The notes beneath the pieces were generated by a model. That model ran no database searches. It was not told the DNA's origin and saw nothing but the letters and a program-made list of their open reading frames with translations. A stretch of 64,000 nucleotides of DNA, taken from contig NZ_JNAW01000002.1 in the NCBI RefSeq assembly GCF_000760215.1, forward strand, positions 590,300 to 654,299. The letters run 5' to 3'. Below, one piece after another: positions 1-64,000 of the stretch. Each line of letters starts with the position of its first letter. Position 1 is the stretch's first letter. The position numbers and the translations under genes are program-made. The stretch is from Prochlorococcus sp. MIT 0603. Lineage in GTDB: Bacteria > Cyanobacteriota > Cyanobacteriia > PCC-6307 > Cyanobiaceae.

Positions 1-781
1 GAAGAGAAACTACCTCAACCTGAGGTTTAATTTCTAACATATGAGCGACCCGAGAAGTGAAATTCATAGGGTCAGAAGTAACACAGAATTGGATGTCAAC
101 ACTGTTGTCTAATGAATCTAAGGCTATTTTAGAGAAATTGAAAAAGGGATCCATTTTTTTTGCTAATCCTGACGCTGGGTTTATTACGGAGATGTGAGAA
201 GGGATCAATTTACGTATAACCGGTTTTATGAGAGGGTAATGACTACAGCCAAGGACAATTGCCTCTACATCTGCTTTCAAAAGTGGGGCTAAATGATCAT
301 AAACTTTCGTAGTAATCTCAGGGGAATTTAAATTACCTTTTTCAATGATAGGTACAAGGTCTGGGCAAGCTTCTTCGATAACATAAGTACTTGGACTAAA
401 GCTATGGATCTCTTTTGTATAAGCCAATGAATCCACTGTTAAAGGTGTTGCCAAAATACCAACTTTAGACACTTTTAAGATTCCAGAAAGTGATCCTATT
501 AGATCAAATACAGGAACATTTACATTTTGCTTAATGACATCTAGGGCCAGAGAATTAGTTGTATTACATGCAACAACCACAGCATTTACATCTTGGCAAT
601 GCAACCATTGAGATATTTTAAAAGCTATGTCACGAATTTCACTAGGGGTTTTAGACCCATAAGGAACTCTAGCGGTATCAGCTAAATAAATTGCATTAAA
701 ATTATTATGACGTTCCTTAATGCTCTGTAGTACAGATAAGCCACCAAGTCCACTATCAAAAAGAGCTAAGCGTAATTTCAA
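1..781 (-). CDS. murI: Glutamate racemase (3' end outside window)
   Basis: Glutamate racemase interconverts L- and D-glutamate in the cytoplasm to supply D-Glu for peptidoglycan. About 260 residues are visible by my own translation of the minus strand. The protein starts MKLRLALFDSGLGGLSVL, the family's N-terminal signature. Both catalytic cysteines are visible, in VVACNTTNS and VLGCSHYP. The start is TTG at 781-779, which overlaps the TGA of the upstream amidase gene by four bases (TTGA), so the two are probably translationally coupled. Both genes act on peptidoglycan. The C-terminus runs off the left edge of the window. Identification is firm from the paired cysteine motifs. Confidence 0.93.
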   Translation of the reverse strand, partial: MKLRLALFDSGLGGLSVLQSIKERHNNFNAIYLADTARVPYGSKTPSEIRDIAFKISQWLHCQDVNAVVVACNTTNSLALDVIKQNVNVPVFDLIGSLSGILKVSKVGILATPLTVDSLAYTKEIHSFSPSTYVIEEACPDLVPIIEKGNLNSPEITTKVYDHLAPLLKADVEAIVLGCSHYPLIKPVIRKLIPSHISVINPASGLAKKMDPFFNFSKIALDSLDNSVDIQFCVTSDPMNFTSRVAHMLEIKPQVEVVSL

Positions 782-1875
782 TAGGACTCCTTTAGATAAT
801 TTAGAATTCCCTTTGAAATTGCAAAAGCAATTTTCTTTCTATAAGCTTTTTGCGAAAGCAGCTTTGCATCGAGCCTACCAGTAAGAAAACCAACTTCTAT
901 TAATGCAGCTGGCATATTTGTATTTCTAATAACAAAAAATCTACTCTGTCTAACCCCACGATCAGGGCTCCCACCAGGTACGTCAAGAAGGGCTTTTTGG
1001 ATGTGTTCTGCTAATTTCCTGCCGTATATACCAGCAAAGAAATAACTTTCTATACCACTAACTTCTCTTTTAAAACCTCGAGTAGCATTGGCATGAATGC
1101 TTATGAACGCATCTGCGTTTGAGTTATTAGCAATTCGAACTCTTTTAGCTAAACCTAAGTCAACTTCTCTATACCTCGTCAACTGAACCTTAATACCTTT
1201 TTCTCCAAGAAAACTTGATACATATTTTGAGATCTCAAGAACAACATCGGTTTCTTTTAATCCATTAATGCCAACAGCTCCAGAATCAGGTCCACCATGA
1301 CCAGGGTCAATAATTACATTAAACCTTCCTCTCTGGACACTTGGCAGAGAGGAAAGATCATATTGTTCAAATCTATCTGTTGAATTAATAGCAGGTGTTC
1401 TTAAATAATTAGAAGCCTTGTAAGGCTTTAACAAATTGCCTTCACCAATACTTGTGAAGCCAATGGGCTTAAGGCCCACTAAACGTAATTCCCATAAGTT
1501 AGGCGATGTTCCTAACAATCTAAGGTTAGATGGATTAAGCGATACTGATGGATTAAATTCAACAACTAGTCTTGTATTGCCTTTATATGGTTTACCAAGC
1601 CTTATTTCCTTAATTGGTCCATTTCCATTTAGTTTTCTAGGTTTAGCCAATTCGCCAGGAAAATCTATCCAAACCCTGTCGCCTTTATTCCCATATCCAG
1701 CCTGAAAGTAAGCATCTAAATGTATACCTGATGCCGTTCTTAACTTCAATATTCCATCTGAAGTTAATATCCATGCTGCGAGAGCACTGGCTGCATTAGC
1801 AGAGCCAACATTAAATAAAAATAAAAATGCGTATAAAACAAAACCAAACCTTAAGCCAGCTTTATTTGACCACAT
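778..1875 (-). CDS. amiC: N-acetylmuramoyl-L-alanine amidase with AMIN domain
   Basis: This is a periplasmic zinc amidase that cleaves the bond between MurNAc and the stem peptide, used in septal wall splitting. It has 365 residues: a signal peptide (about 1-28, ending ANA), an AMIN-like localisation domain (about 35-133), a linker, and an Amidase_3 catalytic domain (about 185-360). The expected zinc and catalytic residues are visible: H193 in IIDPGHGG, E208 in KETD, H261 in SIHANA and E327 in ALIEVGF. The start is ATG. The stop overlaps the murI start by four bases, and the nitrilase gene lies 5 bp upstream, so this is probably one transcript. The AMIN-Amidase_3 order fits the AmiC type. The symbol is by family resemblance. 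Confidence 0.92.
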   Translation of the reverse strand: MWSNKAGLRFGFVLYAFLFLFNVGSANAASALAAWILTSDGILKLRTASGIHLDAYFQAGYGNKGDRVWIDFPGELAKPRKLNGNGPIKEIRLGKPYKGNTRLVVEFNPSVSLNPSNLRLLGTSPNLWELRLVGLKPIGFTSIGEGNLLKPYKASNYLRTPAINSTDRFEQYDLSSLPSVQRGRFNVIIDPGHGGPDSGAVGINGLKETDVVLEISKYVSSFLGEKGIKVQLTRYREVDLGLAKRVRIANNSNADAFISIHANATRGFKREVSGIESYFFAGIYGRKLAEHIQKALLDVPGGSPDRGVRQSRFFVIRNTNMPAALIEVGFLTGRLDAKLLSQKAYRKKIAFAISKGILNYLKESY

Positions 1876-1880
1876 AAATT

Positions 1881-2702
1881 TCAGAATAATTCCTTCTTTC
1901 TATGTTTTAAAGAAGGCATTTGATTCCTAATGCTCTGAACTCTTGAAGTAACGATTGGCGCAATCGCTTCTCCTGGTTGCACGCCAGCGTCAGCCAACAC
2001 AGTTCCCCAAGGATCGATGATCATGGCATGTCCATGGCTTTGCCTCCTACGATAATGAATTCCAGTCTGTGCAGGGGCGACAACATAAGCTGTATTTTCT
2101 ATAGCTCTAGCCTGAAGCAAAACCTGCCAATGATCCTTACCTGTAAATGCCGTGAAAGCAGCAGGAATCATTAATAATTCAGCTCCTTGCTCAACTAAAA
2201 ACCTATATAATTCAGGAAATCTAACATCGTAACAAATAGATAATCCAACTTTGCAGAATCCAGGTATATCTATTACTGAGGGCAATTTCTGGCCAGAAAT
2301 AATTGTTTCAGATTCTCGGTATTTATTTCCATCTGGCAAATCAACATCAAAAAGATGGATCTTGTCGTATCTGCCAAGAAGCTGTCCATCTTTGTCAACA
2401 ATTTCAGATCTATTTAGAGTCCTACTACCATCACCAGCAGGTACTGGGAAACCACCTCCCAATAAAACGACTTGATAGCGACGTGCCATGGTCACTAAAA
2501 ACTTACTGCATTTTTGAGATAATGTTGAAGCAATATTCAGCCTTTCGTCATCCGGTCCTATAAAAGCAAAATTTTCTGGTAATCCAATAAGTTCAGCTCC
2601 TCTTCTACTGGCAATTTCTATTTGTTCTTCTGCTATGGAAAGATTCGCCTCAAAGTTAGAGGTACTTGTCAACTGAATTGCTGCCGCTAGAAAATCCGAC
2701 AA
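1881..2702 (-). CDS. Carbon-nitrogen hydrolase, Nit1/Nit2 type
   Basis: This is a nitrilase-superfamily amidohydrolase of 273 residues. The Glu-Lys-Cys catalytic triad is visible: E43 in GLPENFAF, K114 in YDKIHLFD and C157 in LSICYDVRFPELYR. The YDKIHLFDVD and CYDVRFPELYR motifs are typical of the Nit branch. Members of that branch hydrolyse deaminated glutathione (a metabolite-repair role) or alpha-ketoacid amides. Substrate assignment here is inference. It starts with TTG at 2702 and no ATG lies close by in frame. It sits 5 bp upstream of the amidase gene. No signal peptide is seen, so it should be cytoplasmic. Confidence 0.85.
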   Translation of the reverse strand: MSDFLAAAIQLTSTSNFEANLSIAEEQIEIASRRGAELIGLPENFAFIGPDDERLNIASTLSQKCSKFLVTMARRYQVVLLGGGFPVPAGDGSRTLNRSEIVDKDGQLLGRYDKIHLFDVDLPDGNKYRESETIISGQKLPSVIDIPGFCKVGLSICYDVRFPELYRFLVEQGAELLMIPAAFTAFTGKDHWQVLLQARAIENTAYVVAPAQTGIHYRRRQSHGHAMIIDPWGTVLADAGVQPGEAIAPIVTSRVQSIRNQMPSLKHRKKELF

Positions 2703-2732
2703 TGGCTTATACCAATTTAGTAATGAGATGAA

Positions 2733-3464
2733 TCAAAGAGAGAAAAGGTTAGTTTTACCTCTTTGTATTGGAACAATATCTATAGTATCTAGTTCTGAAC
2801 AACATAGGAAATCATCATCATGATTTCCAAGTCTCTCTAGTCTTTGACCATGAGTAGAGTTACGTAAACATTTTTGTATATTGTCGCGCCATTGAGACCA
2901 TAGTGACATAGCCGCAATAAGTTCATCATTGATAATTTGACAGGATGTTGTATCAGAATCACATAAGAATGATGCTAGTGCTCCTGCTGCTAGTGAATCC
3001 TCTAAGGAATATGATCCTTCCCATCCACTTCCAAGAATTAATACATCCTCTGGATCATCTAATAATAATTTTTCGCCAACAGCTCTTCTATTTACTAAAG
3101 ACATTGTATAAAGATTGAGTGAATGTTTAACTCGCTCTAAAGAACGAGTCCCATTGGTTGTGCTCATAAATAACCTTTTACCAGATACAACCTCTGTACT
3201 TACATCAACAGGGGAGTTCCCCAAATCAAACCCCTCAAGCTTCTTGCCTCCGCGCTCACCTAAAAGCAACCGTTTAGAGGATGGCCAAAATGAAGATTCT
3301 TTCCTAAGTTCAATTATGTCAGCAAAAGTTTGTACAGCCTCTGCTCCATTATTTAGCGCACAAGCAATTGTGGTTGTAGCTCTTAGAACATCTATAACAA
3401 TAGAAGTTTTTGGCTTAGCATCAAATGGAACATTATCTGCAACATGAAAATAAGAAAGCCTCAT
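2733..3464 (-). CDS. comB: 2-phosphosulfolactate phosphatase family (ComB-like)
   Basis: The 243-residue protein carries the ComB signature near its N-terminus ([15 protein letters not shown]), then [15 protein letters not shown] and STTNGTRSL blocks typical of this phosphatase family. Characterised members are Mg-dependent and dephosphorylate 2-phosphosulfolactate to sulfolactate, a step of coenzyme M synthesis in archaea. Cyanobacteria do not make coenzyme M, so the product here may be sulfolactate itself or a different phosphate ester. No comA or comC neighbour is seen. It starts with ATG and is divergent from the UbiD-like gene across a 64-bp gap. It is the first gene of the minus-strand group that runs to murI. 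Confidence 0.8.
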
Positions 3465-3528
3465 GGTCCTAATCTATGAAAACCTCAGTAAGAGTAACTA
3501 AATCACTCAACATAATGCGAGGAAAATA

Positions 3529-5091
3529 ATGAATTTCTTTCAAAAAGTTCCTTCATCAAAAGATATGAGGGATTTTCTAAGTCTCCTTGAAGAGAAAGGG
3601 CAACTTAAAAGAATTGATAAACCTATTGATCCTGACCTAGAACTAGCAGCAATAAGTGATCGTGTACTAAGCCAGGGGGGCCCCGCTTTATTGTTTGAAA
3701 ATGTAATTGGGTCATCTATGCCAGTTGCTATAAATCTTCTGGGAACAATAGAAAGAGTTGCATGGAGCATGGGTCTAAATTCAATAGATGAACTTGAAAT
3801 GCTTGGTGAAAAATTATCGACTCTTCAGCAACCGGAGCCTCCAAAAAACTTAAAAAAGACCATAAAATTTGGAGGGCTTTTATGGGACATCATTAGGGCT
3901 CAACCAGATTTAGATCTACTACCACCTTGCCGTCAAAACATATTAAAAGGAGAACAGGTAAATTTAAATAATCTTCCATTAATTAGACCCTGGCCAGAAG
4001 ACGCAGGAAAAATAATAACGTTCGGTCTTGTCATAACAAAAGATCCAGAGACAAAAACCCCTAACGTTGGCGTGTATAGGCTTCAACAGCAGTCTTCAAC
4101 TACAATGACTGTCCATTGGTTAAGCGTTAGAGGTGGTGCAAGACATTTAAGGAAAGCAGCTGCTTTAGGAAAGAAACTTGAAATAGCAATTGCAGTAGGC
4201 GTTCATCCAATACTATTAATGGCTGCTGCAACTCCTATACCCGTAGCTTTAAGTGAATGGCTTTTCGCTGGTTTATACGCAGGCGAGGGCGTTCGTTTAT
4301 GTAAATGCAAAACATTAGATCTTGAAGTTCCTAGTCATAGTGAAATCATCCTAGAAGGAACGATTACACCGGGTGACGTTATGAATGATGGCCCATTTGG
4401 AGACCACATGGGATTTTATGGAGGAGTAGAGGCGTCTCCACTTATAAAATTCCATTGCATAACTCACAGGAATGATCCTATATACTTGACAACATTTAGT
4501 GGAAGACCACCAAAAGAAGAAGCAATGCTAGCAATAGCATTAAATAGGATATATACACCAATCCTACGTAGACAAATAACTGAGATAGTCGATTTTTTCC
4601 TTCCGATGGATGCACTTAGCTATAAACTAGCGATAATTTCAATTGAAAAGGCTTATCCAGGTCAGGCAAGAAAAGCTGCTATAGCATTCTGGAGCGCGTT
4701 GCCTCAGTTTACATATACCAAGTTTGTTGTTGTTGTCGATTCTACTATCAACGTAAGAGATCCAAGGCAGGTTGTCTGGGCAATTTCAAGTTTAGTTGAT
4801 CCACAAAGAGACCTTTTGATAATGGAAAATACTCCTTTTGATAGTTTGGATTTTGCCTCTGAGAATATTGGCCTTGGAGGAAGACTAGCAATTGATGCTA
4901 CGACTAAAATCGGTCCAGAAAGAAATCATCCATGGGGTAAAGCTCTTGTTCATGATGAACAGCTCTCTAAAAACATTGAAGATAAATGGGATGATCTAGG
5001 CCTGTCAAATACAAAATCTACTGATCCTGATCAAAGCTTATTTGGCTACGTAATTAATGAAGTTATCAAGTTAAATCAAATCACAAATTAA
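3529..5091 (+). CDS. ubiD: UbiD-family decarboxylase
   Basis: UbiD enzymes are prenylated-FMN-dependent decarboxylases. In cyanobacteria the likely substrate is a polyprenyl-4-hydroxybenzoate on the route to plastoquinone, which I infer from lineage and not from neighbours. The 520 residues match family length. The N-terminus MRDFLSLLEEKGQLKRID is characteristic, followed by GPALLFENV, the conserved DGPFGDHMGFYG block and the E-rich FSGRPPKEEAML segment. The start ATG is preceded by GAGGA about 6 bases upstream. The UbiX flavin prenyltransferase that would supply its cofactor is not in this window. Confidence 0.86.
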   Translation: MNFFQKVPSSKDMRDFLSLLEEKGQLKRIDKPIDPDLELAAISDRVLSQGGPALLFENVIGSSMPVAINLLGTIERVAWSMGLNSIDELEMLGEKLSTLQQPEPPKNLKKTIKFGGLLWDIIRAQPDLDLLPPCRQNILKGEQVNLNNLPLIRPWPEDAGKIITFGLVITKDPETKTPNVGVYRLQQQSSTTMTVHWLSVRGGARHLRKAAALGKKLEIAIAVGVHPILLMAAATPIPVALSEWLFAGLYAGEGVRLCKCKTLDLEVPSHSEIILEGTITPGDVMNDGPFGDHMGFYGGVEASPLIKFHCITHRNDPIYLTTFSGRPPKEEAMLAIALNRIYTPILRRQITEIVDFFLPMDALSYKLAIISIEKAYPGQARKAAIAFWSALPQFTYTKFVVVVDSTINVRDPRQVVWAISSLVDPQRDLLIMENTPFDSLDFASENIGLGGRLAIDATTKIGPERNHPWGKALVHDEQLSKNIEDKWDDLGLSNTKSTDPDQSLFGYVINEVIKLNQITN

Positions 5092-5167
5092 TAACTGCAC
5101 ATAAATTAAGTTTATTTATAAACGGATAGGCTAATAAGATTTAAAGAATAAAAATAAACTCAGAACC

Positions 5168-6496
5168 TTGAGCCTAAATAAGTGCCAGTCTTCAATACGT
5201 GAAATTAAATCAGGAGGAAGCCTTATAGGCAAAGTAAAAGTTCCAGGTGACAAATCAATATCACATCGTTCTCTATTATTTGGTGCGATAGCCGAAGGGG
5301 AAACAACTATAGAGGGCTTATTACCAGCAGAAGATCCCATGAGCACTGCAAAATGCTTAACATCAATGGGGGTACAAATTAGTCCGATTAAAAAAGGGGA
5401 ACTTGTAAGGGTTCAAGGAGTTGGCTTGGATGGATTGAAAGAGCCCATAGATGTTCTTAATTGCGGCAATTCTGGTACTACGATGAGATTGCTGCTGGGT
5501 TTAATTGTGGGGAAGAAAGGACGTCACTTTGTCCTAACTGGGGATAGTTCATTAAGTAAAAGACCCATGCAAAGAGTAGGCAATCCATTGAAAATGATGG
5601 GGGCCAATGTAAATGGGCGTTGCAACGGAAATTTTGCACCTATTTCTGTCATAGGCCAAGAACTGCATGGATCAGTAATAGGGACTCCTGTAGCAAGCGC
5701 GCAGATAAAATCTGCAATTCTTCTTGCAGCATTAACAGCAGAAGGTTCAACAACTGTAATTGAACCTTCCAATTCTAGAGATCACACAGAACGAATGCTT
5801 AAAGCCTTTGGAGCAAATATTGAAATAAGCGGCGAAAGAGGTCGGCACATAACACTCAAGCCTGGTGCAAAATTAACAGGTACTAATGTTGTTGTTCCAG
5901 GAGACATAAGCTCTGCAGCATTTTGGTTAATAGCAGGAGCTCTATTACCAGGGTCCGATATAACAATAGAAAACGTTGGCCTGAACCCAACAAGAACAGG
6001 AATAATTGAAATTCTCGAAAAGATGGAAGCAAATATCAAAATATTAAATAAGAAGGAGATAGCAGGCGAACCTGTTGGGGATATAAACATAGTACATTCA
6101 TCAAAACTAAAGTCATTCAGTATTGACAATCAAATAATGCCTAGATTAATTGATGAAATACCAATATTTGCTGTTGCCGCATGTTTTTGCGATGGAGTAA
6201 GTCTAATTTCCGGCGCCAATGAATTACGAGTAAAAGAGACTGATCGACTAGCAGTTATGACACGGCAACTAAAGAAAATGGGTGCTAAAATTGAAGAACA
6301 ACCAGATGGATTAAAAATATATGGTGTGGGCAAACTATATGGAGCAGAGTTAGATAGCGAAACTGACCATCGTGTAGCCATGAGTCTCGCCATAGCGTCC
6401 TTATTAGCCGATAACAAGTCAACTATATCAAGAAGTAATGCCGCTTCCGTTTCGTATCCAGATTTTTGGAAAGACCTTGAAAGACTTAGAAGTTAA
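5168..6496 (+). CDS. aroA: 5-enolpyruvylshikimate-3-phosphate synthase
   Basis: AroA transfers enolpyruvyl from PEP to shikimate-3-phosphate, the sixth step of the shikimate pathway. It has 442 residues. Visible motifs are [17 protein letters not shown] near residues 22-40 (phosphate-binding Lys and Ser), [13 protein letters not shown] (PEP loop), [13 protein letters not shown] and [13 protein letters not shown] with the catalytic Glu-Thr-Asp-Arg. The start is TTG at 5168. No ATG or GTG precedes the conserved GDKS motif in frame, so TTG is needed. It overlaps or abuts the tRNA methyltransferase gene downstream, suggesting one transcript with it and possibly glmU. Confidence 0.95.
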
Positions 6497-6533
6497 TTTA
6501 AGCCAAATACCTGACAGTTCAGATGATCTAACA

Positions 6534-7418
6534 ATGCATCAGACTGAAGATGGAAGCATAAGCCTTAATAGCAAATTCTTTAATGAATCATTTCATAATT
6601 CGTCTGGTGCAATAATGGAGGCTAAAGAAAAGTTTTTAAACCCGTCAGAAATTGAGCTTCATGCAAGAGATACTATGGTATTTGCCTTGGATATTTGTGT
6701 AGGAATGGGCTACAACACAGCATTACTTATCGAGTCGATAATAGCCAATAAATTGTCTCTTAATTGGTGGGGACTAGAGATAGACAAGAGACCAATCAAA
6801 ATTGCATTGAAAAATCCAACATTCACCAGCCAGTGGAATCATGAGATAATTAAGTGCTTACAAATGATTCTGAAAACCAACGCCTGGAACAACTCTTTTA
6901 GCAAAGGCAAGATGCTATGGGGAGATGCAAGAGTAAGGCTAAATGAAATCCCAGAAGAGATAAAATTTGATCTTATTTACCTAGATGCCTTTTCTCCACA
7001 ACACTGTCCCGAACTTTGGTCTGAAGAATTTTTAGCCTCACTTTCAAAAAGGCTTTCAAAGAAAGGAAAATTAATTACATATTCTAGAGCAGCAGCAGTG
7101 AGATCAAGTTTAAGGAGAGCTGGCTTGGAAATTAAATCACTTATGCCAAAAAAAGAAGCCTATAATGAATGGAGTCGTGGAACAATAGGTATCAATACCA
7201 AAAACAATGAAATTCAAAAAGACAAAAAGGCTTTATGGCAATGCCTCAGCAAAATGGAGGAAGAACATTTGAAAACTCATGCAGCCGTTCCATACAGGGA
7301 CCCAACTGGGCAGTCATCCTCAAATGAAATATTAACAAAAAGGATATATGAACAGAGTAATAGCAATCTCAAAAGCACTAGCTTATGGAGAAAAGAGTGG
7401 TTACGGACAAATAAATGA
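6534..7418 (+). CDS. MnmC-type tRNA U34 methyltransferase, stand-alone methyltransferase domain
   Basis: This is a SAM-dependent methyltransferase resembling the N-terminal (MnmD) half of MnmC, which makes the final methylation of 5-aminomethyl-2-thiouridine at the tRNA wobble base. Visible features are a TEDGSISLNSKFFNESFH entry motif, a Rossmann glycine segment (DICVGMGYNTALL) and the family block DLIYLDAFSPQHCPELWS. The FAD oxidoreductase half of bifunctional MnmC is absent. The open frame extends upstream to 6438 inside aroA. I chose ATG 6534 because it sits just before the conserved entry motif. A TTG at 6477, preceded by GGAAAG, is a realistic alternative. Confidence 0.8.
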   Translation: MHQTEDGSISLNSKFFNESFHNSSGAIMEAKEKFLNPSEIELHARDTMVFALDICVGMGYNTALLIESIIANKLSLNWWGLEIDKRPIKIALKNPTFTSQWNHEIIKCLQMILKTNAWNNSFSKGKMLWGDARVRLNEIPEEIKFDLIYLDAFSPQHCPELWSEEFLASLSKRLSKKGKLITYSRAAAVRSSLRRAGLEIKSLMPKKEAYNEWSRGTIGINTKNNEIQKDKKALWQCLSKMEEEHLKTHAAVPYRDPTGQSSSNEILTKRIYEQSNSNLKSTSLWRKEWLRTNK

Positions 7419-7455
7419 ATAAAAGCAGTAGATTTAAATTAAATAAATATTTGAC

Positions 7456-8817
7456 ATGTTAGCAATTGCAATATTAGCGGCGGGGAAAGGGACAAGGATG
7501 CAAAGTGCCCTTCCCAAGGTTCTTCAAGAACTCTCAGGGATCACCTTGATAGAAAGAGTTATAAATAGCTGCAAAGACATTCAAGCAGACCGGTACATCA
7601 TTGTTATAGGTCACGAAGCTAAAAGAGTAAGGGATAGTCTAAAGAACATAGAAGGTCTTGAATTTGTTCATCAAAGTCCTCAAAAAGGGACAGGCCATGC
7701 AGTACAACAACTAATACCTATGCTAGGAGACTTTAATGGAGATTTGTTAGTACTTAATGGAGACGTACCTTTGTTAAGACAAAATACACTTAAAGATCTA
7801 ATACGCAATCATCAATCTTCCAATTCAAGTGTTTCATTATTATCGGCAAGGCTTTCTAATCCCCAAGGATATGGACGAGTCTTCACTACAAAAGATAATT
7901 TTGTACAAAAGATAATCGAAGATGCTGACTGCTCCGATGCAGAGAGAGAGAATAATCTAATAAATTCTGGAATCTATTGTTTTCGTTGGAATGATTTAAA
8001 AAATGTACTTAACAATCTCTCTTATAAAAACAGTCAAAAAGAACTTTATTTAACTGATTCAATAAAAATTCTTCCAAAAGCTATCCATGTTGAGCTTGAA
8101 GATACAAATGAAATAAGTGGAATAAATGATAAGCTGCAGCTAGCAGCTTGTGAATCAATTCATCAAGAACGTTTACGAAATATACTAATGAAAAATGGAG
8201 TTAAATTTATAAATCCAGAAAGTTCAACGGTTAGTGATAAATGTAAAATAGGCAAAGATGTCACAATTGAGCCTAATACTCATATACGTGGTAAAACAGT
8301 TATAGGAGACAATTCTCATTTAGGTCCTAACAGTTTCATAGAAGATTCAATAATCGGTAGAAATGTTACTGTATTTTATTCTGTACTAAAGCAATCACAT
8401 ATAGGAGATGATGTAGATATAGGACCATATTCTCATATAAGACCAGAAACAAATATAAAAAATAATTGTAAGATAGGGAACTTTGTTGAGTTAAAGAAAA
8501 GTAATTTAAATGAAAAAGCAAAAGTGAATCACTTGAGTTACATAGGTGATTCAGATATTGGAGATTCAGTAAATATTGCGGCAGGGACAATAACAGCTAA
8601 TTATGATGGGACTCAAAAGCATAGAACAATAGTAGGGGCAAATAGTAAGACAGGTGCAAATACAGTTCTTGTAGCGCCTCTAGTAATTGGGGAAGGAGTT
8701 ACTATTGGTGCAGGCTCAACAATAACTAAAGATGTGCCAGAGAATTCTCTTGCAATAGGTAGAGCAAAACAATTTATAAAAGCTAACTGGTTAAAGAAAT
8801 CTCATGAAAGTCAATAA
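7456..8817 (+). CDS. glmU: Bifunctional GlcNAc-1-P uridyltransferase / GlcN-1-P acetyltransferase
   Basis: GlmU acetylates glucosamine-1-phosphate and then couples it to UTP, giving UDP-GlcNAc for peptidoglycan and envelope sugars. The 453 residues match the usual length. The N-terminal pyrophosphorylase domain opens with [18 protein letters not shown]. Later [10 protein letters not shown] and LNGDVPLL complete the nucleotide site. From about residue 250 the left-handed beta-helix hexapeptide repeats run to the C-terminus, including GNFVELKKS and SYIGDSDIG, and ending in [11 protein letters not shown]. The gene converges with murF and the two coding ends overlap by 7 bp. Confidence 0.96.
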
Positions 8818-10211
8818 TATTCCACTAAGAGTGGCAGCAATTTCTCTAAAGAAACTTTCCGACTAGCTTTAAGTAATAAATGATCCCCTGTTTTAAGCCA
8901 TTTTTTTAAATACTTAAAAGCTTCCTCAGGTTTAGAAACAAGCTCTACGTATTGCAATGGTTTTGCAGCAAGATACATCTCCTTAGATTCAGGAGCTGTA
9001 GCACAAATAACGACTCCCTTTAATCCAATTCGAACAGCATGCTTTACTACTAATTTATGATAGTCAATACTATGATCACCCAATTCATACATTTTGCCTA
9101 ATACGGCAAAATGACGACCTGGCTTAGTAACCAATAGATCTAAGGATGCTATAACAGATTCGGGAGATGCATTATAAGTCTGATCTAATACAGTGATTCC
9201 ACCTATACGTAAAATTGTATTACGACCAGTAGGAAGCTCAACATTAAGTTTGTTTATCCTTTGAAAAGGTAGATTAAACTCTTTAACAACAGCCATTGCC
9301 AACATGAAATTCTGGGCATTATGAAAACCTTCTAAAGGAAGAATAAAATTATTATCATTACATGTCATACTCCAATTATCTACGTTCAATAAGCCTAAGT
9401 AATCAGCATTACTATCTTGATATTCATGCATAGATATATCAACTTCAGAAGAAGTTGATCTTGCTTGAACCCCTACCCGAATTATGCGCCCTTTCCATTT
9501 GGATTTAAGAACAACTTCAAGCAAATAGTCTCCTTCTGGAATAATAACAACGCCATTAGGGTTAAGGAATGAAGTGATTTCACACTTTGCTAATGCTATA
9601 TTCTTACGACTACCCAAGAGTGCTATATGAGCAGTCCCAATATTGGTAATAATTGCAATGTCTGGTTGAGCACATTTAGATAATCTTTCTATTTGTCCAC
9701 GACCGCGCATCCCCATTTCAACAATAATAGCCTTATCAGCCTTAGTTGCTTTAAGCAAAGTCATGGGGACCCCGAAATCATTATTATTATTTTCTGTTGT
9801 TGTAATAACACTTCCTAAAGAACGAAGAGCCGAATGAATCATTTCTCTAGTAGTCGTTTTACCTACTGAACCAGTAACTGCAACTACCGGAATACCTAAG
9901 GATTGTCGATGAAGTAAAGCTAATTCTTGAAAAGCTTGCAAAGTATCTTGAACTCTCCAATATAAAAAGCCATCAGGAATAGGGGAAGCGCAATCATTAG
10001 AAATAACTGTTGCTTGAGCTCCTTTCAAATAAGCCTCTTCTAGAAAAGCATGTCCATCAAAATTTGCTCCTAGCAATGGAACAAAGAAATTCCCTTTAGC
10101 CAATTTTCTTGTATCTGTAACTACTTTGCCTAAGGAATCATCAAGCGAAAAGGATTCATAATTATAAGGCTCACCCCAAATATCATTAAGCTGTCTTAGT
10201 GAGATCTCCAT
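8811..10211 (-). CDS. murF: UDP-MurNAc-tripeptide D-Ala-D-Ala ligase
   Basis: MurF adds D-Ala-D-Ala to UDP-MurNAc-tripeptide, the last cytoplasmic step of peptidoglycan precursor synthesis. The 466-residue protein has the Mur ligase P-loop GSVGKTT at residues 114-120, followed by [15 protein letters not shown] and [12 protein letters not shown], which distinguish MurF from MurC, MurD and MurE. The [12 protein letters not shown] motif marks the C-terminal half. It starts with ATG, lies downstream of glgA across a 43-bp gap, and overlaps the end of glmU by 7 bp on the opposite strand. Confidence 0.95.
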
Positions 10212-10254
10212 AAATGATTGAGAAGGGCATCCATTTAAAATGATTAAATAATAG

Positions 10255-11727
10255 TCATTTTAAATCACTTGTTTTTCCGGTTATTTTCAATGATGGGTCT
10301 GCCGCCTGACCTACTGAAAACTTTTCCACTTCATTAACATCTGGAGAAGGCTCTTTAAAACCACTAACTTCTTTATACATAATTTCATAATCATTTGCAG
10401 ATTGATCCCAACTATAAGTTTGGGACATAGCGCGTTTCTGTAGCGAAACCCAACTATTCTTATGTCGAAACGCCTCCCAGGATCTAACTAAGGCAGTATA
10501 AAAATCTATTGGCTCAAACCTATCGAAACAAAAGCCTGTCCCTAACTCATTAATTGGATCGTGTGGGGTAACTGTGTCAACAAGGCCTCCAACATTCCTA
10601 ACAATAGGTATAGACCCATAGCGCATGGCTAGTAACTGACTTATTCCACAAGGCTCAAACCGGCTAGGCATTAAGAATGCATCACTACCGGCATAAATAA
10701 GTCGGGAAAGAGAATCATCATAAGTTAGAAAAACCGCGAATCTTCCAGGATGTTCAATTGCAAGTTGCCAAAGTGCTGATTCTAAAACCTGGTCACCTGT
10801 TCCAAGAACAACGATTTGAGAATCGGTATAAGCCAATAATCTTCTTGATACTTGTAAAAGTAAGTCAACTCCTTTTTGATCAACCAATCGCCCAACCATA
10901 CCAAGTAAATATTTGTCAGGATTTATTTCAAGCCCCATTTGTGACTGAAGAACCTCCTTGTTTTTGAAACGACCAGCAAGATCATTTGAAGAAAAATTGG
11001 CAGGTATTGAAGAATCCGTAAGTGGATCCCACTCTTCTAAATCAATCCCATTAAGGATGCCACGTAATTTACTGGAAATATAATTTAATAAGCCATCTAA
11101 GTGTTCTCCATATTCAGACGTGCGAATTTCTTTAGCATAAGTAGGTGATACTGCATTTACTCTATCCGCATAGAGCATTGCAGCAGCCATAGTGTGATCG
11201 CCACTCATATACCACGGGCACCATGTCATGCGATCTAGCTTCCATCGCCAAGGCCCTTGATATTTAAGATTATGAATAGTAAAAACGGTACTAATATCAG
11301 GGTCTTGATGCATCCATACAGGAATCATTCCTGTATGCCAATCATGGCAATGGAGAACCTGAGGTTTCCATGAGTTCCATGCGAATTCTGCTGTTGCACT
11401 AGCAAAAAATGTAAACCGCCAATCCTCATCCTCACCACCATAAATTCGTTCAGGATCAAAAGCAGGGTGACCTACTAAATACAAAATAAGGCCATTAACA
11501 GGATGCTTAGTCTGATAAACAGAAAAATCAGATCCCATTGTTTGGGATCTAAAAACAGGTTCCTCTGGAACATCAAGTAAAGTCCAAAGCTTGCTGTATC
11601 CGGGAATTATTAAGCGAACATCGTGGCCAAGCTTTGCAATTGCTGGGGGCAAAGAGCCAACAACATCGCCCATTCCGCCGACCTTTATCATCGGTGCGCA
11701 TTCAGCAGCTGCAAAAAGAACGCGCAT
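10255..11727 (-). CDS. glgA: Glycogen synthase (ADP-glucose)
   Basis: GlgA (GT5 family) elongates alpha-1,4-glucan from ADP-glucose. I start it at ATG 11727, giving [20 protein letters not shown], because family members begin there. The open frame continues upstream to a TTG at 11748 and includes another ATG at 11736. [13 protein letters not shown] holds the ADP-glucose-binding Lys and glycine loop. [11 protein letters not shown] and the C-terminal nucleotide site ([25 protein letters not shown] with the conserved Glu) are all visible. The last 35 residues or so, after the conserved fold, are lineage-specific. The branching enzyme glgB lies elsewhere in the window, at 39735. Confidence 0.95.
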
Positions 11728-11776
11728 TCCAGTCATTGTATAGAGCAATATTTAGTCTTTAACTGATATTAAATGG

Positions 11777-12655
11777 TCATGGCAACCAATCAAATTTAGA
11801 AAAGTCAGGCCTTCTTTTTTGTAAGAAAGCATTTTTACCCTCCTGAGACTCTTCTGTCATATAAAAAAGGTGTGTAGCTTGACCAGCCAGCTCTTGTATT
11901 CCAGCAAGGCCATCTGTCTCTGCATTAAAGGAAGCTTTTAAGCAACGTATGGCGGTTGGACTATTCTGAAGTATTTCTTTAGCCCATTTAACACCTTCGT
12001 TCTCTAATGTCTCAACTGATGTTACAGCGTTAATTAGGCCCATCTTCAAGGCATCGTCAGCGCCATATTGCCTACACAAAAACCATATTTCACGAGCTTT
12101 CCTTTGTCCTACTACCCTAGTGAGGTAACCTGCTCCAAAACCTGCATCGAAACTACCTACTTTTGGTCCAGTTTGTCCAAATATTGCATTATCTGCTGCC
12201 AAGCTTAGATCACAAATAAGTTGTAAAATCTGTCCTCCACCAATTGCATAACCAGCCACGAGAGCAATAACGACCTTTGGAAGACTTCTTATGATTCTCT
12301 GTAACTCAAGTACATTTAATTGAGGTAGACCATCATCGTCTATATAACCACCATCACCTCTAACTTTTTGGTCACCACCTGCACAAAAGGCATAACCGCC
12401 ATCTTTAGCCGGTGAAACACCAGTAAATAAAACTACGCCAATATTTTTATTATCTCGTATTTTTCTGAATGCATCGCATAGTTCCCTAATGGTTAGTGGT
12501 CTAAAAGCATTTCTTCTCTGAGGTCGATTAATGGCAACTCTTGCTATACCCTCCTGACTTATATCGAGAAAAATATCTTGATAATCACCCCAATTTTCCC
12601 AAGAACATGAAATCAGCCCTGGCAAAACTCTTCTTGCTGGAATTGAAGAATTCAA
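11777..12655 (-). CDS. menB: 1,4-dihydroxy-2-naphthoyl-CoA synthase
   Basis: MenB is a crotonase-fold enzyme that cyclises o-succinylbenzoyl-CoA on the route to phylloquinone, the photosystem I quinone. It has 292 residues. The motifs [25 protein letters not shown], the oxyanion-hole region [11 protein letters not shown] and the MenB-specific [16 protein letters not shown] are all present. The start appears to be TTG at 12655. No in-frame ATG occurs before the conserved segment. It follows menD with a gap of about 46 bp, and the pair is probably co-transcribed. The other men genes are not in the window. Confidence 0.95.
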
Positions 12656-12701
12656 TTTATTAGAAGTTGATTGATTGATTAAATATTTTAATAATATAAA
12701 A

Positions 12702-14453
12702 CTAAATTATAAGTTTATTCAACTCTTTAGTAATATTTTTTCTAAGTAAATTATCCGCTCGAGAATCTGTGGCTATATGAATTAAGACTGGTCCACGATG
12801 TTTCATACACCAATCAAATGTCAATGAGAAATCTTCAAAACTTAAGAGATGCTTGTATGGAATAGAATAAGCCTTTGCTAAAGATGATAGTTGTACTGAT
12901 TGAGGCATGATAAATAGCTTATCAACATTACCTTTGGTTGGCTTATCTAGGTTTAATTGGTTAAAGATACCACCTCCTTTATTATCAATTAAAAATATTA
13001 TCAATGGATGGTCTCTTGGCTGCTTCAACAAAAAAGCATTGCTATCGTGAAAAAATGAAAGGTCACCACATATTAAAACCAATGGGCCAATGGCAAGAGA
13101 AAGGCCTATTGCCATAGAAATATTTCCATCAATACCAGAAGTTCCTCTATAACTAAAGCATCTTCTTGCAAATGATGAAGAGCCTGAAAAAGTAAAGAAG
13201 TCTCTTATAGGTGAACTTGCTGAAAGCATTATTGGCATTTTAGCTGGTAAAATATTAGAAATATTATGTGCTATCTTAGGCTCATTAATAATACCATTAC
13301 TTGAGAGTTTCTTATCAAGATATGAGTGGATTTGATTATTTTTAGCCATTAAGGAATTTAATAATTCTAGATTTTTTATTGAAGAATGATTTTGCAGATT
13401 TACATGTTTAGAAATAAATACTTTCAGCCAGGAATCGAAGCCAAGTGAATATTGTTTTGCCATATGAAGAGGGTCAAGAGGTCGCTTTTCGCCTTCTGTT
13501 ATTAATATGTGATTCTTGTTAGACAAACTCTTGATAAATCCCTCAAGATTCCTACTAGCAGTCAAAGGACCTAATCTAAGTATTTGTAAATCTTGATCAG
13601 AATTAATATTGTTAGTTGCTATTAATAATTCCCAATAATGAATTAATCCAGGCTGATCTTTCATCAAGCCAGAAAGAGGATCTGCAAAAATTGGCCATCC
13701 AGTCAAAGCTTGAAAAACCTTAACAGAATTTCTAAAAGCTCCTATATTTTCTGGTTTCCCTCTCCATGGTCCGACTAAAATAATACCAAAGAGCAATGGG
13801 TCTAAATCTTGGAAAGGCTCAGATGTTCTCTCCAAAGGATTATGAATTAAATCAGGCTTATTATCATTATCAAAAGAATCTAACTCCCATCCCAACCATG
13901 CTTTTTTTTGTTCAGTAGTAGAAGGATGCAATGGTTCTTCTATAGGCAAATTTAAATGAACTGGTCCCGGGAAAGCATGTGCTTCATTCCAAACATTGTT
14001 TACGAGCGATATTAATGATCTATTAGTAAGGGTATGTATTCCCTTAGAAGGGGCTTTGATTACAGAACGGCAAACTGACGTTAGGAATTGTTCTTGATTA
14101 ACCGATTGATTGGCTCCACAATTTTTCAGTCTTTCTGGTCTATCAGCTGTAATAAAGATTAGTGGAACACATGATTTATCTGCCTCTACTGCAGCTGGCA
14201 AAAGATTACTAACAGCAGTACCAGAAGTGGTTATTACAGCTGTAGCTTTGCCTGTTGCAGTACTTATTCCTAAAGCCATAAAAGCAGCAGACCTTTCATC
14301 AATTGCTGTATAAAGGTTGAACTGTAAATCTTCAGCCATTCCACCCAAAGCCAAAGCCAAAGGTGCCGACCTACTACCAGGGCAAAGGACTACATCTAAG
14401 AGTCCTTTATTGTATAAAGCTCTTAAAAGCTTTATAGAAATAAAAAAATTAAT
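12702..14453 (-). CDS. menD: SEPHCHC synthase (MenD), start uncertain
   Basis: MenD is a thiamine-diphosphate enzyme that condenses 2-oxoglutarate with isochorismate in phylloquinone synthesis. [13 protein letters not shown] holds the ThDP-activating Glu; [30 protein letters not shown] and the C-terminal ThDP motif ([13 protein letters not shown]) are clear. The first canonical start codon is a TTG at 14360, but the conserved N-terminal motif [12 protein letters not shown] is encoded immediately upstream in the same open frame. Between the in-frame TGA at 14525-14523 and 14360 there is no ATG, GTG or TTG. I therefore place the start provisionally at ATT 14453, with CTG 14468 also possible. 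A sequencing frameshift is the alternative. Identity is firm; the start is not. Confidence 0.9.
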
Positions 14454-14537
14454 AAGTGATAATGACAGAGAAAGAAAAGTAACTAACGTAATCTTCTCAA
14501 AAAGAAGAATCTTTTGGGGAATTCAGTACTTTATTAA

Positions 14538-15143
14538 ATGACAGATTCAGGAGCAAACAAATTAAATACCAAGAATTCTGGATGGATAAACCTAATCCTA
14601 TGGATACTTCTTGCACTATTTCTTAGATGGTTAATCCTAGAGCCACGTTGGATACCCTCTGGCTCTATGCTCCCAACATTTCAAATTAAAGACAGAATAC
14701 TTATAGAAAAAGTAAGTCCAAAAATCAATAAAATCTTTCACAAAAGCCCTGTAAGGAACAAGATAGTGATCTTCAATCCACCTAAAGCTATTACTGATCA
14801 AGGATATACAAGCAATCGAGCCTTAATAAAAAGAGTAGTTGGTATACCTGGAGATAAAATTGAAATTCATAATGGAAAGCTAGTCAGAAACGGAAAAGTT
14901 ATAGAAGAGCCTTGGGTTATAGAAACAATCAGATATGAAATGGAAGAAATTGTAGTTCCGTCAGATTCTCTCTGGGTATTAGGGGACAACAGAAACAACA
15001 GTTTAGATTCTCATATTTGGGGACCGCTATCAGTAAAAAACATTATTGGCACAGCGGTTTTTAGATATTGGCCATTTAAAAGCATAGGTCGTATACGGTT
15101 CCCCGCCAAAGAAGTATTATCTTCTTTGCACATATTGCGATAA
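14538..15143 (+). CDS. lepB: Signal peptidase I
   Basis: LepB is the membrane peptidase that removes Sec and Tat signal peptides. It has 201 residues with one N-terminal membrane segment (about 17-34). The serine nucleophile is S43 in IPSGSMLPT, and the general-base lysine is K98 in LIKRVVGIPGD. The C-terminal VLGDNRNNSLDSHIWG box is the family's box E. It starts with ATG and is divergent from menD. The proposed menD start leaves an 84-bp gap that must hold both promoters. A DUF760 gene follows 28 bp downstream. Confidence 0.95.
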   Translation: MTDSGANKLNTKNSGWINLILWILLALFLRWLILEPRWIPSGSMLPTFQIKDRILIEKVSPKINKIFHKSPVRNKIVIFNPPKAITDQGYTSNRALIKRVVGIPGDKIEIHNGKLVRNGKVIEEPWVIETIRYEMEEIVVPSDSLWVLGDNRNNSLDSHIWGPLSVKNIIGTAVFRYWPFKSIGRIRFPAKEVLSSLHILR

Positions 15144-15171
15144 GGTCTATGTATATATAGAGCTCATTTGG

Positions 15172-15525
15172 ATGTTTAACCCAGAGTTTCTTGCTACAGA
15201 TAACAATGATGGCAACAGCAATGGTAATGACCTAATTCAATATCTACAGGAACAATCCCCTGATGTTCTTCAAAGAGTTGCCAAGTCTGCTAGCACTGAT
15301 ATTCAAGATATTATTCGACACAACGTACAAGGACTATTAGGGATGCTTCCTGGAGAACAGTTTGAAGTAAAAGTAACATCCTCAAGAGATAATTTTGCTA
15401 ATCTCCTGGCTTCTGCAATGATGACAGGCTACTTTCTAAGACAAATGGAGCAAAGGAAAGAACTTGAAGAGTCACTCTTAACAGATGAAGAGATGTCCAT
15501 CGATCCAGATGATCTTAATCTCTAA
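15172..15525 (+). CDS. DUF760 family protein
   Basis: This 117-residue acidic protein matches the cyanobacterial and plastid DUF760 family: helix with PDVLQRVAKSA, then QGLLGMLPGEQFEVKVTSSRDNFA and a helix with LLASAMMTGYFLRQMEQR. No catalytic motif, signal peptide or membrane segment is seen. The function of the family is unknown to me. It lies 28 bp after lepB, so it is probably in the same transcript. Its last 11 bases overlap the end of the convergent DUF4336 gene. Confidence 0.8.
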   Translation: MFNPEFLATDNNDGNSNGNDLIQYLQEQSPDVLQRVAKSASTDIQDIIRHNVQGLLGMLPGEQFEVKVTSSRDNFANLLASAMMTGYFLRQMEQRKELEESLLTDEEMSIDPDDLNL

Positions 15526-16711
15526 ATTTCTTCAAAGGGTCCTTAGGAATTATTCCTTTATTGAATAGGGTTTCATCTACAAAACTAAGAAAAGACCAGT
15601 TCTTATTAGAAGGTGACCACTTAGTAAAATTAATGCTTGACCTTAAAGTGACACATTCTGCTTTTGTGAACTTTATTGGAGCTGAGTAATGTGCAGGGAT
15701 GAGACTCTTCATACCTTCTAGTTCTTTCAATTCATCTAACCATCTAAGAATCTCAATTTTGGCTCTTGGGAATACTAATCTTTGTAAAACCGGTGCCACC
15801 TGCAAAAGGGGTTTGTTTATTCCAATAATCTCACGCGCAGATGATTCCCAGTCTTTATGCCAGAGAAAAGGGTAAATCCCAAAATGAGACTTCCAATTAC
15901 GAAGTCCAGGTTTAAATGCATTCTTAAAGATAGTCAAAAGTGGAGGGATTTTTAATTGATACGGTTTTAAATATGACGCAAATAAAACCAATCTGAACCA
16001 TCCTTTCCTTCTTAATTCTGGTGAATCATTGAGAGGTTCATAGCCATTATCTCTTGCATGAAATAAAAGAGCAGTTGGATCTAAATCAAATAGCTGAGGC
16101 GGTTCTGATTCAACACCAATTAAGGCATCAGTAACTATCAAAGATTGGGATTGTTTGTGATAGCAGGAAACTTCTTGAAATCGACCAAGACCAATATCAA
16201 TAGGTCCTAAAGAAATCCACTGACAAGCCTCCTTATGAGGCAAGCCATCAGCAAACATAATTCTAGTTCTACTCTTAGGAAAACCTAACCAAGATAAAGG
16301 CAAAGAGAAAGGATAACTCCACTGACCAGGGCAAACCCAAAGAATTGCTTTGGAAAATATACGAGAAATCGCTGGCATTGAAATTTTGTGCTCTAATCCT
16401 GAGGCTGTAGGAAGAACAATTGAACGAATAGGTCCATATTTATTCTCTAAAATCCTTAATTGTTTAATTAAATCTATTGTCGGTGGCAAAGGGTTGATCA
16501 ACATCAATCCTTTTGGGACTTTTACAACAGTCATTCTTATAGGTACTGCGACATAATAGAGACCTTGAAGTTGTTCAAAACTCCATACCAAGTCGGGTAC
16601 CAATTCAGTAAAAACAGTGTTACGAGAACCGTAAGGATAAAGGGGGAATAAAGGCCACCAAAACCAGTTGTTATTCTCTCCTAAATTGTACTTAATTAGA
16701 TTGGATGCCAT
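15515..16711 (-). CDS. DUF4336 domain protein
   Basis: The 398-residue protein matches the cyanobacterial DUF4336 family: an N-terminal aromatic segment (WFWWPLFPLYPYGSRNTVF), then a core with GLMLINPLPPT, IVLPTASGLEHK and a C-terminal LIPAHYSAPI. The fold of the family is thought to resemble metallo-beta-lactamases. I do not see a full HxHxDH motif, so no activity is claimed. The start lies only 2 bp after the stop of the metal-transporter permease gene, so it is probably the last gene of the mntCAB-type operon. It overlaps the DUF760 gene end by 11 bp. Confidence 0.75.
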   Translation of the reverse strand: MASNLIKYNLGENNNWFWWPLFPLYPYGSRNTVFTELVPDLVWSFEQLQGLYYVAVPIRMTVVKVPKGLMLINPLPPTIDLIKQLRILENKYGPIRSIVLPTASGLEHKISMPAISRIFSKAILWVCPGQWSYPFSLPLSWLGFPKSRTRIMFADGLPHKEACQWISLGPIDIGLGRFQEVSCYHKQSQSLIVTDALIGVESEPPQLFDLDPTALLFHARDNGYEPLNDSPELRRKGWFRLVLFASYLKPYQLKIPPLLTIFKNAFKPGLRNWKSHFGIYPFLWHKDWESSAREIIGINKPLLQVAPVLQRLVFPRAKIEILRWLDELKELEGMKSLIPAHYSAPIKFTKAECVTLRSSINFTKWSPSNKNWSFLSFVDETLFNKGIIPKDPLKKFRD

Positions 16712-16713
16712 AT

Positions 16714-17586
16714 TTATTCTTTAGTAGTAGAGTTATTAATTTTCAAGATTCCATATCTTGGGGCAAAAAGAAAAGCAATTAAGAAGATTGTCGTTTGGAC
16801 TAGAACAATAGATCCACCTGTCTCAATATCTGACCAATAACTGATATAAACACCTAAAATACTGGAAATCACACTACTTATAACTGCCAATATAGTCATT
16901 TTATCAAACCTATCAGTAAGTAAATAAGCTGTTGCGCCAGGTGTTATTAACATTGCTATGACTAAAATTATGCCAACAGTTTGCAATCCTGCCACTGCAG
17001 CTAATGACAATACTGATAACAATAAGTAATGTAATAAACCTGTATTTATCCCTATAGATCTTGCATGAGTAGGGTCAAAACAATACAGCATCAAATCTCT
17101 TCTAAATACAACTAATAGAAAAACAACAATAAGACAAATAAATAATGTTTGTCTTACATCAGAATCTGATATTCCTAATGGACTCCCAAAAAGTATATGC
17201 ATTAAATCAATATTACTTTTAATCTTTGAAACTAATACTAAGCCTAGGGCAAAGAAACCAGTAAAAACTAATCCTATAACTGTATCTTCCTTAACTCTAG
17301 ATTTCTGTTTAACGAAACCAATTAAAGCGACTGATCCAACACCAAAGACAAAAGCTCCTAAAGAGAAAGGCAAGCCTAAAGCATAAGCAACAACAACTCC
17401 AGGCATTACTGCATGAGAGACAGCATCTCCCATCAATGCCCAACCCTTAAGAGTCATATAACAAGAAAGCAAGCCACAAACACCTCCAACAACTGCACTA
17501 ATAAGCAAAGCTCTTCTCATAAACTCATGAGCAAGAGGATCTATTAATAACGAATACGGAATTAAAGAGATAAAGGAATCATGCAT
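16714..17586 (-). CDS. mntB: Mn-type ABC transporter permease
   Basis: This is the membrane subunit of a cluster-9 (TroCD/ZnuB/MntB) metal importer. It has 290 residues with about eight hydrophobic helices. Typical segments are GGVCGLLSCYMTLKGWALMGDAVSHAVMPGV (split: the LMGDAVSHAVMPG core is diagnostic) and the later VGIILVIAMLITPGATAYLL. It lies 2 bp after the ATPase gene and directly before the DUF4336 gene. The gene order, binding protein-ATPase-permease, matches the known cyanobacterial mntCAB order. The manganese assignment rests on the binding protein's ligands (see that entry). Confidence 0.9.
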   Translation of the reverse strand: MHDSFISLIPYSLLIDPLAHEFMRRALLISAVVGGVCGLLSCYMTLKGWALMGDAVSHAVMPGVVVAYALGLPFSLGAFVFGVGSVALIGFVKQKSRVKEDTVIGLVFTGFFALGLVLVSKIKSNIDLMHILFGSPLGISDSDVRQTLFICLIVVFLLVVFRRDLMLYCFDPTHARSIGINTGLLHYLLLSVLSLAAVAGLQTVGIILVIAMLITPGATAYLLTDRFDKMTILAVISSVISSILGVYISYWSDIETGGSIVLVQTTIFLIAFLFAPRYGILKINNSTTKE

Positions 17587-17588
17587 AT

Positions 17589-18362
17589 CTACTCATTAAA
17601 AGAAATTGACCCAGAAATAGGGTCTGGCATCATGCCTCCAAATGTCATTGACAGGTTTTCTGAAGTAAAAACTTCAGAGGTATTTCCATACGCAAGTACT
17701 GTTTTATTGATAAGTACAACAACATCACAAAAATCCCTTACATGGCTGAGGTCATGAGTTGATATCAATACAGATCGGCCATCCTGACGTAATTGCAGAA
17801 ATAATTCCGCCATCAACTTCTCAGTCCTAATGTCTACACCAGTGAATGGCTCATCAAGCAACAAGACAGAAGCTCTCTGAGCAATTGCGCGTGCAAGAAA
17901 GGCTCTTTTTCGCTGACCTCCAGAAAGAGATCCTATTGGCCTATCAGACAATCCCAACAATTCGACCCTTTCAAGAGCATGGACTACTGCTTTTTTATCT
18001 GATTCTCTAGGGACTCTTAAGAAGTTCATTGACCCATATCTGCCCATCATCACTACATCCCAAACGCTTACAGGGAATGAGAAATCAACACCTTCGTTTT
18101 GTGGAACATAAGCTACAGCTTGATCCTTCTGAGCTAAACGGACATTACTTCCATTAATTAATATTTTCCCTCTAGAAGGTCTAACAAATCCCATTAAGGC
18201 CTTAAACAAAGTTGATTTACCAGCGCCATTCATCCCAAGAAGTCCACAAATGCAACCTGCTTGTACTTTCAAACTCGCGTCATATAATGCAACGGTACCG
18301 TTGTAATCAACGCAAATTTGATCTGCATGAATCCTTATATCTGTATTTCTAAAAGATTCCAT
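17589..18362 (-). CDS. mntA: Mn-type ABC transporter ATP-binding protein
   Basis: This is the 257-residue ATPase of the metal importer. It has the Walker A motif GMNGAGKST, the Q-loop in VAYVPQNEGVDFSFP, the ABC signature LSGGQRKRAFLARA, Walker B VLLLDEPFTGVD and the switch His in LISTHDLSHV. The ATPase is of the cluster-9 metal type, as judged by length and neighbours. It starts with ATG 7 bp after the binding-protein stop, and the permease gene begins 2 bp downstream, so the three genes form a tight operon. Confidence 0.92.
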   Translation of the reverse strand: MESFRNTDIRIHADQICVDYNGTVALYDASLKVQAGCICGLLGMNGAGKSTLFKALMGFVRPSRGKILINGSNVRLAQKDQAVAYVPQNEGVDFSFPVSVWDVVMMGRYGSMNFLRVPRESDKKAVVHALERVELLGLSDRPIGSLSGGQRKRAFLARAIAQRASVLLLDEPFTGVDIRTEKLMAELFLQLRQDGRSVLISTHDLSHVRDFCDVVVLINKTVLAYGNTSEVFTSENLSMTFGGMMPDPISGSISFNE

Positions 18363-18369
18363 TTGTCAT

Positions 18370-19320
18370 TCAGTTAGTAATTAATTTAGAAAACCCATTA
18401 AGGATCAAATCCACATTGTGGCGTTGCATTTCCAAAAAGTTTGGTGCAGGTCCATCAGAAGTAGAAAGTGAGTCAACAAAAAACTTACCACCAAAAGTAG
18501 TCTTAGTAATTCTTGCTATTTCCAATTGAGCTTTTTCACTAACAGTAGATTCACAAAATACTACAGGCACTTGCGTTTTGTTAACAGTTTCTATAAGAGA
18601 TTTCATCCTCCTAGGAGTAACCTGACTCTCTGCATTAACAGGCCATAAAAAGGCTTCCTGAAAACCGTAATCATCTGCAAGGTAAGAAAGGGCTCCTTCA
18701 CATGTAACTAATATGCGCTTATCTGCAGGAATTGTTTTCAAAGCATTTCTTAATTGGTTATCTAATTCGTTCAATTTGTTTTTATATAGATTTCCATTCC
18801 TTATATAAAGATTCTCACCTTGAGGATCTATTGCAATAAATGCTTTAACAATCTTTTCTACATAATGAATTGCCCTCTTGGGAGACATCCATACATGAGG
18901 ATTTGGTTTGCCCTTATATAAATCACTATCTATAAATAATGGTTTGATTCCATCAGATAATGTAATTCTAGGTACATTATCTGTTGAAGATGTAAATCTA
19001 CTAGCCCATCTTTCTAATCCAAATCCATTTTCTATAATTAAATCTGCTTCAGAAACTCTAATCAAGTCACTTGGTGTTGGCTTATACCCATGAATTTCTG
19101 CACCAGGCTTAGTAATAGACTCAATAATTAATCGATCTCCAGATATGTTTCTAGCTATATCTGCAAGAACAGTAAAAGTTGTTATAACTTTAAGCTTTGA
19201 AGAATCATCTTTTACATTTGATTCGTAGATATTATTTCCACAAGAGATTAAAAACAATGCTATAAGAGTGGTAAAAAAAACTCTTATATTTGTGATATCA
19301 AGTTGCTTTGTATTTTGCAA
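18370..19320 (-). CDS. mntC: Mn-type metal-binding lipoprotein of ABC transporter
   Basis: This is the periplasmic, lipid-anchored binding protein of the importer. It has 316 residues: a signal segment with a lipobox LISC (C27), then a cluster A-I solute-binding fold. The four expected metal ligands can be placed at H77 (EIHGYKPT), H142 (NPHVWMSP), E208 (CEGALSY) and D283 (FVDSLS). A His-His-Glu-Asp set and the absence of a His-rich loop favour manganese over zinc, which is inference from the family. It starts with TTG at 19320 with no ATG nearby. It is the first gene of the operon. Confidence 0.88.
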   Translation of the reverse strand: MQNTKQLDITNIRVFFTTLIALFLISCGNNIYESNVKDDSSKLKVITTFTVLADIARNISGDRLIIESITKPGAEIHGYKPTPSDLIRVSEADLIIENGFGLERWASRFTSSTDNVPRITLSDGIKPLFIDSDLYKGKPNPHVWMSPKRAIHYVEKIVKAFIAIDPQGENLYIRNGNLYKNKLNELDNQLRNALKTIPADKRILVTCEGALSYLADDYGFQEAFLWPVNAESQVTPRRMKSLIETVNKTQVPVVFCESTVSEKAQLEIARITKTTFGGKFFVDSLSTSDGPAPNFLEMQRHNVDLILNGFSKLITN

Positions 19321-19379
19321 AAAATTTACCTTAAAATAGTTAAGTTAAAGCCTAAATAAAGAGATAAGTAAACTAAAGT

Positions 19380-20738
19380 TTAACTAAATTTTGGTTTTAT
19401 TTGATTAGAATCATTACTAACTTGCTCAGCAATCCAATTTTTAGATTGATCAACAAAACGTGACCAATCAACTTTTTCCTTTTCCGCTGCATTGGCTATT
19501 AACTGCGGTGCTTGAATTTTTAGCAACTCCAAGTCAGGTTGAGTTACGCCATTGTTTAAAGCCATCCAATCAGCCATTGAGGTGCCTACAACTCTAGTCA
19601 TATAAGCTGCACTTAATGCTTGCATAGCTCCAGCTGCTAGCCAGGTGCCTCCATGTAATTTCGCTACGCCTAATAACGCCTGTCCACTCCACTCAACTAC
19701 ACCTTGCGCAAGTGCAGCGATAGCGAGTTGACGAGCTACTGCATTTAATAATTCAGGCTTTATATCACATGACCAAAGACCTCTCATCTCTTGAATCATC
19801 AAACCATTTACTACAGCTACAGATAGCAAATCAGTAGATGGTACTGGAGAGGCAAAAACAGCTCCAGCGACTAGCCATTGTGAGCGATTTTGAATGTTCC
19901 TGAATTCTTGTCTTCTTAAAATTTCTAAATCACTTTGCCATTCGCTATGGAGTCTTGAAAGTAATCTCTGACGAGTGAAATCAATATTGCGCTTAGGTTG
20001 GTTTAAACAACGTCTAACTGGACTCAAAACGTTACGCAAATCTTCATTAGACTTATCCCATTTCAGAATTCGATTCGTCCATCTATCTGGTAATTGAGAT
20101 TGAAGAGCTTTGTATTGATTAGACCATTGAGCTGAATCTTCTATAGAGATTAATATCCAGGAAGCCAAATCAGCGGGTAATCTTTCCAGCCAGATCAGAT
20201 CAACAGCTCTTAGCGGTACTGGTAAATAATAAATAATTAAATCCTTTTCGAAAATCTTATTAGGTAATTCCCAGGTTTCATTATTTATCGGCAGCGAAGA
20301 AGACAATGAGAGGTTGAAATCATTTGAGGAGAATGTTGCTGATTTAATAGAGTCTATATCAGGTAAATCGACACCCTCTGTGCTTATGACTGAAATAGAC
20401 TGAGGTTCTTCTCTCGAAAGGATCGATTGAAGAGCATTAGTTCGCTCAGATGTTTTTTGAAAATGAACTGATGAATCTTCTAAGGCCTCAAATTGATTAA
20501 GGACAGACTTACATCGTTTAACCCAACCTTTAACTGATTCTGGTGCCTTAAAAGAGGAGGAAGAAGTTTTAGAAAAGATCCAAACACCAGCACCAGCTGC
20601 TATAAGCGCCATTCCACTTGAAGGAATATGAACGAGATCATTAAGGACCCATTCACCAGCAATTAGCGAACCAAAAACGAAACCGATCTTGCCAACTGGT
20701 AAAAATTTCTGAGTTAAAGTTGAAATAGGATTTTTCAT
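19380..20738 (-). CDS. DUF697 / YcjF-like membrane protein
   Basis: The 452-residue protein has two hydrophobic segments near the N-terminus (about 15-30 and 38-55), a poorly conserved middle, and a C-terminal DUF697-type domain containing hydrophobic alpha-helices (WLVAGAVFASPVPSTDLLSV, AIAALAQGVVEWSGQAL). DUF697 often follows a GTPase domain, but I see no P-loop here. Its function is unknown. It is upstream of and same-strand with the mnt operon, separated by 59 bp, and is divergent from the RGG-rich protein gene. Confidence 0.65.
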   Translation of the reverse strand: MKNPISTLTQKFLPVGKIGFVFGSLIAGEWVLNDLVHIPSSGMALIAAGAGVWIFSKTSSSSFKAPESVKGWVKRCKSVLNQFEALEDSSVHFQKTSERTNALQSILSREEPQSISVISTEGVDLPDIDSIKSATFSSNDFNLSLSSSLPINNETWELPNKIFEKDLIIYYLPVPLRAVDLIWLERLPADLASWILISIEDSAQWSNQYKALQSQLPDRWTNRILKWDKSNEDLRNVLSPVRRCLNQPKRNIDFTRQRLLSRLHSEWQSDLEILRRQEFRNIQNRSQWLVAGAVFASPVPSTDLLSVAVVNGLMIQEMRGLWSCDIKPELLNAVARQLAIAALAQGVVEWSGQALLGVAKLHGGTWLAAGAMQALSAAYMTRVVGTSMADWMALNNGVTQPDLELLKIQAPQLIANAAEKEKVDWSRFVDQSKNWIAEQVSNDSNQIKPKFS

Positions 20739-20976
20739 AAAACTAGTTAAGTTCTACTTAGATAACTCTATAAATTTATTAAAGCAAACTTAATCAGTTA
20801 AAAAGCAAGCAGAATCGACGATTTGAGACAAAAATTCTCATAAAATAAAATTGACAAGATAGGAGTTGAAAATAAGAAATAATCCAAAAAGTGTGAATCT
20901 ACTCAACGAGTTGCTTTAAACCTTTTCAATAAGGCCACTTATGCGGCAAAATTAAATTTTGATATATCTAGATGTC

Positions 20977-21516
20977 ATGAGTGATTCTTATGAAAATAAA
21001 CAATTTAATGGGCCACGCGATGGAGGAAGAGGAGGATTTAGAGGAGGAAGGGGTAGTAACAATCGTGATGGTGGAGGCTTCCGGATACGCCTAAGTGATA
21101 ATGAAATGAGAGCCTCACGTGCAATTCAAGAAGCCTTTAACCTTAGATCAACAGTTGCAGTTTTAGGTTTTGCAGTTAGAACATTAGGTGAGATGTTAGA
21201 GCAAGGAAAACTTGACGATCTAATATCGCAATACAAATCGCAAGCACCAAGTGTGCCTAGCAATAGAAATCAATATGAAAGGGTAGCCAACAGAGACAAA
21301 AACCACTCATCCCAGAGCCTTAAAGCAAACCCCTTTGCAAGACCTGCTAAACCAGAAACTAAAACATTAGAAACCAATCATGAAAATACAGAAGAAGAAA
21401 ATATGAAGACTGATTTAGGTTCAACAGAAGCCAATCCAGAGACTACAGCCAAAGTTGATAAAGACAATACGGACAATTTAAATAAAGAAGACGACAAAAA
21501 ATCTAATAAAGAATAA
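20977..21516 (+). CDS. RGG-rich conserved cyanobacterial protein
   Basis: The start is chosen as ATG 20977 (MSDSYENKQFNG); the open frame extends to a TTG at 20959. The 179 residues fall in three parts: a Gly/Arg-rich N-terminus with repeated RGG, RGGF and RGGRG (about 13-32), a conserved helical core (NEMRASRAIQEAFNL and VLGFAVRTLGEMLEQGKLDD), and a long low-complexity acidic/Lys tail. RGG boxes commonly bind RNA, so a role with RNA is inference. No catalytic motif is seen. It is separated from trpS by 6 bp and may share a transcript with it. Confidence 0.7.
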   Translation: MSDSYENKQFNGPRDGGRGGFRGGRGSNNRDGGGFRIRLSDNEMRASRAIQEAFNLRSTVAVLGFAVRTLGEMLEQGKLDDLISQYKSQAPSVPSNRNQYERVANRDKNHSSQSLKANPFARPAKPETKTLETNHENTEEENMKTDLGSTEANPETTAKVDKDNTDNLNKEDDKKSNKE

Positions 21517-21522
21517 AAATCT

Positions 21523-22545
21523 GTGGCCAGCAAGAGAATTCTATCAGGGGTTCAACCAACAGGATCCCTACATATAGGTAATTGGTTAGGAGCTATTCGT
21601 AACTGGGTAGATCTACAAAAACAATATGAAACTTTTGTCTGTGTAGTTGATCTCCATGCAATTACTGTTCCGCATAATCCCAAAAAATTAAAAGAAGAAA
21701 CTATTTCAACAGCAGCACTTTATTTGGCTTGTGGGATGGATCCAAATGAATGCTCAATATTTATTCAAAGTCATATACCCGCTCACAGTGAACTTTGCTG
21801 GCTACTTAACTGTGTAACCCCCTTAAATTGGATGGAAAGAATGATCCAATTCAAAGAGAAAGCCTTAAAACAAGGAGACAATGTATCTATAGGCCTACTT
21901 GATTACCCTGTTCTTATGGCGGCAGATATCCTCTTATATGATGCTGATATAGTCCCCGTAGGAGAAGACCAAAAGCAACATCTTGAACTGGCTAGGGATA
22001 TTGCTCAACAAAGAATTAATTCACGCTATAAGATTAGCCAAAATGACAAAATACCTATACTAAAAGTACCAAAGCCACTAATACTAGGAGAGGGTGCAAA
22101 AATAATGAGTCTTATCGATGGAAATAATAAAATGAGCAAAAGCGACCCTAATGAGAATAGTAGGATCTCACTATTAGACCCTCCTGAAATTATTAGTAAG
22201 AAAATCAAAAAGGCAAAAACAGATCAATACATGGGGCTAGAGTTTGGAAATTCAAATAGGCCTGAGGCTGATAATCTTTTAGGAATTTATTCACTTGTAA
22301 GCAATAAAAAACGAGCAGAAGTCGAAAAAGAATTTGCTAATATTGGTTGGGGAAAATTCAAACCAATCTTAGCAGAAGCAATTATATCTTCACTTGAACC
22401 AATACAATCTAAATATAATTTACTTATGAAAGATCCTAATACAATAAATAACATCTTAACTGAAGGTACTAGCAAAGCAAAAGCAGTTTCTGAGATAACT
22501 CTGAAAAGGGTTAAAACTGCACTTGGTTTTTTTCAAAATAATTAA
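21523..22545 (+). CDS. trpS: Tryptophanyl-tRNA synthetase
   Basis: TrpS is a class I aminoacyl-tRNA synthetase that charges tRNA-Trp. The 340 residues match bacterial TrpRS. The HIGH-type motif is in [13 protein letters not shown] and the KMSKS motif in [13 protein letters not shown]. Further family signatures are [20 protein letters not shown] and [13 protein letters not shown]. It starts with GTG at 21523. The stop is 4 bp upstream of the thrS ATG, so trpS and thrS are almost certainly co-transcribed. Confidence 0.96.
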
Positions 22546-22549
22546 TATA

Positions 22550-24484
22550 ATGCCTATAATCACATTACCTGATGGAAGTCAAAAGAAATACGATTATCCA
22601 GTTACTATTGATGAAATAGCTACAGACATAGGGCCTGGGCTAGCCAGTTCAGCTTTGGCTGGCAAAGTAAACGGCCAATTAATAGATACATGTATTCCAA
22701 TTAATTTTGATGCAGAAGTCAATGTAATTACATCTAAAAGTAAAGAGGGTATTGATATTATTAGGCATTCATTTGCGCACTTAACAGGTCATGCAATAAA
22801 ACAATTATATCCAACAGCCAAGATGGCAATAGGACCAGTAATTGAAAATGGTTTTTATTATGATATCTCTTACGACAAACCATTCACTCCAAATGATCTA
22901 ACAAAAATAGAAGCAAGAGTAACGGAATTAATTAATCAAGACTATCAGGTCGATGTAGAGATCGTTTCAAAAGAAACTGCTCGAAAAGTTTTTAAAGAAA
23001 GGAACGAACCTTACAAAATCGAGATAATAGAACAAATAAAAGAAAACGAAATAATTAAGCTATATAAACATCAAGAATATATAGACATGTGTCGGGGACC
23101 TCATGTTCCTAATACCAAACACTTAAGAATATTTTCATTAATGAAAGTATCTGGGGCTTATTGGAGAGGAAACTCTAACAATGAAATGCTTCAAAGAATA
23201 TATGGAACAGCATGGAGAACATCAAAAGAATTAAAAGAATATAAAACAAGGTTAGATGAAGCTGAAAAAAGAGATCATCGTAAATTAGGTAAAAAGCTGG
23301 ATTTATTTCATACTCAAGAAGAAGCACCTGGTATGATTTTTTGGCATCCAAAAGGATGGGCTATATACCAAGTTCTAGAAGGATATATACGCCAGGTATT
23401 AACAATTAACAACTATCAAGAAATTAAAACGCCTCAAGCCGTTGACCGTTCGTTATGGGTTAAATCAGGTCACTGGGAAAAATTTAAAGAAGATATGTTT
23501 ACTACAACTTCCGAAAACAGAGAATATGCAATTAAACCAATGAATTGTCCCTGTCATGTTCAGGTTTTCAACCAAGGTCTTAAAAGTTATAGAGATTTAC
23601 CAATAAGACTTGCTGAATTTGGTTCATGCCATAGGAACGAACCTTCTGGAGCTCTTCACGGTCTAATGAGAGTAAGGAATTTTGTACAAGATGATGCACA
23701 TATCTTTTGTACTGAACAACAAATACAAGAAGAAGTAAGCAGATTTATAGATTTAGTATTTCAAGTTTATAAGTCCTTTGGATTCAGTTCGATTATCATA
23801 AAACTATCTACAAGGCCAGAGAAACGCGTTGGGACAGATGATATTTGGGACAAGTCGGAAAAAGCACTTGCAGATGCTTTAAACATCAAAAAGCTTGATT
23901 GGTCATATCTACCTGGAGAGGGTGCATTCTATGGTCCCAAAATTGAATTCTCTCTAAAAGATTGCTTGGGAAGAGTATGGCAGTGTGGCACAGTGCAAGT
24001 AGATTTCTCAATGCCAGGAAGACTTGGGGCATGCTATATAGATGAAAATAGCCAAAGGAAAGAACCCGTAATGCTCCACAGGGCAATACTTGGATCTTTT
24101 GAAAGATTTATAGGAATTTTAATTGAAGAATATGAAGGGAAATTTCCACCCTGGTTAGCACCTGTTCAAGTATCAATTCTAGGAATAACAAATAGGAATA
24201 CAAAAAGATGTGAGGAAATATCTGATTTACTAGTTGCAAAAGGTTATAGGTCTGTAGCCGATATAAGAAATGAAAAGATAGGTCTTAAAATACGAGAGAA
24301 TACCTTACAAAAGATACCTTATTTATTAATAGTAGGTGATAAAGAAGAAGAAAATAAAACTGTTTCTGTAAGGACTCGCAATGGAAATGACCTTGGGAAT
24401 ATGAATTTAAATGATTTTGAGGATATACTTAGTAAATCAATATCACTTAAATCAACATCTGAATTTGAAAAATCAACAAAGTAA
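22550..24484 (+). CDS. thrS: Threonyl-tRNA synthetase
   Basis: ThrS is a class II synthetase that charges tRNA-Thr. I start it at ATG 22550 ([20 protein letters not shown]), where the TGS domain begins; the open frame runs back to 22523 inside trpS. About 644 residues. Domains in order are TGS, the editing domain ([10 protein letters not shown] and DMCRGPH), the catalytic core with zinc-binding [28 protein letters not shown] motif 2 and [13 protein letters not shown] motif 3, and the C-terminal anticodon-binding domain. It is 4 bp after trpS, and the glucokinase gene follows 24 bp later. Confidence 0.96.
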
Positions 24485-24508
24485 ATTAATAAAACTATTA
24501 AACATAAT

Positions 24509-25561
24509 ATGAACTTATTAGCTGCTGATGTTGGAGGAACAAAAACACTCCTTGGCATATATGAGTTTAAGCAAAAACTTAATCTCATTAATTCTAAATC
24601 CTATAAGTCTAAAGAGTGGGATGGATTAGATTTAATTCTTAATCATTATTTGTCAAATTTATCTAGCAAGATATCGCAGCCAAAATATGCTTGCATTGGT
24701 TTAGCTGGTTATGTAAGTAATGGTTCAGCAGAGTTAACAAACCTCGGTTGGAAAATCAATGAGGAATTATTAAAGCAAGAAATAGGGGTGGAAAATATAA
24801 CTATTATTAATGATTTTTCATGTTTAATATATGCAATCCCATTTTTAGAAAAGAGTCAATATGAAATAATTCAATACTCCAAAAACAAAGACCCTAAAAA
24901 TATTACACCAAATATTTATGCAATTCTTGGCGCTGGTACAGGACTTGGTGTGGCAAGAGGATTAATTACAAGCACCGAAATCAAAGTGCTACCCAGCGAA
25001 GGCGGACATAGAGAATTTGCGCCAAGGAATGATAGTGAATGGGAACTAAGCAAATGGCTAAAAATAAATCTAGGACTTAAGAGACTTTCAATAGAAAGAA
25101 TTGTTAGTGGAACTGGCTTGGTGAATATTGCAAGATGGAGATTGACAAAAGAGGATGCAAAATTCCATCCTCTTAATAGATTAATTAAATCAACATCATC
25201 TACCATTGATACAAAAACAGACTTAGCAGAAACGATAAACAAATCAGCTGAAGAAGGAGATCCTGTCATGAGAGAAGTATTGGACATATGGATAAGTGCT
25301 TATGGATCAGCGGCAGGGGACATAGCTCTTCAAGAGCTATGCAATGATGGTTTATGGATTGGGGGTGGTCCCGCTGCTAGACATATCGACAACTTTAAAT
25401 CAGAAAGCTTTTTAAAATCATTAAGGAACAAGGGTAGATTCTCTAATTATCTTGAGGGAATTCCAGTCATGGCAATAACCGATCGAAATTGTGGACTATT
25501 TGGAGCAGCATGTAAAGCCCATCTAATGGCCTGCAGAATGCCAAACTTATTGAGGAGATAA
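24509..25561 (+). CDS. glk: Glucokinase
   Basis: This is an ATP-dependent Glk-type enzyme that phosphorylates glucose. It has 350 residues and opens with the phosphate-binding segment LLAADVGGTKTLLG. IINDFSCLIYAIP, ILGAGTGLGVARG and the EGGHREFAP motif (ordinarily the catalytic and sugar-binding region) are visible, as is IWIGG-like WIGGGPAA near the C-terminus. It lies between thrS and thrB; the thrB ATG follows the stop by 5 bp, and a good Shine-Dalgarno (GAGGAGA) for thrB lies in the last codons of this gene. A second, half-length ROK kinase-like ORF occurs at 32678. Confidence 0.9.
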   Translation: MNLLAADVGGTKTLLGIYEFKQKLNLINSKSYKSKEWDGLDLILNHYLSNLSSKISQPKYACIGLAGYVSNGSAELTNLGWKINEELLKQEIGVENITIINDFSCLIYAIPFLEKSQYEIIQYSKNKDPKNITPNIYAILGAGTGLGVARGLITSTEIKVLPSEGGHREFAPRNDSEWELSKWLKINLGLKRLSIERIVSGTGLVNIARWRLTKEDAKFHPLNRLIKSTSSTIDTKTDLAETINKSAEEGDPVMREVLDIWISAYGSAAGDIALQELCNDGLWIGGGPAARHIDNFKSESFLKSLRNKGRFSNYLEGIPVMAITDRNCGLFGAACKAHLMACRMPNLLRR

Positions 25562-25566
25562 AGTTA

Positions 25567-26511
25567 ATGATGCAGCCTCCCTTAGGCAAAAAAGTTTTAG
25601 TGGAAGTACCATCCACAACAGCGAACCTTGGGCCAGGTTTCGACTGTCTAGGTGCCGCATTAGGTTTAAAGAATCATTTCTCAATAATGCGTATTGATGG
25701 TGATAGTGAAAGGTTCGAATTAATCATGGAAAGCACGGAAGGAAATCATCTTAGAGGGGGTCCAGAAAATCTTTTTTATCGTGCTGCACAAAGAGTTTGG
25801 CAGACTGCTCAAGTAGAACCATTTGCCTTAGAAGCAAGGGTAAGACTTGCAGTTCCGCCTGCTAGAGGCCTTGGTAGCAGTGCTACTGCAATAGTTGCGG
25901 GTCTTGTAGGTGCGAATGCACTAATCAATGATCCTTTAAGCAAGGAAAAGCTTCTTGAGCTAGCTATCGACATAGAAGGTCACCCAGATAATGTTGTCCC
26001 ATCACTTCTAGGCGGTTTATGTTTTACAGCAAAAGCAAAATCAAAAAGATGGAGAGTGGTTAGATGTGACTGGGACCAATCTATAAAAGCTGTAGTTGCT
26101 ATCCCGTCTCTAAGGCTTAGTACTAGTGAAGCAAGGAGAGTAATGCCAAAAACAGTTCCAATATCAGATGCTGTAATGAATTTAGGATCACTTACTCTTT
26201 TATTACATGGCCTAAGGACGGGTAGAGAAGACTTGATTACCGATGGCATGCATGATCGTCTACATGAACCATATAGATGGAAATTAATAAAGGGAGGAGC
26301 TCACGTATGCGAAGCTGCCATGGCAGCAGGAGCATTTGGATGTGCAATAAGCGGAGCAGGACCGAGTATTCTTGCCTTATGTAAAAAAGAAAAAGGCAAG
26401 GACATTAGCCAAGCCATGGTAAAAGCTTGGGAAAGCGAAGGAGTGGCAAGCCGTGCTCCTTTGCTAGACCTTCAAACTTCAGGCTCCACTTGGAAACCTG
26501 GCCTAAATTGA
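25567..26511 (+). CDS. thrB: Homoserine kinase
   Basis: ThrB phosphorylates homoserine on the way to threonine. It is a GHMP kinase of 314 residues. VPSTTANLGPGFDCLGAAL is the N-terminal signature, PPARGLGSSATAIVAGL is the GHMP ATP-binding loop, EGHPDNVVPSLLGG follows, and the C-terminal AISGAGPSILAL completes the family. The start is ATG 25567, with a GAGGAGA ribosome binding site about 8 bases upstream. A second ATG follows immediately. A hairpin in the 65-bp gap to ndhD is listed separately. Confidence 0.96.
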   Translation: MMQPPLGKKVLVEVPSTTANLGPGFDCLGAALGLKNHFSIMRIDGDSERFELIMESTEGNHLRGGPENLFYRAAQRVWQTAQVEPFALEARVRLAVPPARGLGSSATAIVAGLVGANALINDPLSKEKLLELAIDIEGHPDNVVPSLLGGLCFTAKAKSKRWRVVRCDWDQSIKAVVAIPSLRLSTSEARRVMPKTVPISDAVMNLGSLTLLLHGLRTGREDLITDGMHDRLHEPYRWKLIKGGAHVCEAAMAAGAFGCAISGAGPSILALCKKEKGKDISQAMVKAWESEGVASRAPLLDLQTSGSTWKPGLN

Positions 26512-26527
26512 GTAATTTTACTCACCA

Positions 26528-26561
26528 AATGGAACAAAAGCTGATAAAGTCAGATTCCATT
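26528..26561 (+). other. Hairpin between thrB and ndhD
   Basis: The gap between thrB and ndhD holds an inverted repeat: AATGGAA (26528-26534) pairs with TTCCATT (26555-26561), and inside it CTGA (26541-26544) pairs with TCAG (26550-26553). There is no T-tract after it, so it is not a standard intrinsic terminator. It may be a processing site or a coincidence. Confidence 0.35.
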
Positions 26562-26576
26562 CTTTAAAAAATAAAG

Positions 26577-28112
26577 ATGATGGACGCAAATTTAATAACA
26601 CCAACAGCGTCCAACGCAACGATTCCCTGGCTATCGCTAATAGTCCTACTGCCGTCCTTAGGTGCTTTAGTAATTCAATTTCTACCTCAGGGACAAGAAG
26701 AAGGGGATTTTTCCATTAGGAACTACGCCATTGGCTTCCTTGCAGCTGATTTCTTGCTAATAATAATTGCTCTAACAAGCGTGTTTGACAGCCAAGAAAG
26801 TAACTTACAACTAATAGAAAGGATAACGTGGCTTCCATCAATAGGACTTGAATGGTCACTAGGACTTGATGGGGTGTCTGCTCCATTAATTGCATTAAGT
26901 GGATTAATAACTCTTCTAGCAGCACTTGCGAGTTGGAAAATAACAAATAAACCAAAATTATATTTTTCTTTATTACTAATTCAGGCTTCAGCGCAATCTT
27001 TAGTTTTCCTATCACAAGATTTTCTTCTCTTCTTCCTTGCTTGGGAATTAGAACTAGTTCCAGTATATCTGTTGATTGCAATATGGGGGGGCAAAAGAAG
27101 ATTATATGCTGCCACAAAGTTTATATTATACACTGCACTTGCCTCACTATTAATTCTGATTAGTGGTCTTGCACTAGCACTTTCAGGTGATACTTTCACT
27201 TTAAACTTATCTGAGCTTGCAACAAGATCGCCATCTGGGACCTTTGGTTTATTATGTTACTTAGGCTTTTTAATTGGTTTCGGAGTTAAATTACCAATAT
27301 TCCCTTTACACACTTGGTTGCCAGATGCTCATGGGGAAGCAAATGCACCTGTATCAATGTTATTAGCAGGTGTATTATTAAAAATGGGTGGTTATGCACT
27401 TATAAGATTTAATGTGCAAATGTTTCCACAGATACATATTCAGCTAGCTCCAGCTTTAATAATAATAGGTGTGGTAAATATAATATATGGGGCTTTAAAT
27501 GCATTTGCTCAAGACAATGTTAAACGAAGAATTGCATGTAGTTCAGTTAGTCATATGGGTTTTGTTCTATTAGGAATAGGTGCAATAAATACACTTGGAA
27601 TAAATGGAGCAATGCTGCAAATGGTAAGTCATGGATTAATTGCAGCAGCTATGTTCTTTGTTACGGGTTCATTTTATGAAAGAACTAACACCCTCTCAAT
27701 ACCAAACATGGGTGGTCTAGCAAAAGCACTTCCTATAACCTTTGCACTTTTCCTTACTAGTTCATTAGCATCATTAGCACTACCAGGGATGAGTGGATTT
27801 GTAAGTGAAATAACAATATTTTTAGGGATCACAAGTCAAAATAGCTTTACATCATTATTTAGATCAATTTCTCTGTTAATTGCTGCAATTGGACTAGTAC
27901 TGACACCAATCTATCTTCTGTCAATGTGTAGAAGAGTATTTTTCGGTCCAAGGATACCCGCATTGGCAATGGTTAAAGAAATGGGATCTAGAGAACTTTT
28001 TATAGCAATAAGTCTTTTAGCCCCTACATTATTAATAGGTTTTTGGCCAAGAGTAGTAACTGACTTGGTTGGAAATTCAACTAATGCAATCGCTAATCAT
28101 CTTATAGCGTAG
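26577..28112 (+). CDS. ndhD: NDH-1 subunit 4 (NdhD)
   Basis: NdhD is a proton-pumping membrane subunit of the cyanobacterial NAD(P)H-plastoquinone oxidoreductase, used in respiration and cyclic electron flow around photosystem I. It has 511 residues and about 14 hydrophobic helices. Conserved segments include [20 protein letters not shown] with the channel Glu, [20 protein letters not shown] and [19 protein letters not shown]. Several NdhD types exist in cyanobacteria. Which of them this is cannot be decided from motifs alone. A run of seven G lies at 27085-27091. The start is one of two adjacent ATGs. Confidence 0.93.
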
Positions 28113-28163
28113 AGACTCTTAGCTGCCTTTACGGAAACACTGATTTTAGGTTAAATACTTACT

Positions 28164-30290
28164 ATGAAAAACACATCACCACTACTAGTCGGTAAAGGTT
28201 TACCTGATTTTACATCGATTACACATAAAGAAATAGATCATGCAATTCCCCACCTATTAAAAGGATTGAAAAAGGATTTTTCATTACTAGAAAAAAATAT
28301 AGATATAGCCATGAAAGATGGCCTAGATCTAAAATGGCAGGAAATTATAGGTCCTTTGGAAGATATCGAAGAAAGGTTTCGTTGGAGCTGGGGTACTGTA
28401 TCTCATTTAAATAGTGTCTCTAATTCCCCAGAATTAAGAAAATCCTACATTAAACAACAACCTGAGATTGTTCGTTTCAGCAACCTTCTCGGTCAAAGCA
28501 AAGTTCTCTTTAATGCATTATTAGCTTTATCATCTACTGATAATAATTTATTGGACAGCACACAAAAGAGAATTTTAGAATCAGAACTACTCTCAATGAA
28601 AAACAGAGGGGTGGGCTTAGTTGGAGAAGCAAAAGAACAATTTAATAAAAACAGTGAGCGTCTTGCTGAATTATCAACTTTGTTTAGCAATAATGTTTTA
28701 GATGCCACCAACGAATGGAAACTATTACTAAAAGAAAAAAAAGATATAGAAGGTCTGCCCACAAGAACACTTGAAACAATGGCAAAAGCAGCTAATGACT
28801 TAGCTATGGCCAACAATGACTTAAATGTGGAGAAAGAAGGAACAGCAGATACAGGTCCATGGCTCCTAAGCCTAGACATGCCAAATTATATATCCTTCAT
28901 GACATATTCTGAAAACAGAGGTTTACGTGAAACCATCTACAAAGCCTTTATCAGTAGAGCTAGTAAAGGGAAATTAAACAACGAGCAATACATTAAAGAA
29001 ATTCTTATCTTAAGGAAACAGCAAGCTAAATTACTTGGTTATCAAAACTGGGCTCAAGTTAGTCTTGCCAGCAAAATGGCAGTCAATGTTTCTGAAGTAG
29101 AACGATTATTAGAAGAACTTAGAGAAGCGGCAATGCCAGTAGCCAAAGCTGAACTCCTAAAACTCAAACAGTTTGCATCTAATTCCATTCAGTCTGAGGA
29201 AATAGAAATTGCTCCGTGGGATCTTACATTTTGGTCTGAAAAACTTAGAGGTCAGCTTTTCGATTTAAATCAAGAAGCACTGAGACCTTGGTTCCCTTTA
29301 CCACAAGTTCTAGATGGATTATTTAAATTATGCGAAAGGCTTTTTGATATACATATTGAATTAAATCCAAATAATTATCCTGTATGGCATGAAGATGTTC
29401 AATTATTCAATGTGTTAAATAATGATGGAGAGGAAATTGCATCGTTTTACTTAGATCCCTATTCCAGACCAAATAGCAAGCGAGGAGGCGCATGGATGGA
29501 CGAATGCCTAATCAAACGTAAACAATCTGATGGCGAGGATATTTTGCCAGTTGCATACCTAATCTGCAATCAAACGCCTCCTATAGGAACTACGCCTAGT
29601 CTTATGAGCTTTGAAGAAGTTAAAACACTATTTCATGAGTTTGGCCATGGCCTTCAGCATATGCTTACTACCGTTGAACATTCAAAAGCAGCAGGCATTA
29701 ATAATGTTGAATGGGATGCAGTTGAATTACCTAGTCAATTCATGGAAAACTGGTGCTTAGACAAATCAACTATTAAAGATATTGCAAAGCATTGGCAAAC
29801 AAAGGAACCACTACCTGATAACGAATTCAAAAAACTACTTAACAATCAAACTTTTAATACAGGAATTAGCACTTTAAGACAAATACACTTTGCTTTAACA
29901 GATATAAAGCTTCATAGCTATTGGGACAACGACTTGGGCGTTGAACCTGATGAACTCAGAAGAGATATCGCCAAGACAACTTCTGTAATAGAGCCAATTC
30001 ATGAAGACAAGTATCTGTGTGCTTTTAGTCATATATTTGCAGGCGGATATGCAGCAGGTTATTACTCGTATAAATGGGCTGAGGTCTTAAGCGCAGATGC
30101 ATTCTCTGCCTTTGAGGAGGCTGGTCTTCAAGATGAACAACAAATTAAGATTATTGGCAATCGTTTTAGGAATACAATTCTAAGCCTTGGAGGAAGCAAA
30201 CCTCCAGCTGAGATATTTAAACTCTTTAGAGGTAGGCCTGCAAGTACAAAAGCCTTAATAAAACAATGCGGACTAAATACAGTCAGTTAA
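28164..30290 (+). CDS. prlC: Oligopeptidase A, M3 family metallopeptidase
   Basis: This is a cytoplasmic zinc oligopeptidase that degrades short peptides, including cleaved signal peptides in other bacteria. It has 708 residues. The zinc motif HEFGHGLQH is clear, with a distal Glu ligand in NNVEWDAVELPSQFMENW. The C-terminal IFAGGYAAGYYSYKWAEVLSAD contains the substrate-binding Tyr and Gly loop of M3 enzymes. The last 18 bp overlap the end of the convergent lipase-like gene. It starts with ATG about 51 bp after ndhD. Confidence 0.92.
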   Translation: MKNTSPLLVGKGLPDFTSITHKEIDHAIPHLLKGLKKDFSLLEKNIDIAMKDGLDLKWQEIIGPLEDIEERFRWSWGTVSHLNSVSNSPELRKSYIKQQPEIVRFSNLLGQSKVLFNALLALSSTDNNLLDSTQKRILESELLSMKNRGVGLVGEAKEQFNKNSERLAELSTLFSNNVLDATNEWKLLLKEKKDIEGLPTRTLETMAKAANDLAMANNDLNVEKEGTADTGPWLLSLDMPNYISFMTYSENRGLRETIYKAFISRASKGKLNNEQYIKEILILRKQQAKLLGYQNWAQVSLASKMAVNVSEVERLLEELREAAMPVAKAELLKLKQFASNSIQSEEIEIAPWDLTFWSEKLRGQLFDLNQEALRPWFPLPQVLDGLFKLCERLFDIHIELNPNNYPVWHEDVQLFNVLNNDGEEIASFYLDPYSRPNSKRGGAWMDECLIKRKQSDGEDILPVAYLICNQTPPIGTTPSLMSFEEVKTLFHEFGHGLQHMLTTVEHSKAAGINNVEWDAVELPSQFMENWCLDKSTIKDIAKHWQTKEPLPDNEFKKLLNNQTFNTGISTLRQIHFALTDIKLHSYWDNDLGVEPDELRRDIAKTTSVIEPIHEDKYLCAFSHIFAGGYAAGYYSYKWAEVLSADAFSAFEEAGLQDEQQIKIIGNRFRNTILSLGGSKPPAEIFKLFRGRPASTKALIKQCGLNTVS

Positions 30291-30878
30291 CAAATCTCTG
30301 ACAAGCAATTCAACCGCCATTGAATTTGTAACCAACGCTTTATGGTATAGAACTGGCACTGATATAGAAGGGCCCATAGGTAGAACTCCACAAGGTCCAG
30401 GTAATACCATTAAATCAAAGGGACAATAATAACTTCTACAATTAACTCTCTGAAGTTTTCTTGATTGTTTATTTAAAGTCTTAATAAAACCACTTCCTAC
30501 TTTCATTTCAGCTATACCAGGAAATAAGAAATGTGGCATAGGTTGAGCTGTAAGGGTTCCATTATGAGGGCTACCTATACTAAAAAATCTTCTCGTTCTT
30601 CGGAATCCTCCAAGTTCCTGCAACCATACTCTACTAACTAATCCACCCATAGAAAAACCAAGTAAATCTATCTGATCTGTAGAGGCAAATTGTTCGTTTA
30701 TATAGTCGTCGAGATTCCTAGCCAATTCTCTGATATTGACTCTTCCTGAGCCATGGGGTAGATAAGGTGTAAACAGAAGTGACTCAGGTTGTTGCATTCG
30801 CGTTAGCAATACTCTGAAAATCTTTTCGTTATTCCATAAGCCATGAACTAGTACTAAAGGGCGTTTCAATAGTGACAT
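30273..30878 (-). CDS. Lipase-like alpha/beta hydrolase
   Basis: This is a predicted serine esterase or lipase of about 201 residues. RPLVLVHGLWNN gives the oxyanion-hole HG, and LLGFSMGGLVSRVWLQ has the GxSxG nucleophile elbow. The SIGSPHNGT block is typical of triacylglycerol lipase-like hydrolases. I start at ATG 30878 (MSLLKRPLVLVHGLW); the open frame extends to 30941 but that would run into folB. Even so, the start codon lies 8 bp before the folB stop position, so the two genes nearly abut. The substrate is unknown. It converges with prlC and overlaps it by 18 bp. Confidence 0.78.
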   Translation of the reverse strand: MSLLKRPLVLVHGLWNNEKIFRVLLTRMQQPESLLFTPYLPHGSGRVNIRELARNLDDYINEQFASTDQIDLLGFSMGGLVSRVWLQELGGFRRTRRFFSIGSPHNGTLTAQPMPHFLFPGIAEMKVGSGFIKTLNKQSRKLQRVNCRSYYCPFDLMVLPGPCGVLPMGPSISVPVLYHKALVTNSMAVELLVRDLLTDCI

Positions 30879-30885
30879 TAAATTA

Positions 30886-31269
30886 CTACAGCAAATTGGA
30901 ATATCTGTCCCTTTCAATTGAAACGCTTCCAGTAAAACCATCTATTGGCGGTGAACATTTTCGTAATAATATATGCATTGGAATACGTCCATATAAGCTC
31001 TCGATTGTATTAAGTATTTGCTCGCTAAAGCATTCTATTGTGAAGCATTCTATTTTAAGTGCAAGTTCCTGAATGCTTATAATAGCTAAGGAGTAATCAG
31101 TAGATTTTAAAAGGTCATCTTCTCTACCAGCTTCTTCTACATCAACCCAAATAGAAATATCTAAAAGAAAGGATTGACCTAACAGACGTTCATCTTCTAG
31201 TACTCCTACATGCGACCAAAGATTGATCGTCTCGATGTTTATACGGCTCAAGTTTGATCGACTTGACAT
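30886..31269 (-). CDS. folB: Dihydroneopterin aldolase
   Basis: FolB cleaves dihydroneopterin to 6-hydroxymethyl-dihydropterin in folate synthesis. It has 127 residues, with the family start RINIETINLWSHVGVLEDER (the GV.EEER-type motif), DYSLAIISIQELA and the C-terminal FTIECFSEQI. It starts with ATG 2 bp after the proA stop, so it is co-transcribed with proA. The lipase-like gene follows 7 bp downstream. Confidence 0.9.
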   Translation of the reverse strand: MSSRSNLSRINIETINLWSHVGVLEDERLLGQSFLLDISIWVDVEEAGREDDLLKSTDYSLAIISIQELALKIECFTIECFSEQILNTIESLYGRIPMHILLRKCSPPIDGFTGSVSIERDRYSNLL

Positions 31270-31271
31270 GA

Positions 31272-32582
31272 TTATAAATCTTTATGAGTAAAGGACCTTT
31301 TACCCGAAGAAAAATCTGCAGCTATATGACCATCACCTTCTAGAAAATATTTATAAGTAACCAAGCCCTCTAGTCCAACAGGTCCTCTTGGGGGTAATGT
31401 TTGTGTGCTTATACCAACCTCGGCACCAAAACCATAGCGAAATCCATCTGCAAAACGAGTTGAACAGTTGTGATAAACACCTGCACTATCGACACAAGAC
31501 AAGAATCTCTTGGCTGTATTTTTGTTTCTAGAGGCAATAGCATCTGTATGCCTAGACCCATACTTACGTATATGAGTTATTGCCTCATCTAGATTAGATA
31601 CAACTTTTATAGAAAGCTTTAATTCAAGATATTCAGTCGACCAATCTTCTTCAGTCGCAAGATTTGGTATTCCATATGAGTGAGACAAACTATCTCCTAA
31701 GAGCGTCACTCCTAAATTTTGAAAGGCCGGTAAGGCTATCTCTAAAAAGGAATCTGCTATACCTTTATGTAAAAGCAATGTTTCAATAGAGTTACAAGCA
31801 GCTGGATATTGACATTTACTATCAATAGCAATATCTAATGCCTGCCTTAAATCAACATCTGAATCAATATATAAATGACATATTCCATCTGCATGGCCTA
31901 AAACAGGAATCCTTGTATTGTCTTGTATAAACTTTACAAGCTCATTACTTCCTCTGGGTATGATTAGATCAACAATTCCTTCTAGGCGAAGCAGACTCAA
32001 GCTTTCTTGACGGGTTGTCAGTAAGCATAAAGATTCTGGTTGTACATCTGAATTCTTCAGTCCAAGCTTTAGAGCATTAATTATCGCCTCATTTGTATTT
32101 TTAGCCTCACTACCTCCCTTAAGGATGGCACCATTGCCAGATCTTACAGCAAGTGCTGCAATTTGAATCGCTGCATCCGGACGAGATTCAAAAATCACTC
32201 CAAGCACACCTAAAGGTACGGTAGTCCTATATAGAGTTAGTCCTTTGTCTAGCTCTCGACTTAGTTGACATAGTCCTAATGGATCTGGCAAGGATGCTAC
32301 TTGTCTAACGCCTTGAATAGCAACATCAAGTTTTTCATGATCCATTTTCAATCTTGCTAATAAAGGTTTACTAAGACCAGATTGCTCTGATCTAGAAAAG
32401 TCTTCTTTGTTAGCCTCGGTTATTTGCCTTGTATTAGAAGCCAGAGCATCTGCCATTGCCATTAAGGCACCTTGTCGTTGGTCATTAGTACATTGAGCCA
32501 AAGTTATAGAGGCATTTCGTAAATCAATAGAACGTTTGATTAAATCGTTCGATGGGTATGGGACTGATGTGTTCTTTTCCAT
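31272..32582 (-). CDS. proA: Gamma-glutamyl phosphate reductase
   Basis: ProA reduces gamma-glutamyl phosphate to glutamate semialdehyde in proline synthesis, using NADPH. It has 436 residues and an aldehyde dehydrogenase-like fold. The catalytic Cys is in [33 protein letters not shown] and [15 protein letters not shown] are the cofactor-binding segments. The C-terminus has [18 protein letters not shown]. It starts with ATG and is followed 2 bp later by folB. Confidence 0.95.
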
Positions 32583-32677
32583 TAATTCTTAATGTCCTGT
32601 ATTTATACTGCCTTAGAAATTGTAAGGAAAGTGACAATTATAAAAGTCATTAATACATAAAGCAAAATAGTGACGTG

Positions 32678-33055
32678 TCAATTATGAGAATAAAAAATAG
32701 AAGCATCTTCAATTAGTGAAAAAGAAGGCTTAGCAATAAGTGATATTGTCCTATGCAGCCTAGCTTCAAGCCATTTAGCCAAAGGTACATCTATCCATCC
32801 AGGCCATAAAGCACAAGAAATAACCTTCTTATCACAATCATCTAAAATTCCTGGTATAGCAACAGTAACGAAACCTCTTAGCGAATTTTCGTCTATAGAT
32901 TCAATGATTTCACTTAGAAATATGGTGAAAGCACCAGGTGATTGGGGGGGTGAAAAAACATAGTCTTTTTGATCACATTCAACCTCAGAATGAAAAAGAT
33001 ATGTCTTAATAAAAGAAAAGCCAACATCAATTCCAACATGTGAATGTGGATCCAT
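32678..33055 (-). pseudogene. Truncated ROK-family sugar kinase remnant (polyphosphate glucokinase-like)
   Basis: The 125-residue ORF resembles the N-terminal half of ROK/polyphosphate glucokinases: phosphate-binding VGIDVGFSFIKTYLF (a consensus Gly is replaced by Phe), then TVAIPGIL and WPGWIDVPLAKWLEARLHR, which is the ROK block before the catalytic Asp. The usual NDAD segment is not recognisable (it reads PSFSLIEDA), and the whole C-terminal half with the GTG loop and zinc cysteines is missing. The 95 bp up to proA hold nothing similar. It begins at ATG 33055, 8 bp after the tamB-like stop, so it may still be transcribed. It is either a decaying pseudogene or a repurposed small protein. 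Similarity is by eye. Confidence 0.55.
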
Positions 33056-33063
33056 TGTTCAAT

Positions 33064-36000
33064 TTAATACCTCAAAAATAACTGTAATTGACTCTGCCAA
33101 TTTCCATTATTATCTATTGCCCCTGATACTCCAACACTTGGGTTGAATTGATATGTGATAGTGCCCTGAGGGGGGATATCCTTTCTATTTGGTGTTGTTT
33201 GAATAGAGAAATTAATTTTTTCAGATAAGTCAAGTCCAATCTCCGCTATCCAAGCTTGTTGAGGTGATAAATTTTCCTGCTCAGAATCACTATTAGTTAA
33301 TTCATTATCTTCAACGACATCACCTTCAGTATCAAAGTTCTCCTTGCCTGCAACAAAGGCAGGGTATAGAGAAAGTTGTATTCTGTCGCTGAAAGCATCA
33401 CTTAAATTACCTAAGGCAGGAGTCAAGAATGATCTATTCAATAAATCTACTAACACTTCTCTTTCACTACCAGTCATGAGCATTGTCAATGAGTTCCCTC
33501 CAATAAGATCAAGTAACTGATTTCTTGGCAATGCAGGAGTACTTCGCAATTGGAAGCTCTCTGATACACGATCAGCAGGACCAGTTGCTATTAATTTAAT
33601 TTTTACAAATCTTGAGCCACCTATGCCTATAGAACCCGAGCCATTTTTAGCGAAATCATTGGTAGTTTCCAATTGGCTTGGATCTTGAATAACATCAGGT
33701 ACTTTTGTAGATAATGTTATATCTAAGTATGGAATTAAACCCATTGACGGAGCAAATAAAGCAATGTTTGGTTCACTCTTATCAAGGTCAAACGTTGTAG
33801 TGAAAAGATTAACTCTCCCTTTCGTAAGTCGGACAAGGCCACGTAAATCCAAGCTTTCATTTAACGGTCCATCAAGAACCAAAGTCCCTGAAGCATTAAA
33901 ACTGGCAATTGGTTGATAAGCAATTCGTAAGTCTGGCCCTAAACGCAGTCGCAAGGAGTCGAAACCTATAAAAGATAATTGTCTAGGCAATCCAGATTTA
34001 AGAATTTTACTTGCTGAAGAATTCTGGTCCTGAATAAATAAAGGCAGAGGTCTTTTATAGTCCCAACTTTGTTCTGGAAAAGTTCTTGGTGGAAATCGAT
34101 TCTGGTTAGAAGGAACTCCTTGTCGACTATTGTTTATGGCCTTATTTTGACGAGGATTAGAACGTCTAGCTGATATAGATCCTTGATTAATAATTGTCTC
34201 CCCCCCCAGCAATGGTTTAACAACTGATCCGGTTAGATTAAGCTTAGAGGATATATTAAAAGTAGTAGAATCTTGACTAATTTCTATATTGCTAGCTTCA
34301 ACATAAAGGCTCTTTTCATCATTTAAACTGTCACGAAACAAAGAGATTCTACCATTAGAGTTTATTATTCCCTCTTCCCCAATATTTGCTTGTAGATTGT
34401 GAACATACGCTTCATCAAAGTCAAAAAGAATTTTAGTTTCAAAGTTCCTTAGCTTCATATCATTTACAGTAAAGGAGGCATTTTTTATATCTAAGTATCC
34501 ATTAGCAATAGGTTTCTTCAAAGTGCCTTTAATTAACAACTTAAGGTCGGCATCACCTGCATCCCAAGAAAAAGCCTTGTTAGACAAACCATCCAAGAAA
34601 GAAAGTCCATCTCCATGACTTTGAATATTTAGATCGAATGGTGCATTGGATGACAGAGGAACTTGTCCAGAAATCAAGATAGGGTTTGTTGATTTCCTTT
34701 CCTTAAAGGATATATTTGTCTTCAAATATGACTTTGTAATATAGATTTCACCTTTCTTTAAGGTGATTTCCTTCTCTAAAATACGAGCATCTTTCAAGAC
34801 AAGTTCAGTATCTAATTCAGGAAAATTATTCTTGAAATTATATTTACCAGTGACACCAAACATTCCCGTCACGGAAGAAGGTGAGCTAAAGAACAAAGAC
34901 AAAATTGAAATAGGTAGATTTAGAAATGAAAACTCCCCATTTTCTTTTAAGGATAATGATTTAAATGTTGCAGTAAAAGGCTTTATGGCTACTGGATTAA
35001 TGTTATTACCTCTAGTCCATACCTTACCTGAAGCCATAATATCAAGTTTCAAATCCGACATCCCACTACCCTCGAGATGGGCCTCTCCATCTATGCTCCC
35101 AGAAAGATCAGAAGGGGTAATAATTCTCTTCGTAACATTGTTCCTCTTGTATTTTTCGACAAATACACGTGAAAAATCCCAATTAGACATCTGATCATCT
35201 AATGATTCTTTAGGAGAAAGAAGAGATAGCCCAGTCAAATCATCAGCTGAGCCACGAGCAAGTCTTGGTTTCAAATTAAATTGAGAAATTTTCAAACTGC
35301 TATCTGCCAACCACTGAGGAGTAATTCCTTTAGCGATGGCTTTCAATTTAAAGAACCCACCAATGCTGCCATTAGCGTTAAATAATATTTCACCTGTATC
35401 TGACGGGACAATCTGACCACTTATAGAATATTTATTCATGGAATAACTACCATTAATCGTTACCTCCTTTAAATTGACTCCGAGTAATCTAGGGAATCGG
35501 TATAATATTGAACCGTCAACAATCAATGGTGATGTTTTAATAGTTCCTTTTCCAGCTAATTCTCCAAAAGTACGTTTAAAGCTTTTCTCAGGAGGCAGTG
35601 ATAGTTCAATGCGATCAAGCCTGAAATCATCAAGATCCCATCCATAACCTTCATTGGTTTGCATTAGAGAAAATTTGCCACTCAATCTATTCAAATCAAA
35701 AGATTGTAAAGACCAATTTTTGTTTAATTTGGCCTCAAGTATGCCAGGCACTGCTCCCTCAACAGAAGACATCTTGAGAGTGCCGCCACCAGTTGGCAAG
35801 CCAATAAAATCTCCTTGCCACTTTTCTTGAAGCCTTACCGGGCCAAACTGGGGATTATTTAATTGAACAAAAAGGTTAGTAGTAAGAGAAGAAAGTGGCC
35901 CAGATATAGTGCCATTGGATGAAAGAGTACCAGCTAGATTAGTCCCAATTATTGATTCCAAAGATGATAATGGAAGTGCTTTAAGACTTAGCTCTGCATT

Positions 36001-37050
36001 TAATTCACCAAGAGACAAGAGTTGATCATCAAACAATAAAGGCAACGAAGCATTCACATCCAAAACGGAATTAGTCGCATCCCTTGGACGTAAAGACGAG
36101 AATAGTGTCATGTTATATAATGATTTGTTTTTAATAGGCATATTCGCACTTACGTCAACTTTCCAGCGGCCATAATTCAAAGCAGTTTTTGGTATAATCA
36201 CTACATTATTCCTACAATTAATAGAAGTAGTTTTTGAAAAAAGAGTTTGCGGCTCAGGAGAACGTCTAGTCACATTCAAGTTCTCCAATAGGATCCCACC
36301 TTGACAATGAATATCAGAATCCTTCATGCCTAATTTTAGATTTGCATTTACTTTCCCTTTAGTAATTAAATCGGATCCACTAAAGAAGATTGACTGAAAA
36401 TTATCTAAGTTTAAATTATTAACTTTAGCTCTACCTTTAAAATCAAGCACATCCCAGCGAGTATTTCCTCTTATAGATAACGAGCCATTATCAACAAAAA
36501 ACAATGCAAAATATCCACTAACTTTTTTACTTGAGAGATCGAAAGATGCTCTTGCACTAGCCTTAATTTCATCCTTTGATGAATCCAAAATTAAACTTGA
36601 TGAATCATCCAATCTGATCCTCAAATTTAACTTTGGTGGACTACCATCTTTTTGCTGACCTAATATCCAATATTTACCATTCTCATTGGCTTTCAAATTA
36701 ATTCTTGCCTCTTTTGGACTTAATATCAAAACAGGCTTCCACTTCAAGAAGCTAGCAAATGGAGCAAATTGGATTTTTAAGCCTTGAAAAGTTGCTGTAG
36801 ATGCGTCTTGAGAACCCTCCAAAAGCTTAGATCTTCCTACAGCAAAGCCCCATGGTCTCAAGCCTTGATACGGTCCTATTAAAGCAGGATGGCCTAATTG
36901 CTTGGATAATTTCTTTTCAAAATCAGGCCTAGAGGTTTCAATGTATTTTGTTAAATACTTATCAGTTGAACTATAAATCGTGTAGCCACCAAGAATCAAC
37001 AAAGACCCTAAGAGTCCCCATTGTCTGATTTTCTTGAGTTTAAATGTCAC
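33064..37050 (-). CDS. tamB: TamB-like translocation/assembly protein
   Basis: The 1328-residue protein has one membrane helix near the N-terminus (about 10-27), a very long repetitive beta-rich region, and a C-terminal TamB/DUF490-type domain (about the last 350 residues: LDGPLNESLDLRGLVRLTKG, DITLSTKVPD, LLDLIGGNSLTMLM, IGLDLSEKINFSIQTT). In other bacteria TamB bridges the inner and outer membranes for outer-membrane protein assembly or phospholipid transport; its plastid relative is TIC236. The start is GTG. An eight-C tract lies at 34200-34207. The gene is divergent from ycf51, and the ROK remnant follows 8 bp downstream. No Omp85 gene is adjacent. Confidence 0.85.
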   Translation of the reverse strand: MTFKLKKIRQWGLLGSLLILGGYTIYSSTDKYLTKYIETSRPDFEKKLSKQLGHPALIGPYQGLRPWGFAVGRSKLLEGSQDASTATFQGLKIQFAPFASFLKWKPVLILSPKEARINLKANENGKYWILGQQKDGSPPKLNLRIRLDDSSSLILDSSKDEIKASARASFDLSSKKVSGYFALFFVDNGSLSIRGNTRWDVLDFKGRAKVNNLNLDNFQSIFFSGSDLITKGKVNANLKLGMKDSDIHCQGGILLENLNVTRRSPEPQTLFSKTTSINCRNNVVIIPKTALNYGRWKVDVSANMPIKNKSLYNMTLFSSLRPRDATNSVLDVNASLPLLFDDQLLSLGELNAELSLKALPLSSLESIIGTNLAGTLSSNGTISGPLSSLTTNLFVQLNNPQFGPVRLQEKWQGDFIGLPTGGGTLKMSSVEGAVPGILEAKLNKNWSLQSFDLNRLSGKFSLMQTNEGYGWDLDDFRLDRIELSLPPEKSFKRTFGELAGKGTIKTSPLIVDGSILYRFPRLLGVNLKEVTINGSYSMNKYSISGQIVPSDTGEILFNANGSIGGFFKLKAIAKGITPQWLADSSLKISQFNLKPRLARGSADDLTGLSLLSPKESLDDQMSNWDFSRVFVEKYKRNNVTKRIITPSDLSGSIDGEAHLEGSGMSDLKLDIMASGKVWTRGNNINPVAIKPFTATFKSLSLKENGEFSFLNLPISILSLFFSSPSSVTGMFGVTGKYNFKNNFPELDTELVLKDARILEKEITLKKGEIYITKSYLKTNISFKERKSTNPILISGQVPLSSNAPFDLNIQSHGDGLSFLDGLSNKAFSWDAGDADLKLLIKGTLKKPIANGYLDIKNASFTVNDMKLRNFETKILFDFDEAYVHNLQANIGEEGIINSNGRISLFRDSLNDEKSLYVEASNIEISQDSTTFNISSKLNLTGSVVKPLLGGETIINQGSISARRSNPRQNKAINNSRQGVPSNQNRFPPRTFPEQSWDYKRPLPLFIQDQNSSASKILKSGLPRQLSFIGFDSLRLRLGPDLRIAYQPIASFNASGTLVLDGPLNESLDLRGLVRLTKGRVNLFTTTFDLDKSEPNIALFAPSMGLIPYLDITLSTKVPDVIQDPSQLETTNDFAKNGSGSIGIGGSRFVKIKLIATGPADRVSESFQLRSTPALPRNQLLDLIGGNSLTMLMTGSEREVLVDLLNRSFLTPALGNLSDAFSDRIQLSLYPAFVAGKENFDTEGDVVEDNELTNSDSEQENLSPQQAWIAEIGLDLSEKINFSIQTTPNRKDIPPQGTITYQFNPSVGVSGAIDNNGNWQSQLQLFLRY

Positions 37051-37119
37051 TCCTTTAGAACTTTGTGTCTTTTAGGGAGCAGACGAACTATAAGGAGTGA
37101 ATGAAGTCTTAACCAGTAA

Positions 37120-37722
37120 ATGTCAATTTCTCAATTTCTACCAGAGGCAATTAAATGGCTTGCTTGGCTTGGTCTAGCCTTCGGACTGTTCACAATAATT
37201 GCCTTTCTCTTTAGTTTTGGAGTGAGGTTTCGCCTATTAGGAGCAACAATATTCACACTATTACTCTCTGGTAGTTGCTGGGCCTTTAAAGAAAGCTATA
37301 ACCCTCCCGTAACAATTGAAGGCGCTCTATATGTTCCTGTTGTTTATGATAACGGCTCAAATCTTGTTGTAGCACAAGCGCCAGAAGATTTTCCAAAAGA
37401 AGCAATTGCACCATCTTTGGAACAGATTGCAAAGAATCTAAAAGGTGGCGGCAGGAATGGGGCCAAAGTAAAAATACGGATTCGTAAAATAGAGAGCAAA
37501 GCCAATGGGATAAGCACGCCGATTGTTTTAGGAGAAGCAATAAAAGATTCAAGCACTAACAAACTATTACCTATAGAACAAAAGATTTTAATTAAACAAA
37601 CCCAAAAAGAAGACCTAGGCAATACAAGTATGAATGTATTAAAATCAAATGACGATGAAGAGATGAATTTGGATTTGGATTTAGCTCAAAATAGAATTCA
37701 ACTTACAGAGGAAGAAATTTAA
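37120..37722 (+). CDS. ycf51: Ycf51 family protein (DUF2518)
   Basis: The 200-residue protein has two N-terminal membrane helices (about 12-32 and 37-55) followed by a soluble domain with LYVPVVYDNGSNLVVAQAP, in line with the Ycf51/DUF2518 family of cyanobacteria and some plastids. The function is unknown. The C-terminal third is polar and acidic. It starts with ATG and is divergent from the tamB-like gene, with a gap of 69 bp. Confidence 0.8.
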   Translation: MSISQFLPEAIKWLAWLGLAFGLFTIIAFLFSFGVRFRLLGATIFTLLLSGSCWAFKESYNPPVTIEGALYVPVVYDNGSNLVVAQAPEDFPKEAIAPSLEQIAKNLKGGGRNGAKVKIRIRKIESKANGISTPIVLGEAIKDSSTNKLLPIEQKILIKQTQKEDLGNTSMNVLKSNDDEEMNLDLDLAQNRIQLTEEEI

Positions 37723-37818
37723 TGCTGGGGTATTAATATAAAATAAGCGAATAAAGATTCCTAACGCTGAGCCATTTAAAGTAATGTTTAATTTAAAATA
37801 TAAAAAATTCTAATAAAG

Positions 37819-38085
37819 ATGAGATATTTAATTACATTATTTCTACTAACCCTCTCTTCAATCGAGATAGCATATAGTCAATCTACATTACTAGAAAATG
37901 TGAAAAGGAATCCTAAAGAAGCTATAGCATTTTGTAGGAAATTTGAATCACTCAACTCTAAAGGAATTTCATCCTTTTCTAACGAAGTAATGGATGAAAT
38001 CAGTCTTACGAAAAACCTAAGTTCAAATGATGCCCAAATCCTAACTATCTACATAATTGGAATGCATTGTCCAGAAATATATTAA
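37819..38085 (+). CDS. Small exported protein, two cysteines
   Basis: This is an 88-residue ORF with a convincing signal peptide (about 1-20, ending AYS). The mature part of about 68 residues is helical with cysteines at 39 and 84. I do not recognise a family beyond the generic small picocyanobacterial exported proteins. It ends 7 bp before the CocE-like hydrolase ATG, so it is probably co-transcribed with it. Codon use is like its neighbours, which supports it being real. Confidence 0.6.
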   Translation: MRYLITLFLLTLSSIEIAYSQSTLLENVKRNPKEAIAFCRKFESLNSKGISSFSNEVMDEISLTKNLSSNDAQILTIYIIGMHCPEIY

Positions 38086-38092
38086 TTGAACA

Positions 38093-39679
38093 ATGTCGAA
38101 TAAAATTACATTTAAAGATAAGACTCTAAAACTTAGAGATGGAATAAAGCTTCGAGCAAAGCTCTGGATCCCACATGGGAAAGGCCCTTGGCCAGCTCTT
38201 GTCATGAGACAACCTTATGGGATGGATATAGCATCAACTGTTACCTATGCCCATCCATCATGGTGGGCTAATAATGGTTACCTGGTAGTTATTCAAGATG
38301 TTCGTGGGCAAGGAGAATCAGAAGGTGTGTTCAAAGGATTTAACCAAGAAAGAGCTGATACAACAGAAACTCATAAATGGGTGCGAGAACTCCCCGAATG
38401 CAATGGACTTTTAGGCACGTTTGGTTTTTCATATCAAGGTCTTACACAACTTTTAGCTGAGCCAGGCACTCCTCCTCCAGAATGTCTTGCACCAGCAATG
38501 ACAGGAATCAATGAAAGAGATCATTGGTGCTCAGAAGGTGGAGCATATTGGTGGCATATAGGTATATCTTGGGGGCTCCAATTAGCAGCACAGAAACTTC
38601 GCAAATCTAATAACTTAAAGGGATGGGAAGAAATAAGGGAGAGTATCGAATCCAAAAGCTATCTACGATATGGAAAAGAGCTTTTGAAAAAATATGATTC
38701 AAAGGGGATGGCCTATCAATGGCTAAAAGCTTCAAGCCAAGGAAATAATCAATGGATGGTTCATAAACCTTTAGATAGCTGGATAAAACAACCAATACTT
38801 TTAATTGGTGGTTGGTGGGACCCACACTTAAATGGAATTATAGAAATTTATAAAAGATCGATTGAAGCAGGAGGCGATCCTGAGATTCATATAGGACCTG
38901 CAACTCATCTTCAATGGTGGGAAGGATCAAATCAGTTGCAATTAGAATTTTTCAACCGTCACTTAAAAAAATCTCACACTTTGAAAGATAAGCCTCATAT
39001 AAACTTATGGAATTTAACCAACAAAAGCTGGGATGCAAAATCAAAAGCAGAAGAAATCTTCTCTACCCCAGAGCAATGGTCTGCTCAAAGTAATGGACTT
39101 GCATGTGCATCAACTAAAGAAGGAAAACTAGTAAGCAATAGAATAGGCAAAGGAAATATAATACTAGTCCACGACCCATGGAGACCTGTACCAGCAATAG
39201 GAGGTCACTTAAGTCCTACTCCTGGCGAAATTAACAGAGAACAAATTGATACCCGGGGTGATGTGGCAACATTTACAACTGATATATTTAATAAAGAAAA
39301 GTTTATAAATGGTCATCCAATATTTGAATTAGAAGCAAATTCAAATACCAAAGGCTTCGATTTGTTCATTTCTTTGTCGATAATATATAAATATGATTCT
39401 TCAGTAAACCAACTTTCGACGGGGGTTTGTCGAATATTAGGAAAAGATGCAAAGATCAAAACGAAAAGACAAGTAATCCTTCAGCCAATTCATGCTGTAT
39501 TTCCTAAGGGTTCACAAATGCGTATATCAATATCTGGTTCAGCATGGCCAGCAATTGCTATCAACCCTGGTTTGGCAGAAAAGCAATGTGAGGCACCAAG
39601 TCCTAATTGCCTAATAACAACAATTTTTTTAGATCTCTCTAAATCAAAGCTGAAGCTCAATCATATTTTTGACAAATAA
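38093..39679 (+). CDS. CocE/NonD family hydrolase
   Basis: This is a predicted serine hydrolase (X-Pro dipeptidyl-peptidase S15 / cocaine-esterase type) of 528 residues. The N-terminal fold has RQPYGMD and VIQDVRGQGESEG. The nucleophile elbow is GTFGFSYQG, the triad Asp lies in GGWWDPHLNG, and the His in IGPATHLQWW. A C-terminal jelly-roll domain (PAC-C type: GDVATFTTDIF, FDLFISLSII) follows. The natural substrate is unknown: possibly an ester or an acylated amino acid. No signal peptide is seen, although a small exported protein gene sits 7 bp upstream. Confidence 0.85.
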   Translation: MSNKITFKDKTLKLRDGIKLRAKLWIPHGKGPWPALVMRQPYGMDIASTVTYAHPSWWANNGYLVVIQDVRGQGESEGVFKGFNQERADTTETHKWVRELPECNGLLGTFGFSYQGLTQLLAEPGTPPPECLAPAMTGINERDHWCSEGGAYWWHIGISWGLQLAAQKLRKSNNLKGWEEIRESIESKSYLRYGKELLKKYDSKGMAYQWLKASSQGNNQWMVHKPLDSWIKQPILLIGGWWDPHLNGIIEIYKRSIEAGGDPEIHIGPATHLQWWEGSNQLQLEFFNRHLKKSHTLKDKPHINLWNLTNKSWDAKSKAEEIFSTPEQWSAQSNGLACASTKEGKLVSNRIGKGNIILVHDPWRPVPAIGGHLSPTPGEINREQIDTRGDVATFTTDIFNKEKFINGHPIFELEANSNTKGFDLFISLSIIYKYDSSVNQLSTGVCRILGKDAKIKTKRQVILQPIHAVFPKGSQMRISISGSAWPAIAINPGLAEKQCEAPSPNCLITTIFLDLSKSKLKLNHIFDK

Positions 39680-39734
39680 ATTCCCAATACCACCTTCGAT
39701 CAGATAAGCTCCAGAGTCTATATCCTTATTCGTT

Positions 39735-42017
39735 ATGTCAGCCGGCATTAGTATTGACTGGATGGTAGACGAAGGGAAAAAGCTTGCAGAATGCAAGAAT
39801 GATAATCCATTAGGAATACTTGGTCCTCAACCTTTTGAAGCGAAATGGGCCCTTAGAGTATGGATGCCAGAAGCTGATCAAGTCACACTAATTTTAAACA
39901 ATCAAGAAATTCCTTTAACAAATCCAAATCACCCTTGGGTTTTCGAAACATTGCTTGAAGAAAATCCTGGAAGCAATTATGAGGTAAAAGTTGAAAGAGG
40001 AGGTATCACACATTCTCAAAAGGATCCTTGGGCTTTTAGACACGAATGGATGGGAGAGATTGACAGGCATCTCTTTGCAGAAGGTAATCATCATCACATC
40101 TGGAGAAGGATGGGTGCTCACTCAACAACATTGGAAGGAATAGAAGGGGTAATATTTTGCCTTTGGGCCCCTAACGCACGAAGTGTTTCAGTTATAGGAG
40201 ACTTAAATTCATGGGATGGCAGGCATCATCCAATGCAACGCCGACTCGGTGGTATTTGGGAACTATTTATACCAGGCTTGAAAACAGGAGATTTATATAA
40301 ATATGAAATTCGTTCACAAGAAGGCCATTGTTATCAAAAGGCTGATCCTTATGGCTTCCAACATGAAGTTAGGCCTGCGCAAAGCTCAGTTATATCTTCT
40401 CTTGATCAATTCAACTGGAAAGATAAAAAATGGATGGATAAAAGAGACAAGACTGATCAACTTAACAAGCCAATATCTGTTTACGAAGCTCATTTAGGAA
40501 GTTGGAAGCATGCTTCAGTCAATGAGCCTTTTATTGATAAGAACTCAAACCCCAGAGAACCAGTACCTGCAGCAGACCTAAAACCAGGGAGCAGGTTCCT
40601 AACATACACAGAATTAACAGAACAACTTATTCCCTATGTAAAAGCTAGGGGTTTTACTCATATTGAATTAATGCCAATCTCAGAACATCCTTTTGATGGC
40701 TCTTGGGGGTATCAAGTAACAGGTTGGTATGCACCTACAAGTAGATATGGCTCACCAGATGAATTTCGCGCCTTTGTAGATAAATGTCATTCAGAAGGTA
40801 TTGGAGTGATTCTTGACTGGGTACCAGGACATTTTCCCAAAGACGAACATGGCCTAGCATTCTTTGATGGTTCTCATCTATATGAGCACTCTGATCCTCG
40901 TATAGGCGAGCATAAAGAATGGGGTACGTTAATCTTTAATTACAGTCGTAATGAGGTCAGAAACTTTCTTGTAGCAAATCTGATTTACTGGTTCGAACAA
41001 TTTCATATAGATGGCATAAGAGTTGATGCTGTAGCTTCAATGCTTTATAAGGACTATCTAAGACCAGAGGGCGAATGGATACCCAATGAAGATGGAGGAA
41101 ATGAAAACTTCGAGGCAGTTAATTTTTTACAACAAGCAAATCATGTTCTCTTTCAACATTTCCCAGGAGCACTATCAATAGCGGAAGAATCAACTACTTG
41201 GTCAGGAGTTACTAAGCCCACAGACATGGGTGGACTTGGATTTAACCTAAAATGGAATATGGGTTGGATGCACGATATGCTCGATTATTTTGAAATAGAT
41301 CCTTGGTTTAGACAATTTCATCAAAATAATGTCACTTTTTCAATTTGTTATAACTACACAGAAAATTTCATGCTTTCTCTTAGTCATGACGAAGTTGTTC
41401 ATGGGAAAAGCCATCTTCTTCATAAAATGCCAGGTGATGACTGGAAGAAATATGCCAATACCAGGGCATTACTCGCATACATGTGGACGCATCCTGGCAA
41501 AAAAACAATATTTATGGGTATGGAATTTGGCCAACGCCAAGAATGGAATGTATGGGACGATCTTCAGTGGGATTTATTAGAATACGATCCTCATAGAGGC
41601 ATTAGAAATCTAATAGATGATCTTAATTTATTATATAAATCTCAACCAGCATTATGGAGAGATGACTTCAAGGAATATGGATTCCAATGGATTGATTGCA
41701 AAGATAATAGCAACTCTGTTATTAGTTTTATGAGGAGAGAAAACTCAACAGGGCAATGGCTTATCATAGTTGCTAACTTTACTCCAGAGACTCATTCCAA
41801 CTATAGAGTTGGTGTGCCTATGGAAGGATATTACGAAGAAATATTCAATACTGACTCAGATAAGTATGGCGGATCAAATGTTGGAAACCTAGGAGGAAAG
41901 CAAAGTGAGCAATGGAATATACATGATTATGAAAATGCCATTGAATTATCCTTACCTCCTTTAAGCGTCATTGTTTTTAAACATACAAAAAAACAACAAC
42001 AAAAACAGCTTCGATGA
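39735..42017 (+). CDS. glgB: 1,4-alpha-glucan branching enzyme
   Basis: GlgB forms the alpha-1,6 branches of glycogen. It has 760 residues: an N-terminal extension, a CBM48 domain ([22 protein letters not shown]), a GH13 catalytic barrel with [16 protein letters not shown] (nucleophile Asp), SIAEEST (acid/base Glu) and LSHDEVVHG (transition-state Asp), and a C-terminal beta domain. It works with glgA elsewhere in the window (10255). It starts with ATG 55 bp after the hydrolase gene. Confidence 0.96.
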
Positions 42018-42141
42018 CTCCCTCAAAATATATAAATCATGCAAGAAAGACCAAAAGGTGTGAAGAAGATGACCTTTAATCACTTTTCTTTAACTTTTAG
42101 AGCTGGCTGTAAAGTAAGTTTTGGGACTAACAATATCAAAG

Positions 42142-43197
42142 ATGACTGACTCTCTTCCATTGTTGCTCCGTGCTGCTCGGGGTGAATCAGTAAGCAGACC
42201 TCCTGTGTGGATGATGCGTCAAGCAGGAAGGTACATGAAAGTCTATAGAGACCTAAGGGATAGGCACCCTAGCTTTAGGGAGAGATCGGAAAACCCTGAT
42301 CTATCATATGAAATATCAATGCAACCTTTTCGTGAGTTCAAGCCAGATGGAGTAATACTCTTTTCAGACATCTTGACTCCACTTCCAGGAATGGGTATAG
42401 ATTTCGACATCGTGGAAAGTAAAGGTCCAATAATTAACGACCCAATACGTAATAAAGACCAAATCAATTCATTGAAACCCCTTGAACCAGAAGTTAATCT
42501 TCCATTTGTAGGAGAGGTATTAGGAAGGTTGCGAGAAAGTGTTAAAAATCAAGCTGCTGTTCTAGGTTTCGTTGGCGCTCCATGGACCCTTGCTGCATAT
42601 GTAGTTGAAGGAAAAAGCAGCAAAAACTATTCGATAATAAAAGCAATGGCATTTCAACAGCCAGAACTTTTACATGAATTATTAACTCATTTTGCAAAAT
42701 CTATTGCCACTTATTTGAGATATCAAATTGACTCAGGAGCACAAGTTGTTCAAATGTTTGACTCTTGGGCTGGACAATTAAGCCCAATAGACTATGACAC
42801 TTTTGCAGCTCCTTATCAAAAAATGGTTATAGAGCTTGTCAAGCAAACGCATCCTGATACACCAATGATCCTATATATTTCTGGTAGTGCTGGTGTTCTT
42901 GAAAGGATGGCGGCCACTGGAGTTGACATAATTTCTTTAGATTGGACTGTAGACATGGCAGATGGGTTATCTCGACTACCTACAAATATAGGCATACAAG
43001 GCAACGTAGATCCTGGTCTGCTTTTTGGATCCCCAGATATCATTCGCAAAAGAATTGTTGATACAGTGTTGAAAGCAAAAGGACGCCGTCACATATTAAA
43101 TCTCGGCCATGGGATACTTCCAGGTACCCCCGAAGAAAATGCAAGAGTATTCTTTGAAGCTGGGAAAAATGTAAATGAATTAATATCGAAGATTTGA
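42142..43197 (+). CDS. hemE: Uroporphyrinogen decarboxylase
   Basis: HemE converts uroporphyrinogen III to coproporphyrinogen III, on the path to both haem and chlorophyll. I start it at ATG 42142 ([15 protein letters not shown]), the usual N-terminus; a TTG at 42121 is in frame. 351 residues. [17 protein letters not shown] is the family signature, with [13 protein letters not shown] and the C-terminal [16 protein letters not shown] (His). The stop overlaps the downstream epimerase TTG by two or three bases, so they are coupled. Confidence 0.96.
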
Positions 43198-44192
43198 AAG
43201 AAACTAAGATTCTAATTACTGGAGCAAGTGGTTGCGTAGGCCAATATGTCTGTAATTGGCTTTTAAAAAATACACAAGCTGAATTACTTTTATGGCTAAG
43301 GGATCCAACTAAACTATCAGCTATAAATCCTAAGGACTCAAGAATTAAGCTATTAATAGGAGATTTAAGAAATCCTGAGATTTTCTCGACTTATTTAGCT
43401 CAAGCAACACATGTTGTTCATACAGCAACCGCATGGGGAGATGTAAAAAGAGCAAATGAAGTAAATTTAATTGCCGTTAATAAACTTATCTCATATCTCA
43501 ATCCAGATGTTCTTCAAAAATTTATCTATTTTTCGACAGCTAGTATATTAAACAAAAAACTTGAGCCACTAAATGAAGCAAGCAAATTTGGAACGGAGTA
43601 TATACAAACTAAAGCAAGATGTCTAGAACAACTAGAAGAAAACTACTTATCTAATAAAATAATTGCTGTTTTCCCAACCCTTGTATTTGGTGGCAAATTT
43701 GATAGCTCAGGAATATTCCCTGCCAGTTATTTAACTCAAGGTCTGAAAGAAGCCGTTAATTGGCTTTGGCTCGCAAAATGGTTTAAAGCCTATTCAAGAT
43801 TTCATTTCATCCATGCTGAGGATATTGCATTTATATGTGGTCAATTATTGAAAGATGAATCATTGCACTCATCAAATGAAAATGGGAAAAGCATTAAAAA
43901 ATTTGTTCTTGGTCAACCCTATTTGTCAATAGATCAGGCAATTTACACATTATTAAAATGGAGAGGGCAAAAAAGAGTATTTTCGTTCCCTTTATGGGCA
44001 TGGTTAATTGAATTATTGGTTGGTGTACTACCTCTTAAAATTACAAGCTGGGATCGTTTCAGTATCAAACAACGGCATTTTATTCACGAACCAGTTACTA
44101 GTCCTGAGGACTTTGGTGGAAAAAGTTTTGCAAAGTCATTAGATGAAATCCTTATGCATTCCGGATTACCAAAAGAAAAAAACCGATTTTAA
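43194..44192 (+). CDS. NAD-dependent epimerase/dehydratase (SDR)
   Basis: This is an extended short-chain dehydrogenase/reductase of 332 residues. It has the Rossmann motif [14 protein letters not shown], the catalytic Ser in FSTAS and YIQTK as the YxxxK active site. The substrate is unknown. Extended SDRs of this length act on nucleotide sugars or on sterol/isoprenoid-like substrates. It starts with TTG at 43194, overlapping the hemE TGA, so it is translationally coupled to hemE, but a role in haem metabolism cannot be shown. petE follows 18 bp downstream. Confidence 0.8.
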
Positions 44193-44210
44193 GGTAATAT
44201 AGTTATAGAG

Positions 44211-44582
44211 ATGAAAAACCACATGTTTTCAATGATTCGATCGTTAATTGCAGCAAGCTTCGCTTTCCTTTTAGCACTTGTGTTTGGAGTAAGTTCAGTT
44301 CAAGCTAAAACAGTCGAAGTTAAGCTTGGAACAGATGCAGGAATGCTTGCTTTCGAACCCAGTTCAGTGACTATATCCACTGGTGATTCAGTCAAGTTTA
44401 TAAACAATAAGCTTGCTCCTCACAATGCAGTATTTGAAGGTCATGAAGAATTAAGTCATCCTGACCTTGCTTTTGCGCCTGGTGAATCATGGGAAGAGAC
44501 ATTCTCAACAGCAGGTACCTACAACTATTATTGCGAGCCACATAGAGGCGCCGGAATGGTAGGCAAGGTTGTTGTTAATTAA
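44211..44582 (+). CDS. petE: Plastocyanin
   Basis: Plastocyanin is the lumenal copper protein that carries electrons from cytochrome b6f to photosystem I. It has 123 residues: a signal peptide of about 32 residues ending VQA, then a mature cupredoxin of about 91 residues. The copper ligands are visible: His in LAPHNAVF, and Cys, His and Met in [15 protein letters not shown]. It starts with ATG. A TAATAT at 44195-44200 could be a -10 box, but that is weak. A strong hairpin terminator follows. Confidence 0.96.
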
Positions 44583-44603
44583 TTAATTTCAAATACCATA
44601 AAG

Positions 44604-44635
44604 AAGCTGGTTAATTTCTATTAACCAGTTTTTTT
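44604..44635 (+). terminator. Intrinsic terminator of petE
   Basis: A perfect 9-bp inverted repeat, CTGGTTAAT (44607-44615) and ATTAACCAG (44620-44628), with a four-base loop TTCT, is followed immediately by seven T (44629-44635). It starts 22 bp after the petE stop. This is the clearest terminator in the window. It supports petE being transcribed as a short, highly expressed unit and separates it from clpB. Confidence 0.9.
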
Positions 44636-44827
44636 ATGCAAAATCAACGTAATGACTTTTCAACCAATAAATTCTTGAATAACAGCATTTAAGTCTGAAA
44701 GGCAATTGTTTATATATTCGTAAAGAAAACCGAACTAATAGAAGTTTTCCGATCAATACGTATCGGTTTACCCAATATATAAATTCTATCAAACGAAGAT
44801 AATCAGATTAAACATGTATTTTATATT

Positions 44828-47419
44828 ATGATTGAAATAAAAACAGAGAATTTTACAGATTCAGCTTGGGCTTGTATAGTTTCTGCCCAAGATAAAGCTA
44901 TAGGATCCTTTCATCAATATATTGAGACTGAGCATCTATTATCAGCAATACTTTCAACAAGTGAGCTCGCCAGTAAAATTATAGGGATAACTTCTACAAA
45001 GAAATTAATTGAAGCAATAAGTGATTTTATAAAGTCCCAACCAAGGATGAAAGATAAGCCTAAGGAGTTATTTATTGGGAAAGCACTTCAAAAAACAATG
45101 AATATTGCTAACGAAATAAAAGTATCCTTCAAAGATGATTTCATATCAATAGAGCATCTAGTACTTTCTCTATTAAAAGATGATAGATGTTGCAAAAACA
45201 TGTTCGCTAATGAAAAAATAGATGAAAATCATTTAGTAGAAAAAATTCATGAGATCAGGGGAGAACATAAAGTGACTACAAAAAACCCTGAAAACAATTA
45301 TGAATCCCTTAAAAAGTATGGACGAGATTTAACAAAGGAAGCAAGAGAAGGATCACTAGATCCTGTAATAGGAAGAGATGAGGAGATTCGTCGCACAATA
45401 CAAATACTAAGCAGAAGAACAAAAAACAATCCTGTACTTATAGGAGAACCTGGGGTTGGCAAAACTGCAATAGTTGAAGGGTTAGCGCAAAGAATAATAA
45501 ACAAAGACATCCCATCTGCCTTGCAAAATCGTCAAATCATCTCCCTTGACATGGGTTCACTTATTGCAGGAGCAAAATACAGAGGGGAATTTGAAGAGAG
45601 ATTAAAAGCCGTTTTAAAAGAGGTAACTTCATCTCAAGGACAAATTATTTTGTTTATCGATGAAATTCATACAGTTGTAGGAGCTGGTGCAACTGGGGGT
45701 TCTATGGATGCCAGCAATCTTCTAAAGCCAATGCTTGCAAGAGGAGAACTTAGATGCATAGGAGCAACAACAATCTCAGAGCATCGTGAACACATTGAAA
45801 AAGACGCAGCTTTAGAAAGACGCTTCCAACAAGTACTTATAAATGAACCTTCAATTGAAGACACAATTTCTATACTTAGAGGCCTTAAAGAAAGGTATGA
45901 AGTTCATCATGGAGTAAGAATCTCAGACAATGCTCTTGTTGCAGCTGCAGTTTTGAGTAATAGGTATATATCAGAAAGATTTCTACCTGACAAAGCTATT
46001 GATCTGATAGACGAATCTGCCTCAAAATTAAAAATGGAGATTACTTCTAAACCAGAAGAAGTTGATGAGATAGATAGAAAAATAATTCAATTACAAATGG
46101 AAAAGCTCTCTCTAAATAGAGAATATGATTCGACAAGTAAAAACAAACTTATTGAGATAGAGGAAGATTTAGAGGGCTTAATCAAAGCACAGGATTCTTT
46201 AACGAAGCAATGGCAAAAAGAGAAGGCCTCTATAAAGGCCCTTTCAGAAATTAAGGAGGAAATAGAGAGAGTTCAACTTCAAATAGATAAAGCAAAAAGG
46301 AATTACGATTTAAATTGTGCAGCAGAACTTGAGTATGGGAAATTAAGTTCCCTACAAAAGAAATTAAATCAAACAGAAACTAATTTACTTGCTGATGATA
46401 ATAATAGAGGGAGGAAATCTCTACTCAGGGAAGAAGTAACAGAAAACGATATAGCTGAGGTTATAGCAAAATGGACTTCAATCCCTGTTACAAAACTCAC
46501 CACTTCTGAATCACTAAAACTATTAAATCTTGAAGAGACTTTGAATCTAACTGTCATAGGACAAGAGGAAGCTGTAAGAGTAACTTCAAACGCAATTCAT
46601 CGCTCAAGAACAGGTGTTGGAGATCCTGAAAAACCAATAGCAAGTTTCTTATTTCTTGGGCCCACAGGCGTAGGAAAAACACAATTATCTAAATCATTGG
46701 CTTTTGAATTGTTTGATAGCAAAAAAGCAATAATTCGAATTGACATGTCTGAATATATGGAAAAGCATTCAGTAAGTAGACTAATTGGAGCTCCTCCTGG
46801 ATATATTGGTTACGAATCAGGAGGTCAATTATCTGAAGCTGTTAGAAAAAACCCTTATTCAGTAATCTTATTTGATGAAATTGAAAAAGCACATGGAGAT
46901 GTTTTAAATATACTTCTACAAATTCTAGATGAAGGGAGGGTTACTGATAACCAAGGCAAAGTAATAAATTTTAGAAATACAATAATTATCCTTACAAGCA
47001 ATATTGGAAGTCAAGAAATATTAGAAATGCAAGAAAACAAAAAACAATCAATTGAACTAGAAAGAGCAATAAGATCAAGATTGAAAAAGTCATTTAAACC
47101 TGAGTTTCTGAACCGATTAGACGAGCAAATTATATTTAAAAGTCTAAACAGAGAAGATCTATTTAAGATTGTGGAATTACAGTTAAAAAGAATAGTCAAA
47201 AGATTAAGTAAGCTTGACTTGAATTTAACCTTCTCAGAGGAATCTGTATATTGGATTAGCAAAAAAGGCTATGATAATATTTACGGAGCAAGGCCTGTTA
47301 AACGTGTTATTCAAACAGAAGTAGAAAATCGTCTGGCTAAAATACTACTTAGAAACAAAGCTATAGCTAATAATACAATTAGAATAGATGTAATAAATAA
47401 TAAGCTAACTCTTATATAA
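44828..47419 (+). CDS. clpB: ClpB-type AAA+ disaggregase
   Basis: ClpB is an ATP-driven hexameric chaperone that works with DnaK to rescue aggregated proteins. It has 863 residues: a Clp-N repeat domain (about 1-145), AAA1 with Walker A GEPGVGKT (206-213) and [12 protein letters not shown], a coiled-coil middle domain (about 405-530), and AAA2 with Walker A GPTGVGKT (611-618), FDEIEKAH and the sensor/arginine region [10 protein letters not shown]. The coiled-coil and lack of an IGF loop distinguish it from ClpC. Cyanobacteria often hold two ClpB paralogues; which one this is cannot be decided here. No CIRCE element was noticed in the 192 bp between the petE terminator and its start. Confidence 0.93.
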
Positions 47420-47443
47420 AAACTAATTTTTATATCGTAGCTC

Positions 47444-48205
47444 TTAAGAAGGCAAGATATCTAGACTGAATCTATAGCCCTGTTGACGAACTGTTGTTAT
47501 ACCTCCACCATCACCAAGACCAGCTTGTTCTAGTTTTCTTCTTAATGTAAGCACTTGAGTATCCACTGACCTTGGTCCCCCACTAAATGGTGGCCAAGCC
47601 ATTCTCAAAAGTTCATGTCTGCTACGAACCATTCCTGGGGGCATGAGCAAAGCACATAGAAGTGCGAATTCCCTAGGGCTAAGCTCAACGGGCTTTTCTC
47701 TTAATGTCACTTGTCTAAGCAACAAATGAACCTCTAAGGGGCCAACTGTTACTCGTTCTTGAAGACCTATACGTCCTCTCTTTAATAGAGTTCTACAGCG
47801 TGCAGCCAACTCTTCAAGGCCAAATGGCTTCCTCATAACATCATCAGCACCATCATCCAAAAGGCCAACCAATGTTTCTACTCCTGTCCTGGCTGTAAGT
47901 ACCATTACTGGGCAGCCTAATTGTTGACCTAAATTTAAAGCAGAACTTTTTTCTAGCAATTCTGCACTTACTAAAAGATCAGGAGATTGATCTCTACATA
48001 AATCAATAGCTTCAACAACTGAACCTACCGCCGCGGCTAGATGTCCATCTTGTCTAAGTCTCTGAACAAGAACTGTCCTTAGTGTGGGATGAGGTTCTAC
48101 TACAAGAATTCGTGAAGGGCTCTGTGCAGTTGGCTGGAGGGGATTAGCAGCTAATGAGGGCTGCGCACTTTGCTCATCAGAAAGTAGATCTGGAGTTAAT
48201 GTCAC
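47444..48205 (-). CDS. OmpR-type response regulator with a degenerate receiver
   Basis: This 253-residue protein has a receiver-like domain (about 31-140) and a C-terminal winged-helix DNA-binding domain (about 150-250: LSPREFALLCALL, SVDTQVLTLRRKLEQ, TTVRQQGYRF). The phosphoacceptor Asp is missing: the segment that should read like LLD reads LLVSAE, with A81 at that site. The acidic pocket reads VVEPHP, so only one acidic residue remains. The conserved Thr (T104) and Lys (K126) persist. It may act without phosphorylation, as known for some orphan regulators such as NblR. The start is GTG. The gene looks GC-richer than its neighbours. Confidence 0.85.
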   Translation of the reverse strand: MTLTPDLLSDEQSAQPSLAANPLQPTAQSPSRILVVEPHPTLRTVLVQRLRQDGHLAAAVGSVVEAIDLCRDQSPDLLVSAELLEKSSALNLGQQLGCPVMVLTARTGVETLVGLLDDGADDVMRKPFGLEELAARCRTLLKRGRIGLQERVTVGPLEVHLLLRQVTLREKPVELSPREFALLCALLMPPGMVRSRHELLRMAWPPFSGGPRSVDTQVLTLRRKLEQAGLGDGGGITTVRQQGYRFSLDILPS

Positions 48206-48279
48206 AGGCCAAAATGAATTTGAATTAAGATAACGAATTAAGCGTCCAACTGTAAGAAATACCTAAATATCATCGCAAA

Positions 48280-48552
48280 ATGACATTACAAGAATTTCAG
48301 GACCCTGCATCTATAAGACATTTTCAGTCAATATGTGATGCATGTCAGGAACTTATTAACAGTTTTCATACACCTACAGAATTGAAATTCTATACGGATG
48401 GGTACTTACACGCCTTAAGAAAAGCAAGAAGTATTCCCCTGAAAGACCAAGAAACACTAGAAAAGCTTGTGGAGAGATGGGTTCTTGATCCCTCAAGCTT
48501 CATAGGGCCAGATGGTGATATGAATAACCTCTATCACCCAAAACAGAAGTGA
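48280..48552 (+). CDS. DUF6761-type small cyanobacterial protein
   Basis: A 90-residue soluble protein with ELKFYTDGYLHALRKAR and LVERWVLDPSSFIGP, resembling the DUF6761 family of cyanobacteria. No signal peptide or membrane helix is seen. The function is unknown. It starts with ATG, is divergent from the response regulator (74 bp gap), and its end lies 5 bp from the end of the convergent glutaredoxin gene. Confidence 0.7.
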   Translation: MTLQEFQDPASIRHFQSICDACQELINSFHTPTELKFYTDGYLHALRKARSIPLKDQETLEKLVERWVLDPSSFIGPDGDMNNLYHPKQK

Positions 48553-48557
48553 TTTAC

Positions 48558-48890
48558 TTAAGAAGCTAGAGCAATTTCAATCTTTTCTCTTAACTCTCCA
48601 GAGTTATACATTTCAATCAAAATATCAGATCCTCCTAAAAACTCCCCCTTCAAATAGACCTGAGGGATAGTTGGCCAATTTGAATATTCTTTTATTCCTT
48701 GTCTGATTTCACTATCAGAAAGAACATCAAAAGTTTCAAATTGAATGCCAAGCGAAGTTAAAATCTGTACTACATTATTTGAGAAGCCACATTGAGGCAT
48801 CAATTTATTACCCTTCATAAATACCATTACTGGATTTGAATTGATTAATTCTTCAATTCTTGAAGGTGTGTCCATATTCATGAAAATCAT
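48558..48890 (-). CDS. grxD: Monothiol glutaredoxin (CGFS type)
   Basis: This is a Grx4/Grx5-type monothiol glutaredoxin of 110 residues that binds and transfers iron-sulfur clusters with glutathione. The CGFS active site is in [31 protein letters not shown] (the cis-Pro TVP-like segment) and the C-terminal GGSDI are visible. The ATG at 48890 overlaps the upstream BolA stop (ATGA), so the two are translationally coupled. Later ATGs (encoding MNMDTPS or MDTPS) are alternative starts. Confidence 0.92.
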
Positions 48891-49120
48891 CCAGGTGTAG
48901 AGGTTTTCAAAGCCAATGCATGAATGGCTTCACTGGCAAGCTCTTTTTGAAGAGCTTTATAGATCATTTGATGTTGCTGGACTCTAGATAATCCTACAAA
49001 AGCCGATGAAACAACATCAACTTGCAAATGATCTCCACCCCCACTTATATCCTCTACTCTAACTTGAGCATCTGGGATAGAGTCTTGGATAGAAGAAACT
49101 AATTCGTCAGGGTCAACCAT
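48887..49120 (-). CDS. bolA: BolA-family protein
   Basis: BolA proteins pair with monothiol glutaredoxins to form [2Fe-2S] heterodimers involved in iron-sulfur delivery or iron sensing. I start it at ATG 49120 ([20 protein letters not shown]), giving 77 residues; the open frame runs back to 49156. The motif [20 protein letters not shown] and the [12 protein letters not shown] helix with its conserved His are visible. The stop overlaps the grxD ATG by four bases, so the pairing is also genomic. Confidence 0.88.
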
Positions 49121-49169
49121 AAAAAAATCATACCTCCTAATAAAAATTAAAATCAACTATTAATTAAAA

Positions 49170-49697
49170 TCATCTTTTTGATCGACGAAAAGGAGTGTCA
49201 ACAAATCCCAATTCGAAAAGAGCTTTATAAGCCTGCTGCCCTTCTGTACTAATTGGATTAGAGACACTGCTAACAACCTCAACCAACAAAGGGACTGCTA
49301 ATGCTGGTTGATTAGTTTTTCTAAAAAGAGTTGCCAGTTTTAGATTGGCCTTTGCTTTTAATAAAAGGACCTTTCGACTATTAGAGTCCATTTCCCTAGG
49401 TATACGAGCATCAAAACCTTTAAAAGAACCACTTAAAGCACCATAAAAACCTAGCAACAAATCCCCCATTTCTCTTGCCTTGTCATACTTTTTTCTGGCC
49501 CGATCAAAGTCTTTTTTTAAAAAATAAGCATCTCCATCACTAATAATTTTCTCAATTGCAGTAACAGACAATCCAATTTCTTCTTTTGCTAAAACCCTAT
49601 ATTGATCTGAAGAAGGTTCTTTTGCAAAAGCTGGAGTGTTTATAAAAAAGCATCCTGCACTAAGAGCAAAAACAGTAAAAGGGATGCGCCAACTCAT
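49170..49697 (-). CDS. Exported helical-repeat protein, unknown function
   Basis: I start the protein at ATG 49697 (MSWRIPFTVFALSAGCFF), which gives a signal peptide ending AFA; the longer frame from 49751 would overlap plsC. The mature part of about 150 residues is helical, with TPR-like spacing (YFLKKDFDRARKKYDKAREMG and LLKAKANLKLATLFRKTNQP). It is probably a lumenal or periplasmic protein. I do not recognise a named family. It lies between bolA and plsC on the same strand. Confidence 0.65.
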   Translation of the reverse strand: MSWRIPFTVFALSAGCFFINTPAFAKEPSSDQYRVLAKEEIGLSVTAIEKIISDGDAYFLKKDFDRARKKYDKAREMGDLLLGFYGALSGSFKGFDARIPREMDSNSRKVLLLKAKANLKLATLFRKTNQPALAVPLLVEVVSSVSNPISTEGQQAYKALFELGFVDTPFRRSKR

Positions 49698-49734
49698 CGT
49701 AATAAAAACAAATTTACTTAAGACTTTATATGGA

Positions 49735-50418
49735 TTAGGAAAATCGGCCAACTGCTAAAAGGGCTTCTTTCTCAGCTCTATACATTTTTTCTGAAAGTTC
49801 TAAATCAAATTGTTTAGAGGCTTGCTTACCACTTTCAGATATTTTTATAGGTTTTCCAAAGCAAATAGCAGCTCTTCCTAGAAACCTTGGATTAAGATCG
49901 CTATAACCAAGACCAACTGGTACCACTTGAACATTAACACCATTTCTATGAGCAAGTTGAGATAACCTAATTAAACCTTTTTCAATTTTTATAGACTTTC
50001 TATTTAAGTTGATTTGCCCTTCTGGGAAAACAACTAACTGTTTTCCTGCAACTAATAAATCGACAGAATACCTAAGTGAAAGCAATGAAGGTTTAAGTTT
50101 ATCCACAGGAAAACAGCCTAGTCGATTTAAAAACCAACCTTGAAGACCTTGCATTTCTGACAACGTAACCATAAAACGACAATCTCGTTTTGTTACTCTG
50201 CGGCCAGCCGCCATGGTAAGCATAAGAGCATCCCAACGTGAACGATGAGTAGGTGCAAGTACAACTGGACCAACAGAAGGTAAGTTTTCCTTTCCTAGTA
50301 CAATCCTTTCTTTAAAATAGTTGTTTAAAACTATGTCCTGTGTAACTATCATCGCAAGTTTTCCCAAAAAGGGATTTACACCTCTACATAAATCTGCTTC
50401 TCGTTTAACAAGCGCCAA
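49735..50418 (-). CDS. plsC: 1-acyl-sn-glycerol-3-phosphate acyltransferase
   Basis: PlsC acylates lysophosphatidic acid to phosphatidic acid in membrane lipid synthesis. It has 227 residues. The HxxxxD motif is in THRSRWDAL and the second block is VVFPEGQIN, a slight variation on FPEGTRS. RLGCFPVDK lies between them as expected. The start is TTG at 50418. It is divergent from pdxJ (142 bp gap, with no recognisable RNA or strong promoter seen). The specificity could also be for another lysolipid, given the relaxed motif. Confidence 0.85.
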   Translation of the reverse strand: MALVKREADLCRGVNPFLGKLAMIVTQDIVLNNYFKERIVLGKENLPSVGPVVLAPTHRSRWDALMLTMAAGRRVTKRDCRFMVTLSEMQGLQGWFLNRLGCFPVDKLKPSLLSLRYSVDLLVAGKQLVVFPEGQINLNRKSIKIEKGLIRLSQLAHRNGVNVQVVPVGLGYSDLNPRFLGRAAICFGKPIKISESGKQASKQFDLELSEKMYRAEKEALLAVGRFS

Positions 50419-50560
50419 GGAAAAGTGAACTATTTAAAAATTTAATAAGAACTTAGCCTTCAAAAGTATCTTTTTTCTTAGTGCATTGGGCAGTTAAGTC
50501 AGCGGCTAATAGCTTTGGAACCCGTATCGCAATAAAATTACTAGTAAATAGCTCTTCTAA

Positions 50561-51301
50561 ATGGCAAGTCTTGGTGTAAATATTGACCACATTGCAAATG
50601 TGCGTCAAGCCCGTCTTACAAATGAACCTGATCCTGTTCAAATGGCGTATTTGGCAGAACTAGGTGGTGCCGATGGCATAACAGTTCATTTAAGAGAAGA
50701 TAGAAGGCATATTCAAGAAAGAGATTTGCAATTGTTAAGGCAAACAATCAAAACACGCTTAAATCTTGAAATGGCCGCAACTGAAGAAATGCTTGATATT
50801 GCATTACAAATTAAACCTGATATGATCACATTTGTACCAGAAAGAAGAGAAGAAATAACCACTGAAGGAGGATTGGATGTTCAAAAAAATAAATCAAAAA
50901 TAAAACCTTTTATAGATAGATCTCAATCAGCAGGAATTCCAGTAAGCCTTTTTGTGGATCCAACACCTATACAACTTGAAGCATCATCAGATCTTACTGT
51001 TCGTTGGGTTGAGCTACATACAGGTTCTTATGCCACATCAACATGGAATAATCAGGCAGTTGAATTTTCAAAAGTTAAAGAAAGTGTAAACAAAGCAAGA
51101 CATTTAGGTTTACGTGTAAATGCTGGCCATGGATTAACTTATCAAAATATAGAGCCAATTGCTTCTATTAAAGGAATAGAAGAACTGAATATTGGTCACA
51201 CAATAATTTCAAGAGCATTAGCAATTGGTCTAAAAAAGGCGGTTAGAGAAATGAAAGATATGATAGTAAATCCACGTAAGGAACCTTTTTTTGCGTCTTA
51301 G
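50561..51301 (+). CDS. pdxJ: Pyridoxine 5'-phosphate synthase
   Basis: PdxJ condenses 1-deoxy-xylulose 5-phosphate with 3-amino-2-oxopropyl phosphate to make pyridoxine 5'-phosphate. It has 246 residues. The N-terminus [17 protein letters not shown] is the signature, with [29 protein letters not shown] (catalytic Glu), [12 protein letters not shown] and [12 protein letters not shown]. It starts with ATG. The recC TTG lies 28 bp downstream of its stop, so they may be co-transcribed. Confidence 0.96.
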
Positions 51302-51328
51302 CAAAGATTTTCATTAAAATTCCAAACC

Positions 51329-54300
51329 TTGTTAACTGTTTACAGAAGCAATAGATCCGAATGGTTAGCTGAGTTGCTTGCTGAACAGCTCAGGGTTAAT
51401 CCTCCAGGGCCTTTAGAGACCGTAGAGGTGATGGTAAACACATGGTCTACAAGTAGATGGCTATCTGAAAAAATTGCAACTGTTAATGGAATATGTGCGG
51501 AAGTTGATTTTCCTTTCCCTAATACATATTTACGGAAGCTTATACAACTCTACCTAGGGTTAGAATTATCAACTGAAGATCCATGGCAAAAAAATAAGCT
51601 TGCATGGTCAATAATCGATGTCCTTCCAGAGCTTCTTAAGAACCAAGAGGCAAGTTATCTTTTAAATTGGATCAATACTGATTTTTCAGATTCAGGCATA
51701 CTTAATAAAAAGCAGTGGAAGTTAGCTAATAAATTAGCAACAACATTTAATGATTATATTTTATATAGACCTAGATTGATTTCTGAATGGTGGAATATAG
51801 GCGATTTAACTGACAAATCAAAATACAACATAAACAACCCAGAAATTAGATGGCAGCTAATACTATTTAATTTACTAAGAAACAAGATTAAATCAGAACC
51901 ATTCAATATACAGGTTAACAAGGCCATAAAAGCTCTTAAGCGTAAAGATAGCTCTAGGAATAAACTCCCAGTTCAATTGCATGTTTTTGGTATAAGCAGT
52001 ATGGCGCCTATTCAGATAGAACTTATACAGGCATTTTCTTCTATTTTAGACGTTAAAATGTTTATAACAACACCATGCCAGGACCTATGGAAACGTTGTA
52101 GGGATAGAAGAGAAACTCTTGGAGATGATTGGGAAGACCCTGTTGATGGATTTTGGTTATTAAAAGCACCCAGAATTGAAGCAACTCTTGGACGAATGGG
52201 AGCAGAGTTTCAGCAATTACTTGAGGGGAGTGGAGAATATCAATTAGGTGAATGGAATGAACAAGATTTATTTTCCATGCCTGTAAAAATTGCATTAAAC
52301 AATTCACGTACACCATCTCTAATAGAGCAATTACAAGAAAGTTTGTTGGACAGTAATACAACAAATCAATTGAATAGAAATCTTGATGATGATTCGCTCG
52401 TGTTCTTGCGTGCTCCTGGAGCAAGAAGGCAAGTACAACTAATTCGTGATCAAATAATCCAGTGGTTTGCTGCAGATAACAACTTACAACCCAAAGACAT
52501 CATAATTATGACTCCTGAAATTGAAAAGATAGCTCCACTAATAGCTTCTATCTTCAATGATGTCTCAGCAACAGGAGTTAATATTCCTTGGACAATTACT
52601 GATCGCACCCAACATCAAAAGCCAGGTCCAGTTCAATTCATCCTAGAGATTATTGAGATAGCTTCAACTGGACTCACATCAATTAATTTAGAACACCTAC
52701 TTAGATACAAATTTCTCAAAGATCGATATGGCCTGGATTACGAAGATATAGAGAAAATGATAGAGAGTTTAAATAGAACAGGCTTTCGAGGGGGAATTGA
52801 CGAAAATGATCGCAATGGTGATGAAACACATAGCTTAAAATGGTGTCTAGAAAGATGGTTGCTAGGAATAGTTATTTCTAAAGGGAGTGCTATAGCTAGC
52901 CAAGGAATAGCACCCTTTTCAGAGAATCGATCTGTAAATGAAATTAGCAACTGGCTAATATTGCTAACAAAAATCAACAAGTACTTACAAAAGATAAGGG
53001 TGGCTAAAGATTGTAAAAGCTGGGTTGAATTACTAAAAAGAATCCAAATTGATTTCTCTCATCAAGAGACTTCCTTATCATGGGAGCTCGAATTGTTTAA
53101 TTTACATATTGACGACTGGTTAAAGATTGCAGGCGATAGCTCTTTAAAACTAGAGCCATCCGTTGTATGGGAAATTCTCAAAGAATATTGCTCTCTTGAA
53201 AGCGGGAGGTTTGGTCATAGAAGTGGCAAAATCACAATAAGCGCGTTAGAGCCCATGAGAGCAATCCCTCATAAAATAATTATCCTTATGGGACTTGAGA
53301 ATTCAAATTATCCTCACCATGAAGATCATCCTAGCTTCAATTTATTGACAAAAGAACGTCTACTTGGAGACCCTAAAAGCAGTGACAAGGATCGCTATGT
53401 GCTCCTAGAATCATTAATTTCATGTCGTGAGAAATTATTAATAGCCTGGAATTATAGAGATGAAAAGACAGGAGAGGAACTTGAAGCGCCTGGACCAATT
53501 CATCAATTAATTGAATACATTAGAGGCGAGTTGAATGAAAACACAATACCTGGCCTGATAAGAACAGCCCCACCAAACCCTCTGAGCAAAGAGAATTTTG
53601 TTTCTAATGATTTTCAACCACCAATTAGCTGTGACATTCGCAACTTAAAAGCACGAACATTACTCGATAAAGAATCTAGTCCAAAGGCTTTAGCACTTGG
53701 ACTGCCAATAAAATGGAGTGAGAATCACACAAACAAAAGCAAAGGAATTCCAAATCAAACAATTAAAAGCTGGTTAACAGCTCCACAACTAACTTGGCTT
53801 AATCAATTTAACTTAAAGCCAAGAAATGAAATGTATACAATAGATAGCCTAGAGCCTATTCATCTAGAGGAACTACAAAGATTTAATCTGCTGAAAAAGC
53901 AGTTTTTATATGCAAAAGAAATACTAATAAAACAAAAAGATATCTCTGCATTCAACGAAAAAATCGATTGGCAAATAAAACTAATGGGACAAGGCATACT
54001 CCCGCCAAGAGCAGCCGCAGAAACAGAGTGTGAGATTTTACAAGCCAGGTGGGAAAGTCTATCGGTTAATATAAAAACAATGGGTCAATTAGAGGAGAAA
54101 CAATTATCTATTGGAGAAGAGACCATAAAGGTGCTTTATGCAGGAATAAACTCAATAGTTATTGATATAGGGAAATTAAAGGCCAAAACAATTATGACAG
54201 CATGGCTACAACATCTACAAGTTTGTGCTTATAGTGATAATACATCTAAAACATATATTTTATCTAGAGCTAATACACCAAAGAAGCGAGATCAATATCA

Positions 54301-54640
54301 CTTATCTGCACATTTCGCCAAAATAGATAAACAGGAAGCAAGAAACTATCTTAAGGACATCTACTCAATTGTAGATCAAGGACTAGAGCAATGTTGGCCT
54401 ATACCACCAGAAAGTGGTTGGGCCCTATCTAAAGCAAAATATGAAAATAGAAGCAATGCTAAAGGAATATTCAAAAGAGTCTGGACTGGTGACTTTAAGA
54501 GGGTAGGCGAACGAGAAAAAGAAGAAATGCGAATTTCCTTCGGAGAAGATTGTAATTCAGAAATATTTTTTGGGAATAAAATATTTGAAGATTGCTTAAA
54601 GACACTTTATGGTCCTTTATTAAATAGTCTTATTATATAA
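51329..54640 (+). CDS. recC: Exodeoxyribonuclease V gamma subunit
   Basis: RecC recognises Chi and holds the DNA in the RecBCD helicase-nuclease that resects double-strand breaks. It has 1103 residues. The N-terminus LTVYRSNRSEWLAELLAEQL is diagnostic. LHVFGISSMAPIQIELIQAF, DREVGREF-like MRAIPHKIIILMGLENSNYP and LIAWNYRDEKTGEELEAPGP are RecC segments; a nuclease active site is not expected. The start is TTG at 51329, because no other start codon precedes the conserved N-terminus. A small methyltransferase-like gene lies 10 bp downstream, then recB. Confidence 0.92.
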   Translation: MLTVYRSNRSEWLAELLAEQLRVNPPGPLETVEVMVNTWSTSRWLSEKIATVNGICAEVDFPFPNTYLRKLIQLYLGLELSTEDPWQKNKLAWSIIDVLPELLKNQEASYLLNWINTDFSDSGILNKKQWKLANKLATTFNDYILYRPRLISEWWNIGDLTDKSKYNINNPEIRWQLILFNLLRNKIKSEPFNIQVNKAIKALKRKDSSRNKLPVQLHVFGISSMAPIQIELIQAFSSILDVKMFITTPCQDLWKRCRDRRETLGDDWEDPVDGFWLLKAPRIEATLGRMGAEFQQLLEGSGEYQLGEWNEQDLFSMPVKIALNNSRTPSLIEQLQESLLDSNTTNQLNRNLDDDSLVFLRAPGARRQVQLIRDQIIQWFAADNNLQPKDIIIMTPEIEKIAPLIASIFNDVSATGVNIPWTITDRTQHQKPGPVQFILEIIEIASTGLTSINLEHLLRYKFLKDRYGLDYEDIEKMIESLNRTGFRGGIDENDRNGDETHSLKWCLERWLLGIVISKGSAIASQGIAPFSENRSVNEISNWLILLTKINKYLQKIRVAKDCKSWVELLKRIQIDFSHQETSLSWELELFNLHIDDWLKIAGDSSLKLEPSVVWEILKEYCSLESGRFGHRSGKITISALEPMRAIPHKIIILMGLENSNYPHHEDHPSFNLLTKERLLGDPKSSDKDRYVLLESLISCREKLLIAWNYRDEKTGEELEAPGPIHQLIEYIRGELNENTIPGLIRTAPPNPLSKENFVSNDFQPPISCDIRNLKARTLLDKESSPKALALGLPIKWSENHTNKSKGIPNQTIKSWLTAPQLTWLNQFNLKPRNEMYTIDSLEPIHLEELQRFNLLKKQFLYAKEILIKQKDISAFNEKIDWQIKLMGQGILPPRAAAETECEILQARWESLSVNIKTMGQLEEKQLSIGEETIKVLYAGINSIVIDIGKLKAKTIMTAWLQHLQVCAYSDNTSKTYILSRANTPKKRDQYHLSAHFAKIDKQEARNYLKDIYSIVDQGLEQCWPIPPESGWALSKAKYENRSNAKGIFKRVWTGDFKRVGEREKEEMRISFGEDCNSEIFFGNKIFEDCLKTLYGPLLNSLII

Positions 54641-54650
54641 AATACACCTT

Positions 54651-55202
54651 ATGAATTCATCCAAGAAGTCACTTCTCAAAAGCTCTTCTAAGTTTAACTT
54701 AGTAAAATCATATCTAGGCAATAACAAATTTATAAAAAGCAGCCCCGGTGCATACTTGATATTCATTCAAATACTTGTTATATCAGCCCATTTAATTCCA
54801 AAATGGCCCTCATTAGAAAATTGGCCATTCATTTTAAAGTTATTGGCAATTATTATATTGATTAAAGGTATTTATCAAGTAATATATGCAATACTAGATC
54901 TAGGCAAATGCTTTAGTATAAGTCCATATCCTAATAAAAATTCTATTTTAGTAACCTATGGAGGTTATCATAAGTGTAGACATCCTATTTACAATGGTAT
55001 TTGCCTGATATCATGTAGTATTTTTATATTTAATGGAAGTATTATACATTTATTTTTATTCTCTTTGTTAAGCATTATCCTCATAAAGAAAGCAAGATTA
55101 GAAGAAGTTAGGTTGAAGTTAATCCATGATCAATACACAAGCTATATGAAGGATACACCAGCAATATTTAACCGAATAAAATACTTTGATTGGAGAGATT
55201 GA
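54651..55202 (+). CDS. Isoprenylcysteine methyltransferase-like membrane protein
   Basis: This 183-residue protein has about four hydrophobic helices (about 34-50, 59-82, 114-130, 131-146). The motif LVTYGGYHKCRHPIYNG (100-116) corresponds to the GPYRYVRHPxY motif of ICMT/PEMT-type methyltransferases, and RLEEVRLKLIHDQYTSYMKD (149-168) to their C-terminal cofactor-binding Glu motif. It is probably a membrane SAM-dependent methyltransferase, substrate unknown. It is inserted between recC and recB with gaps of 10 and 38 bp, an unexpected place for it. It shows no sign of being mobile. Confidence 0.7.
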   Translation: MNSSKKSLLKSSSKFNLVKSYLGNNKFIKSSPGAYLIFIQILVISAHLIPKWPSLENWPFILKLLAIIILIKGIYQVIYAILDLGKCFSISPYPNKNSILVTYGGYHKCRHPIYNGICLISCSIFIFNGSIIHLFLFSLLSIILIKKARLEEVRLKLIHDQYTSYMKDTPAIFNRIKYFDWRD

Positions 55203-55240
55203 AAGATGGATAAACATACTAACTATAACTTTAAGGAATA

Positions 55241-58200
55241 ATGAATACTAAGAAATTTACATTTAAGCCAAATCATTACCCACTCGAACCAGGTATGCGT
55301 CTATTGGAAGCAAGTGCTGGTACAGGGAAGACATTCTCTTTGTCACATCTTGTCTTGCGTCTACTTACTGAAAAAGAATACTCAATGGAAGAGATTCTTG
55401 TTATTAGTTTTACAAAAGCAACAGCTTCTGAAATTCAAGCCAAGATATCTAGTCGATTACTTTTAGCACTAAAAGGACTCGAAAACATAAAAACCAATTC
55501 AAAAGTCGGTACACTTGATCAAGTCTTAATTGAATGGTTAGAATTAAACGCAAAAAAGAAGTCAACCAGATTGCGTTTGGCTGGCCAAATATTAAAAGCA
55601 CTAGAAAGTATTGATCATGCAGATATAACAACCATTCATGGATTTTGCCGTCGAACTCTTCGGAGAGAATCCATTGCAATCGGATGTGATATAGACCCTG
55701 AGCAAATTTCAGAAGAAGATAATGAAAGATTAATGCATGAAATAATACATGAATACTGGAAAGAGCATATTTTAGGAATTAATCCATTACATTATAAAGG
55801 GCTACAAATGGCTGGCTTATCATTAGACAACCTATTTAGTAGCTTATCAAAAATTGATAATGATCCTAGTGTAGACTTTATAGTAGACGATCCGAAGATT
55901 AATAGCTCAACCGAACTATCTGATCAATTTGAAGGTTGGTTTAAAGAATGTTGGGAAAAATTCATTTTTCATTGGAATAAAGGAGGAGTTGATTTAGAAA
56001 AATACATTAGAAATCAATCATTGATCTGGAAAGAAATGGGTGTAGCAAACATAAAGCCCTTCTCTCCTAAACCTAGAAGAGATAGAGTATTAGAAATTAC
56101 AGACTGGATTCTTAAATACACTATTTTTAAAAACAATCAAGAAACTAAGTTAACTCCAAGCTATTATGTTGTTCGGAGCAATCTATTACTTAAAGATTAC
56201 TTTCACCCTGGTAAAATATCAGAAATTGAAGCCCGTAACGACCTTAAACAATCAATATCGCCATACTCTACTTTGCAATGTGCCATAGCTGAACTATGGG
56301 ATAAGCCAGCGGAAATGACATGGAAACATGCATTAAGCTGGTGTAATCACAAACTAAAAGAAAGAAGGAGCAATTCCGGTATTATAAGTTATAGTGATCA
56401 ACTAAAAGCTTTAGATCCGGGGGCAAATCAATTAAATGATATAACTAAAAATCAAATAACAAAGAAATTACAAGAAAGATATAAAGTAATCCTTATTGAT
56501 GAGTTTCAAGATACAGATCCAGTTCAGTGGCGAATAATCAGTGAGGCCTTTAGTAAAAGCAATAATCATGTCCTCATTCTAGTAGGCGATCCAAAACAAT
56601 CGATCTATAGATTTAGAGGTAGCGATCTTTCTACCTACTTAAATGCTAGAAAGAATGTAGATCGTATTGATTCATTATTGACAAACTACAGAGCAATCCC
56701 TGAGCTTGTAAGTGGTCTTAATACTCTAATGAAATGTGGCCTAAAGAATTCAAGTCTAGAAGTACCAACTTTATCATCCGCGACCAAGGCGAAAGAACAT
56801 ACCGCAACTCCTATTGAGATTCTTAACTTTGACGTTACGTCATCCACTACTAATAACTCAGGAGAAGAATTGCCATCGAAATCACTGGTAGAAGAATCTA
56901 TCCCATCGATTGTAACTACTACTATTCTAAGACTTTTAAAGAACGAGGCATTGACAACTAATCTAGACGATATATGTGTTCTTGTTAATCGACATGATCA
57001 AGCGGAAAAGATACGCGATAATTTAGCAAAAGCAAATCTTCCAAGTAGACTAATAAATCAGGGTGATGTGCTAGAAAGCTTAGCCTCAGAATGTTTACAG
57101 ATTTTTTTGGATTGCCTAGCATACCCTACTAAAATAGCTAATATAAAAAGATTAGCTGCCTCACCATTATTACAATGGGGACTGACTAAAATTCAATCAT
57201 CAGATGAGAATGGTGATATTGATCAACTAGTAATTAAATGCAAGGACTGGGCACAGGGATTGCAAACAAAAGGTCTTCCTAATTGCTTGTCAGAACTTTT
57301 AGAAGGGGAGAATATAGCTAATTTATCTGAAAGGGGGAGACTGCTAGGGGATCTTCAACAATGTGCCGAGATTGTCCAAGAACAGATCCATATTGAAGGC
57401 TTAGATGCTCACCTAACTGCAAGGTGGCTAAGGCAACAATGCAATCGAGATCTAAAACATATACCAGAACTACGTCGACCTAATAGCGACATAGCAGAAT
57501 CGGCTATAACAATAATCACCGTACATAGGAGTAAAGGACTTCAATACAAAACTGTAATCTGTCCATACCTATGGCAGGCTCCTCCTATTCCTAAAGGACC
57601 AATATGGCGTATCAAAGGTTCAGAAACCTGGTATTTCTCTCTTAACACAGATGGGGATAAGATGAAAACCATTTTAGAGAACTCAATCAATGAGTCAATA
57701 GAAGAATCTGAAAGGATTGCATATGTAGCCCTTACTCGTGCTCAAAATAAATTAATCGTAATCTGGAGCATGGCAACAAATCAAGCAAAGAATCCATTAA
57801 GATATCTATTCTTCGGAAAGGAAGAAGAAAATTACAACCAAAAAGAGCTTTCGATTAAAACCATGCAAAAATGGATAAAAGATCAAGATAAAAATATTAC
57901 TATCAAGAACATAGAAATAAATAAAACTAATGATTTTTGGTCCTCAACCAACAGCTCTGAACAATTAAGTATTGGTCCAACTCCAGAAAGAGCATTAGAT
58001 CAAAGCTGGGGAAGGTATAGTTACTCAAAATGGATTTCGTCTGCTACAGACAAATATGCTTATCCTCAAAGCCCTAGGATATCAGAAGAGGGTAAAGACA
58101 CAGAGCAAATTGAACTCAGAGCAAAAGATGTAGACAGTAATCAATTCGTCTCACAGTTAGTAGATGTTAAATATTCACAGAGTCCACTGGCAGAGTTTCC

Positions 58201-59008
58201 ACGTGGTCCAGTAGCAGGCGACTGCCTCCATAGAATACTTGAAAAATTAGATTTCTCGCTTCCTATAACAGATCCTAAAACAGCGAGCTTGATTGAGGAT
58301 GAACTGCGCAAGAGTTCAATAAGCATTGATATGAAAAGCAATGTAAAGGATGCATTAAAGAGAGTCTTAAGTGTGCCTCTTGGAGGAGCCCTAGGTAATC
58401 TTCAATTAAAGCAACTTAATAGCAATAGATGTATTAGCGAGCTGAAGTTTGATCTCTCTCTATCGATTAATGATAATGCCATCAAGTCAATTGACATATA
58501 TAAGGCATTTAGAAAGAATCCTGACTCCAAATTTGGGAAAATTTATCCTAAAAAGCTTATTGACTTAAATATATCAAGCAAGGGTTTCTTCACAGGTTCA
58601 ATAGATCTAATTTTTTACGATAAGGATAACTTTAAAGAAGCTCGTTGGTGGTTAATTGACTGGAAGAGCAACTGGATAGGTAATGATATGGAAGATAGTA
58701 AATCAATAAATTGCAGTCCTGATAACTATAGTCAAAAAAATATGTATAAACAAATGATTGAGCATCATTATCCTCTTCAGGCACACCTATACTTAGTAGC
58801 ATTACACAGATATCTTAATTGGAGGTTAGTTGATTACAATCCCTCCAAACATTTAGGTGGATATGTCTATATCTTCCTAAGAGGAATACCGAAGACTAAA
58901 GAAATCTCAAGTTATAATTTAAAGAGCAAGGTTCCAGGTATATTTCTGGAAGAGGCACCTATCGAAAGAATATTGGCATTAGATAAATTAATGGATGGTA
59001 CAAAATAA
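55241..59008 (+). CDS. recB: Exodeoxyribonuclease V beta subunit
   Basis: RecB is the SF1A helicase plus nuclease of RecBCD. It has 1255 residues. Walker A is in LEASAGTGKTFSL near residue 27, motif II in ILIDEFQDTDPVQW, motif III in LVGDPKQSIYRFRGSDL, motif V in ITVHRSKGLQYKTVICP, motif VI in YVALTRAQNKL. The C-terminal RecB nuclease domain has DLIFYD and WLIDWKSNW (catalytic Asp and Lys). An AAGGA ribosome site lies just ahead of the ATG. The TAA overlaps the recD ATG by one base. Confidence 0.96.
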   Translation: MNTKKFTFKPNHYPLEPGMRLLEASAGTGKTFSLSHLVLRLLTEKEYSMEEILVISFTKATASEIQAKISSRLLLALKGLENIKTNSKVGTLDQVLIEWLELNAKKKSTRLRLAGQILKALESIDHADITTIHGFCRRTLRRESIAIGCDIDPEQISEEDNERLMHEIIHEYWKEHILGINPLHYKGLQMAGLSLDNLFSSLSKIDNDPSVDFIVDDPKINSSTELSDQFEGWFKECWEKFIFHWNKGGVDLEKYIRNQSLIWKEMGVANIKPFSPKPRRDRVLEITDWILKYTIFKNNQETKLTPSYYVVRSNLLLKDYFHPGKISEIEARNDLKQSISPYSTLQCAIAELWDKPAEMTWKHALSWCNHKLKERRSNSGIISYSDQLKALDPGANQLNDITKNQITKKLQERYKVILIDEFQDTDPVQWRIISEAFSKSNNHVLILVGDPKQSIYRFRGSDLSTYLNARKNVDRIDSLLTNYRAIPELVSGLNTLMKCGLKNSSLEVPTLSSATKAKEHTATPIEILNFDVTSSTTNNSGEELPSKSLVEESIPSIVTTTILRLLKNEALTTNLDDICVLVNRHDQAEKIRDNLAKANLPSRLINQGDVLESLASECLQIFLDCLAYPTKIANIKRLAASPLLQWGLTKIQSSDENGDIDQLVIKCKDWAQGLQTKGLPNCLSELLEGENIANLSERGRLLGDLQQCAEIVQEQIHIEGLDAHLTARWLRQQCNRDLKHIPELRRPNSDIAESAITIITVHRSKGLQYKTVICPYLWQAPPIPKGPIWRIKGSETWYFSLNTDGDKMKTILENSINESIEESERIAYVALTRAQNKLIVIWSMATNQAKNPLRYLFFGKEEENYNQKELSIKTMQKWIKDQDKNITIKNIEINKTNDFWSSTNSSEQLSIGPTPERALDQSWGRYSYSKWISSATDKYAYPQSPRISEEGKDTEQIELRAKDVDSNQFVSQLVDVKYSQSPLAEFPRGPVAGDCLHRILEKLDFSLPITDPKTASLIEDELRKSSISIDMKSNVKDALKRVLSVPLGGALGNLQLKQLNSNRCISELKFDLSLSINDNAIKSIDIYKAFRKNPDSKFGKIYPKKLIDLNISSKGFFTGSIDLIFYDKDNFKEARWWLIDWKSNWIGNDMEDSKSINCSPDNYSQKNMYKQMIEHHYPLQAHLYLVALHRYLNWRLVDYNPSKHLGGYVYIFLRGIPKTKEISSYNLKSKVPGIFLEEAPIERILALDKLMDGTK

Positions 59009-60774
59009 TGATCAATACTGAGTTAAGCAGTTCACAAGAAAATTTAACTAATATGATAAGTGAAGTTCTGAAATCCAGAATTCCACCTAAGAATCCCTCT
59101 GAATATAAATATTTACAAGATTTTATCAGATTATTGATGGAAGCACTTGATAGAGGGGAGCTATCTATAGCAGTAAATGAACAGACAATTTGTAGAGAAC
59201 TAAACACTAAGGGGGGGGCAGCTAAACACCTCAAGGCATTACAAAATAGCGGTTGGATTGAAGGAGATAATTCTCCAATGGTATTCCATGACAATCGACT
59301 AAGCTGGAGACGTTGGCATGAAGAAATGCATAGTGTTATAGACAATCTAAAATCCAGATCACATAAAACACCTTTTTATAGTTTAAATAACAAACAAACA
59401 ATCATTTCTGAGGATTATTCAACGCTAAATTCCGAACAAATCTCTGCTGTAAAAGCTATAGCTAATAATAATTTGATTCTCCTTAGTGGCGGTCCAGGGA
59501 CAGGGAAAACTAGCACCATTATTCAAATGTTGATTAAGGCACTATTAATCAAGTGCGATTTAAAGATTGGTTTAGCTGCTCCTACAGGGAAAGCAACTAG
59601 ACGATTAGAAGAAGCCATACAAAAAGCTGGCCTTAGTTTAAAAAGCAATCTCAAAATCAATTTGTCAAGAATACCATGCTTAACTCTTCACCGATGGCTT
59701 CAGGCTATTGAGAGTGGGTTCTTGAAATGCAAAACAAATCCATTGCAATTAGATATTTTAATTGTAGATGAAATGTCTATGGTAGATCTTTCATTAATGC
59801 ATGGCTTGCTAAATGCGCTGCCAGAAGAAAGTCAGTTAATTTTAGTTGGAGATCCAGACCAATTACCACCTATAGGGGAAGGCGCAGTATGGCATACATT
59901 ACATGAAAAGGATACTTTAAACAGATTTAATCATTGCTCAATCCATCTAACAAAGCTTTACCGAAACAAAGGTGTACTAGCTGATTTAGCAATTAGTGCA
60001 AGAGGGAATGAATTATCTACTTTTTTAAATAATCTCATAAACCTACCACCTTCAACGAAGCTAAAAGTCATCTCATCAACGAAAGAGAGTATCCCTCTAC
60101 ATATAATCACTACAATACGTCAGCATCAAAATCAATTAAGTGAATTAACTAAAGAATTAGATTCAATTGATACATCGAACACTCAAGTCCCTGTTACTTC
60201 AACAAGCTATAAATATGCAGAAGATCTACTTGGCTATCTAGAAAAGTTAATTGTTTTGTCTCCTAAGCGATATGGATTATGGAGTGTTGATCATATCCAC
60301 AAAACACTATTAGGAAACAGATTGGGTGAGGGAGTGCTTAGTTGGCCTGAGGGGACGCCAGTAATATGCACTCGAAATCAGTATGATCTTAACCTAGCAA
60401 ATGGAGACATTGGTGTGATTATTGGTACTAATGAGAAGAAACGTCTTTTGTTTAGAGTTAATACTAATGAAGGGAAAAACAACTTAAAATTGATTCATCC
60501 ATTAAGGGTAACAAAGATAGATCCAGCTTTAGCCATAACAATACATAAATCTCAAGGGAGTGAAGCCAACCATGTTATCTGCCTATGGCCAAATACAATA
60601 AACACCAAAAACGTCCATAAAAGCGAATTTATGATCAATGAAGATTACGAAAGAAAATTAATTTATACAGCCATCACAAGAGCAAAAGCTAGATTAGATA
60701 TTGCTATATGCCATGAAGATACAGAAGATAATAAGAATGAAGTGGATTCTAGGACTGACAAAATGATAGATTAA
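59008..60774 (+). CDS. recD: Exodeoxyribonuclease V alpha subunit
   Basis: RecD is the 5'-3' SF1B helicase of RecBCD. It has 588 residues. Walker A is in LLSGGPGTGKTSTI, motif II in LIVDEMSMVD, motif III in LVGDPDQLPPIGEGAV, and the C-terminal motifs ALAITIHKSQGSEANHV and YTAITRAKARL. It starts with ATG, one base overlapping the recB stop, so it is translationally coupled. An eight-G run lies at 59211-59218, in the codons for a K-G-G-A stretch, and could be a slippage site. Confidence 0.95.
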   Translation: MINTELSSSQENLTNMISEVLKSRIPPKNPSEYKYLQDFIRLLMEALDRGELSIAVNEQTICRELNTKGGAAKHLKALQNSGWIEGDNSPMVFHDNRLSWRRWHEEMHSVIDNLKSRSHKTPFYSLNNKQTIISEDYSTLNSEQISAVKAIANNNLILLSGGPGTGKTSTIIQMLIKALLIKCDLKIGLAAPTGKATRRLEEAIQKAGLSLKSNLKINLSRIPCLTLHRWLQAIESGFLKCKTNPLQLDILIVDEMSMVDLSLMHGLLNALPEESQLILVGDPDQLPPIGEGAVWHTLHEKDTLNRFNHCSIHLTKLYRNKGVLADLAISARGNELSTFLNNLINLPPSTKLKVISSTKESIPLHIITTIRQHQNQLSELTKELDSIDTSNTQVPVTSTSYKYAEDLLGYLEKLIVLSPKRYGLWSVDHIHKTLLGNRLGEGVLSWPEGTPVICTRNQYDLNLANGDIGVIIGTNEKKRLLFRVNTNEGKNNLKLIHPLRVTKIDPALAITIHKSQGSEANHVICLWPNTINTKNVHKSEFMINEDYERKLIYTAITRAKARLDIAICHEDTEDNKNEVDSRTDKMID

Positions 60775-60874
60775 AATGATCCCTTTAATAAGGTGAGTCA
60801 ACAAAGTGCGGTTAATGCCGATTGGAGGTTGTCTGCCTGATTTTCAAGGGATATCAGGTGTGCAACTTATTTAA

Positions 60875-62680
60875 ATGACTAAACCCAATCCTAATGATGA
60901 ATCACCCTCTTCAAATATTGAAGAAGAATCACAAAATACATTCATAAATGAAGGGGAAATTCTCAATAGTGAATTAGATGATTCCCTAAAAGCATCAAAT
61001 AAGAAGAAAAAAACTTCTGATGGTTTTAACTGCTTTGGGTTTAGTGAAGATCTAATAAAAACCTTATATAACAAAGGTTATAAGGAACCAACCCCTATAC
61101 AAAAAGCTGCAATACCAGAATTAATGCTGGGGCGTGATTTACTTGGGCAAGCCCAAACGGGTACTGGTAAAACTGCTGCATTCGCTTTACCATTGCTAGA
61201 AAGAATTAATAACAAAGAAAGAAATCCACAGGTTTTGGTTCTGACTCCTACTCGTGAACTTGCTATGCAAGTAGCAGATTCATTCCGAGCATATTCAGAA
61301 GGACATCCCAATATAAATATACTTGCTCTATACGGAGGGTCCGATTTTAGATCACAAATCTATTCGCTTAAACGAGGTATAGAAATAGTAGTAGGAACTC
61401 CTGGGCGAGTTATGGATCACATTCGACAGGACACATTGAGACAGGAAGGACTTCAATGCTTAGTACTAGATGAAGCAGATGAGATGTTAAGAATGGGCTT
61501 TATTGATGATATCGAATGGATTCTTGAGCAGTTGCCAAATGAACGTCAGATGGTTTTTTTCTCTGCGACAATGCCGACAGAAATAAGAAGGCTTTCTAAA
61601 AGATACCTGAAAGATCCAGCCGAAATTACTATTAAGTCAAAAAAGAAAGAAGCACAACTTATAAAGCAAAAATATATTATTGTTCAAAATAGCTATAAAC
61701 TTGAGGTATTAAAGCGTGTACTTGAACTAAGTTTTGGTGAAGCTGTGATAATTTTTGCCAGGACCAAAGTAATTACTTTAAAGCTCGCAGAAAGCCTAGA
61801 GGCCTCCAATCATAATGTGGCTGTGCTCAATGGGGATGTGCCCCAGAATCTTAGAGAAAGAACGGTTGAAAGGCTAAGGCAAGGGGGAATAGATGTTTTA
61901 GTTGCTACTGATGTGGCAGCTAGAGGCTTGGATGTAGAGCGGATAGGACTTGTCATCAATTATGATATGCCTTTTGACTCTGAAGCATACGTACATAGGA
62001 TAGGACGTACTGGTAGGGCCGGCAGAAGTGGAGAAGCGATTCTTTTTATCAATCCTAGAGAAAGATCCTATTTAAGCAATCTAGAAAGAGCCGTAGGACA
62101 AACCATAGAAAGGATGGAAATCCCTACTAACGACATTATTAATAAACATAGAATCAAAAAAATCAAGAGTGATCTAATCGAAAAAGCCTCAAAGGAAAGA
62201 AATGCTAATGAGCAAGACATTATGATAAAAGATATTTTTGAAGAAATCGAGAATGAACTAGAGATAACACCTCAAGAAATTGCACTAGCTGCTATAAATC
62301 TTTCTTTAGGGGAGACTCAATTATTAGCAGATACAGATGAGAGTTGGATATATCAAGCCGACAAACATCGTAGTACACATGATCGTCGCGATAGTCGAAA
62401 CAAAAATCAACGAAGAAATAATCGAGATGTCAGAGCAAATGATAAAGATAAAGAACGATTCAGGGTAGAAGTTGGTCATCGTGACAGAGTAAAGCCAGGA
62501 AACATCGTGGGGGCTATTGCAAACGAGTCTGGTTTAAATGGTCGGATGATTGGTAGGATTCAGATTTTTGATAGCTATAGCCTTGTTGATTTACCAAAAG
62601 GAATGCCTACGAATGTATTCAACAATCTCAAAAGAGTAAAAGTTATGAATAAAGAGCTAAACATTGTTCGTCAGCCATAG
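60875..62680 (+). CDS. deaD: DEAD-box ATP-dependent RNA helicase
   Basis: This is a CsdA/DeaD-type RNA helicase that unwinds RNA, often in cold adaptation and ribosome assembly. It has 601 residues: an acidic N-terminal extension (about 45 residues), then Q motif, Walker A AQTGTGKTAAFALP, VLDEADEMLRMGF, the SAT motif (FFSATMP) and YVHRIGRTGRAGRSG. The C-terminus has a DbpA-type RNA-binding domain (EVGHRDRVKPGNIVGAIANE) preceded by an Arg/Asp-rich linker. It starts with ATG. The 100 bp after recD hold nothing recognisable apart from a possible promoter. Confidence 0.93.
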   Translation: MTKPNPNDESPSSNIEEESQNTFINEGEILNSELDDSLKASNKKKKTSDGFNCFGFSEDLIKTLYNKGYKEPTPIQKAAIPELMLGRDLLGQAQTGTGKTAAFALPLLERINNKERNPQVLVLTPTRELAMQVADSFRAYSEGHPNINILALYGGSDFRSQIYSLKRGIEIVVGTPGRVMDHIRQDTLRQEGLQCLVLDEADEMLRMGFIDDIEWILEQLPNERQMVFFSATMPTEIRRLSKRYLKDPAEITIKSKKKEAQLIKQKYIIVQNSYKLEVLKRVLELSFGEAVIIFARTKVITLKLAESLEASNHNVAVLNGDVPQNLRERTVERLRQGGIDVLVATDVAARGLDVERIGLVINYDMPFDSEAYVHRIGRTGRAGRSGEAILFINPRERSYLSNLERAVGQTIERMEIPTNDIINKHRIKKIKSDLIEKASKERNANEQDIMIKDIFEEIENELEITPQEIALAAINLSLGETQLLADTDESWIYQADKHRSTHDRRDSRNKNQRRNNRDVRANDKDKERFRVEVGHRDRVKPGNIVGAIANESGLNGRMIGRIQIFDSYSLVDLPKGMPTNVFNNLKRVKVMNKELNIVRQP

Positions 62681-62719
62681 CCAGTGCAAGTTGAATATCA
62701 ATGAATATAGTCAAGTATA

Positions 62720-63001
62720 ATGATTAAGCTTTTACTTAATATAATAGTTGTTTATGCTTCTGGATTTCACCAACAAGTTTTAGCAGAAGACTTAAACTTA
62801 ATTATAAAGAAATTTTGCATGGAAAGTTTCAACCAAGAGATGATAGCTTCTGGGTATCAAGAAAACAAACAAGTAGGAAGTCAAATATGCAATTGTTTTG
62901 TATATGAAATAAACAATGGGAATACTATCGGTCAAGCACGCAAGACGTGCAAAGAGGATGCTCTTAAAACAGTTGATTTACAAAAAACAAATTTGCTATG
63001 A
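62720..63001 (+). CDS. Small exported protein, four cysteines
   Basis: This 93-residue ORF has a signal peptide (about 1-22, ending VLA) and a 71-residue mature part with cysteines at 33, 57, 59 and 77, including a CxC pair in QICNCFVYEI. The cysteines lie only in the mature part, which suggests disulfides or metal binding outside the cytoplasm. I do not recognise a named family. The TGA overlaps the ATG of the ABC exporter gene by four bases (ATGA), so they are translationally coupled. Confidence 0.6.
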   Translation: MIKLLLNIIVVYASGFHQQVLAEDLNLIIKKFCMESFNQEMIASGYQENKQVGSQICNCFVYEINNGNTIGQARKTCKEDALKTVDLQKTNLL

Positions 63002-64000
63002 ACAAGAAGCCTAATAAGAAATTAAATAGCAATCCATTGTTTAGACTTGCCAGGAACCAATCAAAGCAAAAACAATTAATCATATATGCAATTATATGTT
63101 CAGTTCTAAATAAGTTATTTGATCTTGCACCACCAGTCTTAATAGGCGTATCTATAGATGTAGTAATAAGAGAGAAAAATTCATGGTTAAGCAATTTTGG
63201 CTATCAAGCTGTACCTTCTCAACTGGCAATACTTGCTATTGCTTCATTCCTTATATGGAGTGCAGAATCATTCTTTGAATACCTCTATGGATTGCTATGG
63301 AGGAACCTTGCCCAAAGCACTCAACATAATCTAAGAATACAAGCCTATAATCATCTACAAAAACTAGAGATGTCATTCTTTGAGAGTGATAGTTCGGGCA
63401 GGTTACTAGCGATATTAAATGATGATATTAACCAATTAGAACGATTTTTAGATCATGGAGCAAATCAATTGCTCCAATTGGTTGTAACTGTGATTACAGT
63501 TGGTACTACAATGGCATTTCTAGCTCCAAATGTTGCAATATTTGCTTTTATACCTATCCCAGTAATCCTTTTTGGATCTATTAAATTTCAAAAGAAATTA
63601 GCTCCTAGATACAAAGATGTTAGGGAAAAAGCTGGAGACATAGCAGCTCGCTTAAGCAATAATCTTGGCGGGATTTTAACTATTAAGAGTTTCACAACTG
63701 AGTCATGGGAAGTTGAGCGTCTGAAATTAGACAGTTATGCATATCAAAAGAGCAATACTGAAGCGATAAAGTTTTCTGCTGCGTTTATACCATTAATTCG
63801 CTTCGCGATTTTATTTGCATTCCTTGCAATTCTAATTATTGGAGGCTTACAAGCCTGGCAAGGGACCCTAGAAGTTGGAATTTATAGTTTTCTAGTATTT
63901 ATAACCCAAAGACTTCTTTGGCCATTAACGACACTGGGGCATGTACTAGATGAATATCAAAGATCTATGGCATCTACTAATAGAGTCCTAAATCTAATAG
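62998..64000 (+). CDS. ABC exporter, membrane domain (3' end outside window)
   Basis: My own translation from ATG 62998 stays open to the window end (334 residues). It is the transmembrane domain of a type-I (MsbA/MdlB-like) ABC exporter: helices around LFDLAPPVLIGVSIDVVI, the ABC-exporter signatures LEMSFFESDSSGRLLAILND and GGILTIKSFTTESWEVER, then ATP-binding domain presumably beyond the edge. The substrate is unknown. It lacks an N-terminal C39 peptidase domain. Its start overlaps the stop of the preceding small exported protein gene. Confidence 0.85.
   Translation, partial: MNKKPNKKLNSNPLFRLARNQSKQKQLIIYAIICSVLNKLFDLAPPVLIGVSIDVVIREKNSWLSNFGYQAVPSQLAILAIASFLIWSAESFFEYLYGLLWRNLAQSTQHNLRIQAYNHLQKLEMSFFESDSSGRLLAILNDDINQLERFLDHGANQLLQLVVTVITVGTTMAFLAPNVAIFAFIPIPVILFGSIKFQKKLAPRYKDVREKAGDIAARLSNNLGGILTIKSFTTESWEVERLKLDSYAYQKSNTEAIKFSAAFIPLIRFAILFAFLAILIIGGLQAWQGTLEVGIYSFLVFITQRLLWPLTTLGHVLDEYQRSMASTNRVLNLI

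Follow-up and report, generated by a model that had tools for sequence, protein, structure and literature searches.

Comparative evidence for a CTG start codon of menD conserved across Prochlorococcus and marine Synechococcus

Initiation at CUG is known in bacteria but very rare: this codon accounts for about 0.024% of annotated bacterial starts (PMC11497404, PMC9845219), its yield relative to AUG in Escherichia coli is 0.86%, compared with 29.8% for UUG (PMC11497404), and the word CTG is absent from the main text of a survey of start-codon evolution (PMC5622118). A described conserved non-canonical start of another kind is the AUU codon of infC, associated in E. coli with IF3 autoregulation. 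The enzyme considered here, the SEPHCHC synthase MenD (TIGR00173), is represented by the E. coli (2JLC/5EJ4) and Bacillus subtilis (2X7J) proteins, and Arg32 of the latter is needed for isochorismate recognition (PMC2914249). On the basis of sequence comparison, we propose with high confidence that menD of Prochlorococcus sp. MIT 0603 is intact, that its translation would start at a CTG codon (14468–14466) and give a predicted 588-residue SEPHCHC synthase including the GSR motif, and that this CTG is probably ancestral.

The window, that is, the whole analyzed stretch of 64,000 nucleotides, carries menD on the minus strand as an open frame from 14522 to 12702, which ends in a TAG stop at 12702 and is bounded upstream by an in-frame TGA (14523–14525, minus strand). 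The first canonical in-frame start is a TTG (14358–14360, minus strand), and no in-frame ATG, GTG or TTG is found between it and the TGA. Directly 5′ of this TTG lie the codons for CPGSRSAP (14361–14384, minus strand), the GSR motif of MenD that contains the isochorismate-binding arginine. The first-pass annotation had claimed that the conserved N-terminus of menD lacks a canonical start and that the motif LCPGSRSAP is encoded in frame upstream of the first one; both claims are borne out. The CTG at 14466–14468 (minus strand), identified as the probable start codon from its conservation, the menD tree and the register of E. coli MenD, is in the menD frame, as is an ATT at 14453. As re-annotated, the coding sequence covers 12702–14468 (minus strand, 588 aa), CPGSRSAP starts 28 codons downstream of the CTG, and the product scores 368.8 bits against the TIGR00173 profile (curated cut-off, 244.2). 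This is the only copy of menD in the 1.75-Mb genome. It is followed directly by menB (11777–12655, minus strand; NF005637, 461 bits), and the genome also encodes menA and isochorismate synthase; since all three are found alongside the single menD, the organism appears to use the phylloquinone (vitamin K) pathway. The window and all 7 of the genus relatives recovered share the TTG start of menB in register (12655–12653), so that menD and menB form a pair in which both genes have conserved non-ATG starts. On the other side, menD is adjoined by the divergently oriented lepB, encoding signal peptidase I (14538–15143, plus strand; TIGR02227, 136.4 bits).

For comparison, we collected 141 non-identical menD loci, drawn from 40 coded genera and, through a genome scan with the alignment as query, from named records. 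Loci were grouped mainly by genus code and not by start codon; named single-cell and metagenome-assembled (MAG) records without a genus code were sorted by visual inspection of their leader and N-terminal sequences, in agreement with the tree, and the labels "LLI-like" and "HL-like" were assigned by us and are not the output of a tool. The alignment with related Prochlorococcus menD genes, a check proposed in the first-pass annotation, places a CTG at the same position in all 9 genus loci that include the 5′ end, the next codon being TCA or ACA and the homologous N-terminus coming after it. One of these loci, L008, carries 2 extra codons just after the CTG, which is still in place and in frame. 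Among the 54 non-identical Prochlorococcus and marine Synechococcus loci outside the LLI-like and HL-like clades, 52, spanning 19 coded genera as well as named single-cell and MAG records, have CTG at codon −28, counted from the motif; one further locus, L036, whose motif was missed by the search pattern and which is additional to the 54, also has CTG. The 2 exceptions keep an initiator, with TTG at this position in L062 and CTT preceded by TTG one codon upstream in L067. The start-codon column is the most conserved of 123 codon columns, no other leucine column exceeding 52% for a single codon, and on a menD tree that begins at residue −21, and hence omits the start region, the CTG codon requires 0 changes in 33 full-length rows, compared with 11 to 18 for 8 other columns. 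Judging from these sequences, the absence of a canonical start near the conserved N-terminus exceeds chance, since most relatives show it too and have the CTG in the identical register. In the CTG-grade loci, position −2 is C in 80% and position +5 is C in 96%, and codon 2 nearly always specifies serine or threonine (NCN).

Were the CTG an ordinary internal leucine codon, translation would have to begin at some other non-canonical codon, such as the ATT at 14453 or an ATT or ATA farther up, and the window does offer room for this, its frame extending a further 18 codons upstream of the CTG and containing ATT codons. However, the ATT at 14453 is replaced by ACT, ATA and AAA in the genus relatives L007, L010 and L011, respectively. 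Thus, of the 2 rare starts named in the first-pass annotation, the CTG is strongly upheld by its conservation in register and the ATT is not. A start farther upstream is contradicted by stops that interrupt the frame: 28 of the 54 loci have an in-frame stop no more than 14 codons above the CTG with no canonical start in between. In L005 (from a genome of 1,751,080 bases), L009, L049, L052, L056 and L103, the stop is located only 2 codons upstream; in L005 and L009, where it is a TGA, this leaves no possible upstream start. Furthermore, CTG is a rare leucine codon in these menD genes (6.5% of leucine codons), and an ordinary leucine would not be expected to remain CTG in 52 of 54 loci. Altogether, we regard initiation at another non-canonical codon as very improbable.

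The LLI-like and HL-like loci show what happens to codon −28 when a different start is available. All 16 LLI-like loci have TTG at −30, 2 codons upstream of the old position, which is now ATT, TTT or CTC, and all 49 HL-like loci have ATG at −30, with TCA, TCG, TCT or CTA at −28. In the LLI-like loci (the g38 loci L037–L053, and L097–L106), ATT at −28 is common, with TTT in L100 and CTC in L102 as exceptions. On the menD tree, each of the 2 clades occupies one side of a branch, both being placed among CTG loci, and L096, the sister of the LLI-like loci, retains CTG. The shift to −30 may have been a single event or 2 events, the HL branch being long. A few outgroup loci have a canonical start at the CTG position (GTG in L085 and L116, TTG in L090), and most start elsewhere. 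The position, register and conservation of the CTG, and its loss when replaced, are thus read directly from the comparison, and codon −28 is constrained where it is the sole predicted start and free where another start exists.

The CTG could also be conserved as DNA rather than as a codon, if it were part of a divergent lepB promoter in which the reverse-strand CAG lay near the −35 position and an upstream block supplied the −10 element. Such a block does exist: column counts define a conserved non-coding segment between lepB and menD (14481–14502, minus strand; consensus about TT..CCGARGATYG.ATTAGTT), which keeps a fixed distance of 12 nt to the menD CTG across genera, distant relatives included, and lepB is divergent in all groups (by tblastn, in 53 of the 54 CTG-grade loci and in every LLI-like and HL-like locus). 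Nonetheless, codon 2, which would hold the TTGACA core, varies in its third base and between serine and threonine, and a scan with the promoter consensus returned a single promoter-like site, no more than expected by chance. The LLI-like and HL-like clades, moreover, keep lepB in place and yet lost the CTG on gaining another start, and a promoter would leave the missing canonical start unexplained. Conservation of the CTG as a promoter element is therefore very unlikely. The block itself may belong to the promoter of either lepB or menD; its reverse strand resembles a weak lepB −10. We considered and rejected a regulon motif, as no copy closer than 3 mismatches was found elsewhere in the genome, and a search against Rfam gave no significant element near the menD start.

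An error of sequencing or assembly hiding a normal start has virtually no chance of being correct. Homopolymer runs are error-prone, and the first-pass annotation had suggested a frameshift at the A7 run (14442–14448; T7 on the menD strand) that would hide an upstream ATG. However, no upstream start exists in any frame open to the run: the starts in other frames (GTG 14616; TTG 14572, 14560, 14556 and 14500) all meet a stop (14534, 14497 or 14483) upstream of the T7, so that no single indel in it could restore an upstream start. In addition, the same CTG arrangement is shared by dozens of independent genomes. The gene is also singular in its surroundings. Among the genes covered in the block around menD, which is shared with 8 relatives, only in menD does the conserved N-terminus lie far above every plausible canonical start; menB was flagged in the same screen for rare starts and rejected because its TTG is conserved, and a small gene located after lepB was set aside because of its conserved ATG. 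Two antisense frames over other genes were also flagged.

Decay of menD, with a product starting at TTG 14360 and lacking the GSR motif, has in its favor that this TTG is the first canonical start, but is close to impossible given that every relative conserves the protein sequence encoded before it, with C-P-G-S-R-S invariant in the menD alignment, that the frame is intact in the only menD of the genome and that menB, menA and isochorismate synthase are present; the inactivation contemplated in the first-pass annotation finds no support here. A product starting at the TTG would lack the GSR arginine, the counterpart of B. subtilis Arg32. The CTG, by contrast, matches the expected register: phmmer aligns residue 3 of E. 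coli MenD with residue 21 of the open reading frame, which sets Met1 on residue 19, the CTG.

How a CTG start might be used was examined through the known signals of initiation. No Shine-Dalgarno sequence was found before the CTG of the window. A Shine-Dalgarno-like 4-mer occurs 3–12 nt upstream of the CTG in 9 other loci, mostly at 8 nt, which, being 3 times the mean of shuffled sequences (3) but inside their range (maximum, 12), is weak evidence for a CTG start. The conserved upstream block often carries GAGG or AGGA at 23–24 nt from the CTG, too distant for a normal Shine-Dalgarno interaction. The initiator tRNA has the normal GGG/CCC anticodon stem (GGGCTCATAACCC occurs once in the genome, within tRNA-Met(cat)), and we accordingly rejected special decoding by an altered initiator tRNA of the M1 type, which would lack the G-C run. 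The start of infC is ATG in this genome and in 8 other genomes of the genus, and the analogy with ATT-initiated infC drawn in the first-pass annotation does not hold for these organisms. With a normal initiator tRNA stem and an ATG start for infC, there is no sign that start selection is relaxed in general. The ordinary initiator tRNA would presumably decode the CTG as formyl-methionine. Such a start would probably date back to the common ancestor of Prochlorococcus and the marine Synechococcus closest to it, and lineages gaining TTG or ATG 2 codons upstream would then have been free to lose the CTG.

We infer initiation at the CTG from these comparisons, and the weakness of that initiation likewise by inference. 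Three points count against the proposed CTG start, namely that a CUG yield below 1% of that of AUG in E. coli (PMC11497404) seems poor for a needed enzyme, that the CTG of the window has no Shine-Dalgarno sequence before it, and that, with an ordinary initiator tRNA stem, no special decoding is visible. It is possible, although we put this forward tentatively and consider it rather less probable than its opposite, that selection keeps the CTG as a deliberately weak start limiting MenD and phylloquinone synthesis, perhaps with the upstream block taking part in the control. A single C-to-T change, of a kind expected to be frequent in genomes this rich in AT, converts CTG to TTG; at the CTG position, TTG is found in only 1 of the 54 loci and ATG in none. 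The near absence of this easy change to TTG or ATG, combined with the deep conservation, suggests selection for weak initiation. Since phylloquinone is a photosystem I cofactor, the retention of such a start throughout marine picocyanobacteria would offer a natural test of whether selection maintains weak starts. Wherever annotation requires ATG, GTG or TTG, many marine genomes would also be expected to have a wrongly annotated menD N-terminus. MenD entries for several of these organisms exist in UniProt, whose curators may already have placed some of the starts at CTG.

Compared with known systems, the predicted protein resembles described MenD enzymes in its full-length homology, in its GSR motif and in being encoded by a single intact gene beside menB, and Met1 of E. 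coli MenD aligns with the CTG codon. It differs from known MenD in its start, as we found no paper in the open-access literature that reports initiation at CTG either for menD or for any Prochlorococcus gene. With the AUU start of infC it shares a conserved non-canonical codon that is one substitution away from a stronger one, but the codon and the gene are different, MenD has no known link to start-codon discrimination, and infC of the genus starts with ATG; an autoregulated rare start of the infC type was rejected on these grounds. Like the annotated bacterial CUG starts, menD has CTG as the proposed initiator, located in register at the beginning of homology with no canonical start nearby. 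Unlike them, this start is conserved over a large group of genera and replaced in 2 derived clades, and it is this depth of conservation, together with how very rarely the codon has turned into TTG or ATG, that is unusual for a CUG start.
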